DNA from: Anaerolineae bacterium
Lineage (GTDB): Bacteria > Chloroflexota > Anaerolineae > DRVO01
Assembly (NCBI GenBank): GCA_013178015.1
Contig: JABLXR010000028.1
Coordinates: 1 to 49,824 of the forward strand
Direction: 5' to 3'
Length of the DNA: 49,824 nucleotides
The notes beneath the pieces are model-generated. The model was not told the DNA's origin and did no database searches. It worked only from the letters and a program-made list of their open reading frames with translations. This document shows, in pieces, positions 1 through 49,824 of this stretch. Positions within the stretch are counted from its first letter, which is position 1; every line of letters starts with the position of its first letter. The translations under genes were made by a program, and so were the position numbers.

Positions 1-205
1 AGCGTCCTCACCCTGGTCCCATCGCCCGTGGGACCGCGGACCCCTCGCCGGAAAGAGCCAACTACCCCTCGAGGAGTTCGCGCGCCCACGCGAAGGAGCC
101 CAGGCACCCAGCGTCCTCACCCTGGTCCCATCGCCCGTGGGACCGCGGACCCCTCGCCGGAAAGAGCCAACTACCCCTCGAGGAGTTCGCCCGCCCACGC
201 GCGAC
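1..205. repeat. 109-bp tandem repeat, about two copies
   Basis: The sequence starting at 1 recurs at 110 almost base for base for about 80-90 bases, giving a period of 109. The copies diverge near their ends, around 190-205. The unit is GC-rich and contains the core GAGGAGTTCGCGCGCCCACG (second copy one change). A related core is found at 19911-19932, also beside tRNA genes. No convincing coding potential is seen: reading frames cross the repeat but resemble no protein. The window begins inside the array, so more copies may lie to the left. Confidence 0.85.
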
Positions 206-342
206 GGGTCCTTGCCCGCGAGAATGCCGTCGCCTCGCTCTTCCAGCCAGCCAAAAGGCCGCTCAGCATCCAGCCCCGGGGGTCCACTCTCGAGCAGGGT
301 CCCGCACGAAGGCTGGCTCTCCCGATTGTGAGCTCTCACAAG

Positions 343-371
343 TTGCCGTCGAGGCATCGCCTGGGTAGAAT
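343..371 (+). promoter_or_regulatory. Promoter of tRNA-Asn
   Basis: A -35 hexamer TTGCCG (343-348) and a -10 hexamer TAGAAT (366-371) are separated by exactly 17 bp. The predicted start is near 378, four bases before the mature tRNA. The same TTGCCG -35 is seen again in front of uvrA. Confidence 0.6.
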
Positions 372-381
372 GAGATGGTAT

Positions 382-456
382 TCCTCGGTAGCTCAATGGT
401 AGAGCGGCCGGCTGTTAACCGGTTGGTTGTTGGTTCGAGTCCAGCCCGAGGAGCCA
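382..456 (+). tRNA. tRNA-Asn (GTT)
   Basis: A complete cloverleaf can be drawn. The acceptor stem TCCTCGG (382-388) pairs with CCGAGGA (446-452), followed by discriminator G and an encoded CCA (454-456). The D arm carries AGCTCAATGGTAGAGC. The anticodon arm GCCGG-CTGTTAA-CCGGT gives anticodon GTT. The T arm contains GGTTCGAGTCC. It closely resembles bacterial tRNA-Asn. It is the only one of the three tRNAs in the window whose CCA is encoded. Confidence 0.95.
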
Positions 457-584
457 GAATCCAAGCCGAGAAGCCTTGGGCTTCCAGGCAGCTGATGCAT
501 TCGGGGGAAGCGAAGCCTGAGAGGCAACGCTTCCCCTCTTGCGTATGGCGCAGAGCGAGCCCTGTGCCGTCGGGGGAGGTGCGC

Positions 585-2363
585 GTGGCCAGAGAGCACG
601 AACCGAGCTACACAGACCTGGTGTACGAAGTGCTCCAATCGTCGCCGGGGCCGCTTGCCCTCTCCGAGATTCTGCAGGCCGTCAACGAACGGAGGCCGAT
701 AGCCACTGCCAATCCCAAGAGCACCATACGCGGTGCGCTCCACCAAGGCAGATCGCTCGTCAGCCTGGGGAAAGGCCTGTATGGATACCTGCCTACGCTG
801 CTTGAGGGCAGCTTGCTGCGCTTGCCACTGACCGAGAAGAAGCCAGCCAATCATCCTCTCATATTCACCCCGGAGCTGAGCGTCGCTCTGTGGCCCACCA
901 GCGACGAGCCCGCCAAGCGCCGGAACGACGGTCCGGTTCGGGTGCGGCTGCCCAGCGGCGAGGAGGTGACCTTGGGCCGTCACTTCCTGGGCCTGGGCAC
1001 TTGGGGCAGCAGCATACCTGAGCCGCTTCGCCACTACCTGGTACAGAATCGCGCCGCGGCAGGAGACTCCCTCCTGATTCGGGTAGTTGACGCGAAGACA
1101 CAGCTCTACGAAGCGCGCTTCGAGGCCCAACGCCACCGGGATGCCGCTGCAGTGGCCGCTCGGAACCGCGAGATAGGCGAGGCTGCCGCCGAGTTTGTTT
1201 GCAGGAAGCGTAGCTCCGTCGTCTTGGTCTGGGAGATCGCCAGCTATCTGCTGGCCAAAGGCTACTACAAGGCCGGCGTGGCACCCGATCCGCTCGAGAC
1301 CCTGCTATCCAGTGATCGTCGACTGGGCACGAGCGGATACGGGGTGTGGATGACCGCCGAGGAGGCAGCTGAGCGCGGTGACGAGCTGAGACTTGCGTTC
1401 GAGCGCGTTTTCTCGCAGGACACAGACGATCTGCTGACGGACGCCTTCGTTCCCGATCTGCCCAAGGCACCCCCTGCTGGGCTCGAAGCCGCAATCATGG
1501 AGAGAGCGCTGGGGAACATCGACAGGATCCTGGCGGAGCAGGACTTCGAGACTGAAGAGGAGCTCGAGGCATTCCTCAGCGAACTCCTGAAGGACGGCCC
1601 CATCCCCGAGCGCCCGGCGGAGACGCCTCTGCAGAAAGCTCAGGAGCTGATCTACCAGGCCTGGGAGGCCCGCAGCCGGCAGCAGCGAGTCCGCCTGGCT
1701 CAGCAGGCGCTGGAGATCTCCCCAGACTGCGCTGACGCCTACGTGGTACTGGCCGAGGAAACGGCCCGTACCGCCGAAGAAGCTCTGGATCTGTATGCTC
1801 AGGGGGTGGCCGCCGGCGAGCGAGCCCTGGGACCCAAGGCGTTCGAGGAGTACCGTGACCGGTTCTGGGGCGTGATCGAGACCCGTCCCTACATGCGAGC
1901 GCGTCTAGGTCTGGCTCTCGCCCTCTGGGAGTGCGGTCGCCGGGAGGAGGCCATCGGCCATGCCTGGAGCATGCTGGAGCTGAACCCCAACGACAACCAG
2001 GGAGTGCGCTACGCCCTGCTCGGTTGGCTCCTCGAAAGCGGCGACCAGGCAGGGACCCTCAGGCTCCTCAAGCAGTACGAGGACGACCCGGCGGCGGCGT
2101 GGAAGTACGGCCGTGCCCTGCACAGCTTCCAGACCGAAGGCGACACCGCTCACTCCTGCCAGCTTCTGCGCCAGGCGATGGACAGCAATTCGTACGTCCC
2201 GGCCTACCTTGTCGGACGGAGGCGTATCCCTCTGAGGCGGCCCGAGTTCATGTCTCTGGGCAATGAGAGCGAAGCGGTGGTCTACGCCCAGGATCAGATT
2301 GGGGCCTGGAGGAATACCCCAGGGGCTCTTGAGTGGCTCAGGAGGCGGTGGCGCGCCGAGTAA
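585..2363 (+). CDS. Winged-helix (HARE-HTH-like) and TPR-like protein
   Basis: Predicted protein of 592 aa. The reading frame stays open back into the tRNA, but the GTG at 585 follows a GGGGGAGG ribosome site by five bases and is the sensible start. Residues about 8-75 (YTDLVYEVLQSS to GKGLYGYLP) look like the HARE-HTH winged-helix fold found in some restriction enzymes and chromatin proteins: helices, then a basic strand and a wing. The middle is mixed alpha/beta with no motif I recognise. Residues about 350-570 form helical hairpins of TPR type with repeated alanine-rich and LxLNPND-like turns. It is probably a cytoplasmic nucleic-acid-associated or regulatory scaffold; the function is unknown. 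It has its own ribosome site and is followed by a pseudogene on the same strand, so no operon is evident. Confidence 0.75.
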   Translation: MAREHEPSYTDLVYEVLQSSPGPLALSEILQAVNERRPIATANPKSTIRGALHQGRSLVSLGKGLYGYLPTLLEGSLLRLPLTEKKPANHPLIFTPELSVALWPTSDEPAKRRNDGPVRVRLPSGEEVTLGRHFLGLGTWGSSIPEPLRHYLVQNRAAAGDSLLIRVVDAKTQLYEARFEAQRHRDAAAVAARNREIGEAAAEFVCRKRSSVVLVWEIASYLLAKGYYKAGVAPDPLETLLSSDRRLGTSGYGVWMTAEEAAERGDELRLAFERVFSQDTDDLLTDAFVPDLPKAPPAGLEAAIMERALGNIDRILAEQDFETEEELEAFLSELLKDGPIPERPAETPLQKAQELIYQAWEARSRQQRVRLAQQALEISPDCADAYVVLAEETARTAEEALDLYAQGVAAGERALGPKAFEEYRDRFWGVIETRPYMRARLGLALALWECGRREEAIGHAWSMLELNPNDNQGVRYALLGWLLESGDQAGTLRLLKQYEDDPAAAWKYGRALHSFQTEGDTAHSCQLLRQAMDSNSYVPAYLVGRRRIPLRRPEFMSLGNESEAVVYAQDQIGAWRNTPGALEWLRRRWRAE

Positions 2364-2405
2364 CCTAGCCATGTCCCGACTTCCGTGCGACATAGGAAAC
2401 GGCGC

Positions 2406-2630
2406 ATGAGCGAGTACCAGTACTGTGAAGGCGGCGTATAGGACCTGATCGGCCGGTGCCAGGCCGCTGGCCATGACCACGCCGTCCAGATCCTCCAGGA
2501 CCTGGGCGACCTGGCAGCCTCGCTGGGGAGGCAGGAGCGCTTCCGCAGCCGCGTACACGAGCCCCACCCCCGCTACGCCCGCAGGCCCTCCCTCGTGAGC
2601 CGGCTCGATACCATCGTGCTCAAGGAGTGA
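2406..2630 (+). pseudogene. Internally deleted remnant of an MSEYQY-type hypothetical protein
   Basis: Reading from ATG 2406 gives MSEYQYCEGGV, a stop (TAG 2439-2441), then in the same frame a 62-codon helical tail (DLIGRCQAAGHDHAVQILQD onward) with ARRPSLVSRLD near its end, and a TGA at 2628-2630. From memory, a family of large hypothetical proteins in Chloroflexota and other bacteria starts MSEYQYYEF and ends with a basic RKPSLLxRLD-like helix. The natural reading is that only the first few and last 60 or so codons of such a gene survive, with the centre deleted and a stop acquired. The sequence shows the frame and stop directly; the family match is recall. Confidence 0.5.
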
Positions 2631-2729
2631 ACTCCGGCACGTTCCTCGAGCGAGACTCACACTGGCCCGCGAATTGCGACCCAGTACCTGGCGGCGTTCG
2701 CGCCCGCATCTCCCCGGGGAGGGTCTTCC

Positions 2730-3359
2730 ATGGCCAAGCGGTTGCGTCTGCTCATGCGGCTGGTCGGCGTCTCGGTGCTCTTCGGCCTACTCGCCTCCCT
2801 CGGCGTATACTGCCTGACCGCCTGCTGGTCCGACTGGGCCTTCCAGCGTGAGTTCCTCTCCCGCCTGGGATCGTCCCTGGCAGCGATCCTCGTGGGGGTG
2901 CCCATCGCCCTGGGCCTCCGCGACCAGCTCCGCCGAGGAGAAATGGAGGAGCACCGCCGCTCTCAGGCCGAGCACGCTTCCACGGTGCTGAGTCTCCTTC
3001 GCCGCGAGCTGGAGCATAACGGCGACCTGCTCCTGGCCCGCCAAGGCTCCGATACCCCTCTCCCTTCGGAACCGCTCAAGGACGACCTTTGGCAGGCTCT
3101 CACTCGCGGCGGAGAGCTCCCCTGGCTGCAGGAGCCGGCAGTGCTGGACCGCCTTGCCTCCGCCTACTACTACGTGCGCGCCGTGAGCGAACTCGAGTCG
3201 GCCATGGCCCATTCCGGAGCCGGCTTCGGACCCGACGGGACCCTGAGCGAGGGCTTCCGCGGCTATCTGGAGGATCTCGAAGCTCGCGCCCTGCGCCACG
3301 TGGTCCTGGCCCTCGAGACTGTGGACGAGAAGATGGGCCGAGTGGCCGTCCAGCGGTGA
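2730..3359 (+). CDS. Two-TM membrane protein, unknown function
   Basis: Predicted 209 aa, start ATG 2730 behind GGGGAGGG. Residues about 8-30 (LMRLVGVSVLFGLLASLGVY) and 45-65 (GSSLAAILVGVPIALGLRD) are hydrophobic membrane segments. A charged cytosolic helix follows (RRGEMEEHRRSQAEHASTVL) that could form a coiled coil. The rest, to residue 209, is soluble and mostly helical. I recognise no family. The architecture is a short N-terminal hairpin anchor followed by a helical domain. It stands alone between a pseudogene and an MFS gene, with no enzyme motif. Confidence 0.7.
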   Translation: MAKRLRLLMRLVGVSVLFGLLASLGVYCLTACWSDWAFQREFLSRLGSSLAAILVGVPIALGLRDQLRRGEMEEHRRSQAEHASTVLSLLRRELEHNGDLLLARQGSDTPLPSEPLKDDLWQALTRGGELPWLQEPAVLDRLASAYYYVRAVSELESAMAHSGAGFGPDGTLSEGFRGYLEDLEARALRHVVLALETVDEKMGRVAVQR

Positions 3360-3387
3360 GGCAGGCCAGCATTTCTGACCCATCCGG

Positions 3388-3395
3388 TGTATAAT
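3388..3395 (+). promoter_or_regulatory. Candidate -10 element before the MFS gene
   Basis: TG followed directly by a perfect TATAAT (3390-3395) lies 34 bases after the previous gene. No good -35 is visible. If real, transcription starts near 3402, inside the first codons of the longest reading frame, so translation would have to start downstream, for example at GTG 3415. Confidence 0.35.
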
Positions 3396-4644
3396 GCCGG
3401 GATCACAGCGCCAGGTGGCGCCGGGAGCAGGCCCCCAGTTGTACGCGGAAGAGCCACAGACGGCAGTGCAGACGCCCACAGCGGTCTATCGCGACCCCAA
3501 CTTGCGTATCATCTTCGCCGTCACTCTGATCGCCGTTCTGGGCGTGTCCAGCGTCACACCGGCCTTTCCCACCATGCAGAGGTCCCTGGGCATCACCCCT
3601 CAGGCGACCGGCCTTCTCATCACCGTCTTCACCCTACCTGGGGTGGTGGCCACACCGGTGCTGGGCATGATGGCAGATCACGTGGGCCGCAAGCGGATCC
3701 TGGTGCCTTCTCTCTTCCTATTCGCTGCGGCCGGCACCGCGCTGCCCCTGGCCGGCAGCATGGACCTCATGCTCCTCCTCCGTTTCCTCCAGGGGCTCGG
3801 TGCCGCTGCTCTGGGCTCCCTCAACGTCACCATTATCGGCGATCTCTACTCGGGCCGCCGGTGCACTGCTGCTATGGGCTACAACGCTAGCGTGCTCAGC
3901 GTAGGCACCGCCGCCTATCCTGCTATCGGTGGCGCACTCGCGTCTCTGGGCTGGCGCTATCCCTTCTTCCTCCCTGTGGTGGCCATCCCTGTGGGCCTTC
4001 TGGTCCTGTTCCGGCTGGACAGCCCGGAACCGCTGACCCATCAGGGCCTGCGGCAGTACCTGGCCGATGCCTTCATCAGCGTGACCAACCGCCGCATCGG
4101 TGGCCTCTTCCTCGCCAGCCTGGCCACTTTCATCATCATCTATGGCGCCTACCTGGCTTACTTCCCCTTCCTGTTGGCCGACTCCTTCGGGGGCTCCTCG
4201 CTGGTCATCGGCCTCATTATGTCGAGCATGTCGATCACCACTGCCCTGGTGTCCTCCCAGCTAGGCCGGCTGGTGCGCCGCTCGTCGGAGCGCTCTCTCA
4301 TCGTGGTGGCCTTCCTGCTCTACGCGGCGGCCATGACTCTCATCCCCTTGGTGCCCAGCTTGTGGCTCTTCATAGTGCCCGCCACCATCTTCGGCCTGGC
4401 CCAGGGCATCAACGTCCCCAGCATACAGTCGCTGCTGGCACGCCTGGCCCCGCCGCAGCATAGGGGGGCGTTCATGTCGCTGAACGGTATGGTCCTCCGC
4501 CTCGGTCAGACGCTCGGCCCCGTGATCATGGGTGGCGCGTACGCCGCGTGGGGCATGGTCGGAGTCTATCGCACCGGTGCCGCAGTGGCGCTTCTAGCGG
4601 CTGTGATCGTCGGCTACACCGTAAGGGCCGGGCGCGGCGAATGA
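3394..4644 (+). CDS. MFS transporter, probable drug/metabolite exporter
   Basis: 416 aa with about 12 hydrophobic helices, starting near residue 35 (IIFAVTLIAVLGVSSVTPAF). Between TM2 and TM3 stands the MFS motif A, GMMADHVGRKR, typical of proton-driven antiporters. TM5 carries SVGTAAYPAIGGALASLGW, resembling the drug-export motif C. The protein most resembles the DHA1/DHA2 group of 12-TM multidrug exporters; the substrate cannot be told. The start is uncertain: ATG 3394 overlaps a perfect -10 hexamer and has no ribosome site, so GTG 3415 or a later codon may be used. A URO-D-like gene follows 71 bp later on the same strand, so co-transcription is possible. Confidence 0.85.
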   Translation: MPGSQRQVAPGAGPQLYAEEPQTAVQTPTAVYRDPNLRIIFAVTLIAVLGVSSVTPAFPTMQRSLGITPQATGLLITVFTLPGVVATPVLGMMADHVGRKRILVPSLFLFAAAGTALPLAGSMDLMLLLRFLQGLGAAALGSLNVTIIGDLYSGRRCTAAMGYNASVLSVGTAAYPAIGGALASLGWRYPFFLPVVAIPVGLLVLFRLDSPEPLTHQGLRQYLADAFISVTNRRIGGLFLASLATFIIIYGAYLAYFPFLLADSFGGSSLVIGLIMSSMSITTALVSSQLGRLVRRSSERSLIVVAFLLYAAAMTLIPLVPSLWLFIVPATIFGLAQGINVPSIQSLLARLAPPQHRGAFMSLNGMVLRLGQTLGPVIMGGAYAAWGMVGVYRTGAAVALLAAVIVGYTVRAGRGE

Positions 4645-4715
4645 CCGCGCCCTCCGCTTTGACCGCCAGCGCCGCTCGGTGCTAACTTCCTTCTCAGCTT
4701 CCTCTGGAGACATCC

Positions 4716-5774
4716 ATGACCGGTAGAGAACGCGTCTGGGCTGCCATCCGCTTCCATACGCCGGATCGCATCCCCCTCATCTACGGCGTGCTACCCGGGG
4801 CGGTGGACCGGTACGGAGCTGAGCTATCCGCCATCATGGCGCGATACCCTAGCGACTTCGCCGGCCAGGAGAGGGCCCTTCATGGAACGGCGGAAGACCC
4901 GCACTACCGACAGGGCACGGACGTGGATGCCTGGGGCTGCATCTGGAAGAACATGGGCCTGGGAACAGAGGGACAGATCGTGGGCCACCCCCTGGCCGAC
5001 TGGTCGGCGCTGCCGGCCTACCGTCCCCCCGACCCAGGAGCCGAGGACTGGGCCGCCGTGGACGACACCATCGAGGAGGGGCGGCGCCGGGGCAAGTTCG
5101 TCATGTTCGGGGCCGGCAGGCTGTTTGAGCGCATGCACTTCCTGCGCGGCTATGACCGCCTGCTCCTGGACATCGCCGAGGATCGGCCCGAGGTGGAGCG
5201 TCTACGTGACCTGGTGCTGGCCCACGACCTCGCCGTCGCCGAGCTCGTCGCCCAACGCGACACCGATGGCATCTCCTACATGGACGACTGGGGCACCCAG
5301 TCCGCCCTGATGATTCGCCCGGACCGATGGCGCTCCCTGTTCAAGCCCGCCTACCGCAAGCTGGTCCAGGTGGCCCACGACGCCGGCAAAGCGTTCTACT
5401 TTCACAGCGACGGCTGCATCGCTGAGATCATCCCCGACCTGATCGAGGTCGGGGTGGACGTGCTCAACCCCCAGTTCTCCTGCCACGACTTGGATGAGCT
5501 GGCCCAACTCTGTCGCGGGCGGGTCTGCATCTCCACCGATCTGGACCGGCAGCAGGTGCTGCCCTACGGCACGCCCGATGACGTGCGCCAGTACACCCGA
5601 CGGGTCATCGAGTCCCTGGCCCTGCCAGAAGGCGGGCTGATCGGCCGGGCCGAGGCCGCACCGGACACGCCACCCGCCAACATCGAAGCCGCCTATGCCG
5701 TGTTCGCCTGCCACCGCTTCGGCTCCGGCCAGAACGATGGCTCGCAGCGCCCGCTTGGCGGCCCCAGGGAGTAG
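4716..5774 (+). CDS. Uroporphyrinogen decarboxylase (URO-D) family protein
   Basis: 352 aa, ATG 4716 behind TGGAGA. The start MTGRERVWAAIRFHTPDRIP is the classic opening of the URO-D superfamily, which includes HemE and corrinoid or cobalamin methyltransferases. It is not a typical HemE: the N-terminal RQAGR-like substrate loop is absent. Recognisable are YMDDWGTQSALMIRPDRW, FYFHSDGCIAEIIPDLIEVG and VDVLNPQ, which match the (beta/alpha)8 barrel of the methyltransferase-like branch, and a C-terminal PPANIEAAY. The next gene, a flavoprotein, starts 4 bp after its stop, so the two are almost certainly translated together. A demethylase or decarboxylase role on an unknown substrate is inference. 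Confidence 0.8.
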   Translation: MTGRERVWAAIRFHTPDRIPLIYGVLPGAVDRYGAELSAIMARYPSDFAGQERALHGTAEDPHYRQGTDVDAWGCIWKNMGLGTEGQIVGHPLADWSALPAYRPPDPGAEDWAAVDDTIEEGRRRGKFVMFGAGRLFERMHFLRGYDRLLLDIAEDRPEVERLRDLVLAHDLAVAELVAQRDTDGISYMDDWGTQSALMIRPDRWRSLFKPAYRKLVQVAHDAGKAFYFHSDGCIAEIIPDLIEVGVDVLNPQFSCHDLDELAQLCRGRVCISTDLDRQQVLPYGTPDDVRQYTRRVIESLALPEGGLIGRAEAAPDTPPANIEAAYAVFACHRFGSGQNDGSQRPLGGPRE

Positions 5775-5777
5775 AGC

Positions 5778-7595
5778 ATGCCAGGGGTCGCGCACGATTC
5801 GGCAGACGTGCTGGTGCTGGGGGGCGGCGGCGCCGCCCTGCGGGCCGCCATCGCTGCAGCCGAGCACAGCCCCCGGCTATCGGTGCTTCTCGCCACCAAG
5901 GGCTCCCTGGGCCGAAGCGGGGTCACTGCCACCGCCTGCTCCGACCGGATGGCCTTCCACGCCACTCTCCCCACCACCGAGCCCCGCGAGCCCTACTCCT
6001 GGGTGCACCACGCCGACGACACCTACCGCATCGGCGGCTACGTCTCCGACTATGACCTGGCTGCCATTCAGGCGCGAGAGGCCGCCTCGGCCTTCCACTA
6101 CCTCGATCGCCTGGGCGTTCCCTGGGTTCGACGGCCGGACGGCACCGTGGACCAGTTCGTCACCGATGGGTCCGAGTATGCCCGTGCCTGTTACACCGGG
6201 CCCTATACTGCTAAGCACATCGAGGAGGCCCTGGTCCGACGCGCCCGCAGTCTGGCCAACCTCCGGGTCATCGAGCACGTCGGCGCCACCGACCTGCTCC
6301 GGGGCCAGGACGGCGGCATCGCCGGGGCGCTGCTTCTGAGCCAGACCGGCGACGAGCGGCTGGCGATCACCGCGGGCGGTGTGGTGCTGGCCACCGGCGG
6401 CGCTGGCCAGATCTTCGAGATCAACGTCTTCCCGCCCGACTGTACCGGCGATGGCTATGCCATGGCCTACCGCGCCGGCGCCGAACTGGTGAATATGGAG
6501 TTCATCCAGCTCGGCCTGTGCTCCGTCGCTACGGGGCTAGCCATGTCCGGCAGCATGATGCGTGCCCTTCCCCGGATGGTGAATGACTCCGGTGAGGAGT
6601 TCCTCTTTCGCTACCTGCCGCCGGACACCCCTCCCGAGGAGGCCTACGGCCTCCTCTTCAGCAAGGGCGCCAGCTGGCCCGTGTCCCTGGAGCAGCCCAG
6701 CCACGTCCTCGACATCGCCGTGACTTACGAGAGGGCGGAGGGCCGTCGAGTGTACCTCGATTACAGCGCCAACCCGCAAGAGCTGGAGGTGTCCTCCCTG
6801 CCGGCCAAGGTCAGGCGCTGGTACCGCGACACGAAGGGCGTGCCCTTCGAGGATGAGCCGTACCGCAGCAGTCCTCTAGAGAGGCTCAGGGCCATCAACC
6901 TTCCGTCAGTGGAGTGGCTCAAGGACAGGGGCGTCGATCTGGAGGCGGGCCATCTGGTCGAGGTGGCGCCCGCGGCCCAGCACTTCCAGGGCGGCGTCAA
7001 GATACGCACCCACGCCGAGACGTCCCTGCCTGGGCTCTACGCCGCCGGGGAGGTCGCCGGTGGGCAGCACGGTGCCAACCGCCCGGGTGGCAACGCCCTC
7101 ATGGACTCACAGGTGTTCGGCCGTATCGCCGGAGACAGCGCCGCTCTCCTGGCCTCGCGCCGCAGCCCGACGCTTGATCCAGCCTCCCTACGCGCCGCTC
7201 TGGACAGCCTGGATCGGCTCTCCGCCCGAGCCGGGAGTGCCGTCAGCCTGAGGCGCGCGGTTCAGCAAGTCATGTCGCAGGCGGCGTCCGTGGTCCGCAC
7301 CGCTGCGGGGCTGACCGAAGGGCTGCGCCGGCTGGAGCACCTCAGGCGCTCGTGGTCGCCTGATGGCGACGGGGAGCTCCTGTGCGCCGTGGAGACGGCT
7401 AGCCTGCTGACCGTGGCCGAGATGGTGCTACGCGCCGCCGAGGCCCGCACCGAGAGCCGTGGTCCCCACCTGCGCTTCGCCACCTGGGGCGACCTCACTC
7501 CCATTCCGTCCTCGCCTCACTGGCGCCAGTACGTCGTCATCCGGAGGAGCGGCCCCACCATGCAGCTCGAGATACACCAACCGGTGGAACCGTAG
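5778..7595 (+). CDS. FAD-dependent oxidoreductase, fumarate reductase/succinate dehydrogenase flavoprotein family
   Basis: 605 aa, ATG 5778. An N-terminal Rossmann FAD-binding motif VLVLGGGGAALRAAIAA is followed by GRSGVTATACSD, where the family usually attaches or contacts FAD. Residues about 200-215 read GGVVLATGGAGQIFEIN, the second FAD-binding strand. Near residue 420 LPGLYAAGEVAGG and HGANRPGGNALMDSQVFGR give the conserved GANRxGGNAL of L-aspartate oxidase and fumarate reductase flavoproteins. A helical C-terminal domain with basic residues follows. No iron-sulfur partner gene is adjacent. Its partner here is the URO-D protein 4 bp upstream. It probably acts as a cytoplasmic soluble dehydrogenase or reductase; the substrate is unknown. 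Confidence 0.85.
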   Translation: MPGVAHDSADVLVLGGGGAALRAAIAAAEHSPRLSVLLATKGSLGRSGVTATACSDRMAFHATLPTTEPREPYSWVHHADDTYRIGGYVSDYDLAAIQAREAASAFHYLDRLGVPWVRRPDGTVDQFVTDGSEYARACYTGPYTAKHIEEALVRRARSLANLRVIEHVGATDLLRGQDGGIAGALLLSQTGDERLAITAGGVVLATGGAGQIFEINVFPPDCTGDGYAMAYRAGAELVNMEFIQLGLCSVATGLAMSGSMMRALPRMVNDSGEEFLFRYLPPDTPPEEAYGLLFSKGASWPVSLEQPSHVLDIAVTYERAEGRRVYLDYSANPQELEVSSLPAKVRRWYRDTKGVPFEDEPYRSSPLERLRAINLPSVEWLKDRGVDLEAGHLVEVAPAAQHFQGGVKIRTHAETSLPGLYAAGEVAGGQHGANRPGGNALMDSQVFGRIAGDSAALLASRRSPTLDPASLRAALDSLDRLSARAGSAVSLRRAVQQVMSQAASVVRTAAGLTEGLRRLEHLRRSWSPDGDGELLCAVETASLLTVAEMVLRAAEARTESRGPHLRFATWGDLTPIPSSPHWRQYVVIRRSGPTMQLEIHQPVEP

Positions 7596-7597
7596 CA

Positions 7598-8076
7598 GTG
7601 ACCGCCAGCGTCCGCCGGGCCACCGTCGCCGACGTGGAGGCCTTGCAGCAGCTGTACCGCCAGGTGGACGAGATGCACTTGCGCCTCGCCCCCGCACGTT
7701 CCGCCGCCCAGAGGAGCCTCTTGGCATCCGGGAATGGATCGCCGACCTCATCAACGATCCCCAGTCGCTCCTCCTCGTGGCCGAGAGCGGCGGTCTCGTC
7801 GTCGGCCTGGTGGAGGCGGCCCTCCGGGAAATGCCGCCGATGCCCTACCTGGTGCCGAAGCGTTTCGTCGTCGGCACCTTGGTGGTGCATGAAGGGTTCG
7901 GCCGCCGCGGCATCGGCCGAGCGTTGATGGCGGCGGTCGAGGAGTGGGGGAAGGGCCAGGGGGCAGAGGAATGCCAGCTCACCGTCCACGCGGCGAACCG
8001 GGGGGCCATGTTCTTCTGCGAGGCACTCGAGTCCGCCTCCGCCAAGCAAGACCCGGGTAAGCCACTTGACCGCTAG
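7598..8076 (+). pseudogene. GNAT acetyltransferase with a frameshift
   Basis: From ATG 7598, just after the flavoprotein stop, the frame reads MTASVRRATVADVEALQQLY and continues to HLRLAP, a normal GNAT N-terminus. It then turns into low-complexity sequence. In the frame one base back the homology resumes as TFRRPEEPLGIREWIADLIN and continues through VVGTLVVHEGFGRRGIGRAL, the acetyl-CoA-binding signature, to a stop at 8076. The switch falls at or just after a run of five C at 7689-7693 and is explained by loss of one base. Either the gene is broken or the base is an assembly error; a functional N-acetyltransferase of about 158 aa would result from adding one C. The last 20 residues are atypical for a GNAT. 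Confidence 0.8.
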
Positions 8077-8086
8077 CGACCGGGCC

Positions 8087-9208
8087 ATGCGGGTGCTCCT
8101 CGCGTCCAAAGCCTACGTGGTGGCCGAGTATCGCCGTAAGGCGGCCGAGCTGGCGGAGCTGGGCGTCGATCTTACGCTGGTGGCGCCAGCGTCGTGGCAG
8201 GACGAGCGCGGCCGGTCGCCGCTCGAACCCGGCGATGATTCCTCCTATCGGCTGCGCGTGCTTCCCCTGGCTCTGAACGGCCACTTCCACCTGCACTGGT
8301 TCCGCGGGCTGGGCGGCCTGATCCGGCAAGAGCGACCGGACATCGTGCACATGGAAGAGGAGCCCTACAACCTGGCCACCGCCCTGGCGCTGGCCGCCGC
8401 TCGCCGGTCCGGGGCGCGAGCCGTCTTCTTCACTTGGCAGAACCTGAACCGCCGCTATCCTGTGCCCTTCCGATTGCTGGAGCGCTATTGCTACCGCACC
8501 GCTTCCCACGCTCTGAGCGGGAACACCGAGGCCGCAGCGGTGCTGCGGGCCAAAGGGTACACCGGCCCCGTCACCGTGCTGCCTCAGTTCGGGGTGGATC
8601 CGGACCGGTTCAGCCCCCCTCCCGCCCCACCGAAGGACTTCGTCATCGGCTACGTGGGACGGCTGGTGCCGGAGAAGGGAGTGGACCTGCTGCTGCGGGC
8701 CGCCGGCGGCCTGACCGGGGAGTGGTCTCTGAGCATCCTGGGTGCCGGGCCCGAGGCCAAGAACCTGCAAGGACTCGCCGAGCAGTTGGGGGTGGCACCC
8801 CGCGTACGCTGGCATGACCCCGTGCCGTCCCCGCACGTGCCCGCTCACCTGAGATCGCTTGCCTGTCTGGTCCTGCCATCGATCTCTCGGCCCCACTGGA
8901 AGGAGCAATTCGGCCGGGTCCTGGTCGAGGCCATGGCCTGCGGAGTGCCAGTGGTGGGATCGGACTCAGGCGAGATCCCCAACGTGATCGGGCCCGCAGG
9001 TCTGGTCTTCCCCGAAGGGGACGTAGCCGCCCTGCGCGCGTCCCTGGCCCGGCTGCAGAGTTCACCCGCGCTACGGCGGGAGCTGGCGGTAGCCGGCCGC
9101 CAGCGGGTGCTGGAGCACTACACCCAGGCCGCCATCGCCCGAGAGACGGTGCGTGTCTACGAGGCCGTGCTCGGCAGGGGAACGGGCCTCAGTCTCAACG
9201 CCCAGTAG
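8087..9208 (+). CDS. GT4-family glycosyltransferase
   Basis: 373 aa from ATG 8087 (MRVLLASKAYVVAEYRRKAA); a TTG further up is unlikely. The first half is an acceptor-binding Rossmann-like domain. The second half begins at FVIGYVGRLVPEKGVDLLLR, the typical GT-B donor domain strand. The GT4 ExFGxxxxEAMACGxPVVGSDSGEIP signature appears as EQFGRVLVEAMACGVPVVGS, where the first Glu binds the nucleotide sugar. It is a cytoplasmic sugar transferase for a polysaccharide or glycolipid; the acceptor is unknown. It is the last gene of the rightward series and its end overlaps the converging membrane-protein gene by 52 bp. Confidence 0.9.
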   Translation: MRVLLASKAYVVAEYRRKAAELAELGVDLTLVAPASWQDERGRSPLEPGDDSSYRLRVLPLALNGHFHLHWFRGLGGLIRQERPDIVHMEEEPYNLATALALAAARRSGARAVFFTWQNLNRRYPVPFRLLERYCYRTASHALSGNTEAAAVLRAKGYTGPVTVLPQFGVDPDRFSPPPAPPKDFVIGYVGRLVPEKGVDLLLRAAGGLTGEWSLSILGAGPEAKNLQGLAEQLGVAPRVRWHDPVPSPHVPAHLRSLACLVLPSISRPHWKEQFGRVLVEAMACGVPVVGSDSGEIPNVIGPAGLVFPEGDVAALRASLARLQSSPALRRELAVAGRQRVLEHYTQAAIARETVRVYEAVLGRGTGLSLNAQ

Positions 9209-9951
9209 GCCGCCCCGACCGCCACCGGCAGCAGCACCAGCACCCCCAGTAGAGGCCGGGAGTAGGCATCCCCCAGCAGAACCCCCAGCTGCCCGGCCAG
9301 GTGCAACCCCATCGCGTACAGGACCCAGGCTCGCGACGACCGCAGGAACGCCTGCACCACCAGAACCGAGAGGCCTACCTGCAGCACCAGGGTCAGGGCG
9401 CTCTCAGCACCGTCCACCAGCGGTAGCCAGACGGCCATGGTGGCCACGTGCTCCTTGGCCGCTCGGAGCGCCATCAGCTCCCCGACTGTCTGGGCCACGC
9501 TGGACGGGTTGACCTGAGGCAACACGATGACGTTCACCAGGGCCATGGCCGCCGGCAGCCCCACCAGATACACAGACTGCAGGCTGCCATACCCCAGGCC
9601 GAAGACCACCGCCCGCCGCCACGTGCGCCGCAGGTCCCGGAACAGCAACCGGAACCCCAGGTAGCGGCCGATCTGCTCGGTCACCGCGGTGGCGAGGGCC
9701 AGCGCCACGACCGCGCCCAGGCGCCCCGCGTGGGCCTGCCCCCAGGAGGAGGCGACAGGCCCACGAGTGGCCCAGTCGGTGAGCGGCGTCAGAAGGACTA
9801 ACCCCACCACGGCAAAGGTCAGCACCCCATAGCCGAAGACCCGCCAACCCACTCTGAGGCTCCCCACCGCCCAGAGACTGGCCACCGCCGGTAGGCCTAC
9901 TTCCACCGAGATCGCGGCCAGAAAGGCCAGAACCAGCGGAATCCTCACCAT
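9157..9951 (-). CDS. YhfC-like membrane protein with altered family motifs
   Basis: 264 aa, eight or so hydrophobic helices. The layout and loop LRRTWRRAVVFGLGYGSLQS recall the YhfC family of putative intramembrane metalloproteases, distant CPBP relatives, whose motifs as I recall are EExxR, GxGHGGxE and LLH. Here they read TEQIGRYLGFR, GLGYGSLQS and LVLQVGLSVL: the second Glu, the His-Gly-Gly, the following Glu and the later His are all changed. If the family assignment is right, this copy is probably not a protease and may act as a binding or scaffolding protein. It is last in a leftward unit with the GerW-like gene, 34 bp downstream of it. Its tail overlaps the glycosyltransferase gene. 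Confidence 0.65.
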   Translation of the reverse strand: MVRIPLVLAFLAAISVEVGLPAVASLWAVGSLRVGWRVFGYGVLTFAVVGLVLLTPLTDWATRGPVASSWGQAHAGRLGAVVALALATAVTEQIGRYLGFRLLFRDLRRTWRRAVVFGLGYGSLQSVYLVGLPAAMALVNVIVLPQVNPSSVAQTVGELMALRAAKEHVATMAVWLPLVDGAESALTLVLQVGLSVLVVQAFLRSSRAWVLYAMGLHLAGQLGVLLGDAYSRPLLGVLVLLPVAVGAAYWALRLRPVPLPSTAS

Positions 9952-9985
9952 TTCCCTACGTTGCGCCGAATGGATCGGCCCCCCG

Positions 9986-10354
9986 TCAACCGCCCCGTCC
10001 TCGGGCGAAGCGCCACACCAGCGCCGAGGCCAAAGCCAGCAGCCCCGCTCCCAATAGGGCGAGGGAGGAGCGGTCGGTGATCTCGCTCACCCGCACCCCG
10101 TCGCTACCCACGCTAACCAGGGCGATGGGCCGGACGTAGCAGCGCGACTGGGGCTGGCCTAGGCCGCCGCCCGCCAGCTTCACCCCCGCCTCCGGCCCCT
10201 CCCCCTCGAACTCGCCCTCGGCCCGCAAGGCGTAGCTCACCCGCGCTACGGGGATCACCGTCCTACCGGCAGCCTCATAGGGTTCACCGAAGGCGGCCCG
10301 CACCATGTTGGAGTTCTTGAATGCATCCAACCACTGAAACAGGCCCTCTACCAT
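9986..10354 (-). CDS. GerW/YtfJ family protein with C-terminal TM
   Basis: 122 aa from the ATG at 10354, which follows GGGAGGAGGGAGG. The longer frame upstream is not needed. Residues about 10-95 match the spore protein GerW (YtfJ) family: a GEPYEAAGRTVIPVARVSY segment, a Gly-rich stretch (GGGLGQPQSR) and PIALVSVGSDGVRV. Residues about 98-117 (SSLALLGAGLLALASALVW) form a membrane helix that Bacillus GerW lacks. No other sporulation gene is visible, and such proteins also occur in non-sporulating Chloroflexota and Actinobacteria, so a membrane-associated function outside sporulation is likely. It lies 16 bp after a small TM protein in the same unit. Confidence 0.75.
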   Translation of the reverse strand: MVEGLFQWLDAFKNSNMVRAAFGEPYEAAGRTVIPVARVSYALRAEGEFEGEGPEAGVKLAGGGLGQPQSRCYVRPIALVSVGSDGVRVSEITDRSSLALLGAGLLALASALVWRFARGRGG

Positions 10355-10370
10355 CGCCTCCCTCCTCCCC

Positions 10371-10700
10371 TCACGTGCCGGAACGGGCAGGCCTCCTGTA
10401 CCGCCTCCACAGCCACAGCGCGAGCACAAGCAACGCCAGCAGCCCTACTCCACCCCAGCGGCGCCGGGGGGCCACGGCGATGCTGTAGCGCCGGCCGAGT
10501 GGGTCGGTGACCTGTATCCTGGTGGGGCGAACGTGGACCCAGGCCCACACGCGGCCCAGGACCGGGCCGTGGAGCGGCACAGCCACCTTGGCCTTGCCTC
10601 CGCGCAGCACCCAGGCCACCGGCTCTATCTGATGGCCCTGCACGAAGTACGGCCTGCCGGACTGGCGCTCCCACGACAGCGGGCCCACCGAGATCCTCAC
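10371..10700 (-). CDS. Small protein with C-terminal TM, unknown function
   Basis: 109 aa. Start GTG 10700 overlaps the stop of the upstream nucleotidyltransferase gene as GTGA, so translation is coupled. Residues 1-78 are a beta-rich soluble domain (VGPLSWERQSGRPYFVQGHQ; AKVAVPLHGPVLGR; RIQVTDPLGRRYSIAVAP). Residues about 83-98 (GGVGLLALLVLALWLW) form one membrane helix, ending in the Arg-rich tail RRYRRPARSGT. The topology fits an outside domain with a cytosolic basic tail. I recognise no family. The arrangement (soluble domain, then one C-terminal helix) mirrors the next gene. Confidence 0.7.
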   Translation of the reverse strand: MRISVGPLSWERQSGRPYFVQGHQIEPVAWVLRGGKAKVAVPLHGPVLGRVWAWVHVRPTRIQVTDPLGRRYSIAVAPRRRWGGVGLLALLVLALWLWRRYRRPARSGT

Positions 10701-13312
10701 CGCTCTGCTCCCTCACGCACCTCGGCCAACCGCGACGGTTCAGCCAGCCACTTCCGCACTAGTCGCTCCTCCTCTTGCCGGCCGGCCACCACGCCATCCA
10801 GCACCGCTTCCCGCAGCGCCTCCAGTACCTCGCGGTAAATGGGCCCAGGCTTCAGCCCCCATCCTCGCAGGTCTCTGCCGGTGATCTGCGGGCGCACCCG
10901 TCGCCACTCGGTCTGGTAGCGCAACAGCCGCTCGCGGGCGCGCTCGTCGCAGGATACGGCATAGGCAGCCAGGAGGCCGGGGGCAGCATATGGCTCGAGC
11001 CAGCGGTACACCTGACTGGGCGTCAGAGCCGCCGTTCCCAGCCTCTCCACCACCTCTCTCAGGGCCGGCACTTGACTTACCAGCCGGGCGACCGCACGGG
11101 ATAATCGGAGGCGCGTCACCAGGCTCTGAATCTCCTCTCGGGATGAGTCCCACACCAGCAAACACAGGTACGTCTGCGGCAGGTCAGCCGTCTTCACCTC
11201 GAAGCGCGGCGCCGACATCCTGGCTGCCTCCATGGCAGTGTGCAGCTGAGGCGTGAAGCGGAGCCCCTCGGCCACGCGCTCCAGCAGCCCGAACTCCTGC
11301 AGACGAGCCAGGGCGCGCTCAGGAGCCTCCTCCTGCAGGATGAGCATCAGCTCCCCGGCAACTCGCTCCCCCGACGTGCGCTCCAGAAGCTCCGCCGCGT
11401 CACGGATCAGCTCGGCAGTGCGCTCTTCGATCTGAAAGCCCAGGCGCGCCTCCAGACGCACTGCCCGGAGCATCCGGGTGGGGTCTTCCACAAACGAAAG
11501 GCTGTGCAGCACCCGGACCACTCCTTGGTCCAGGTCTCTCAAGCCGCCGAAGAAGTCGAGGACCTCCCCCAACCTACCCGGGTTCAGAGTGATGGCGAGG
11601 GTGTTGATAGTGAAGTCCCGCCGGTGCAAATCCTGCTTGATGGAGCTCCGTTCCACGATGGGCAGGGCGCTGGGCCGCTCGTAGAACTCGGTGCGCGCAG
11701 TGGCGAAGTCCACGTGCTCGGGCAGGTCGGCCCACTCCTGACCCGCCATCGTTTCTCTCTCCAGTACCCACTTGGCTGTGCCGAAGCGCCGGTGGCTCTT
11801 GACCTCGCCCCCCAGGCGCTTAGCCAGCTGCTGGGCCAGAGCTATGGCATCCCCTTCCACCACCAGATCCAAGTCCAGGTTCGGGAACCCCAGGAGCAGG
11901 TCGCGGACGAAACCGCCCACGGCGTAGAGGTTGTAGCCCATATCGTCGGCCACATCGGCGGCGATACGCAGCACCCGCCACAGAGGAGCCGGCAGGGCGC
12001 TCTCCAGCCGTTCCACTACCCGAGGGGGCTTGGAGGCCCCCTCGCCTTCCGCTGCCCACAGCTTGATGAGGTCCGTACGGGTTACGATGCCAATCACCCG
12101 GCCATCCTCTACCACCGGCACCTGTCCGATGTCGTGCTCGGTCATCAGCCGCTGTAGCTCGCGCACTCCCGTCTCCGGGTCCACGCTGACACCCTGAGCC
12201 CGCATATACACCCGCACCGGAGCTCGATCCAGACCATGGTGCAGAGCTCGGTCTATCTCTCGGCGAGTGATGATCCCTACCGGCTTGCCGCCCTCAACCA
12301 CCGGGAAACCCTCGTGGCCGTAGCGCTGCATGAGAGCAGCCGCCTCGGCCACCCGTGTATCGGGAGCGAGGACATGCACGCCGTAGGACATGATCTGCCG
12401 GACGGTGGTGGTGGGCTCCACCGCCACCGGTAGGTACGCCCGTAGCTCCCGCTTGACCTCATTCAGGCTGCGTTCCCGCACCAGCGCCGCCGAAGCCCGG
12501 GCGTGCCCGCCCCCGCCGAAGTGCCGGGCGACGCGGCCCACGTCTATTGTCCCCTTCTCGCTCCGGGCCACCATCTGGATGTGGTCGTCCATCTTGGCCA
12601 GGAGGAACAGCGCCTGAGGCTCGTACAGGTCCATCAGTCGGTGGGCCAGGACGCTGACCTCTTCCACGTAGACCTCTGATTCGGCCGCAGCTACCGCTAC
12701 CGTCACTCCCTCTACCAGGAACGTAGTCAGACTCTGGGCCAGCCGGTGGTAGAGTTGCCGCTGTTCGTCGGTCAAGGGATAGCTGAGAAACTCCCTTACA
12801 ATCTCGAGGTTCGCCCCCAATTCCATCAGGCGGGCCGCCGCCAGCAGATCGCGCGGAGTGGTGCCGCTGTAGGTCAGGCCCCCGGTGTCTTCGTATATCC
12901 CCAGGACGAAGAGGGTAGCTTCCAGAGGATCAATGCCGATCCCGCTCTCTAGCAGACGCTCCACTAGCATGGTGGTCGTGGAGCCCGTCGTGTCCAGCTC
13001 GTACGTTGCGTTGGCCAGGCGCTGGTCCATACTATGGTGATCCACGATGACCAGGGACGTCTGCCCGTCTACCCCCCGGAGCTGCGGGGGCGTCTGGGTG
13101 TCCACCAGGATGAGTGTGTCCACGTGCTCACGAGGCAGGTCGTTTGGGCGGTGCAGCAGCAGCCTGTCCTGGTAAAGGGCGTGGAATCCGCGGACGTTGC
13201 GGTTCATCTGGTGCGGTAGCAGCGCGAGAGCGGAAGGAAACAGCTTGGAGGCCGCCACGAGCGCCGAGAAGCCATCGAAATCGGTATTCTCGTGGGTGGC
13301 AATCACATTCAT
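10697..13312 (-). CDS. DHH phosphoesterase-CBS-CCA tRNA nucleotidyltransferase fusion
   Basis: 871 aa from ATG 13312 (MNVIATHENTDFDGFSALVA). Domains in order: DHH phosphoesterase, residues 1 to about 190, with DFDG, LVDTQTP and VDHH metal ligands; DHHA1 RNA-binding part, about 220-300, with GGGGHARASAA; two CBS domains, about 305-430; poly(A) polymerase/CCA-adding head, about 445-575, with GGFVRDLLLG and the catalytic LDLDLVVEG; and an RNA-binding helical tail with RRDFTINTLA just before it. It probably completes or repairs tRNA 3' ends with CCA, in line with two of the three tRNAs here lacking an encoded CCA, and may also trim RNA through the DHH part. The architecture is known in Chloroflexota, Aquifex and others. 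It heads a leftward four-gene unit. Confidence 0.9.
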   Translation of the reverse strand: MNVIATHENTDFDGFSALVAASKLFPSALALLPHQMNRNVRGFHALYQDRLLLHRPNDLPREHVDTLILVDTQTPPQLRGVDGQTSLVIVDHHSMDQRLANATYELDTTGSTTTMLVERLLESGIGIDPLEATLFVLGIYEDTGGLTYSGTTPRDLLAAARLMELGANLEIVREFLSYPLTDEQRQLYHRLAQSLTTFLVEGVTVAVAAAESEVYVEEVSVLAHRLMDLYEPQALFLLAKMDDHIQMVARSEKGTIDVGRVARHFGGGGHARASAALVRERSLNEVKRELRAYLPVAVEPTTTVRQIMSYGVHVLAPDTRVAEAAALMQRYGHEGFPVVEGGKPVGIITRREIDRALHHGLDRAPVRVYMRAQGVSVDPETGVRELQRLMTEHDIGQVPVVEDGRVIGIVTRTDLIKLWAAEGEGASKPPRVVERLESALPAPLWRVLRIAADVADDMGYNLYAVGGFVRDLLLGFPNLDLDLVVEGDAIALAQQLAKRLGGEVKSHRRFGTAKWVLERETMAGQEWADLPEHVDFATARTEFYERPSALPIVERSSIKQDLHRRDFTINTLAITLNPGRLGEVLDFFGGLRDLDQGVVRVLHSLSFVEDPTRMLRAVRLEARLGFQIEERTAELIRDAAELLERTSGERVAGELMLILQEEAPERALARLQEFGLLERVAEGLRFTPQLHTAMEAARMSAPRFEVKTADLPQTYLCLLVWDSSREEIQSLVTRLRLSRAVARLVSQVPALREVVERLGTAALTPSQVYRWLEPYAAPGLLAAYAVSCDERARERLLRYQTEWRRVRPQITGRDLRGWGLKPGPIYREVLEALREAVLDGVVAGRQEEERLVRKWLAEPSRLAEVREGAER

Positions 13313-13318
13313 ATGGTC

Positions 13319-13348
13319 ATTATAGGGTGGTGGCGAGACCAGGGACAA
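13319..13348 (-). promoter_or_regulatory. Promoter of the DHH-CBS-CCA gene, predicted leaderless
   Basis: On the minus strand TTGTCC (13348-13343) and a perfect TATAAT (13324-13319) are 18 bp apart. Six bases separate the -10 from the ATG at 13312, so the predicted first transcribed base is the A of the start codon. No Shine-Dalgarno sequence is present in front of the ATG, in agreement. Confidence 0.6.
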
Positions 13349-13368
13349 TCGCCCCCGTGGTGCGGGGA

Positions 13369-13380
13369 CCCCACGTGGGG
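13369..13380. promoter_or_regulatory. Perfect 12-bp palindrome CCCCACGTGGGG
   Basis: A perfect palindrome in the 199-bp space between two divergent genes, upstream of both promoters. A half-related CCCCCGTGG stands at 13352-13360 and can also pair with it. It could be a dimeric regulator site; nothing identifies the factor. Confidence 0.4.
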
Positions 13381-13459
13381 GAGAGGGCGGCCCCGTAGCG
13401 TCGTGCTGCATAGAGCGCGGTATCTCCGGCCACGGCATCAACGGCACCGCCATGCCTTC

Positions 13460-13487
13460 TTGCCTGGCAGCCCCCAGCGGCTAGAAT
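13460..13487 (+). promoter_or_regulatory. Promoter of the glycoside hydrolase gene
   Basis: TTGCCT (13460-13465) and TAGAAT (13482-13487) with a 16-bp spacer. The predicted start near 13494 leaves a leader of about 18 bases containing the GGGAGGT ribosome site. Confidence 0.5.
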
Positions 13488-13511
13488 CCCCCATCAGTGG
13501 GAGGTCCCGGC

Positions 13512-15227
13512 ATGGCGAGTGAGAACGGGCCCGCGGTCCTCAGCCGCCCAGCCTATCTGTACGCCGGCCTGATCGGCGCCGCGCTGATCGGGCTCGTCCT
13601 GGCGCTGCTTCCCTGGCTTGGCGCCGAGAGGCAGCCCGCCATCGCGCCCAAGCGCAGCATCCCCAACACGGATGTCAGCCCCTACGGCGCCAACTTCTTC
13701 CTTCCTCGCGAGGTGGAGGACTGGAAACGGGAGCGCACCCTAAGTATGGCCGCCGAGGCCGGCATACGTTGGGCCAAGATCCAGTTCTCCTGGGCCGAGA
13801 TCGAGAGGGACGGAAAGGCCCGCACCCCCGAGGACCTGGACTGGGAGAAGTTCGATCACATCGTGGACCTGTGCGAGCGCTATGGCATCCGCGTGATCGC
13901 CCGGTTGGATCGTCCTCCCGACTGGAGTCGCGCGGACAACACTGTGCCCGGCCGCCCGCCTGATAACCTGGAGGACTACGGCGACTTCGTCCACGCCTTC
14001 GCTGATCATTACCGTGGCCGGGTGGACTACATCCAGATCTGGAACGAGCCCAACCTCTGGAGTGAATGGGGCAATCGCCCGGTGGACCCGCAAGGCTACG
14101 TGGAGCTCCTGCGCATAGCCTACCGCCGAGCCAAGGAGGCCAACCCCAACGTCTACATCTTGTCGGCGCCCCTGGCCATCACCCTGGGAGAACCGCATCC
14201 TGAGCCCGGCAAGTGGCGGGCCATGAACGACATCCAGTTCCTGGAGGAGATGTACCAGGCCGGCGCCAAGCCCTACTTCGACATCCTCTCCGTCAACGCC
14301 TTCGGCATGGACCTGCCGCCCGAGGACCCTCCAGGCCGGGACAAGCTGAACTTCTCCCGCGTGTTGCTCCAGCGCCAGGTGATGGAGCGCTATGGCGATG
14401 CCAATAAGGCAGTGTGGTTCAACGAGTTCGGCTGGAACGCCCCTCCTGACGACATGCCCGACGAGCGAGCCATCTACGGCCGAGTCACCGAGGAGCAGCA
14501 GGCCGAGTATGTCCTGAGGGCCATCGAGATGGCTCGCCGGAGCTGGCCCTGGGCGGGGGTCTTCAGCTTCTGGTACTTCCGCCAGGTGGGCGACATCAGC
14601 CCCGATGCGGCCGACTACTACTTCCGCATGGTGGACGTGGATTTCACCCCCAGGCGGGTCTACTACACCGTGAAGGACGCCGCCAACGCCCTGGCCACCG
14701 CCGGCCCGGGCTATCATGAGGAGACCAGCCCCGGGGTGGAGTGGGGAAGGGGCTGGCAGAACGCTATCTTCCAGGACGCCAGCGGCGGGGCCGTCGCCGT
14801 GGCCGAAGAGCCGGGCGCTACCCTCACCCTCAAGTTCAAGGGCGACGGGGTGACCTTGGTAGCCCTCAAGGACAGTCGCTCCGGCATCCTCCACGCCACT
14901 CTCGACGGCAAACGCGTCCCTGGCCTGCCCGTGGACTCGGAAGGCAACTCATACCTGGATCTGTACTCGCCCGAAGTGCAGTGGCAGGGCGAAATCCAAG
15001 TGATCGGTGGCCTGAGCGATGGTCAGCACCTCCTGCGCCTCACCACCAGCGGGCAGAGCAACCCTGAGTCGCGAGGCCAGCGTTGTGCCGTGGACGCCTT
15101 CATCGTGGCCGCTCCGGCCCCGCCTGGCTTCCCCTTCGCCCAGGTGATCGCCTTCAGCGCCGTAGCAGCGTTCGGCGGGTGGTCCCTGGCTCGCGGGGTT
15201 CGCCCGGCAGCACCTACTTCCGCCTAG
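13512..15227 (+). CDS. Membrane-anchored glycoside hydrolase-like protein (GH5/GH39 clan A type)
   Basis: 571 aa from ATG 13512 behind GGGAGGT. Residues about 14-33 form an N-terminal membrane helix (YAGLIGAALIGLVLALLPWL). A TIM-barrel follows: WAKIQFSWAEIERDG, then IQIWNEPNLWSEW with the Asn-Glu-Pro of the acid/base Glu after strand 4, and VWFNEFGWNAPP with the strand-7 nucleophile Glu. These mark clan GH-A. Residues about 410-530 are a beta-sandwich-like accessory domain (GATLTLKFKGDGVTLVALKD). The C-terminus has a second hydrophobic helix (FPFAQVIAFSAVAAFGGW). It probably acts on extracellular polysaccharide at the cell surface; the substrate is unknown. It is monocistronic, with its own promoter and a strong hairpin after it. 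Confidence 0.8.
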   Translation: MASENGPAVLSRPAYLYAGLIGAALIGLVLALLPWLGAERQPAIAPKRSIPNTDVSPYGANFFLPREVEDWKRERTLSMAAEAGIRWAKIQFSWAEIERDGKARTPEDLDWEKFDHIVDLCERYGIRVIARLDRPPDWSRADNTVPGRPPDNLEDYGDFVHAFADHYRGRVDYIQIWNEPNLWSEWGNRPVDPQGYVELLRIAYRRAKEANPNVYILSAPLAITLGEPHPEPGKWRAMNDIQFLEEMYQAGAKPYFDILSVNAFGMDLPPEDPPGRDKLNFSRVLLQRQVMERYGDANKAVWFNEFGWNAPPDDMPDERAIYGRVTEEQQAEYVLRAIEMARRSWPWAGVFSFWYFRQVGDISPDAADYYFRMVDVDFTPRRVYYTVKDAANALATAGPGYHEETSPGVEWGRGWQNAIFQDASGGAVAVAEEPGATLTLKFKGDGVTLVALKDSRSGILHATLDGKRVPGLPVDSEGNSYLDLYSPEVQWQGEIQVIGGLSDGQHLLRLTTSGQSNPESRGQRCAVDAFIVAAPAPPGFPFAQVIAFSAVAAFGGWSLARGVRPAAPTSA

Positions 15228-15246
15228 TGCCGTGGGGCTGCGGCAT

Positions 15247-15274
15247 GAGGCCCCGGACGTACACCCGGGGCCTC
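15247..15274. terminator. Bidirectional hairpin between convergent genes
   Basis: GAGGCCCCGG (15247-15256) and CCGGGGCCTC (15265-15274) make a perfect 10-bp stem with an 8-base loop, between the stops of the glycoside hydrolase (15227) and the flavodiiron gene (15299). Neither strand has a clear T run, so it may be a weak or factor-assisted terminator. Confidence 0.55.
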
Positions 15275-15298
15275 GGCCACCACAGCACTGGGGCGAGA

Positions 15299-16483
15299 TC
15301 AGAGCAGACCAGCTTCCCGGTGCTTATCCGCCACTGTCTGAGCCAACCTCGCCAGCGACGCCAGATCATCGTCCCTCGGCATCCCCTTGACCAGCACCGG
15401 CTCCAACCACTCGCCACGGACGGTGGTGAGCATGTTGGCGATCTGCTGGTCCACTCGCGTGCCCCAACCGAAGGAGCCGAATAGCCCCAGGAACCTGGCC
15501 TTCGGGCGCAGGGCATTTATCAGGGTGACAGCGCTAGCGGCGGCCGGGTGAGGGCCCGCCAGCACCGTGGGCGTCCCTATCAGGATGGTGGCCGCATCCA
15601 CCAGCGACATGGCCAGCTTACCCGGGTCGGTCACCGTCAGCTCGAACCGTTCCACCGTGACCCCGTGCCGCGTCAGTTCGGACACCAGATGATCGCTCAT
15701 CATCTTGGTGCTTCCGTGCATGGACACGTAGGGCACCACGGCCACGTTCTTGGGCTCCGCGCTCACCCAATCCCGGTACAAGTCCATGATGAAGGCAGGG
15801 TCGTCATAGAGCGGCCCGTGACTGGGACCGATAATCCCGATGTCATAGCCCTCCAGTCGCTCCAGGTGCCGCACGATGTTGCGAGCGAAAGGCATCATGA
15901 TCTCGGCATAGTAGCGCTTGGCGGCCTCCTCCACCCGCCCCCGGTCCACCCCGTACAGCTCCGAGGTAGCCAGGTGCGAACCGAACAGGTCGCAGGGGAA
16001 CAGGATTCTCTGCTCGCCCAGGTAGGTGAGCATGGTCTCCGGCCAGTGCACCCAGGGCGCGTGGATGAACTCGAGAGTCCGGTCGCCCAGCGACAGCTTC
16101 TCGCCGTCCTCGACCGTCACCATCTGGTCTCGATGCAGGTGAAGCAGGTCCTCCAGCATGTCGGCGCACTTGGGGGTGCACACCACCTTCGCCATCTGGT
16201 AGCGCTCGAGCACTGCCGGGATGCCCCCCGAGTGATCCTGCTCGGCGTGGTTGGTTACTAGGTAGTCCAGGCGCTTGACCCCCACCTCATCCAGGTGCCG
16301 CATGAGCACGTGGACCATGGTCGGGTGAACCGCGTCCACCAGCGCAGTGGCATCGGTACCCTGCACCAGATACGAGTTGTAGCTGGTTCCATCCGGGAGC
16401 GGGATCAGGGCATCGAAGAGCCGCCGGTCCCAATCTACCGCCCCGACCGAGAATACTCCGTCAACGATCTTCCTGGCAGGCAT
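15299..16483 (-). CDS. Flavodiiron protein (FprA family)
   Basis: 394 aa from ATG 16483 behind GGGAGGA. The N-terminal metallo-beta-lactamase domain carries the diiron ligands: TNHAEQDHSGG (HxExDH), APWVHWPETM (His), LFPCDLFGSH (Asp) and GPSHGP (His), all intact. The C-terminal flavodoxin domain, about 250-394, starts NVAVVPYVSMHGSTKMMSDH and has the FMN-binding GTPTVLAGPHP and FGSFGWGTRV loops. There is no rubredoxin extension. Members reduce O2 to water or NO to N2O using reduced rubredoxin or F420; this protects anaerobes from oxygen. No rubredoxin gene is adjacent. An IS-end-like sequence lies upstream. It may be co-transcribed with the creatininase gene, 121 bp upstream. Confidence 0.92.
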   Translation of the reverse strand: MPARKIVDGVFSVGAVDWDRRLFDALIPLPDGTSYNSYLVQGTDATALVDAVHPTMVHVLMRHLDEVGVKRLDYLVTNHAEQDHSGGIPAVLERYQMAKVVCTPKCADMLEDLLHLHRDQMVTVEDGEKLSLGDRTLEFIHAPWVHWPETMLTYLGEQRILFPCDLFGSHLATSELYGVDRGRVEEAAKRYYAEIMMPFARNIVRHLERLEGYDIGIIGPSHGPLYDDPAFIMDLYRDWVSAEPKNVAVVPYVSMHGSTKMMSDHLVSELTRHGVTVERFELTVTDPGKLAMSLVDAATILIGTPTVLAGPHPAAASAVTLINALRPKARFLGLFGSFGWGTRVDQQIANMLTTVRGEWLEPVLVKGMPRDDDLASLARLAQTVADKHREAGLL

Positions 16484-16544
16484 GACGTTACAGTCCTCCC
16501 TCAAGAAGGCAGCTATGGCGCTGCCCATTCAGCAACATGTTATA

Positions 16545-16562
16545 CTCTTCTAGTAGGATTAT
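16545..16562. repeat. Orphan sequence matching the ends of the IS at 35.2-36.6 kb
   Basis: CTCTTCTAGTAGGATTAT matches the inner left-end motif of the insertion sequence (complement of 35252-35269) at 16 of 18 positions. It lies about 60 bp upstream of the flavodiiron start, and read on the minus strand its extension contains TATAAT. It is either an IS scar or a shared promoter-like sequence. Confidence 0.45.
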
Positions 16563-16604
16563 AGGCGCTGAGTCAAGAACCACGACGGGCCAGACCGCCG
16601 GGAC

Positions 16605-17312
16605 TCAGCCGGTCGCTATCTCCGCCGGCCACCCTTCCAACGCCTCCCGAAGGAGCGCCCGCACCCGGGGTGCGGCCTGCTCCACGAAGAGCCGCGCCAG
16701 CATGGCCCCGTGCTCTGCAGTGGCCTCCTTGGCATCGGCGGTGCAACCCTCGCGGGCCGAGTCCAGCTGCCCTGCTGGCAAGCGGGACAGGTCCACTAGT
16801 TCCGGGCGGAAGTGCAGCATCAGCGAGGTCTCGTTCTTCCCCGCGTGGTCCCCGCCCTTCACTTCCACCCATCCGGCCGGTTCGTAGTCGGTGATGGCCA
16901 TGACCCGGGGCAGCCGATGCTTCTCGGTGAACCGAGCTACTCCCTCCTTCACCGCCTCCACATGCTTGCCCCCGTAGTGGCCCATCACCACCACCATGGC
17001 CTTGAATCCCTCTTGGTACAGGTTCTCTAGGTGCTCGTACACGTACTGGGTGACTAGGTCCCGAGAGAACTCGAAGGTGTGCCGGAACCCGCCCCACGGC
17101 TTCATGGTCTGGTACCCGCAGTACACCGGCGGCAGCACCACCCCGCCCGTCTCCCGGCACAGCGCCAGGGTCATGTGGTAGGCCTTGAGCGTGTCCAGCC
17201 CCACCGGATTGTGCACCCCGTGCCACTCGTGCGCTCCCCAGACAAGGTAGGCCAGTGGCGTCTCCCGCAATACGTCGTTGATCTGATGCGGCCTGAGCTC
17301 CTCGTACTTCAT
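16605..17312 (-). CDS. Creatininase family protein
   Basis: 235 aa, ATG 17312 behind GGAGG. The family zinc/manganese site is visible: GAHEWHGVHNPVGLDT near residues 26-41 supplies Glu, His and Asp; GHYGGKH near residue 110 is the conserved GHGGN-like loop; and DHAGKNETSLML supplies the late Glu. The family hydrolyses cyclic amides or formamides (creatinine amidohydrolase; FAPy deformylase ArfB; MftE peptidase). GHYGG instead of the more usual GHGGN hints at a different substrate. It sits between transaldolase, 33 bp upstream, and the flavodiiron gene, all leftward. No mycofactocin or creatine genes are near, so the substrate is unknown. Confidence 0.85.
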   Translation of the reverse strand: MKYEELRPHQINDVLRETPLAYLVWGAHEWHGVHNPVGLDTLKAYHMTLALCRETGGVVLPPVYCGYQTMKPWGGFRHTFEFSRDLVTQYVYEHLENLYQEGFKAMVVVMGHYGGKHVEAVKEGVARFTEKHRLPRVMAITDYEPAGWVEVKGGDHAGKNETSLMLHFRPELVDLSRLPAGQLDSAREGCTADAKEATAEHGAMLARLFVEQAAPRVRALLREALEGWPAEIATG

Positions 17313-17345
17313 CCCCAGCCTCCACTGAGCGGGCCGGCGTGACCC

Positions 17346-18539
17346 CTACGCCCTGACCTTCTCCACCGCCGCGACAACACGGGCCTCGAAGTCGGTCATG
17401 GCCTTGGTGAACCCGTCGGCGGTGGCCACCAGGGGCGGGTAGGAGTCATACTCCTCCGGCGTCTGTCCATCCTCATCGTAGGCCTGTCGGAAGTAGGGGA
17501 CCCGCCGCAGCTTCTTGATCACCTCATCGGGCACCGGCTCGTCTATGTGAGGAGCGATCTCCTCGCCCCGGTAGGCCAGGAGGAACTCCTCGATGATGTT
17601 GGGGAAGATGGTGAGAACTACGTTCCCACCGGCGAACTTCTCCAGATGCCAGATGCGAGTCTTGCCCCCCTCCTTAGGCCCCACCCGCATGGAGGCAGCG
17701 AGCATCTTGGTGCTGTAGCCTCGGTCCCGGTATAGCCGGTAGGCCTTCTTGAACACAGCCACTCCAGCCCAGCGCAGGTCGGTCTCGCTCAGTTCCACTC
17801 CGGCTGCGGCCGCCTGCTCCTTGACGGCGGGGTGATCCTCAAATCGGCCTAGCATCATGGTAGCGCAAGATCGCCAGGCGGAGAGGTCCACCCCCCTAGC
17901 CTCCGCCTCTCGCTTGCCGGCGTCCGCCGCCTCCGCCAGGGCCACCAGCTGAGAGACGGTGTAGGCCAGGGTGAGGTTAGTGGGCACGCCGCGGGCCGCC
18001 AGTTGGCGCACACCCTTGATGCCGGCGTCCGTGCCCGGCATCTTGACCATGATGTTGGGGCTGATGGAGTTCAGCTCCACCGCCTGCTCCACCATGGCAT
18101 TGGTATCGCGACTGAGGCGGGGGTCCACCTGGGCGCAGATGTAGCCATAGCGCTTGCCCGACGTCTCGAAGATGGGGAAGAGCATCTCCGCCCCCCGTCG
18201 GGCTACCTCCTTGAACGTCTCCCAGGCCACCTGCTGCGGCGACCACTCTGGGTGACTCCGGGTGGCCCCCGCGATCCACTGCTCGAACTCCGGCCACCTC
18301 TCCTGGAGCGCCTGCAGGGCCAACGGTTGGTTGGTGGTGCTGCCCCGGAGATAGCCGGCGGCAGGATGGTCCGGGTCGTAGAGAGCCTGTAGGGCGCTGG
18401 AAAGGTCGGGCCCGTCGCCGGCCGCCTGCCGCGCCAGGAAGCCTTCACGCCAGGCGCGGTAGATGAGGGGGGACGAGTCGTACCAGATCTCGGTGTCTTC
18501 GTGGCAGCGTGCCAGGCTCTCTAGGGAGCTTCGTTCCAT
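17346..18539 (-). CDS. tal: Transaldolase
   Basis: 397 aa, ATG 18539 behind GGAGGA; a GTG directly before it is less well placed. The alpha/beta barrel shows YDSSPLIYRAW near the start, STTNQPLALQAL, the Schiff-base lysine strand NIMVKMPGTDAG and PTNLTLAYTVSQLVALAEA. The conserved late segment appears as AASMRVGPKEG. Transaldolase moves a dihydroxyacetone unit between sugar phosphates in the non-oxidative pentose phosphate pathway; it is cytoplasmic. The length exceeds E. coli TalB (about 317) and the short transaldolases (about 220). No transketolase gene is adjacent. A candidate promoter lies 70-100 bp upstream. Confidence 0.88.
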   Translation of the reverse strand: MERSSLESLARCHEDTEIWYDSSPLIYRAWREGFLARQAAGDGPDLSSALQALYDPDHPAAGYLRGSTTNQPLALQALQERWPEFEQWIAGATRSHPEWSPQQVAWETFKEVARRGAEMLFPIFETSGKRYGYICAQVDPRLSRDTNAMVEQAVELNSISPNIMVKMPGTDAGIKGVRQLAARGVPTNLTLAYTVSQLVALAEAADAGKREAEARGVDLSAWRSCATMMLGRFEDHPAVKEQAAAAGVELSETDLRWAGVAVFKKAYRLYRDRGYSTKMLAASMRVGPKEGGKTRIWHLEKFAGGNVVLTIFPNIIEEFLLAYRGEEIAPHIDEPVPDEVIKKLRRVPYFRQAYDEDGQTPEEYDSYPPLVATADGFTKAMTDFEARVVAAVEKVRA

Positions 18540-18607
18540 CACTCTCCTCCGTCTGGGCTACACGGATGTCTGTGCTCGAAGCCGGGCCCGGCTTCGCTGG
18601 TCCGGCC

Positions 18608-18636
18608 ATTATCGCAGCTTGAGGAGAGGACAACAA
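18608..18636 (-). promoter_or_regulatory. Candidate promoter of transaldolase
   Basis: On the minus strand TTGTTG (18636-18631) and GATAAT (18613-18608) with a 17-bp spacer; the predicted start is near 18601. Confidence 0.4.
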
Positions 18637-18721
18637 GGCAGGCACTGGCGTCTCGCCTGGAGGGACCAGATGCCTTCGGGCTTCTGCAGGCCCGATCCAG
18701 TGGGCGTCATCCCGTGCCGGC

Positions 18722-18750
18722 ATGACGCCTCGCCGAGCCCCTGCTACAAT
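18722..18750 (+). promoter_or_regulatory. Promoter of the tautomerase gene
   Basis: ATGACG (18722-18727) and TACAAT (18745-18750) with a 17-bp spacer. The predicted start near 18757 leaves a 21-base leader containing the CGGGAGG ribosome site. Confidence 0.5.
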
Positions 18751-18777
18751 TTGGGCAGTACTTCGGGAGGGGCGCAG

Positions 18778-18972
18778 ATGCCGATGGTCAGAGTCAGCTG
18801 GTGGGCAGGGCGCACGTGCGAGGAGAAGAACCAAGTAGCGCGGGACATCACCGAGGCCATGAAGCGCCTGGGCATTCCGGCCGAGGCCACACAGGTGGTC
18901 TTCGAGGACGTGCCCAGGGAGAACTGGTGCATCGGGGGCGTGCCGGCCTCAGAGCGCCAGCCAGGCGCCTGA
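18778..18972 (+). CDS. 4-oxalocrotonate tautomerase family enzyme
   Basis: 64 aa, the usual length of the family. ATG 18778 behind GGGAGG gives MPMVRVSWWAGRTCEEKNQV, so processing leaves the catalytic N-terminal Pro1. Arg at the AGRT position, and the C-terminal VPRENWCIGGVPASER, are family hallmarks (WxIGG). It is a cytoplasmic enzyme forming hexamers or trimers that moves protons between keto and enol forms, in aromatic catabolism or unknown pathways. The longer upstream frame is excluded because Pro1 must be exposed and the promoter lies inside it. Next to it, on the same strand, is a decayed regulator. Confidence 0.9.
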   Translation: MPMVRVSWWAGRTCEEKNQVARDITEAMKRLGIPAEATQVVFEDVPRENWCIGGVPASERQPGA

Positions 18973-19050
18973 CGAGGCCGACGAGGCGCGCCGCCTCGGG
19001 CGACCGGCGACCGGTGCCCTTGGTGCCGAGGGGCGGGCCACCGAAGAGAC

Positions 19051-19419
19051 CTGGACATCATCAGAGCTCTCCTAGGGGAGCTGGCCAAATACCGGCATCG
19101 GACTACGCTCAACCGGGCCCATCTCGACTCCCATCCGTTACTGGCGCACGCCACACAGACCCAATGCTTCGAGCTGATGCTGGCGCCCTTGCCGAGCATG
19201 CTGCAAGAGATGCGGGAGAGGACGCATGACGTTCCGGGGGCGCCGGAGGCGGGGCCCTGATTGCAGACCGGCTTACTGGCCATGGTGGGGTCGCGCGATG
19301 GGGAAGGAGCTCGCCACATCATGCGGGAAGGCATGAGCCAGGCGGCGCAGTTGCCGCAGACCGCCCGCCTCTTGCGGCAGAGAGCGGACCGCGACGCATC
19401 GGTCGGGCAGAGGCGCTGA
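19051..19419 (+). pseudogene. Decayed FCD-domain (GntR/FadR-like) regulator fragment
   Basis: One frame reads LDIIRALLGELAKYR then HPLLAHATQTQCFELMLAPL to a stop at 19258-19260. In the same frame it continues LQTGLLAMVGSRDGEGARHI with MREGMSQAA, ending at 19417-19419. The alternation of helices, and the final pattern (xILxAIxxxDxExARxxMxxHL in the family), resemble the ligand-binding FCD domain of FadR-type GntR regulators. No start codon with ribosome site and no DNA-binding domain are present, and there is an in-frame stop, so it is a fragment. The family match is moderate; the in-frame stop is seen directly. Confidence 0.4.
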
Positions 19420-19460
19420 CACCTGGAGCCTTGGCCAGCAGAGCTACAACCACCAAAGAA

Positions 19461-19489
19461 CCGGGGCTCTGTTCTGTGCAGAGCCCCGG
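19461..19489 (-). terminator. Intrinsic terminator after tRNA-Gly
   Basis: CCGGGGCTCTG (19461-19471) pairs perfectly with CAGAGCCCCGG (19479-19489), 11 bp with a 7-base loop. Read leftward it starts 8 bases after the tRNA and is followed by the T-rich TTCTTTGGTGGTTG. Confidence 0.8.
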
Positions 19490-19496
19490 CCTCGTG

Positions 19497-19568
19497 AGCG
19501 GGAGACGGGACTCGAACCCGCGACAACCTGCTTGGAAGGCAGGAGCTCTACCACTGAGCTACTCCCGC
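19497..19568 (-). tRNA. tRNA-Gly (TCC)
   Basis: Minus-strand cloverleaf. The acceptor GCGGGAG (19568-19562) pairs with CTCCCGC (19504-19498), discriminator T. The D arm contains AGCTCAGTGGTAGAGC, the anticodon loop CTTCCAA gives TCC, and the T arm contains GGTTCGAGTCC. CCA is not encoded. It lies 98 bases after tRNA-Pro and probably shares its transcript. Confidence 0.95.
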
Positions 19569-19666
19569 GTGACCCGGGCGGCCGGCTTGCCCCACCATCG
19601 GAACGTACGCCACGCCCGCACCGGACGGCAACTCCGTCGGTAACCATCACCGCGGCGCCGCAGAGG

Positions 19667-19740
19667 TCGGGGTGAGAGGACTCGAACCTCCGACTTCAGC
19701 GTCCCAAACGCTGCGCGCTAGCCGTCTGCGCCACACCCCG
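19667..19740 (-). tRNA. tRNA-Pro (TGG)
   Basis: Minus-strand cloverleaf starting with C as is usual for tRNA-Pro. The acceptor CGGGGTG (19740-19734) pairs with CACCCCG (19674-19668), discriminator A. The anticodon arm CAGCG-TTTGGGA-CGCTG gives TGG; the T arm contains GGTTCGAGTCC. CCA is not encoded. Confidence 0.95.
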
Positions 19741-19750
19741 CTCTCAACTC

Positions 19751-19779
19751 AGTATACGACAGCCGCCCTCCGCGGTCAA
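19751..19779 (-). promoter_or_regulatory. Strong promoter of the tRNA-Pro/tRNA-Gly unit
   Basis: On the minus strand TTGACC (19779-19774) and TATACT (19756-19751) with an exact 17-bp spacer. Ten bases separate the -10 from the mature tRNA-Pro. It is one of the best consensus matches in the window. Confidence 0.75.
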
Positions 19780-20248
19780 CGCGCGGCCGTATGGAGCTCA
19801 GGGTCGGCAGAGCCGGGCCCGTCCGCGCGCCCACCCCGTAGGGACAGAGAGGCCATAGCAGGCCGAGCCCGCCTGAGCCTCCTCTGCTGCCGCCGGGGCC
19901 CCGCAGCCCCCGAGGAGTCCGCGCGCCCACGCGCGAAAGGGCCACGGCAGCACCCGTCCCTGTCCCAAGCACCACCCCGCCTGGGGGGCGCGGATCCCTC
20001 GGAAGGAAGACCTCAGCCTACCAGGGTGCCGTCGTCTGGCGCTCGCAGCCGCCTTGGAGCGCCGGCTATGAGAGACCGCAGCCCACGAAGAGCCTACCCC
20101 CTCGCTCTGCTCAGGCAAGCTCTGAGCCCGCCAAACGATGGGCTTTGCCCCGTCCGGGCCCGACTGCTCATGGTCGGGCCCGAGGCGCTTCCCGGGGACC
20201 TGTGCGTCTCCGCGAGACAGACACCGCGGGCATCAGCACACGCTTCCG
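19780..20248. other. Gene-free GC-rich region with dispersed repeat cores
   Basis: No protein is recognised on either strand. GTCCGCGCGCCCAC occurs at 19821-19834 and again at 19917-19930. The second copy, extended to GAGGAGTCCGCGCGCCCACG and beyond, matches the core of the 109-bp repeat at the left end of the window. A hairpin is annotated separately at 20155-20182. Confidence 0.6.
20155..20182. terminator. 10-bp hairpin downstream of mscL
   Basis: CGGGCCCGAC (20155-20164) pairs perfectly with GTCGGGCCCG (20173-20182), 8-base loop, about 66 bp after the mscL stop on its transcribed side. No T run follows, so termination is uncertain. Confidence 0.4.
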
Positions 20249-20701
20249 CTACCGGGCAGCTCCTACCGCTCCCGCCTCCAACTGACTGGTGCAGGCCGGG
20301 CAGCGGACAGCATTGATGGGCACCACAGTGAGGCAGTAGGGACACTCCTTGGTAGTAGGAGTGGCCGGCGGCGTGGCCCGGAGTCGGTTCACCTGCCTGA
20401 CCAGCAGGAAGATCACGAGAGCAACGATCAGGAAGTTGATTACGGTGTTGACGAAGACACCGTAGTTGATGGTCGGCGCTCCGGCCGCTTGCGCCTCTGC
20501 CAGGCTGGCGTAGGGCTGCCCCGAGAGGTTGAGGAACAGGTTGGAGAAGTCCACCCTGCCGAGCAGAAGCCCGATGGGCGGCATGATGATGTCGTTCACT
20601 AGGGAGTTCACGATGGAACCGAAGGCGGCGCCAAGTATGATTCCTACGGCCAAGTCGAATGCGTTACCCCGAGCGATGAATGCCTTGAACTCCTTCCACA
20701 T
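20249..20701 (-). CDS. mscL: Large-conductance mechanosensitive channel MscL with C-terminal zinc ribbon
   Basis: 150 aa from ATG 20701 behind AAGGAGGGG; the upstream frame extension is not supported. The N-terminal [20 protein letters not shown], with [20 protein letters not shown], is the typical MscL first helix; the second TM is [15 protein letters not shown]. MscL opens under membrane tension to release solutes on osmotic downshock. The tail after TM2 is unusual: [25 protein letters not shown] has two CPxC pairs, a rubredoxin-type zinc knuckle, in place of the usual charged cytoplasmic helix bundle. It has its own promoter. Confidence 0.93.
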
Positions 20702-20753
20702 GCCCCCCCTCCTTACCCGTGGGCGCCTTCGGTTCCTGACGCCAGTCACTGCC

Positions 20754-20782
20754 AGCCTATGGGGCACAGGTCGCTTCGTCAA
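20754..20782 (-). promoter_or_regulatory. Promoter of mscL
   Basis: On the minus strand TTGACG (20782-20777) and TAGGCT (20759-20754) with an exact 17-bp spacer; the predicted start near 20747 gives a leader of about 46 bases. Confidence 0.5.
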
Positions 20783-20845
20783 TCCTTTACGCCCCGCTGC
20801 CGGCCTTGCCACCGGACGACCTCTCGCCGGCGTTCGGAGACGCAG

Positions 20846-20878
20846 GCAGACCCCGGGCCGCAGTCGCCCGGGGTCTGC
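20846..20878 (-). terminator. Strong hairpin after the SIMPL gene
   Basis: GCAGACCCCGGG (20846-20857) pairs perfectly with CCCGGGGTCTGC (20867-20878), a 12-bp stem with a 9-base loop, 19 bp after the SIMPL stop and before the mscL promoter. No T run follows. Confidence 0.6.
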
Positions 20879-20897
20879 GAGGCGCGGGTTCGAGAGG

Positions 20898-22289
20898 CTA
20901 TTCGATGGCGTAGACCACCTGTACGTTCGTGCGGAATTCCAGTTGGCCGGGGACGATGGGGCCGGCCCCGCCACCCAGCCCGAGCGCCTTCTCCACCCCG
21001 AATAAGGCTCCGGGGGCGCCGGTGACCACCTCGCTAATGCTCAGAATCTGGCCTATCTGGACGCCAGCCAGGTCCGCCAGGTCCTCGGCCTTCGCCCGGG
21101 CGTCCGCGATGGCCTCCTCGCGGGCCTCGACTTCGCCCTCGGACCAGTCGCCGCGGGTCAAGCCTACACCCCAGATGCGGTTGGCCCCGGCCTGCACCGC
21201 CGCGTCCAGCACCTCCGCCACCCGGTCCAGGTCCCTGATGGTCACGTCCAGCATGTTGGACACCCGGTACACCGGCTCCGTCTCCATGCCCATACCGCGG
21301 AAGCCCTCGTCGAAGAAGATGCTGTAGCTGGAGGTGCGCATGTCTTCAGAAGCGACGCCCGCCTCCTCCAAAGCCATCATGATCTGGCCCATCGTCTCTT
21401 GGTTCTGGGCCACGGCTTCCTGGATGTCCGCCGCGGCAGTCTCTACCCCGAGGGTGGCGTTGGCCCGGTCGGGAGCGGCAGTGGCCACCCCCTCGCCCAC
21501 CACCAGCACGTACCGAAGCGGCTCTGCCGGCGGTTCGGCGTCCGCCGGAGCTTCCTCGCCCTCGGCCGGCACCAGCTCGAACGTGACCTGGAGCGAGACT
21601 GAGACCTCAAGCTGCCCCGGCGCTATGGGGCCGGCCTGGGCCCCCGGCGCTGCCCCGGCTGCCTCGGCAGCGAATGGGATGGCGCCACCGGTCACCACTT
21701 CGCTGAGGCTGATGACGCGCCCCACGCTCACGCCCTGCAACTCGGCCAGAGCCGTAGCCCTCTGCCGCGCGTCCTGCACCGCTTCCTCGCGGGCCTGAGC
21801 CCTGGCTTCCGACGGATCCTCCACCGATAGGCTGACGCCGTAGATGCGGTTGGCCCCGGCGCCGATGCCGGCATCCAGCACCTCACCGATGGCGTCCAGG
21901 TCCTCGATGGTGACCAGAACCGTGTTGAACACTCGATACGTCGGCTGCGGTGGCTGATCCGGCCCCCGTATCCCCTCGTCGAAGAAGATGCTGTACTCGG
22001 TGGTGCGGATGTTCTCTTCCGGCACCCCGGCTTCCTGCAGCGCCTGCAGCACGGCGTCCATGATCTCCTGGTTACCGGAGACAGCCTCCTCCACGTCGGC
22101 GGCCGATGTCTCCACCCCGAGGTTGGCGGTGGCCCTGTCCGGGGTGACGCTGGCGGTGCCACCTCCTACCACGGTGATGTGACGGATGACATCACCCGTC
22201 GGCGCCTGAGCTAGGGCGGGCACTGCGGCCGCCAGAACCAGAGATACCAAGACCAGGACCAACACCATTGCCGATACACGTCTGTACAT
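20898..22289 (-). CDS. Secreted protein with two SIMPL (DUF541) domains
   Basis: 463 aa from ATG 22289 behind GGAGGAAA. Residues 1-28 are a signal peptide ([23 protein letters not shown] cleavage). Two homologous halves follow. Each starts with a V(V)G(G/E)G pattern then PDRAxAxLGVET, continues IMxALQEAG..EDMRT.xYSIFFDEG, and ends with [13 protein letters not shown] and VPGQLEF. The linker is Glu/Pro/Ala-rich. SIMPL proteins are exported trimer- or ring-forming proteins (BP26/OMP28 type) with no firm biochemical role; most have a single domain. PEP synthase lies 158 bp upstream on the same strand. Confidence 0.88.
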
Positions 22290-22447
22290 GACTTTCCTCC
22301 ACATCGTTTCTAGCGATCGCCCATAAAGGCTTCGCGGACCGACTCATCGCCCCACTGGCGAGCAACCACCGGCGCCGGGGCCGGTTCCTTCCGCCATTGC
22401 CTGTCGGTGAGTTGCTCTTGCGCCCTAACCTGCCTCTGCCGCGCCGA

Positions 22448-24856
22448 TCATCGTGCCGCTTCGCGACGCCGGCTGCGGCCGCGCTCCGCCAGCGCCATCA
22501 TGACCGGGACCACGCTGTCTGGCTCCAGAGAGATGGAGTCTATGCCCTCTTCCACCAGGAAGACGGCAAACTCCGGGTGATTGCTGGGCGCCTCCCCGCA
22601 GATGCTGACCTTGCGGCCGGCCGCGTGCGCCGCCCGAATCAGCTCGCTGATGGTGCGCTTCACCGCCTCGTGCGTCTCATCGAAGAGATGGGCCAGCGCC
22701 GCCGAATCCCGGTCCACTGCCAGCACGAACTGAGTTAGATCATTGCTGCCGATGGAGAAGCCGTCGAACCGCTCCGAGAAGCGATCCGCCAGGGTGACGT
22801 TGGAAGGCACCTCGGCCATCACGTAGACCTGGAGCCCGTTCTCTCCCCGCCGCAGGCCGTTCTCCGCCATCACCTCCAGCACCCTGTCGGCCTCTTCGGG
22901 GGTGCGACAGAAGGGTATCATCACCACCACGTTGTCCAGCCCGATCTCCTCCCGAGCCCGCTTGACCGCCCGGCACTCCAGGGCGAATCCCGGCCGGTAG
23001 GCATCGCTGTAGTACCGCGATGCGCCCCTGAACCCGAGCATGGGGTTGGCCTCTTCGGGCTCGAACTGGCGTCCACCGATCAGATTGGCGTACTCGTTGG
23101 TCTTGAAGTCGCTCATGCGGACGATGACGGGGTTCGGGTATTGCGAGGCGGCGATCTTGGCGATGCCCAGCGCCAGCAGCTCGACGAAGTACTCGGTCCT
23201 GGAGCGGTATCCCTCGGTCAACCGCTCGATCTCGGCCCGGGCGGCCCGATCCTGCAACCGATCGAACTCCACCAGGGCCATAGGATGCACCTTGATGGCG
23301 TTGTTGATGACGAACTCCATCCGCGCCAGGCCCACACCCCGCGTAGGGAGGCGCCACCAGCGGAAGGAGGCAGCCGGGCTGCCGATGTTCATCATTAGGG
23401 GCGTGGACACCTCCTCGATCTGGCTCAGGTCTATCTCGGTGGCCTCATACTGCAGCAGGCCCTCGTAGACGTGGCCCTCGTCCCCCTCGGCACAGGACAT
23501 CGTGATCTCCTGGCCGTCCTTGAGCACCTTGGTGGCCCGGCCCGTGCCCACGATGGCCGGTATGCCCAGCTCCCGGCTCACGATGGCGGCGTGAGAGGTG
23601 CGCCCGCCATGATCGGTGATGATGCCGGCCGCCCGTCGCATGATGGGCACCCAGTCGGGGTCGGTCATGCCCGTCACCAGGATGGCATCATCCTGGAATC
23701 GGCCCATCTCCTGCGGGCTCTCGATGACGTTCACTCTGCCCGACGCGATGGCCTGGCCGATAGCCAGCCCGGATAGGATGGGCTCGGCCGTCTCCAACAG
23801 GGTGAATGTCTTGAGTGACGTCGCCTCCCGCTGCGACTGGACGGTCTCGGGGCGGGCCTGCACGATGAACAGCTCGTTGGTGTCACCATCCTTGGCCCAC
23901 TCGATGTCCATGGGACGGCCGTAGTGCTCCTCGATGGCCACGCCCCACCGGGCCAGCTGGAGGATCTCATCATCCGTCAATACGAACGAATGGCGCTCGC
24001 CGGCCGTGGTCTCCATCTCCTTGGTGGTCTGAGTCCCGCCCGTGGCGTACACCATCTTGCGTTCCTTGGCCCCCATCAGCTTCTCGATGATTGGCCTCTT
24101 GGCCCGATCCTCCAGCAGGGGCTTGAACGCCTGGTACTCGTCTGGGTTCACCCTCCCCTGGACCACCGTCTCGCCCAGCCCCCAGGCGGCGTTGATCACC
24201 ACCACACCCGGGAAGCCGCTCTCCGTGTCCAGGGTGAACATCACGCCGGCGCCCGCCTTGTCGGAACGCACCATCTTCTGCACCCCCACCGACAGGGCCA
24301 CGGAGAGGTGGTCGAAGCCCCGATCCTGGCGGTAGCTAATGGCGCGATCGGTGAACAGGGAGGCGAAGCAACTCCGACACGAGTCCAGCAACTCCTCTTC
24401 GCCCCGCACGTTGAGGAAGGTCTCCTGCTGGCCAGCGAAGCTGGCCTCGGGCAGGTCCTCGGCGGTGGCGCTGCTGCGCACGGCCACGTCCACCTCCGGG
24501 ACGCCGAACCGGCGCGATAGCTCCCGGTAGGCGGAGCGGATCCCCTCGGCCAGCGCCTCCGGAAATCGTCCTTGACAGAACAGGCGCCGGATGGCCCGGC
24601 CGGCCTCCTGCAGGGTCTGCTCCCCGCTTTCCAAGCCGGCGAGCTCCTCCCGGAGCCTGGCGGCAATGCCGTTCGCCTCGATGAAGGCCCAGTAAGCCTG
24701 GGCGGTGGTGGCGAAACCTCCGGGCACGCGCACCCCCTTCTCGCCCAGTGAGCGGATCATCTCGCCCAGCGAGGCGTTCTTCCCTCCCACCGAGGCCACG
24801 TCCTCGCTGCTCAAGTCCTCGAACCAGCGGATGTACGAGCTCCCGTCTCCTTGCAC
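22448..24856 (-). CDS. ppsA: Phosphoenolpyruvate synthase
   Basis: 802 aa, start GTG 24856. The N-terminal ATP-grasp domain has the typical VGGKNASLGEMI, VRSSATAEDLPEASFAGQQE and DIEWAKDG. The phosphohistidine swivelling domain carries GGRTSHAAIVSRELGIPAIV with the phosphorylated His. The C-terminal TIM barrel has GFRGASRYYS, YVMAEVPSNV, SIGSNDLTQF and CGEAPSNHPE. The family normally reads CGQAPS; Glu for Gln here is a small deviation. The enzyme makes PEP from pyruvate, ATP and water, releasing AMP and phosphate, and feeds gluconeogenesis. Length fits the bacterial family (about 790-800). It is the first gene of a leftward pair with the SIMPL gene. Confidence 0.93.
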   Translation of the reverse strand: MQGDGSSYIRWFEDLSSEDVASVGGKNASLGEMIRSLGEKGVRVPGGFATTAQAYWAFIEANGIAARLREELAGLESGEQTLQEAGRAIRRLFCQGRFPEALAEGIRSAYRELSRRFGVPEVDVAVRSSATAEDLPEASFAGQQETFLNVRGEEELLDSCRSCFASLFTDRAISYRQDRGFDHLSVALSVGVQKMVRSDKAGAGVMFTLDTESGFPGVVVINAAWGLGETVVQGRVNPDEYQAFKPLLEDRAKRPIIEKLMGAKERKMVYATGGTQTTKEMETTAGERHSFVLTDDEILQLARWGVAIEEHYGRPMDIEWAKDGDTNELFIVQARPETVQSQREATSLKTFTLLETAEPILSGLAIGQAIASGRVNVIESPQEMGRFQDDAILVTGMTDPDWVPIMRRAAGIITDHGGRTSHAAIVSRELGIPAIVGTGRATKVLKDGQEITMSCAEGDEGHVYEGLLQYEATEIDLSQIEEVSTPLMMNIGSPAASFRWWRLPTRGVGLARMEFVINNAIKVHPMALVEFDRLQDRAARAEIERLTEGYRSRTEYFVELLALGIAKIAASQYPNPVIVRMSDFKTNEYANLIGGRQFEPEEANPMLGFRGASRYYSDAYRPGFALECRAVKRAREEIGLDNVVVMIPFCRTPEEADRVLEVMAENGLRRGENGLQVYVMAEVPSNVTLADRFSERFDGFSIGSNDLTQFVLAVDRDSAALAHLFDETHEAVKRTISELIRAAHAAGRKVSICGEAPSNHPEFAVFLVEEGIDSISLEPDSVVPVMMALAERGRSRRREAAR

Positions 24857-24879
24857 TACATACCCCCTCAGTGCCCGCC

Positions 24880-25217
24880 ACCCATCGGTCGGGCCGCTAC
24901 TGCAACAACCAGGTCGCGTTCACCTGGACCTCGATCTCACCACCGAAATGTAAGCGGTGCGTACACCAGAAACGCCGGCTCCGTCACCCCCAGCTCGTAG
25001 CCAGTGACGCTGCCGAAAGCCCTCATCAGGAGCCGAGAGTCCATTGCCACCAACCAGGCAGGGTTGGAGTTGGCGCTGCATCGGCGTCCTTCAGGAGCGA
25101 GAGGGACGCTGCCGCCCGCCAGCCACCCACGCAGCAAGACCAGGGAAGTCTTCCTGCGTGGTCTACTGTCAACCGGCACCTGCGCTTTGACCCCGGACAG
25201 GGATGGCGAGGCGGCCA
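24880..25217. other. Gene-free interval, possible minus-strand coding relic
   Basis: No intact gene is seen. On the minus strand about 24900-25080 can be read, with one frame change near 24950, as SRLLMRAFGSVTGYELGVTE followed by a short beta-strand-like tail ending NATWLLQ and a stop. No family is recognised, so this is at most a decayed end of a gene. Nothing else structured is visible. Confidence 0.3.
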
Positions 25218-26672
25218 TTACCGAGTCTCGGCCAGCGGTGGCGTCTGGGCCCCTTCGGGGACCTGATCGGCACCCACTATCTGCCACACCGAACCCGGTG
25301 GGTTCTCCAGCGGGCCAGGGCCGCCGTAGCTGCAGTTGCAGGTGGTCATGTAGATGCTGCCATCCTCCGCCGCGTTGCCACCCGTGAACTGCACTCCGGT
25401 GTGCAGCAACTCCTGGAACTGCCACTCGCCGGTCTCATCCCGCCCCAGGCCCCACAGGCGCCCGGAGCACCAGTCACCCACCAGGTGCACGCCGTCAAGG
25501 TCAGGGATCTGACCACCGCGGTACACACCCAGACCCATCACCGCACAGCCCAGATCGTGGCTGTACTGGGCCACGGGCAGCACACCCACTGCGGGACAAG
25601 ACTCGGCCTCGATGGGATAGCAGTATGAGCCCATCAGGAAGTCCCATCCGTAGTTCTCCCTACTCGGGCTGTCGGCCGGCTGGAAGTTGATCTCCTCCCA
25701 GTGATTCTGGCCTACATCGGGGTGATAGAGGTCACCGGTCTCAGAGTCGAAGTGAGACTTCCAGGAGTTGCGCAGCCCGTAGGCCCAGATCTCCGGCTTG
25801 GCCTCGGTGCGTATGTCGGCGAAGACCCTCTCCGGGATGCCAAACAGCTCCACCAGTCGGATCTGATCCGCAAAGGGGTTCTCCTCCGGGGTGTCGTAGG
25901 TGCGATACCCACCCTCGAGGTTGACGTCTATGCGCAGGATCTTGCCCAAGAGAGTGCTCAGGTCCTGCCCGGCCTCGAAGGGGTCGCCTGCCCAACCGCC
26001 GTCGCCGCTGCCGATGTAGAGGTAGCCGTCCGGCCCGAAGGCCAGCTCGCCACCGTTGTGGTTGGCCCAGGGCTGCTCTATCTGCATGATCACCCGGGCG
26101 CTGCTCATGTTGGCCACGTCTGGGTCAGCATCGGAGACACGGAACTCCACTATCATTCCGTCGCCGTTCCTGAGGAGCCCAGCGAAGTGCACATAGAACA
26201 GACCGTTGTTGGCAAAGTCGGGGTGGAACTCGATGTCGTACATTCCCTGCTCGAGGAAGGCGCTCAGGGTGCTGCTGGTGAGGTCCAGGAAGGGTTGCTC
26301 CAGGATCTGGCCATCCTGCACGATCCTGACAGTGCCTGAACGCTCCACCACGAAGAGCCTGCCGGTCCCATCATACGGGTTGAGCACGTTCACTGGGTCG
26401 AAGAACCCATCGGCGACCAGCACCAGCTGAACCTGAGGATCGCCCGGTAGGTCTCCTCCTGGCGTGGCCACGGGGGCCACGCTGTAGCCCAGGGGGCCGG
26501 CAGGGGCCTCCTCGGCCATGGGAGTCGGGGTCGTGTCCGCCGCAGGCGTCTCTGTGGCCATAGGTGTGCCCTGCGGGGCCGGCGTCGGCGTCTGTGCCTG
26601 CGCCACCAGTCCCACCAAGGCCACGGCCATGAGGGCGATTACCAGTACGAGCGCCCATCGCTTACGTGCCAT
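25218..26672 (-). CDS. PQQ-dependent sugar dehydrogenase-like (GSDH/HHIP) secreted protein
   Basis: 484 aa, ATG 26672. Residues 1-26 are a signal peptide (RWALVLVIALMAVALVGLVA), then a Thr/Pro-rich linker to about 60. The beta-propeller shows GRLFVVERSGTVRIV, LDLTSSTLSAFLEQGMYDIE with FHPDF, NHNGGELAFGPDGYLYIGSG with DGG, LLGKILRID and PEIWAYGLRNSWKSHFD, all typical of soluble aldose sugar dehydrogenases. A late cysteine pair (CYPIEAESC) is probably disulfide-bonded outside the cell. The family oxidises sugars using PQQ; no PQQ biosynthesis genes are nearby. It is probably anchored or exported; monocistronic. Confidence 0.87.
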   Translation of the reverse strand: MARKRWALVLVIALMAVALVGLVAQAQTPTPAPQGTPMATETPAADTTPTPMAEEAPAGPLGYSVAPVATPGGDLPGDPQVQLVLVADGFFDPVNVLNPYDGTGRLFVVERSGTVRIVQDGQILEQPFLDLTSSTLSAFLEQGMYDIEFHPDFANNGLFYVHFAGLLRNGDGMIVEFRVSDADPDVANMSSARVIMQIEQPWANHNGGELAFGPDGYLYIGSGDGGWAGDPFEAGQDLSTLLGKILRIDVNLEGGYRTYDTPEENPFADQIRLVELFGIPERVFADIRTEAKPEIWAYGLRNSWKSHFDSETGDLYHPDVGQNHWEEINFQPADSPSRENYGWDFLMGSYCYPIEAESCPAVGVLPVAQYSHDLGCAVMGLGVYRGGQIPDLDGVHLVGDWCSGRLWGLGRDETGEWQFQELLHTGVQFTGGNAAEDGSIYMTTCNCSYGGPGPLENPPGSVWQIVGADQVPEGAQTPPLAETR

Positions 26673-26906
26673 TTCATACGCCTGCGTTAACTACAATAGA
26701 CCAGCTAACACCGTGCTAGCCCTGCCCTGCCGGCCTTCCGAGGGCAGGCCAAACTTCGGCTTGGGCCGGGCGCCGTTACGCGCCGCTGCGGAGTGACTTC
26801 AGCGCCACACGTCTGACCAGTCCATGCCCAAAGCAGGTACGGCCAGCTGGGGCCGGACCGTGGCGCAGACGGCATTGGAGGCCTGGACTGGGCCTGATGG
26901 AGGCGG

Positions 26907-27311
26907 CTAGGCCTGGTCCCTGATGTCCTCGAACTGGAAGAGATGGTTGAACTCGGCAGGGAGTTGGGCCCGCATGTCGCGGATCTCCCCCGGGGAGACG
27001 GCCTCGGTCAGCACCGACATGACCACCCGAGCTCGGAAGACGGCATCGGGATAGTCGAGGCCGGGACCGGCGTGCTCCGCCACCCGGCGGTAGAACTCGT
27101 CCAGGCCGAAGCTCTCCTGGCGGCTTCTGTCCGCCTCTCGCAGGTAGGAGCCGATCTCTCGGGGGAGCTGTGCTGCCAGATCCTCCGCCTCTCCCCCGAA
27201 AAGCCGCTGTGCCAGGGTCTCCAGGGTGGCATGGACGGCGCGCACCGCCTCGCCGGTAGAGGGAAGCCGGGCTCGGTTCTGCACCTTGCCCACAAACTCA
27301 TCATACTGCAT
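26907..27311 (-). CDS. DUF2267 family protein
   Basis: 134 aa from ATG 27311 behind TAGGAGG. The opening MQYDEFVGKVQNRARLPSTG with AVHATLETLAQRL, then LAAQLPREIGSYLREADR, FYRRVAEHAG and MSVLTEAVSPGEIRDMRAQLP, is the typical DUF2267 helical repeat. In other genomes these proteins sit beside stress and envelope genes; the function is unknown. Here it heads its own transcript with a good promoter and a hairpin in the leader. It belongs to the stress-flavoured block with the MBL, PRC-barrel and SRPBCC genes. Confidence 0.88.
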   Translation of the reverse strand: MQYDEFVGKVQNRARLPSTGEAVRAVHATLETLAQRLFGGEAEDLAAQLPREIGSYLREADRSRQESFGLDEFYRRVAEHAGPGLDYPDAVFRARVVMSVLTEAVSPGEIRDMRAQLPAEFNHLFQFEDIRDQA

Positions 27312-27363
27312 CGAACCTCCTAACTCGTCCGCTAACGTCAAGCACACAAGACCGCTCACACGT

Positions 27364-27386
27364 GGTAGCCCAAACGCCGGGCTACC
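27364..27386 (-). other. Hairpin in the DUF2267 leader
   Basis: GGTAGCCC (27364-27371) pairs perfectly with GGGCTACC (27379-27386), 7-base loop. With the predicted start at 27390 it would begin about four bases from the 5' end of the mRNA. It could stabilise the mRNA, or be the end of the upstream MBL transcript. Confidence 0.5.
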
Positions 27387-27396
27387 GACGAGGGGG

Positions 27397-27425
27397 ATTG
27401 TACCTCGCCCTTCCACCGCTGTAAA
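27397..27425 (-). promoter_or_regulatory. Promoter of the DUF2267 gene
   Basis: On the minus strand TTTACA (27425-27420) and TACAAT (27402-27397) with an exact 17-bp spacer, each five of six to consensus. The predicted start is near 27390, leaving a leader of about 79 bases. Confidence 0.65.
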
Positions 27426-27501
27426 GCGCCCCAGGGGCCGGCCGGGCCACCCCTCTTCAAGCGGCAGCTGGAGCCGAGAGCGAGGCCACCATCCCATGGA
27501 A

Positions 27502-28224
27502 TCACCGCAGCACTACCTCCATGCCATCGAAGGCGATCTCCGCCCGGACCCCACGCTCCTGTGCCAGAGCGCGTACCTTGTCCTCCACCGCCTGGCGGTC
27601 GCCCGCCACGATGGCCGAGCCGCAGTGGGTGAAGATGGCCCGCGGCACACCTTCCTTCTGACACCAGGTCAGCTGAGTGCGGATGGGCGTGTGCCCGATC
27701 AGCTCCTCTCCCGGCTTGCGCACCATGGACCGGACAATGGTAGCCCCGTCCCCCACGTAGAGGTCTGCCCCTCCCAGCGCCTCACCGCGGTCATTTATGT
27801 ACACCACGTCCGGCACGTAGAAGATCGTGACCCTCCCCGCGCCGATGCGGTAGCCCACCGCCGGTGCCCGGGTCGAGTGCACCACCGGGAACGCCTCCAC
27901 CTTGATTCGCCCTATCTCGATCGGCCGGCGCGGCTCGACGGTGCGCCCATCCATCACCGAGAATGAGCGCATCACTTCCCAGGAGTGGGAGGTGGCGTAC
28001 ACCGGGCAAGGCGCCCCGTTCTTCAGGCCCCAGGCGTGATCAGGGTGAGCGTGGGTGACGAAGATGGCCTCCACGCGCCAGTCGTCCACCAGCCCCAACC
28101 AGTCCTCGCCGCAGTCGAGGGCGATGGATGCACCCCGGTACTGCACGAGCGTGGTGCTGTGGCGGAAATGCCGCTGCGTGCGCGGCTCGATGTACCCTCT
28201 CGTGCCCAGGAACACCAGCTTCAC
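27502..28224 (-). CDS. MBL-fold metallo-hydrolase
   Basis: 240 aa from GTG 28224, seven bases after GGGAG; a GTG six codons upstream (28242) is possible but has no ribosome site. Residues about 56-63 read FVTHAHPDHAWG, the HxHxDH metal site. A later His (FPVVHSTRAPAVGYRI) and Asp (IFYVPDVVYI) complete a two-metal site, with FTHCGSAIV near the end. The strand order resembles the RNase Z/PhnP-like branch of the beta-lactamase fold, hydrolysing phosphodiesters or cyclic phosphates. It lies head to head with the PRC-barrel gene, 114 bp apart. The substrate is unknown. Confidence 0.85.
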   Translation of the reverse strand: MKLVFLGTRGYIEPRTQRHFRHSTTLVQYRGASIALDCGEDWLGLVDDWRVEAIFVTHAHPDHAWGLKNGAPCPVYATSHSWEVMRSFSVMDGRTVEPRRPIEIGRIKVEAFPVVHSTRAPAVGYRIGAGRVTIFYVPDVVYINDRGEALGGADLYVGDGATIVRSMVRKPGEELIGHTPIRTQLTWCQKEGVPRAIFTHCGSAIVAGDRQAVEDKVRALAQERGVRAEIAFDGMEVVLR

Positions 28225-28338
28225 CGCGTCGCTCCCGTCCACCCTTGACAGCGGGGCCTGGCCGGCGTATACCGACGCCAGAGCGCTAACGTGGGCGCCT
28301 TCGACGTTAGGTGAGAATCGTTTGGGAGGATACGAGAC

Positions 28339-29139
28339 ATGTTACGTAACGTTGACGACCTCTATGGGTTCACCCTTCGCATCACCGGCGCCGATGCGGG
28401 CCGGGTGTCCGATTTCTTGTTCACCGACCGCGACCTGGCGGTGCGTTACCTGGTAGTCGACACCGGAACGTGGCTCACAGGCCGGCAGATCCTGGTAGGC
28501 ACCGAAGCAGTAGAGCCCATCACCCACCCGATGTGGGAGGAGCGGAAGCTCTTCGCCAACCTGACTCAGGCTCAGATCGAGAACGCTCCGGACATAGACA
28601 CCCACAGCCCTATCTCCAGGGAACAGGAGACCGAGCTCCGCTCTCATTACGGCTGGCTCCCTTACTGGGTCGGCTACCCTTTGGGAGCGCCTCTCGGCGC
28701 CAGCGGGATCACCAGGTACCCCGCGCCTCCGGTGGCCGCGCAACCGCCGGAGCTGGGACACGCCCGGGAGCATCCGGAACCGGAGCCGGCGGCGGAGGAG
28801 GAGCAGCCAGTTCTGCGGAGCACCAAGGAGGTCGCCGGTTACAGCGCCCAGGCCAGCGATGGCAAGATCGGCCGCGTCGCCAGCTTCCTCATTGACGACC
28901 AGAACTGGGCCATCCAGTACCTCATCGTAGATACCACCGAGTGGCAGCGCGGTGGCGAAGTCATGATCCCGGTCGCCGCCCTGGAGAGCATCCGCTGGTC
29001 CAGCTCTGACGTGTTCTTCCGCGCCACACGGGCCCAGATCAGGGAGGCTCCGGGCTACGAGCGCGCCCGCTGGTCCGACCTGGAGAACGAACGCCGAGTG
29101 CAGCAGTACTACGGCTACGTCCCGGACCGGGACCTCTGA
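28339..29139 (+). CDS. Protein with two PRC-barrel domains
   Basis: 266 aa, ATG 28339 behind GGGAGGAT. Two homologous halves: residues about 2-80 (GFTLRITGADAGRVSDFLFT; AVRYLVVDTGTWLTGRQILV) and about 165-245 (GYSAQASDGKIGRVASFLID; AIQYLIVDTTEWQRGGEVMI). Each is a PRC-barrel beta domain, the fold also found in RimM and photosynthetic reaction-centre H subunits. A Pro/Glu-rich linker joins them. Such duplicated proteins occur in stress-related clusters of many bacteria; the role is unknown, likely protein-protein or polyphosphate/RNA contact in the cytoplasm. Neighbours on both sides are leftward genes, so it is probably transcribed alone. Confidence 0.88.
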   Translation: MLRNVDDLYGFTLRITGADAGRVSDFLFTDRDLAVRYLVVDTGTWLTGRQILVGTEAVEPITHPMWEERKLFANLTQAQIENAPDIDTHSPISREQETELRSHYGWLPYWVGYPLGAPLGASGITRYPAPPVAAQPPELGHAREHPEPEPAAEEEQPVLRSTKEVAGYSAQASDGKIGRVASFLIDDQNWAIQYLIVDTTEWQRGGEVMIPVAALESIRWSSSDVFFRATRAQIREAPGYERARWSDLENERRVQQYYGYVPDRDL

Positions 29140-29209
29140 CCGCGCCACGGCGGTGCCCACCAGGCAGCAGGGGCTCCCTGCAGGCCGGGCCCCCTGCTCT
29201 GGCCAGCCC

Positions 29210-30064
29210 CTAGGCATATACCTGGGGGAAGATGGGGGTGAGGCCCTTGGCCATCTCCGCCAGCTTCGCCTGCTCTTCGTCCGACAACGGCTCGAACTCC
29301 TCCGCCGCATCCGCCATCCACCACAGCAACTCGGCGTGCCCCGGGCTTACCGCAGCGGTCACCGGAAGAGAGAGGGTGAATCGGAGGCCCCACAGGGCCT
29401 CCTGGTAGCTCTCCACCGGGCCGTACCAGCTCTTGGCCCAGGGACGGTCCTCCCCTTCCTCCAGCTTGCGCTTGGCCAGGGCCTTGAGGGCCAGCAGGCC
29501 GACCCCCCTCTCCTGAGCCTTCTCCACCACCCGGGGCCCGAAGCCCCCGCGGTACCAGGCTACCCAGCTGAGAGGAAAGAGAACGCTGTCGAAGTCGAAC
29601 TGGTCCATCATGGCCACGGCAGCCTCTTCGGAGTGAGCGGAGAAGCCGATGTACCGGATCAGACCCCTCCGGCGTGCCTCCAGAAAGGCCTCCATCGCCC
29701 CCCCGGGCCCCAGAATCCCTTCCACTTCCTCCAACTTCCGCACGGCGTGGAACTGGTACAGGTCGAAGTGATCGGTCCGTAGCCGCTCTAGCGATGCGCT
29801 CAGCTCGGCTGCCGCGGCCTCCCGATCCCGCTTCTCCGTCTTGCAGGCCAGGAAGACCTGATCTCGGTAGGGTTCCAGGGCCGGGCCCAGCCGCTCCTCC
29901 GCGTTGCCGTAGGATGGCGCCACGTCGAAGTAGTTGATGCCCCGTTCGATGGCCTCCCTGACGTATGCCGAGGCCGCGTCGGGGGTCTCGTTCCGGACCA
30001 CGATGCCGCCGAAGCCGACCACTGAAAGCCACTCTCCCGTCCGTCCCAATACGCGTCTTTCCAC
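29210..30064 (-). CDS. Aldo/keto reductase
   Basis: 284 aa from GTG 30064 behind GGAGGA (VERRVLGRTGEW onward); the longer frame upstream is not needed. The barrel shows INYFDVAPSYGNAEERLGPA with the catalytic Asp and Tyr, LACKTEKRD with the Lys, and FDLYQFHAV with the His: a complete AKR tetrad. The C-terminal part SLPVTAAVSPGHAELLWWMA fits the NADPH-binding end of the bacterial AKR group. It reduces aldehydes or ketones with NADPH; the substrate is unknown. It probably helps detoxify carbonyls in the stress block. Confidence 0.88.
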   Translation of the reverse strand: MERRVLGRTGEWLSVVGFGGIVVRNETPDAASAYVREAIERGINYFDVAPSYGNAEERLGPALEPYRDQVFLACKTEKRDREAAAAELSASLERLRTDHFDLYQFHAVRKLEEVEGILGPGGAMEAFLEARRRGLIRYIGFSAHSEEAAVAMMDQFDFDSVLFPLSWVAWYRGGFGPRVVEKAQERGVGLLALKALAKRKLEEGEDRPWAKSWYGPVESYQEALWGLRFTLSLPVTAAVSPGHAELLWWMADAAEEFEPLSDEEQAKLAEMAKGLTPIFPQVYA

Positions 30065-30199
30065 GCTACTCCTCCAAAGCGTTCCAACGCCTGATGATGC
30101 CGGCGGCTCGTCCCCCTGTGTAGCAGGGACACTGCCGCTGCTGCCCGAGCTGCCGGGCCAGGGCCGGTCCGGCACTTCTGCCCGAGCCCTGAGCCTGGT

Positions 30200-30484
30200 T
30201 CAGCCCGCCGCGCCCTTCTGCCTCAGGTCCTCTTCCACCGTCTCCCGGCTTCCCTCAGCCTGGCTGGGCAGCTGCGATTCCTGAGGCCCTTCCTCGCTCT
30301 CAGGCGGGGCACACTCAGCGCCGCTCACCTGCGCCTCCCTCGCCTCGTGGAGGCAAATGCCCACCTCCACCGTCTGACGATCGCCTTCGGCCTGGCTCGG
30401 CGTCGTCCTTGTGTCGGACCTTACCCCATCGGAAGCCTGCGCTCGCGGTCCTCTGCGCTTCGCTCCGCTCTTGCCTTCAGTCAT
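30200..30484 (-). CDS. Small hydrophilic protein with duplicated PSQAEG motif
   Basis: 94 aa from the second of two adjacent ATGs (30484), behind GGGAGGA. The protein is disordered-looking, rich in Glu, Gln, Ser and Arg. PSQAEGDRQTVEVG near the middle recurs as PSQAEGSRETVEEDLRQKG at the C-terminus. Two cysteines (ICLHEA and ECAPPE) are present. From memory the PSQAEG..TVE tail occurs in small uncharacterised bacterial proteins; I cannot give a function. It lies 50 bp downstream of the SRPBCC gene on the same strand, probably the same transcript. Confidence 0.6.
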   Translation of the reverse strand: MTEGKSGAKRRGPRAQASDGVRSDTRTTPSQAEGDRQTVEVGICLHEAREAQVSGAECAPPESEEGPQESQLPSQAEGSRETVEEDLRQKGAAG

Positions 30485-30534
30485 CATTCCTCCCAGGAGC
30501 TTCCCTCCGAGGGCGTCGCCACCGGCACCGGCGA

Positions 30535-31269
30535 TTACCCCTCGGCGCACATGCCCTCGCCTTCCGTGGCCCCGCCCATCAGCACCTCGCCCGCTTCCAG
30601 ACGGTCCCGGAACTGACGCAGGTCGGCGCGGATCTCGTCCGCGGTCATTGGGTTGAGCAGCCGACCCACCGCCGTGCCCACGGCGCCGCCCGGCGGGCTG
30701 TAGGCCAGCATCACCCGTATCTCGGTGCCGTCGCCGGCCGGAGTGGGCCGGAAGAATACCGACCCCGCTACGTCAACCTGCGACCCGGGATAGGAGCGCC
30801 ACGTGATGAGCTCATTCTCGCGCTCCTCGACGATCTCGCCCTCCCACTCCACCGTGGCCCGGACGGGTCCGGGGGCCCGCACCACCCAGCGCGATCGCCT
30901 CTCGCCCATGGGCGTCACCGACACCACGTGGCCCATGACCCGGGGCAGGTTCTCCAGGTTGCGCCAGAACCGGTAGACCTCCTCCACCGGTCGTCTCACC
31001 ACGATGCTCTCTTCTACCCGGATGCCCGGGCCTCCAGGCCACGCCCAGGTCGCCCGGCGCCCTCCGGCATCTAGCCCCAGGGCATGGTACAGGTAGCTAT
31101 GGCCACTGAGGCCGCGGTAGAAGAGAGCGCCGCCGAGCACGAGCCACACCAGCCCCCTGAAGGAGCGGGCGAACCCGTACACGAGTAGAAGCGACCCTAC
31201 CAGCAGCGAGGCCCACCTCTCCGAATGACCGATGTTGACTTCGCGTGAGAGCTTAGTATCTAGCTGCAC
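30535..31269 (-). CDS. Membrane-anchored SRPBCC (polyketide cyclase-like) protein
   Basis: 244 aa from GTG 31269 behind AAGGAGGAGG. Residues about 1-70 are a DUF2892-like membrane part (VNIGHSERWASLLVGSLLLV; FRGLVWLVLGGALFYRG). Residues about 88-230 are an SRPBCC domain of the cyclase/dehydrase group: VEESIVVRRPVEEVYRFWRN, LENLPRVMGHV, WRSYPGSQVDVAGSV and the C-terminal helix MTADEIRADLRQFRDRLEAG. These proteins probably bind a hydrophobic ligand near the membrane. A very similar DUF2892-SRPBCC fusion is common in Chloroflexota and Deinococcota stress clusters. It is the first gene of a leftward pair with the PSQAEG protein. Confidence 0.85.
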   Translation of the reverse strand: MQLDTKLSREVNIGHSERWASLLVGSLLLVYGFARSFRGLVWLVLGGALFYRGLSGHSYLYHALGLDAGGRRATWAWPGGPGIRVEESIVVRRPVEEVYRFWRNLENLPRVMGHVVSVTPMGERRSRWVVRAPGPVRATVEWEGEIVEERENELITWRSYPGSQVDVAGSVFFRPTPAGDGTEIRVMLAYSPPGGAVGTAVGRLLNPMTADEIRADLRQFRDRLEAGEVLMGGATEGEGMCAEG

Positions 31270-32310
31270 GTCCTCCTCCTTGGGTGTGCCGCACTCCGGC
31301 GCCGACTTCGCGCCGGCAGCCGCCTGCCCAGTCTCCTGTCCGGCGCTGCCAATTCCACCCATCCCGCCAGCCACCCCGCGGCACCAGCGGCAGTGAGGCG
31401 CCTGTGCTCCTTGAACGGTGCGAGCACGGCTGCCCGAACCTTCCCCAGCGGTCCCCGCTCCTCGGGCCGTCGCCTGTCGCCCTCGGCTTCAGCCCCCGCA
31501 CGACGGCGCTCCCCGCCTCTCCACTGGCCGGTGTCGGCCCCAGTCGGCGGATCACCAGCGGCACCTCGCCCACTCCACCCGGGCCAGCCGACGCTCAGGC
31601 AACTGGTCGTACCTCGTGCCCGGCGCGCGCTCCGCCGGGCGCATCTACGTCCCGTGCACGATCCGCTCCGACCTCGAAGGCGCAGCCCAGCCCCCCGCTG
31701 AGGCGGGTCGCGGCACCGGCCACAGCCACACTGCTTCCCTTCACACGAGCACCTCCAGCCGGGCGCTATGGCCGACGGTGAGACAGGTGGTGAAGTGAGG
31801 GCCTCGGCCGTGACGCCGCCGGCCGAAGGCAGGAGCCCGCTGACTTCTTCCGCGGCATAGCCCACCAGCCGGCGCTGCGGTCTATGGCTGCACTGCAAGG
31901 ACCGAAGACCGACGAGAAGATGGATGCACGCGGCCACGGGCGAGCGTTGACCGGGGTCTCGGGTCCAAAATGGCCGTAGCGAGACGTCGGGGAGGCCATT
32001 CGCCGGGGCAGGGGAACGGCGCGTCTCGCGCCGAGGCGGGTGGACGGCATCACCACGCAGTCACGGCTCCTAACGACACCATCAACAATCACCTATCCGC
32101 TTGACGCCGATGCCCTCGCGGGCAGCCAGCCGGCGCCCCTCAACTCACGCTAACGACACTCCTAGCAGCCCGGTCAATTCCAGGCACCGCAGCGATTGTA
32201 GCAGCCCCCTGCTAGCTGTCAACCCCTCCGCCCCGCCTTCTACCTGACTCCCGTACGCCACGCCACCGCGATCGCCCCATCCCAGCGTCCGACGCGCGCC
32301 GCATGTTGGC
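31270..32310. other. About 1 kb without an intact gene
   Basis: Reading frames here resemble no protein along their full length. On the minus strand about 31610-31945, with frame changes, LVGYAAEEVSGLLPSAGGVT, then LTVGHSARLEVLV and later RARDVDAPGGARA follow the order of an Asp23/Gls24 envelope-stress protein (YAAxEVxGV, GGVTxE, terminal DVR). That would suit the neighbouring stress genes, but the match is weak. Nothing else is recognised in 31950-32310. Confidence 0.3.
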
Positions 32311-32340
32311 TTTACATCCCCGGTAACCGTCTGCTATCAT
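32311..32340 (+). promoter_or_regulatory. Promoter of the site-2 protease gene
   Basis: TTTACA (32311-32316) and TATCAT (32335-32340) with an 18-bp spacer. The predicted start near 32347 leaves a long leader of about 250 bases before ATG 32601. Confidence 0.5.
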
Positions 32341-32600
32341 CGCTGCAACCGTCACTGGCTCGCAGGACCCGGTGGAAGACAGAGCGTTAGCGCGCTGGGG
32401 CCCCGCACGCCGACAGGCCAGATGGAGCCGGTAGCCGTAGTGTGGTGCCGTGGCCTCCGTCCCGATGGAGACTGGCATCGCCACCATCTAGGCTCCCACC
32501 GGGCCAGGAGTCCGGGTTGGGTCGCCGGGTGGAGGTGCTCCCCATCCTCATGAGCGCCCGGCCGGTGCCGGCTGCTTCACCAACGTATGGAGGCCTAGTT

Positions 32601-33809
32601 ATGGGAAGTGGCTTTCGGATCGGTCGGATCTTCGGTATCAACGTCAGGGTAGACTGGAGCTGGCTCTTCATCTTCTTCCTGGTGACCTGGAACCTGGCCT
32701 CGGTGTTCGGGCAGGTTCAGCCGGACTGGCAGCCTCTCTTCAGGTGGATCGTGGCGGGAGTGGCGGCCCTCCTCTTCTTCGGGTCCGTCCTGGCCCATGA
32801 GATGGCCCACTCCCTGGTGGCCCGGGCACAAGGGTTGCCGGTGCGCAACATAACCCTGTTTCTCTTCGGCGGCGTTTCCAATATCCAGCGAGAGCCCGAC
32901 TCACCTCGGGAGGAGTTCGTGATGGCGCTGGTCGGTCCGCTGACCAGCATCGTCCTGGGCGCAGTGCTGGTGCTCATCGCCAACCTCACGGCCGATCCGG
33001 CAGCAAGCTTGACCAGAGATCCCTTGGGACTCCTGGGCCAACTGAGCCCGGTGACGTTGCTTCTGTTCTGGCTCGGCTCGGTGAACATCCTGGTGGGCCT
33101 CTTCAACCTCATACCTGGGTTTCCTCTGGACGGCGGCCGAGTGCTGCGCTCCATATTCTGGGCTGCCACCGACAACCTCCGTCGGGCCACACGCTGGGCA
33201 GCGGGCGTGGGCCAGGGCGTCGCCTGGCTCCTGATCCTCACCGGCCTGGCGATGGTCTTCGGAGTGCAGGTGCCCATCTTCGGCACCGGCCTCATCGGCG
33301 GTCTCTGGCTCGCCTTCATCGGCTGGTTTCTTAATAGCGCTGCCATCCAGAGCTACCAGCAAGTTGTCATCCGCGACATCCTGGAGGGCATCCCCGTCTC
33401 CAGGATGATGCGGCCCAACCCTCCTACTGTCACCGAAGGCATCACCGTGAGCTCTCTGGTCTACGACTACGTCATGGCGGCCGACGACCGGGCGTTCCCG
33501 GTGTTCGATGACGGGCGCATGACCGGCATCGTGACCGTGGAGGACTTGCGCAAGGTTGACCGCAGCCGGTGGGACGAGACCCTGGTACGCCAGATCATGA
33601 CCCCGGCGGCTCAGCTAGTCACCATAGGCCCGGACGAGGAGGCCAGCGAAGCCCTCAACCGCCTGGCTCAGCGCGACATTCGCCAGCTACCGGTGGTGCA
33701 AGAGGGCCAACTAGTGGGCCTGCTGCGTCGTCGCGACCTGATCCGCTGGCTGCAGCTGCACTCGGAGCTGGCCCGGGAAGCGCCGGGAGGGCCTCGCATC
33801 CCCGCCTGA
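32601..33809 (+). CDS. Site-2 protease family zinc metalloprotease with two CBS domains
   Basis: 402 aa from ATG 32601 behind TGGAGGC; the upstream open frame is not needed. Four or more TMs; the zinc site VLAHEMAHSLVARA (HExxH) is near residue 66, and the third ligand is in NLIPGFPLDGGRVLRS near residue 178. Residues about 265-385 are a CBS pair (VSRMMRPNPPTVTEGITVSS; VRQIMTPAAQLVTIGPDEEA) that binds adenine nucleotides. The family cuts membrane-embedded substrates, as in SpoIVFB and RseP; this CBS-bearing branch is the SpoIVFB-like group III. There is no PDZ domain. It stands 84 bp upstream of a membrane-anchored HtrA gene on the same strand. Confidence 0.92.
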   Translation: MGSGFRIGRIFGINVRVDWSWLFIFFLVTWNLASVFGQVQPDWQPLFRWIVAGVAALLFFGSVLAHEMAHSLVARAQGLPVRNITLFLFGGVSNIQREPDSPREEFVMALVGPLTSIVLGAVLVLIANLTADPAASLTRDPLGLLGQLSPVTLLLFWLGSVNILVGLFNLIPGFPLDGGRVLRSIFWAATDNLRRATRWAAGVGQGVAWLLILTGLAMVFGVQVPIFGTGLIGGLWLAFIGWFLNSAAIQSYQQVVIRDILEGIPVSRMMRPNPPTVTEGITVSSLVYDYVMAADDRAFPVFDDGRMTGIVTVEDLRKVDRSRWDETLVRQIMTPAAQLVTIGPDEEASEALNRLAQRDIRQLPVVQEGQLVGLLRRRDLIRWLQLHSELAREAPGGPRIPA

Positions 33810-33893
33810 TAGGCTCCGCCCGGCGATCCCGGTCGTGCGGCTGATGAGCATGGAGTGTATTTCGTCGAGTATTCTGCTGCGAGAGGTACGGAT

Positions 33894-35120
33894 GTGAACA
33901 GACGTTGGCTTCTTGCGGGCGGGTTCGGATGTGGCTTCCTCATCGTAGTGGCCGTGGGCTTGGCTCTGGCATATGCTGTCTTCCTCATGCCGGTGCGGCG
34001 CACCCCCACGGCGGCAAGCGTCCCAGAGAGCGCTCTAGCCACTCAGCAGATCATCGCCACTCTGCCGGCCGCTACTCCCTCTGGGCAGCGTCCTTCCGCG
34101 GCTCTTCTCGACCCACTGCCCCAGGCCGGCCAGGAGGCCGGGCTCCTGGCTTCCCTGTTTGAGGAGGTGAATCCAGGGGTAGTCAGCATACGAGTGGTGG
34201 TTCAGCGCGGCCTTGTGCAAGGTGAGGGCGCCGGTTCCGGTTTCATACTGGATCAACAGGGCCATATCGTCACCAATAATCACGTCGTGTCCGGCGCCTC
34301 TCGGATCATCGTGGTCTTCCACGACGGGTTCGAGGCACTAGCCGAGGTCGTCGGCACCGATGCCGACAGCGACCTAGCCGTCATACGGGTAGACAGCCTC
34401 CCCGAAGGGGTACATCCTCTGCCGCTGGCGGATTCGGACGAGGTCCAGGTAGGCCAATGGGTGGCTGCCATCGGCAGCCCATTCGGGCTGGGCAGCAGTT
34501 TCACCGTGGGCGTCGTCAGTGCCCGGGAGCGCAGCATCCCTTCCGGCACCACTCCTTTCGACATCCCTCAGGCCATACAGACCGATGCTGCCTTGAACCC
34601 GGGCAACTCGGGAGGCCCTCTCGTCAACCTCGACGGCCAGGTGGTGGGGGTCAACGCCCAGATCGCCTCCGCCGGGACGGGGGGCAACGTCGGGGTCGGC
34701 TTCGCCATTCCATCCAACGTCGTCCGCCGGGTGGCGCCGGCCCTCATAGAGGTCGGCAGCTTCCAGTGGCCATGGCTGGGGGTGGAGATCACAGACGTGG
34801 GCTTGCTGATCGCTCAGGCGAATGGCCTGCCCAGCCAGCAAGGAGCCTACATCGCCTCGGTGGTGCCGGGCGGGCCGGCTGAAGAGGCGGGCCTACGGGG
34901 ACGAACCGGCGAGCGAGTGATAGATGGCACTCGCGTCCCGGTAGGCGGGGACGTGGTGGTGGCCTTCAATGGCCAGCGCGTCGTGGATTCCAGTCAGCTC
35001 CTGGTTCTGATTGCCTCTAGCGAGCCGCGCCAGCAGGTGGAGCTGACCGTACTTCGAGACGGTCGGGAGCAGCAGTTCACGGTCACCCTCAGGCCGCGCC
35101 CCTCCGATCTTCGCCAGTAG
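33894..35120 (+). CDS. Membrane-anchored HtrA-type serine protease with PDZ domain
   Basis: 408 aa from GTG 33894 behind GAGAGG. One N-terminal membrane helix, residues about 6-30 (GGFGCGFLIVVAVGLALAYA), without a cleavage site, so the protease domain is anchored outside as in DegS. The trypsin-like domain has GAGSGFILDQQGHIVTNNHV with catalytic His, SDLAVIRVD with Asp, and NPGNSGGPLVN with Ser: triad intact. One PDZ domain, about 290-395 (WLGVEITDVGLLIAQANGLP; DVVVAFNGQRVVDSSQL). It degrades or senses misfolded exported proteins. Context: directly after a site-2 protease gene; a weak terminator follows. Confidence 0.92.
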   Translation: MNRRWLLAGGFGCGFLIVVAVGLALAYAVFLMPVRRTPTAASVPESALATQQIIATLPAATPSGQRPSAALLDPLPQAGQEAGLLASLFEEVNPGVVSIRVVVQRGLVQGEGAGSGFILDQQGHIVTNNHVVSGASRIIVVFHDGFEALAEVVGTDADSDLAVIRVDSLPEGVHPLPLADSDEVQVGQWVAAIGSPFGLGSSFTVGVVSARERSIPSGTTPFDIPQAIQTDAALNPGNSGGPLVNLDGQVVGVNAQIASAGTGGNVGVGFAIPSNVVRRVAPALIEVGSFQWPWLGVEITDVGLLIAQANGLPSQQGAYIASVVPGGPAEEAGLRGRTGERVIDGTRVPVGGDVVVAFNGQRVVDSSQLLVLIASSEPRQQVELTVLRDGREQQFTVTLRPRPSDLRQ

Positions 35121-35144
35121 CGGGGCAAGCGGGAACACCCCGCT
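35119..35144 (+). terminator. Candidate terminator after htrA-like gene
   Basis: AGCGGGG (35119-35125) and CCCCGCT (35138-35144) pair with a 12-base loop, overlapping the stop codon. No T run follows. Confidence 0.35.
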
Positions 35145-35219
35145 CTGAGCCGGTCTCACCGCTGCATAGCCCTACGGCGGCCTCAAACACCGCCTTCTGA
35201 CGCCGTGTCCAATCAAATG

Positions 35220-36565
35220 ATAATCCTACCGGGCGGGGGTCATTCTATCAGATGATAATCCTACTGGGAGAGGCGGCTCGGTGTCGTTGGCGTATAGGGT
35301 CAGATACACGTTTTGGGCCTTGGCGGACTTGGCGGCGCCGGGCAGGCGCAGGATAGCGGCGGCCAGTTCATGGATCTGGGAGCGCAGCATTCGGGGGTCG
35401 GTGTCCTGGCGTAGGCGCAGTAGCTGCTCCTCCTTTTCCGGGGCAATGCCTTTGAGCTGGCGCAAGCGCTCGAAGGGGGTGCAAGCGGGGCCGTAGCGAC
35501 GTCGAGTGCGGTAGGTGCCATCCGGCAGAGGGACTAGTTCCTTTTGGTGCAGGCGCAGCACCGGCTGGAAGAGGTTGTAGTAGAGGCTGAGCATCTCATA
35601 GAGGCGGTTCATGGCCCTCACTTGCTCCACCGTGTCCAGGCGCTGGTAGCCCAGGTAGGCCCGTACCAGGGAGGAGTTCTTCTGCTCCACGAAGCGGTTG
35701 TCGTTTTTCTGGTAGGGCCGGCTGCGGGACCATTGTAGCTGGGGCACCCAGTGGGCAAACAAGCGCAGGAGGTGGTCGTTGAAGAACTCACCTCCATTGT
35801 CCGGGTGCAGTTCCACCACGGGGAAGGGAAGGCGGGTCAGCAGGCGCTGGAAGCCATCGGCCACCACCAGTTGGCTGCGGCCCAGGATGGCGGCGATCTC
35901 GCTCCAACCGGTGGCGGCGTCCACCAGGTGGAGGCTGTGGGCGAACTCACCCGATGGGTCCGAGCCACAGTGAAGGACCAAGTCCACCTCCAGGTGGCCG
36001 GGCTCGGTCTCGTTCCAGGCCAACCGCTTCATGGGTATGGCCTGGGTGAGGGGTTGGGGTCGCCTGGGTCTGGGGCGGGGAAGGTAGTACTCGTCCTTTT
36101 CCATCCCGGCCAGCAGGCGGCGGATGGTGCAGACGCTGATCCTTTCCAGCTGCTGGGCCAGGCTGTCGGTCAACTGAAGATGCCCGTAGCTGGCCAGGTG
36201 CTCGGCCATCCAGCCCAGGTTGTCTTTGAGCCTCTCGGCGCAGATGTAGTCCAGGCTCTCGGCGATGACGCTCAGGGCGTACTTGACCTCGGGGCCGTAG
36301 GTAACTCCTCGCTCTCTAGTCCGAGCCCTGCGGCCCAGGTCAGGGCGCCCCATGAGCTCGATGAGGTGCTTGCGATGCCTGCCCGTCACCTGCTCCATCT
36401 CGTCTAGGAGCAGGGAACGTTCCTTGCGGCTGGCCTGGCGATAGCGATCTTGCATCACCTTGAGATACTCCTCACGGGACTGCCGACTCATCTTCTCCCT
36501 CGCAGACATCGCTCCCCCCAGTAGGATTATCAATTGAGGGAACGATACCCGCTCGGTAGGATTTT
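35220..36565. mobile_element. Intact insertion sequence with DDE/rve transposase
   Basis: About 1.35 kb bounded by an imperfect terminal inverted repeat of about 56 bp (35220-35275 against the complement of 36510-36565). Each end contains two copies of a GTAGGATTWT-type motif, exactly 35 bp apart: left at 35217-35230 and 35252-35265, right at 36521-36533 and 36556-36565. The single leftward transposase fills the element. No clean target duplication can be assigned: AAATGAT on the left and AGATGAT on the right are the best candidates. It lies between the htrA-like gene and the histidine kinase. Confidence 0.8.
35226..36509 (-). CDS. IS transposase with rve (integrase core) domain
   Basis: 427 aa from ATG 36509; ATG 36491 (MSRQSREEYLKVMQDRYRQA) is an equally plausible start since neither ribosome site is well spaced. 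The N-terminal HTH region includes TGRHRKHLIELMG, typical of ISNCY/IS481-like transposases that bear the integrase core. The DDE triad is visible: HLEVDLVLH, ELHPDNGGEFFN and KNDNRFVEQKN. The C-terminal third is helical. The stop TAG lies inside the outer left inverted repeat. A GATAAT in the inner right repeat could serve as its -10. Confidence 0.88.
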   Translation of the reverse strand: MSAREKMSRQSREEYLKVMQDRYRQASRKERSLLLDEMEQVTGRHRKHLIELMGRPDLGRRARTRERGVTYGPEVKYALSVIAESLDYICAERLKDNLGWMAEHLASYGHLQLTDSLAQQLERISVCTIRRLLAGMEKDEYYLPRPRPRRPQPLTQAIPMKRLAWNETEPGHLEVDLVLHCGSDPSGEFAHSLHLVDAATGWSEIAAILGRSQLVVADGFQRLLTRLPFPVVELHPDNGGEFFNDHLLRLFAHWVPQLQWSRSRPYQKNDNRFVEQKNSSLVRAYLGYQRLDTVEQVRAMNRLYEMLSLYYNLFQPVLRLHQKELVPLPDGTYRTRRRYGPACTPFERLRQLKGIAPEKEEQLLRLRQDTDPRMLRSQIHELAAAILRLPGAAKSAKAQNVYLTLYANDTEPPLPVGLSSDRMTPAR

Positions 36566-36706
36566 AGATGATAGGATGCGCCGACTAGAGATGACTTCCA
36601 CCATGGAGTATACTACGGCTCTCATGGGTCGCTTGCCATACCCGGCGTGCCGCCCATCTGCCGTCTATGTGTCTTCTGACTGCCATGTTTGGCCGCAGGA
36701 GGCGAT

Positions 36707-38926
36707 ATGGTGATATCTAGCCCGCAGGGCGATCAGGCCGTTGTACGGAGGCCTGCCCGGCTCATGCGAGAGGAGTTGGCCCTGCCGGTACTCAGGCACG
36801 TTCTCGGCCTCGGGGGGCTGGCCGCGTTTGTGGGATGGTATCGGCTATCACAGCAGCCGGCGGACACGGCACTCCTGGCTGCCACCCTCGCAGGCACGGT
36901 CTTGGTCATCGCCTGCTACAGAATGTCGCTCAGGAATGCAACCTGCGCTGAGCTTCTGCTTCTGGCAGGGGCCACTGGAGTGGTCGCTCTAGCCGCCCAC
37001 CTGGACGGGTCCCCGGCTCTGCTGACTTGGCTGGCACTGCCGAGCATCGCGGCGGCGCTGCTGTTTGGTCCCTGGGGTGGCCTGGGGTACAGCGGACTGG
37101 TTGCGACTGCCGTAGTCCTGCTGCCTGCGGCCGCCGACTGGCCCATACAGCTGCCTCTTGTTCTGTCTGCAGGCGCCCTGATGTCCGTAGGGCTGAGACC
37201 TTGGGATCACCTTGTTCATTGGAGTTGGAGCAACAGCCTTCAGGTGACAAGCCTGCTGAGCCAACTGCAAGAGGAGCGCGGGCGGCTGAACCGCACCATC
37301 AAGGACCTGGACGCCTCCTACCGTCTCCTGGAGTCTACCAATCGCCAACTCATCTTGGCCCGACAAGAGGCAGACCAGCTGCGCGACCTCCGCCACCGCT
37401 TTGCTACCAACTTGAGCCACGAGCTTCGCACCCCGCTCAACATTATCATGGGCTTCAGCGAGCTCGTATACCTCAACCCGAGCCTGTATGGCTACGCCAA
37501 CTGGAACGACATGCTCCGCCACGACCTGGCCGAGATCCAACGTAACGCCAGCTACCTCTCCCAGTTCGTAGATGATATCGTGGATCTCGCTCGGGTGGAT
37601 GCCCTCGCCATGCCCGTTCATCGGGAGCCGACCCACCTCGGACAGGTGATAGACAACGTGGTGGAGACGCTTCGCACTACGGCGAGGGCCAAGGGCCTTT
37701 CGCTGACGGTTCAGTGCCCCGAAGGGCTGGCCCCCCTCCTGATAGACCCGGTTCGCATAGGCCAGGTGGTCTACAACCTCCTCAACAACGCCATCCGCTA
37801 CACCGAGCATGGATCCGTGTGCGTGGCCGTGTCATCGGACGAGAGCGAGACGGTGGTGTCAGTATCAGATACCGGGCCCGGCATACCGCAAGATGAGCTA
37901 GCCACCATCTTCAACGAGTTCCATCAGATCGCGCGGCCGAGAGGCAACGGCGAGGGCGGTAGAGGTCTGGGACTGGCCATCGCCAAGCGATTCGTTCAGC
38001 TTCATGGTGGACGCATATGGGTCGAGAGCGAGCTTGGCCAGGGGTCTACCTTCCGCTTCTCCTTGCCGCTCGCACAGAAGACGGTCACCACCACGTCCCC
38101 AGGAAGAGCATTGCCCCTGCCCAGGGAAAGGATCGAGCCGGTGGTGGCAGTGCTGAGCGCCGACGGACTAGGGGCCGCCTACCTGCGGCGCCGGATAGAA
38201 GGATTCCAGTTCGTAGCAGTGGAGAGGCTAGACGACCTGACCGAAGCGCAGTACGGCACTGAGCCTATCGCGCTCATTGTGGACACGTCCAGCCTGGCAG
38301 GCGAAGACCAGCTAGCACTGCGCGATCCGAAGGCGCTGGGCGGGCTCCCAGTGATATCATGCACCCTGCCAAGCCAGCGATGGCTAGATGATGCCGGCCA
38401 GTTCGCCGCCGTCATCTACAAACCTGTCTCGCCGGAGGCGCTGGAGGGCGTGCTCCGCCGTGTCTTGCCTTCTGGGGGCCCACATCGGGTAATGGTCGTC
38501 GACGACGACCGGGGCTTCGTTCAGATGATAGGGCGTATGCTCCAGACCACCATGCCCAGCATGGGGTTCACCCCAGCCTACGGGGCCCAGGAGGCCCTGC
38601 GGAAGGCCCATCGGGACCGGCCTGATGTAGTGCTCACCGACCTCATCATGCCGGGCAAAAACGGCTTCGACCTGGCTCAAGACATCCGGAACGACCCGGA
38701 GCTGCAGGCTGTGCCCTTGGTGGCGGTGACCGCAGCGACTCCCGGCGAAGACGAGTTGGCCATGAGAGGCGGCGATTTCCGCCTTGCCAAGCCGCAGGTC
38801 TTTGGAGCAGGAGAGCTGGTGGGGTTGATAGAGCACGCTCTGTGCCTGGCTAGAGGCGAGAGGTACCACCCACCAGAGCCCTGCGAAGCGCAGCCACAAA
38901 CCGAGGCCGCGACACCGGCTTCGTGA
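36707..38926 (+). CDS. Hybrid sensor histidine kinase with two receiver-type domains
   Basis: 739 aa from ATG 36707 behind AGGAGG. Residues about 25-165 contain five to six membrane helices without a recognised sensor domain. A coiled coil, about 190-235, leads to the HisKA domain with [15 protein letters not shown] (phosphorylated His) and to the HATPase ([10 protein letters not shown]-box, [11 protein letters not shown]1, [14 protein letters not shown]2). Then comes a receiver-like domain, about 475-590, that keeps the core Asp (IALIVDTSS) and Lys (VIYKPVSP) but lacks the N-terminal acidic pair. A full receiver follows, about 595-715: [23 protein letters not shown] and FRLAKPQ. Its last 77 bp overlap the converging regulator gene. 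The signal sensed is unknown. Confidence 0.9.
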
Positions 38927-40049
38927 GATAGGCAGCAGCACCTAAAGCCAGACCGAGTTCCTGTTCGTTCACCACTGAACAGATCACTATCGGGATGTCT
39001 GCCGTCTCACGGGCTTTGCGTAGCAGCCCTAGCACCGTCCATCCATCCATCTTGGGTAACATCACGTCCAGCACGATCACGTCGGGGCGCAGACTTCGAG
39101 CCACATCGTAGGCCCGCCGGGGGTCGCTAACGTGGTGTACCTCCCATTCGGGCCCTGATAGGTACCGGCGGTATAGTTCCACCGCCCCCGCGTTGTCTTC
39201 CACCACCAGCACCGATGCTGGACTGGCCTGGTGCAACCGCAGGGCAATGAGTGAGTCTCCGTCGGGGCTCAATCGGAACTCGCATCCCAGCGCCCCCGCC
39301 TCAGCGATGCTCTTGAGGTCCTCTAGCCGAGCGATCGCCGGCGCCGTAGGCCCGATTCGGAATATCACCTCAACGGACGTCCCCTCGGCCTCAGGCCAGA
39401 GCGTCATCCGCACCCGAGAGTCAGCGGACGCCTGAGCGGCGAAAGCCAGCGCCTGCACCAGAACCTGTCGAAGAAGCGCGGCATCTGCCGTTACAGGTCC
39501 AGGTGGTCGGGCTGGAGCACGAAACTCGATCTCTGCGCTCAAGCTCCGCAGCAGGGGTTGGAGAAGGGAGATAGACTCCTCCACTGCGACCATCAAATCC
39601 ACCAGACTTGGCTCCGCAGCTACATGCTGAAGTTCAGTGTCGACGCCCGCTGCTCGAGTCCCACCCTCGGCTGCCGCGCAGTGCCTGCGACTCTCAAGTA
39701 TCTGTGTGAGCTTCTCCTCGGCTTGCGCCAGGTCCCGATGGACTTGGCGACGGCTGAGGGAGAGCTCCTCACAGACCTCGTCGATTGTCAGACTGCCGAC
39801 GTAGCGCAGACTGAGGACATCGTATGAGCGCGATTCGGCAGAGCCGAAGGGCAAACGTCTGGGAGGCCTCAGCACCTCGATGGCCTGAAGCAACTCCGAC
39901 CGCAAGGCCTCAGCCCGAAGATCGACCCGTGAGATGCCCGCCAGTTCCGGAAAGCGAGATAGCAGCGGAGTCCGAGACAGGCCCACGTTGTCGTTGATGT
40001 GGCACAGCGCCTGATGCACTTCGCTGCGCGTCAGAGACTCCTTAGACAT
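38850..40049 (-). CDS. HTH-pseudokinase-receiver response regulator
   Basis: 399 aa from ATG 40049 behind AGAGGGA. Residues 1 to about 120: a sigma-70-region-4-like HTH ([37 protein letters not shown]), a known N-terminal signalling domain of Chloroflexota. Residues about 140-280 follow the strand order of a GHKL ATPase ([40 protein letters not shown]) but the N-box Asn and both Gly boxes are gone and no HisKA is present. Residues about 285-395 are a complete receiver: [26 protein letters not shown] and [10 protein letters not shown]. It probably receives phosphate from the converging hybrid kinase and acts through its HTH; partner assignment is inference from position. Confidence 0.85.
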
Positions 40050-40066
40050 GAGGTCCCTCTGCTCAT

Positions 40067-40072
40067 ATGATA
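40067..40072 (-). promoter_or_regulatory. -10 element of the HTH-receiver gene
   Basis: Minus-strand TATCAT (40072-40067) places the transcript start near 40060, leaving a leader of only about 11 bases that is essentially the AGAGGGA ribosome site. No clear -35 is seen. Confidence 0.4.
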
Positions 40073-40165
40073 GCAGTGAACGCGAACGAATGCCATCGTA
40101 CACCACGCCAATGCTCCAGCCGACCTTCGGCCCTCATCGCGACGTGTGCGGTCGCCGCCTGAGCT

Positions 40166-40434
40166 GGGCTGTGTCCCGTCAAGTGGTGGAAGAGAGCCGG
40201 TGCCTTCGGGCTTGGTTGGGTGCATTTCTAGGCCGCCACCAGAGCCGGATCGGGCTTCGCGGCTGGCTGTCCGATCTTCTTCATGGACGCCTCACTGAAG
40301 TAGCGACGCCCCACCAGCCACTCGTCGTTTTGCTGTGCCAGTAAGGCCCCCAAGAGTCGGATGACAGATTGCCTGTTAGGGAAGATGCTCACCACGGCGC
40401 TGCGGCGCTTGAGCTCCTTCACATCGTGAGGCCC
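40166..40434 (-). mobile_element. 3' remnant of an IS256-family element
   Basis: On the minus strand 40434-40228 reads HDVKELKRRSAVVSIFPNRQ then NDEWLVGRRYFSEASM, the last part of a mutator/IS256 transposase, ending in a stop. After it, 40193-40166 reads CTTCCACCACTTGACGGGAC and ends in ACAGCCC, which looks like an IS256-type right end. Everything before this C-terminal stretch is missing. It is a dead fragment. Confidence 0.6.
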
Positions 40435-40482
40435 TAGCGGAACGCTGCACCTCTGCTAATGCTGGATATGCCCCTGGGATAG

Positions 40483-41070
40483 CTACTTCTGGGCCAGGCA
40501 CAGCCTTCGATCCACTAGGGCGTAGCCGTGCTTACTGGCGTAGCGGGCCACCACACTGGCCTGGCAGCGGGCCACCTTGCCCAGCGCACCGCAGTACTGG
40601 GGTCCACTCCCGCCGATTCCTTGCCCTGCTTGGCAGAGTCACAGCCATCGACGATGTGGACCCCCCGTCTCCACATCGCCCAAGGTCTCGGCCGCCAGCC
40701 GCCTGTGGGCTTGGGGAATGGGCTCGTCCTCCTGGGCCTCCTCACTGACGCAGTGCTACATGGCCTGCACGTTGCCGCCCCTCAGGGCCATGGGCTAGAT
40801 GGACTTGCGCTCCAGAGGCGGCATCTGCCCCTGACGGTACTTCAGGGGCCAATGCCGCCGTTCCCGACGAAAGAACAAGGGGGCGAAGATGGCATGATAC
40901 GCCGCCAGTTCATCCCCCAACTCCTCTACGTCCCGTGGTATCAGGCCCTCCCGCGGAGGCATGCCCGAATGCAGTGGGTTCCTCGCCGCTGTACCCTCAC
41001 TCTCGTGCTGCAGGATCCCGTCCAACCAATGTTGCAGCACGACGGGATCGGCCGCCCGAGACCGGGCAAG
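40483..41070 (-). pseudogene. IS701-family transposase pseudogene
   Basis: On the minus strand, starting near 41070: ARSRAADPVVLQHWLDGIL, then DVEELGDELAAYHAIFAPLF and LERKSI, a stop (40797-40795), PMALRGGNVQAM, another stop, then AHRRLAAETLGDVE. A frame change leads to VHIVDGCDSAKQGKESAGV, and another to QYCGALGKVARCQASVVARY and YALVDRRLCLAQK with a stop near 40483. This follows the order of IS701-type DDE transposases (GGNVQAMQ; DGSDFxKKGKxSVGVARQYCGxLGKVANCQ). At least two in-frame stops and two frameshifts make it dead. Terminal repeats were not found. Confidence 0.7.
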
Positions 41071-41102
41071 GCGAAGTAGCCGGCTTCCCCAGCCCACTGC
41101 TT

Positions 41103-42386
41103 TCAACCCCCGGCCTGGACGCTGTAGCGGAGACGGCCCTGCATGGACCAGGGCCCGGTCCAGGTGATCACCGCGTCCACCAAAGCGCCTCGCAGGTCCT
41201 CGGGGCTGTCCAGGAAGACGAGCTTGTTGGTGCGAGTGCGGCCCCGCCACTTGCCCCGCACCCGCTCCTCCACCAGCACCTCGACCGTCTGGCCCAGGAG
41301 GGCCCGGTTCTGCTCGCCTGCCTGGCGCTCCAGGAGCTGCTCCACCTGCCGCCGGCGTTCCTCTTTCTCCTCGGGGGGCACGTCGTCTTCCAGGCGGGCG
41401 GCGGCGGTGCCGGCTCGAGGGGAGTAGCAGGCCACGTGGATGGCGGAGAACCCCACCTCCTCCAGGAGGTCGTACGTCTCTTGGAACTGGGCCCTGGTCT
41501 CCCCCGGGAAGCCAACGATCACGTCGGTGGCCAGGGCGACGCCCGGTATGGTGACCTTGATGCGCTGCACCAGCTCCAGGTACTGCTCCCGGGTGTAGTG
41601 CCGGTTCATCCGCTTCAGGATCTCGTCGCTGCCCGACTGCAGGGGAAGCTCGAGGTGCTCGCAGACCTTGGGGAGCTCGGCTACCGTTTCGATCAGCTCT
41701 TGCGACATGTCCTTGGGGTGGTTGGTGAGGAAGCGCAGCCGAACGATGCCATCCACCGGATGAACCTGGTGCAGGAGATGAGCGAGGGAAGGCTGCCCGG
41801 GCAGGTCGCGGCCGTAGGAATCCACGTTCTGGCCCAGGAGGGTGACCTCCCTGGCGCCCCTGGAGGCCAGCTCCTCCACCTCAGCCACAATCTCGCCCAC
41901 AGGCCGGCTGCGCTCGCGCCCGCGGCGGTAGGGGACGATGCAGTAGGAGCAGAAGTTATCACAGCCTTGCATGATGGTTACGTAACGGGAGACCGAAGAC
42001 GGGGACGGCGTGGGAGCGCGGCCCGGCCGCTCTGACACTAACTCGGCCAGTTGCTCGTGCGACGACGGGGGCAGCCACAGGTCAACGTAAGGAAACCTAG
42101 TGGCCAGATCGTTGTCCCGACCGTCCACTCCCACCAGACACCCCATCACTGCCAGAGTCACCTCCGGTCGGCGGTCCTTCAGCGGCTTGAGGGAAGCGAG
42201 CCGACCGAGGACACGATCCTCGGCGCTCTGGCGCACCACGCAAGTGTTGAGCACGATAAGGTCGGCGCTCTCGACGTCCTCTGCCTCCCGGTAGCCCCGG
42301 GTCGCTAGCAGTTCCGCCAGCCGGCGAGAGTCGCCCACGTTCATCTGACAGCCGATGGTCCAGATGAAGTAGGTCCTGTCTTCCAT
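41103..42386 (-). CDS. miaB: tRNA-2-methylthio-N6-dimethylallyladenosine synthase MiaB
   Basis: 427 aa, ATG 42386. The N-terminal MTTase domain has three cluster cysteines (TIGCQMNVGDSRR, LNTCVVRQSAEDR, MGCLVG). The radical SAM motif QGCDNFCSYCIVPYRRGRER (CxxxCxxC) is near residue 145. A TRAM domain, about 365-427 (LGQTVEVLVEERVRGKWRGR), binds RNA. MiaB adds a methylthio group to i6A37 in tRNAs reading codons that start with U. TRAM and the CQMN start fit MiaB better than RimO or MtaB. It lies 14 bp after the FAD oxidoreductase and is third in the uvrA unit. No miaA is visible in the window. Confidence 0.92.
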   Translation of the reverse strand: MEDRTYFIWTIGCQMNVGDSRRLAELLATRGYREAEDVESADLIVLNTCVVRQSAEDRVLGRLASLKPLKDRRPEVTLAVMGCLVGVDGRDNDLATRFPYVDLWLPPSSHEQLAELVSERPGRAPTPSPSSVSRYVTIMQGCDNFCSYCIVPYRRGRERSRPVGEIVAEVEELASRGAREVTLLGQNVDSYGRDLPGQPSLAHLLHQVHPVDGIVRLRFLTNHPKDMSQELIETVAELPKVCEHLELPLQSGSDEILKRMNRHYTREQYLELVQRIKVTIPGVALATDVIVGFPGETRAQFQETYDLLEEVGFSAIHVACYSPRAGTAAARLEDDVPPEEKEERRRQVEQLLERQAGEQNRALLGQTVEVLVEERVRGKWRGRTRTNKLVFLDSPEDLRGALVDAVITWTGPWSMQGRLRYSVQAGG

Positions 42387-42400
42387 GCTTCAGCCCCTGG

Positions 42401-43786
42401 CTAGCCCAGCCGGCGAGCAATCTCTTGTGCCGCCAGGAGGCCGGAGGCGGCAGCCTGAACCAGCCCCCGGGTGACCCCTGCCCCGTCCCCGGCGGCGAAC
42501 AGGTTGCTGACTTCAGTCTCCAGGTGCTCGTCCAGCTTCACCCGCGAGGAGTAGAACTTGACCTCCACTCCGTAAAGAAGGGTGTGCCGCGAACAGACTC
42601 CCGGGACTATCTCGTCCAGGGCATGGAGGAACTCGAGGATGTTCACCAGGTGCCGGTAAGGAAACACCAACCCCAGGTCTCCGGGGGTTGCCTCGCGCAG
42701 GGTGGGCCGGACGATGCCCCGGTCCATCCGCTCCGGAGTGGACCGGCGCCCCATTTCCAGATCTCCCAGGCGCTGGACCAGCACGCCATCGCCCAGAAGG
42801 TTGGCCAGCCGTGCCACCGACTGGCCGTACGCCAGTGGGTCGTCGAAGGGCTCGGTGAACGACTTGCTCACCAGTACGGCGAAGTTCGTGTTGTCGGTGC
42901 GGCGGCCGGCGTAGCTGTGGCCGTTCACCGTGGTGACTCCGGCAGCGCGCTCGGTTACCACCTCGCCGTAGGGGCAGACGCAGAACGTGCGTACCCTGTC
43001 GTCGAACCGGCGGGAGTAGTAGAGGAGCTTGGGCTCGTACATGATGCTGGTGAGGGGCTCGAGCACCGCGGCCGGCAGCTCCACCCGTACCCCCAGGTCA
43101 ACGGCGTTGCGGTCGAGCCGGAGGCCAAGCCGCTCGGCCTGGCGGCGCAGCCAGTCGGCGCCGACGCGGCCGGGAGCCACGAGGACCGCGGTGGCATGGA
43201 TGACCGCTCCGTCAGCGAGGACAACCCCCGTGACCCTGCCATCCTCCGCCAAGATCGTCTCTACGGCGCAGCCGGTGCGTATGTGCACGCCGCGTTCCGC
43301 CAAGGCAGCGCGCATCCCCTTAAGTATCTCGGCGGTGCGCTCGGTGCCGATGTGACGGACCGGGGAGGTTACCAGTCGCAGGCCGGCTACTGCAGCCCGT
43401 TTCTGCCAGGCCTCGATCTGATCGGAGATCTCGCCGTAGACCGGTCCGGTGTCGCCGAACTGCCGGAACGTGTCGTCCACCGTTCTGATGAGCTGCACAG
43501 CTTCGGCCTGCCCCACAACCTCGCCCAAGCGGCCGCCCACCTCGGGCGACAGGGTGAGCTTCCCGTCGCTGAAGGCGCCCGAACCGCCCCAACCAGAGGT
43601 CAACCGGCAAGGGCTGCAGTGCACGCAGGAGAGGCCTCTCTGACGCGCGGGACAGGAGCGGCTCTCGAGATCGGGCCCGGCGTCCACCAGAAGCAATCGG
43701 AGTCGGGAGTTTTGACTCAGCGACAGGGCGGCGAAGATGCCTGCGGGCCCGGCTCCGACGATCACCACGTCGTAGCGGTCTGTCAC
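42401..43786 (-). CDS. NAD(P)/FAD-dependent oxidoreductase (COG2509 type)
   Basis: 461 aa, ATG 43786, only 3 bp after the uvrA stop, so translation is coupled. N-terminal FAD motif YDVVIVGAGPAGIFAALSL. A cysteine-rich stretch CPARQRGLSCVHCSPC precedes the family signature LTSGWGGSGAFSDGKLTLSP. C-terminal FAD contact NLFAAGDGAGVTRGLVQAAA. This group of flavoproteins is widespread but poorly characterised; the Cys cluster may bind metal or be redox active. The context with uvrA and miaB suggests shared expression rather than a shared pathway. Substrate unknown. Confidence 0.88.
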   Translation of the reverse strand: MTDRYDVVIVGAGPAGIFAALSLSQNSRLRLLLVDAGPDLESRSCPARQRGLSCVHCSPCRLTSGWGGSGAFSDGKLTLSPEVGGRLGEVVGQAEAVQLIRTVDDTFRQFGDTGPVYGEISDQIEAWQKRAAVAGLRLVTSPVRHIGTERTAEILKGMRAALAERGVHIRTGCAVETILAEDGRVTGVVLADGAVIHATAVLVAPGRVGADWLRRQAERLGLRLDRNAVDLGVRVELPAAVLEPLTSIMYEPKLLYYSRRFDDRVRTFCVCPYGEVVTERAAGVTTVNGHSYAGRRTDNTNFAVLVSKSFTEPFDDPLAYGQSVARLANLLGDGVLVQRLGDLEMGRRSTPERMDRGIVRPTLREATPGDLGLVFPYRHLVNILEFLHALDEIVPGVCSRHTLLYGVEVKFYSSRVKLDEHLETEVSNLFAAGDGAGVTRGLVQAAASGLLAAQEIARRLG

Positions 43787-43789
43787 TGC

Positions 43790-46681
<2,892 letters not shown>

Positions 46682-46744
46682 TCCTATCTCTGGGTTTTGC
46701 ATATGTGGCATCACAGGCACGGCTGGTAAGACCTGCAACTTGAC

Positions 46745-46774
46745 ATTGTATCATCCCCGCGAAGCCTGCGGCAA
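46745..46774 (-). promoter_or_regulatory. Promoter of uvrA
   Basis: On the minus strand TTGCCG (46774-46769) and TACAAT (46750-46745) with an 18-bp spacer. The predicted start near 46738 gives a leader of about 57 bases. No LexA-type box is obvious. Confidence 0.5.
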
Positions 46775-46924
46775 AGGGCCGACGTCCAGCGTCGCCCACA
46801 GCACCGCTGGGCAGGATCGGAGAGGCCCCGCTCCCGAGGCCTAGGCTGCTGGTGGTGGGGCGACGGTGGGCGGGCGTGCCGGGAAAGGTGCGTCCGGAGG
46901 TGGCGTAAGCCGCCCCAAGACCCA

Positions 46925-46930
46925 TATAAT
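46925..46930 (+). promoter_or_regulatory. -10 element of the LysM gene
   Basis: A perfect TATAAT 39 bp before GTG 46969. No good -35 at 16-18 bp is visible. The uvrA promoter lies on the other strand about 150 bp away. Confidence 0.4.
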
Positions 46931-46968
46931 GAAAGGCCAGTTGATGGGAGCGAGTTGGGAGGCAGGCC

Positions 46969-47724
46969 GTGACCAGGCAGCAGGCGGTGGCGCTTGTGAT
47001 CTGCAACGCCGTGGTATCGCTGGTCATTAGCCTCACGGTTGTGTTGGTCTTTGAGCGCTATCGGACGGTCCCCACGCCGGAGGGCGTGGCGTTGGCGCAG
47101 GCCGCGGCGGCCACGGAACCGCTCGCGTTCGATGGCACCCCGATAACCGGCCCCACTGCCGAGCCCCTTCCCCAAATCACCTACGTGGTCAAGAGCGGCG
47201 ACAGCCTCGGTTCAGTGGCATTCCAGTTCGGGGTGACGCTCGACGCTCTCATGCAGGCCAACGGCATCGAGAACGCCAACTACATTGTCGCCGGGCAGTC
47301 TCTGGTGATCCCCGTCAGTGGACCGGCGCCGGCAGCCACAGCTACCCACCGACCGCCTCCCACCATGGCGCCGGTAGCCACCCCTGGCAGCGGGGAGGCC
47401 CTTGTCGCCATTGAATCCGTCAGTGGTGCTGGCCGGGTGGATGAGGAGTACGTCAGGCTGGTGAACCGGGGAGCTCAGGGCGTGGCCCTAGAGGGCTGGG
47501 TGCTTGAGGATGAGGACGGGCACGCCTACACCTTCCCTAACCTGTTCCTGTGGCGGAACGGCACGGTGTCGGTGCATAGCACCTTTGGCAACGACTCGGC
47601 TACTGACCTGTACTGGGGGCTGACCGAAGCGGTCTGGAGCAATCCAGAGGAGAGGGTCCGTCTCCTGAACGCGTCAGGCGAGTTGGTGGCGGAAGTGAAA
47701 GTGGGAACGGCCGATGCCGGATGA
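46969..47724 (+). CDS. Membrane-anchored LysM and lamin-tail domain protein
   Basis: 251 aa, GTG 46969 behind GGGAGG. One membrane helix, residues about 6-27 (AVALVICNAVVSLVISLTVV). A LysM domain, about 70-115 (ITYVVKSGDSLGSVAFQFGV; GQSLVIPV), binds peptidoglycan or other glycans. A Thr/Pro linker follows, then a lamin-tail domain, about 140-250 (ALVAIESVSGAGRVDEEYVR; LEGWVLEDEDGHAYTFP). This trio is a common surface architecture in Chloroflexota. Its end overlaps the next small gene by 11 bp, so the four genes from here to 49601 form one unit. Confidence 0.88.
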   Translation: MTRQQAVALVICNAVVSLVISLTVVLVFERYRTVPTPEGVALAQAAAATEPLAFDGTPITGPTAEPLPQITYVVKSGDSLGSVAFQFGVTLDALMQANGIENANYIVAGQSLVIPVSGPAPAATATHRPPPTMAPVATPGSGEALVAIESVSGAGRVDEEYVRLVNRGAQGVALEGWVLEDEDGHAYTFPNLFLWRNGTVSVHSTFGNDSATDLYWGLTEAVWSNPEERVRLLNASGELVAEVKVGTADAG

Positions 47725-47914
47725 TGGCCGGCGGCGCCAGATGAAAGAAGCGGTGCGTCAGATCGTGGTAACTCGGGAGCGCACCCCTCGCGGCCCCCGG
47801 TGGGCGGCGGCCTGGCGCCGAGTGCTCCTGCGCTACGTGGGCGAGTTGGAGAGACGCAAGGCGCGCCCGTTGGACGCGGTGCCGCCGGCCCAGAATCATT
47901 CGGAGCGCAGGTGA
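47714..47914 (+). CDS. Small basic protein, unknown
   Basis: 66 aa (MPDDGRRRQMKEAVRQIVVT onward), ATG 47714 inside the end of the LysM gene, stop overlapping the next start as GTGA. Eighteen or so Arg/Lys make it strongly basic. The helix RRVLLRYVGELERRKARPL is amphipathic. No family is recognised. That it fills the gap exactly, with coupled ends on both sides, is the main evidence that it is a real gene; it might bind nucleic acid or membrane. A non-coding spacer cannot be excluded. Confidence 0.55.
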   Translation: MPDDGRRRQMKEAVRQIVVTRERTPRGPRWAAAWRRVLLRYVGELERRKARPLDAVPPAQNHSERR

Positions 47915-48948
47915 CCACCGTGGCGGCCATTGGTGTGCCTACGGGCGTGTGCACCGGAATACGGCCCTTCAACCCCTTCCGGGACTTGCCTCAAGTGACC
48001 CGCCTTCTGGCCCAGGTATTCGGGCCGGAGCTATCGGTCGAGTCCAGCTCGACGGCTCGGTTGGTGCGCTGGATGAGGCGCTTCCCCTCGCTGGGGTGGC
48101 TATGGATGGGTTTCGATGCCTGGTTCGATGGCAATCTAGGCGGATACGTCTGGGTCTGCGGCGACAAGCTGGTGGGCAACGCCAACATCGCGCCGGTGGG
48201 CGTCACTGGGCGCCAGTGGGTTCTGAGCAATGTGGCGGTGGAGGAGGGTTCCCGCGGACGGGGCATAGGACGGCAGCTGGTGGAGGCCAGCCTCAGGTAC
48301 GCCTGGCAGCGAGGCGCCGACCAGGTGCTACTGCAGGTGTGGCAGTCTAACCGGCCTGCCCTGCGCCTGTATGAGTCCTTTGGGTTCCGGTTGTCGGGCA
48401 GGCTCTGGCGGCTGGGGTTGGAACCCGGCCGGCGCCTGAGGCCGCCAGTGGCGCGCAGCGATGAGAGACTGGCCTGGCGACGCGTGCGAGGTGGGGACCT
48501 GGAAGCCCTGAAGGGCATGGTGGCAGCCATGCTTCCCCACAAGCTGCGCCTGCTGCGCCCTTCCCCAGTGAGCGCCTTCCAGGAGGGGCTGTGGCAGAGG
48601 TTGCGCCGAATCCTGGCCGGTTCGGTCACGGGGACGGTGCCCATGAGGCGGGTGCTCTTGAGGGACGGTCGAGTCGTGGGCGGGCTGGCGCTGACGCCGG
48701 TGGAGAAGGAGCGAGCGCGACTGACGGTAGTACTGATGCCGGACCCCTCTGAGGACACTGCGGCGGCGGTGGTGTCGCAGGTCACGACGCTGACGGCGGA
48801 CCCCACGCTGGATCTTCTGGTGGACCTGCCCGAATCCCTGGACCGGCTGCGAGTCGCCCTGGTGCAAGTCGGGTTCGAGGAGCGGGATGCCCTGTTACAG
48901 ATGAGCCTGGAGAGGCCGTATCGAGCCGAGTGGGACCTGGCGGTGTGA
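47911..48948 (+). CDS. Double GNAT-family N-acetyltransferase
   Basis: 345 aa from GTG 47911, five bases after GGAG, overlapping the previous stop as GTGA. The N-terminal half, about 15-165, is a full GNAT: VLSNVAVEEGSRGRGIGRQL is the acetyl-CoA loop (RGxGIG), followed by NRPALRLYESFGFRLSGR. The C-terminal half, about 185-335, follows the same strand order (RRVRGGDLEALKGMV; RRVLLRDGRVVGGLALTP) but without the RGxG loop, so it is probably a degenerate second GNAT used for dimer-like packing or substrate binding. Acceptor unknown. Second-last gene of the overlapping unit. Confidence 0.82.
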   Translation: MTTVAAIGVPTGVCTGIRPFNPFRDLPQVTRLLAQVFGPELSVESSSTARLVRWMRRFPSLGWLWMGFDAWFDGNLGGYVWVCGDKLVGNANIAPVGVTGRQWVLSNVAVEEGSRGRGIGRQLVEASLRYAWQRGADQVLLQVWQSNRPALRLYESFGFRLSGRLWRLGLEPGRRLRPPVARSDERLAWRRVRGGDLEALKGMVAAMLPHKLRLLRPSPVSAFQEGLWQRLRRILAGSVTGTVPMRRVLLRDGRVVGGLALTPVEKERARLTVVLMPDPSEDTAAAVVSQVTTLTADPTLDLLVDLPESLDRLRVALVQVGFEERDALLQMSLERPYRAEWDLAV

Positions 48949-49601
48949 TCAAGATCAGCGTTGACGAGTACGCGGCCAAGTTGACCCGGCCCTTCTTGAT
49001 GGCGAGCTTGGCCACGGTGGACCACTATCTGATCAGCGCCTATTCGTGTTTCGGCGCCATGGCATGGCACCGTCACCTGGACGAGGATGAACTGTTTCTG
49101 GGCTACAGCGGCACAGCCAGCATCGAGACCAGTTGGGGGAGTGCCCAGCTTTCAGTAGGGGAACTGGTTACGGTGCCCAAGGGGCTTCCTCACCGATCCA
49201 CATCTGGGGTGCCGGCGGTGTTGCTGCTGGTGCAGACGCGCGGCCTCGCCAGTCGGCGTAACGGGCACCAACCGTGCCAGGGCCTGGCGAAAGGCCAACT
49301 GCGGAAGGTGTCAGTGGCCCAGGAGGCGGCCCGTCTGACGGATGTCTTTCAGCCGCGACGCATCGCAGTCAGCGATAGCCTGGGGGTAAGCGTCCAGATC
49401 TGCCTCGGGTCCCAGGAATGGCACGCTCATGAGGGCGACCAGCTGGTCCTGTGCCACTACGGCCAGATGACGGTGGAAGGTGTGGGACAGACGGAGCGGA
49501 TCACTCGGGGCGAGTTGGTGGTTCTACGGGCGGGCGAGCACCATCGGGTGGTGTCACCGGAGCCGTCTACGGCCGTGACCATGGCCCAGATGCGGGACTG
49601 A
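48945..49601 (+). CDS. Bicupin protein
   Basis: 218 aa from GTG 48945, overlapping the previous stop as GTGTGA. Two cupin domains. First, about 45-95: AWHRHLDEDELFLGYSG and GELVTVPKGLPHRS. Second, about 150-210: EWHAHEGDQLVLCHYGQMTV and GELVVLRAGEHHRV. Both carry the HxH...E and PxGxxH-like metal ligands in the usual spacing (the second has AGEHH). Small bicupins include pirins, dioxygenases and sugar-binding sensors. The context with a GNAT and a LysM protein does not tell the substrate. It ends the unit; a terminator follows. Confidence 0.85.
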   Translation: MIKISVDEYAAKLTRPFLMASLATVDHYLISAYSCFGAMAWHRHLDEDELFLGYSGTASIETSWGSAQLSVGELVTVPKGLPHRSTSGVPAVLLLVQTRGLASRRNGHQPCQGLAKGQLRKVSVAQEAARLTDVFQPRRIAVSDSLGVSVQICLGSQEWHAHEGDQLVLCHYGQMTVEGVGQTERITRGELVVLRAGEHHRVVSPEPSTAVTMAQMRD

Positions 49602-49684
49602 TGAGGATGGAGCAGCACTCGGGGCGGGTCCTACGGCGGCAGGAGAGGGTCGGCGCTCCGACCGAGCGAGGTAGCCTCCTTGGT

Positions 49685-49707
49685 CCCTGGGCGGAGCCAG
49701 GGCTTTT
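49685..49707 (+). terminator. Intrinsic terminator of the LysM-GNAT-bicupin unit
   Basis: CCCTGG (49685-49690) and CCAGGG (49697-49702) with a 6-base loop, followed by CTTTTC. It lies 84 bp after the bicupin stop. Confidence 0.6.
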
Positions 49708-49714
49708 CAGTGCT

Positions 49715-49743
49715 CTGACAGGAGCGGCCAGTTATGTTATGCT
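49715..49743 (+). promoter_or_regulatory. Promoter of the right-edge gene
   Basis: CTGACA (49715-49720) and TATGCT (49738-49743) with an exact 17-bp spacer. The predicted start near 49750 leaves a 23-base leader before ATG 49773. Confidence 0.6.
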
Positions 49744-49772
49744 AGTGGCAATCTGAGGCTGAGGTTGGGGCG

Positions 49773-49824
49773 ATGGTGGATGAGACAGGGGAGGAAAGCC
49801 TGCTGGAGGGGTTGGCGCGGCTTC
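49773..49824 (+). CDS. Partial gene running off the right edge
   Basis: ATG 49773 opens MVDETGEESLLEGLARL and runs off the window. It follows a good promoter and terminator, so a new transcription unit starts here. The acidic start with SLLEGLARL resembles the first helix of ECF-type sigma factors, but 17 residues are too few to say more. Confidence 0.5.
   Translation, partial: MVDETGEESLLEGLARL

Follow-up and report, generated by a model that had tools for sequence, protein, structure and literature searches.

Four consecutive genes close to the end of a 49,824-nucleotide stretch of an Anaerolineae genome (hereafter the window, meaning that whole stretch) overlap at each of their junctions, and this raises the question of whether their products form a system or whether genes that usually live apart have been packed together in one lineage. 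An earlier note on this DNA favoured the former, suggesting that the four products work jointly, perhaps in modifying surface material. We think it likely that the locus is a genuine translationally coupled operon of four genes, specific to one family of Anaerolineae, which was assembled from normally separate genes rather than conserved as a multi-protein system.

All four genes lie on the forward strand. A gene for a single-pass membrane protein of 251 aa with LysM and LTD domains (46969-47724, GTG start) is followed by an ORF for a basic microprotein of 66 aa (47714-47914, ATG start), by a tandem GNAT acetyltransferase gene (47911-48948, GTG start, 345 aa) and by a bicupin gene (48945-49601, GTG start, 218 aa). 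A direct check of the ORFs reproduced exactly the overlaps of 11, 4 and 4 bp reported earlier, the last two being GTGA overlaps, so that the unit has the single strand and the overlapping junctions expected of an operon. Elsewhere in the window one of 24 same-strand junctions overlaps, and class-wide 133 of 778 do (17%); runs with at least three consecutive overlaps number just 2 among about 1,025 in the class. These base rates come from a purpose-made simple gene caller, and the start positions behind them are therefore approximate. Since three overlaps in a row are so rare in the class, the coupling of the four genes exceeds what is expected by chance.

The signals around the unit are less clear-cut than the earlier note implied. 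The single -10 that it placed in front is real as a sequence (TATAAT, 46925-46930, forward strand, about 39 bp before the start of the LysM-LTD gene), but no recognisable or consensus -35 was found ahead of it. GGGAGG at 46957-46962 is the likely ribosome-binding site of the same gene. Behind the unit the hairpin taken for a terminator is indeed present (49685-49702, forward strand), but it is a weak stem-loop with no more than CTTTT behind it, and a scan for terminators, with one site against a mean of 1.4 in shuffled sequence, gave no excess over shuffled expectation. The contig stops at 49824, so the sequence beyond the unit is not visible. A single transcript would probably start near 46936, and the overlapping stop and start codons would hand ribosomes on from gene to gene.

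The domain identities first proposed for three of the products are borne out. The first protein has Pfam matches above cut-off to LysM (1.5e-14) and LTD (1.8e-16), both located behind an N-terminal transmembrane segment that is found in 30 of the 34 members of its cluster, the window protein included, and it is 37-41% identical over its full length to eight aligned relatives. It has the architecture (transmembrane segment, LysM, LTD) of the single-pass envelope proteins of this kind in Anaerolineae, but the neighbours of its gene, the 66-aa gene excepted, differ from theirs. Orthologues (E<=1e-20) are present in 35 of the 100 genomes of the class that we compared, frequently next to a divergent His_Phos_1 histidine phosphatase, DJC28_CD, an M19 dipeptidase and tRNA-Thr_ED. 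A literature search on the combination of LysM and lamin tail returned nothing useful. The product would be anchored in the membrane and expose LysM and LTD on the outer side, where they may hold the cell wall and perhaps also polysaccharide or DNA. As a separate observation, many Anaerolineae have, directly after the M19 dipeptidase, a tRNA-Thr editing domain of archaeal type that stands alone (PF08915; for example at loci L112 and L114).

The third protein matches Pfam GNAT (1.8e-17), and its AlphaFold model (pLDDT 87, pTM 0.84) contains two GNAT-like halves, with the tandem GNATs 3tt2, 1ozp and 2wpw among the best PDB matches in Foldseek. The acetyl-CoA loop (R/Q-x-x-G-x-G/A) is intact in the N-terminal half as RGRGIG; in the C-terminal half a remnant RG..E kept in relatives is lost from the window copy, as judged against the family consensus. 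The confident model and the PDB matches thus agree with the degenerate second half that had been noted. MshD (1ozp), the Sphaerobacter thermophilus GNAT (3tt2) and the clavulanic acid pathway protein (2wpw) likewise have two GNAT folds per chain and one intact acetyl-CoA loop, and the matches span both halves, but identity is just 9-19% and the window protein is a fast-evolving branch. We would expect the N-terminal half to acetylate a small molecule or a protein, and the degenerate half may shape the substrate pocket or a dimer. The family is found in 94 of the 100 class genomes, mostly in single copy, with DUF2089, SHOCT, DUF4097, MFS and phage_holin_4_2 genes as typical neighbours; in the source genome itself (contig C5) DUF2089 adjoins SHOCT-domain genes with no GNAT between them. 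A GNAT tree, tried for the origin of the window copy, gave no placement for its very long branch (1.94), and a related-loci search of genome contigs with the GNAT as query had no match.

Two Cupin_2 matches (3.5e-14) identify the fourth protein as a bicupin. For comparison with the cupin metal motifs (HxH...E, PxGxxH), its sequence reads HRHLDEDE and PKGLPH in domain 1 and HAHEGDQ and AGEHH in domain 2. The protein presumably binds a small molecule or a metal and would be co-expressed with the GNAT. Full-length relatives (E<=1e-25) occur in 19 of the 100 genomes, in widely differing gene settings. In three of these the bicupin gene adjoins that of mevalonate kinase and has on its other side a diphosphomevalonate decarboxylase or an isopentenyl-phosphate-kinase-like gene. 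These bicupins and that of the window are of one two-cupin family, with identities of about 32% in G099 and G007 and of 41% across part of the protein in G074, whereas in the family of the window the gene is coupled to the GNAT. At L238, L240 and L241 bicupins lie inside mevalonate-pathway clusters (mevalonate kinase, diphosphomevalonate decarboxylase, isopentenyl phosphate kinase), and the one at L240 overlaps each of its two neighbours by 4 bp.

Genes that overlap tightly in a single genome need not form a conserved system, and each of the four genes has a different usual neighbourhood. No second complete copy of the unit was found in the 100 genomes, which include three of the window's own family (the source genome G000, G001 and G002); for the most part the genes lie dispersed, each among the neighbours usual for it, and we rejected the idea of a conserved four-gene cassette after this comparison. 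Only pieces recur. G002 is the only genome apart from that of the window with a GNAT gene directly upstream of the cupin gene; the two overlap by 7 bp, the GNAT being a 151-aa C-terminal piece truncated by the contig (blastp E 3e-6), and UvrA, an FAD protein and MiaB are nearby as in the window. In G001, of the same genus as the window, the UvrA N-terminus and all beyond it are missing at a contig edge, so that the absence of the unit there is uninformative, and we rejected this assembly gap as evidence of non-conservation. The other piece is confined to one genus (g3, genomes G003 and G041), where the order is LysM-LTD, phosphatase on the opposite strand, DJC28_CD, a homologue of the 66-aa protein, M19, tRNA-Thr_ED, DUF2089 and GNAT. 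This array is collinear with the window, with five other genes interposed, and its order LysM-LTD...66-aa...GNAT could reflect an older functional link. The source genome also has two UvrA paralogues, 58% identical (window 43790-46702 and G000:C40:53855-56671).

While the operon itself is ordinary, being made of individually common genes, the 66-aa protein is its one unusual part. It was described as an unknown basic protein, and it has no Pfam, NCBIfam or PDB sequence match above cut-off. Its frame is conserved, contrary to the condition that the earlier note named as refuting its idea: a single-sequence search finds homologues within the class at E values down to 2e-11, profile searches extend the family to other families of Chloroflexota, R21, E22, P25 and W30 are invariant across 21 aligned sequences, and omega (NG86) is below 0.6 in all related pairs, indicating purifying selection. 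The predicted structure, of low to moderate confidence (pLDDT 72), folds as a hairpin of two helices. The protein thus has both features by which we define the RE..P....W family here, the four invariant residues and the predicted hairpin, and judged by sequence it is a member of an undescribed, conserved Chloroflexota microprotein family whose partner gene differs by lineage. A small-protein family with so clear an invariant motif is directly testable, and we regard it as the most interesting part of the locus.

How, then, did the four genes come together, and do they act together? The four products might serve surface modification, with the GNAT acetylating envelope material to which the LysM-LTD protein binds and with the bicupin and the 66-aa protein assisting; such a dedicated system would fit the tight coupling and the collinear order in G003 and G041. 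We nevertheless consider it quite improbable: in almost every relative the genes lie apart, which leaves joint working of the products unsupported; DJC28, M19 and others are interposed in the very genomes that show collinearity; an obvious membrane anchor is present in the first protein only, the GNAT and cupin sequences having by eye no apparent anchor or signal; and the usual neighbours of these two are unrelated, non-envelope genes. It is less improbable, though still doubtful, that the unit descends as a remnant from an ancestral superlocus (LysM-LTD, His phosphatase, DJC28_CD, 66-aa, M19, tRNA-Thr_ED, DUF2089, GNAT), still present in g3, by loss of the genes in between, with the cupin gene added later. 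Order and strand agree with this in G003 and G041, DJC28_CD is absent from all three genomes of the window's family, and the M19 genes of G000 are on other contigs. However, the superlocus is found in one genus only, in whose third genome (G072) the GNAT is not adjacent to it; the GNAT tree, with its very long branch, shows no special kinship between the window and g3; and the LysM-LTD and GNAT genes are far apart elsewhere (0.7-1.8 Mb in G012, G028 and G067, among others). A remnant would in any case be one version of the history behind the operon assembled from separate genes that we prefer, with the same function.

A further alternative concerns the 66-aa ORF alone, which may be a regulatory leader: its translation would control the downstream gene, and the protein itself would be of little importance. 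In several lineages the ORF shares 4-14 bp with the gene that follows, and that gene varies: M19 in g29 and g3, where the separate ORF overlaps it by 4 or 14 bp, and in f58 a protein of about 670 aa, overlapped by 8-14 bp in most cases, with MoxR on the other side. Family members also lie beside a Ser/Thr kinase in f17 and, with weaker matches, beside DUF4442 in f22. A leader is hard to reconcile with an amino-acid motif that is invariant across lineages under purifying selection, and with fusions in which the family forms the C-terminal domain of a DJC28_CD protein (L116) or the N-terminal domain of an M20 peptidase (L201), and we think it unlikely. The domain is also C-terminal in L115, L117 and L187, related proteins without recognisable DJC28_CD. 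The 66-aa protein matches the tail of L116 and related fusions, but it stands alone in the window, and DJC28_CD (DUF1992) has no match in G000, G001 or G002; a literature search on DUF1992 in bacteria yielded nothing useful. In the operon that we favour, the microprotein would be a cytosolic, basic two-helix hairpin acting with its coupled gene or tuning its expression. More tentatively, the whole family might be Chloroflexota-wide, translationally coupled adaptors or regulators that swap partners by lineage (M19 dipeptidase, MoxR/sigma-like operon, Ser/Thr kinase, DUF4442 thioesterase-like protein, GNAT) and are sometimes fused to them. At the f58 loci (L189-L200, for example L189:6149-9358) MoxR is an ATPase and the protein of about 670 aa has a weak N-terminal match to sigma-70 region 4, and the gene of the microprotein-M20 fusion (L201:3030-4358) adjoins one that by eye resembles peptide chain release factor 1.
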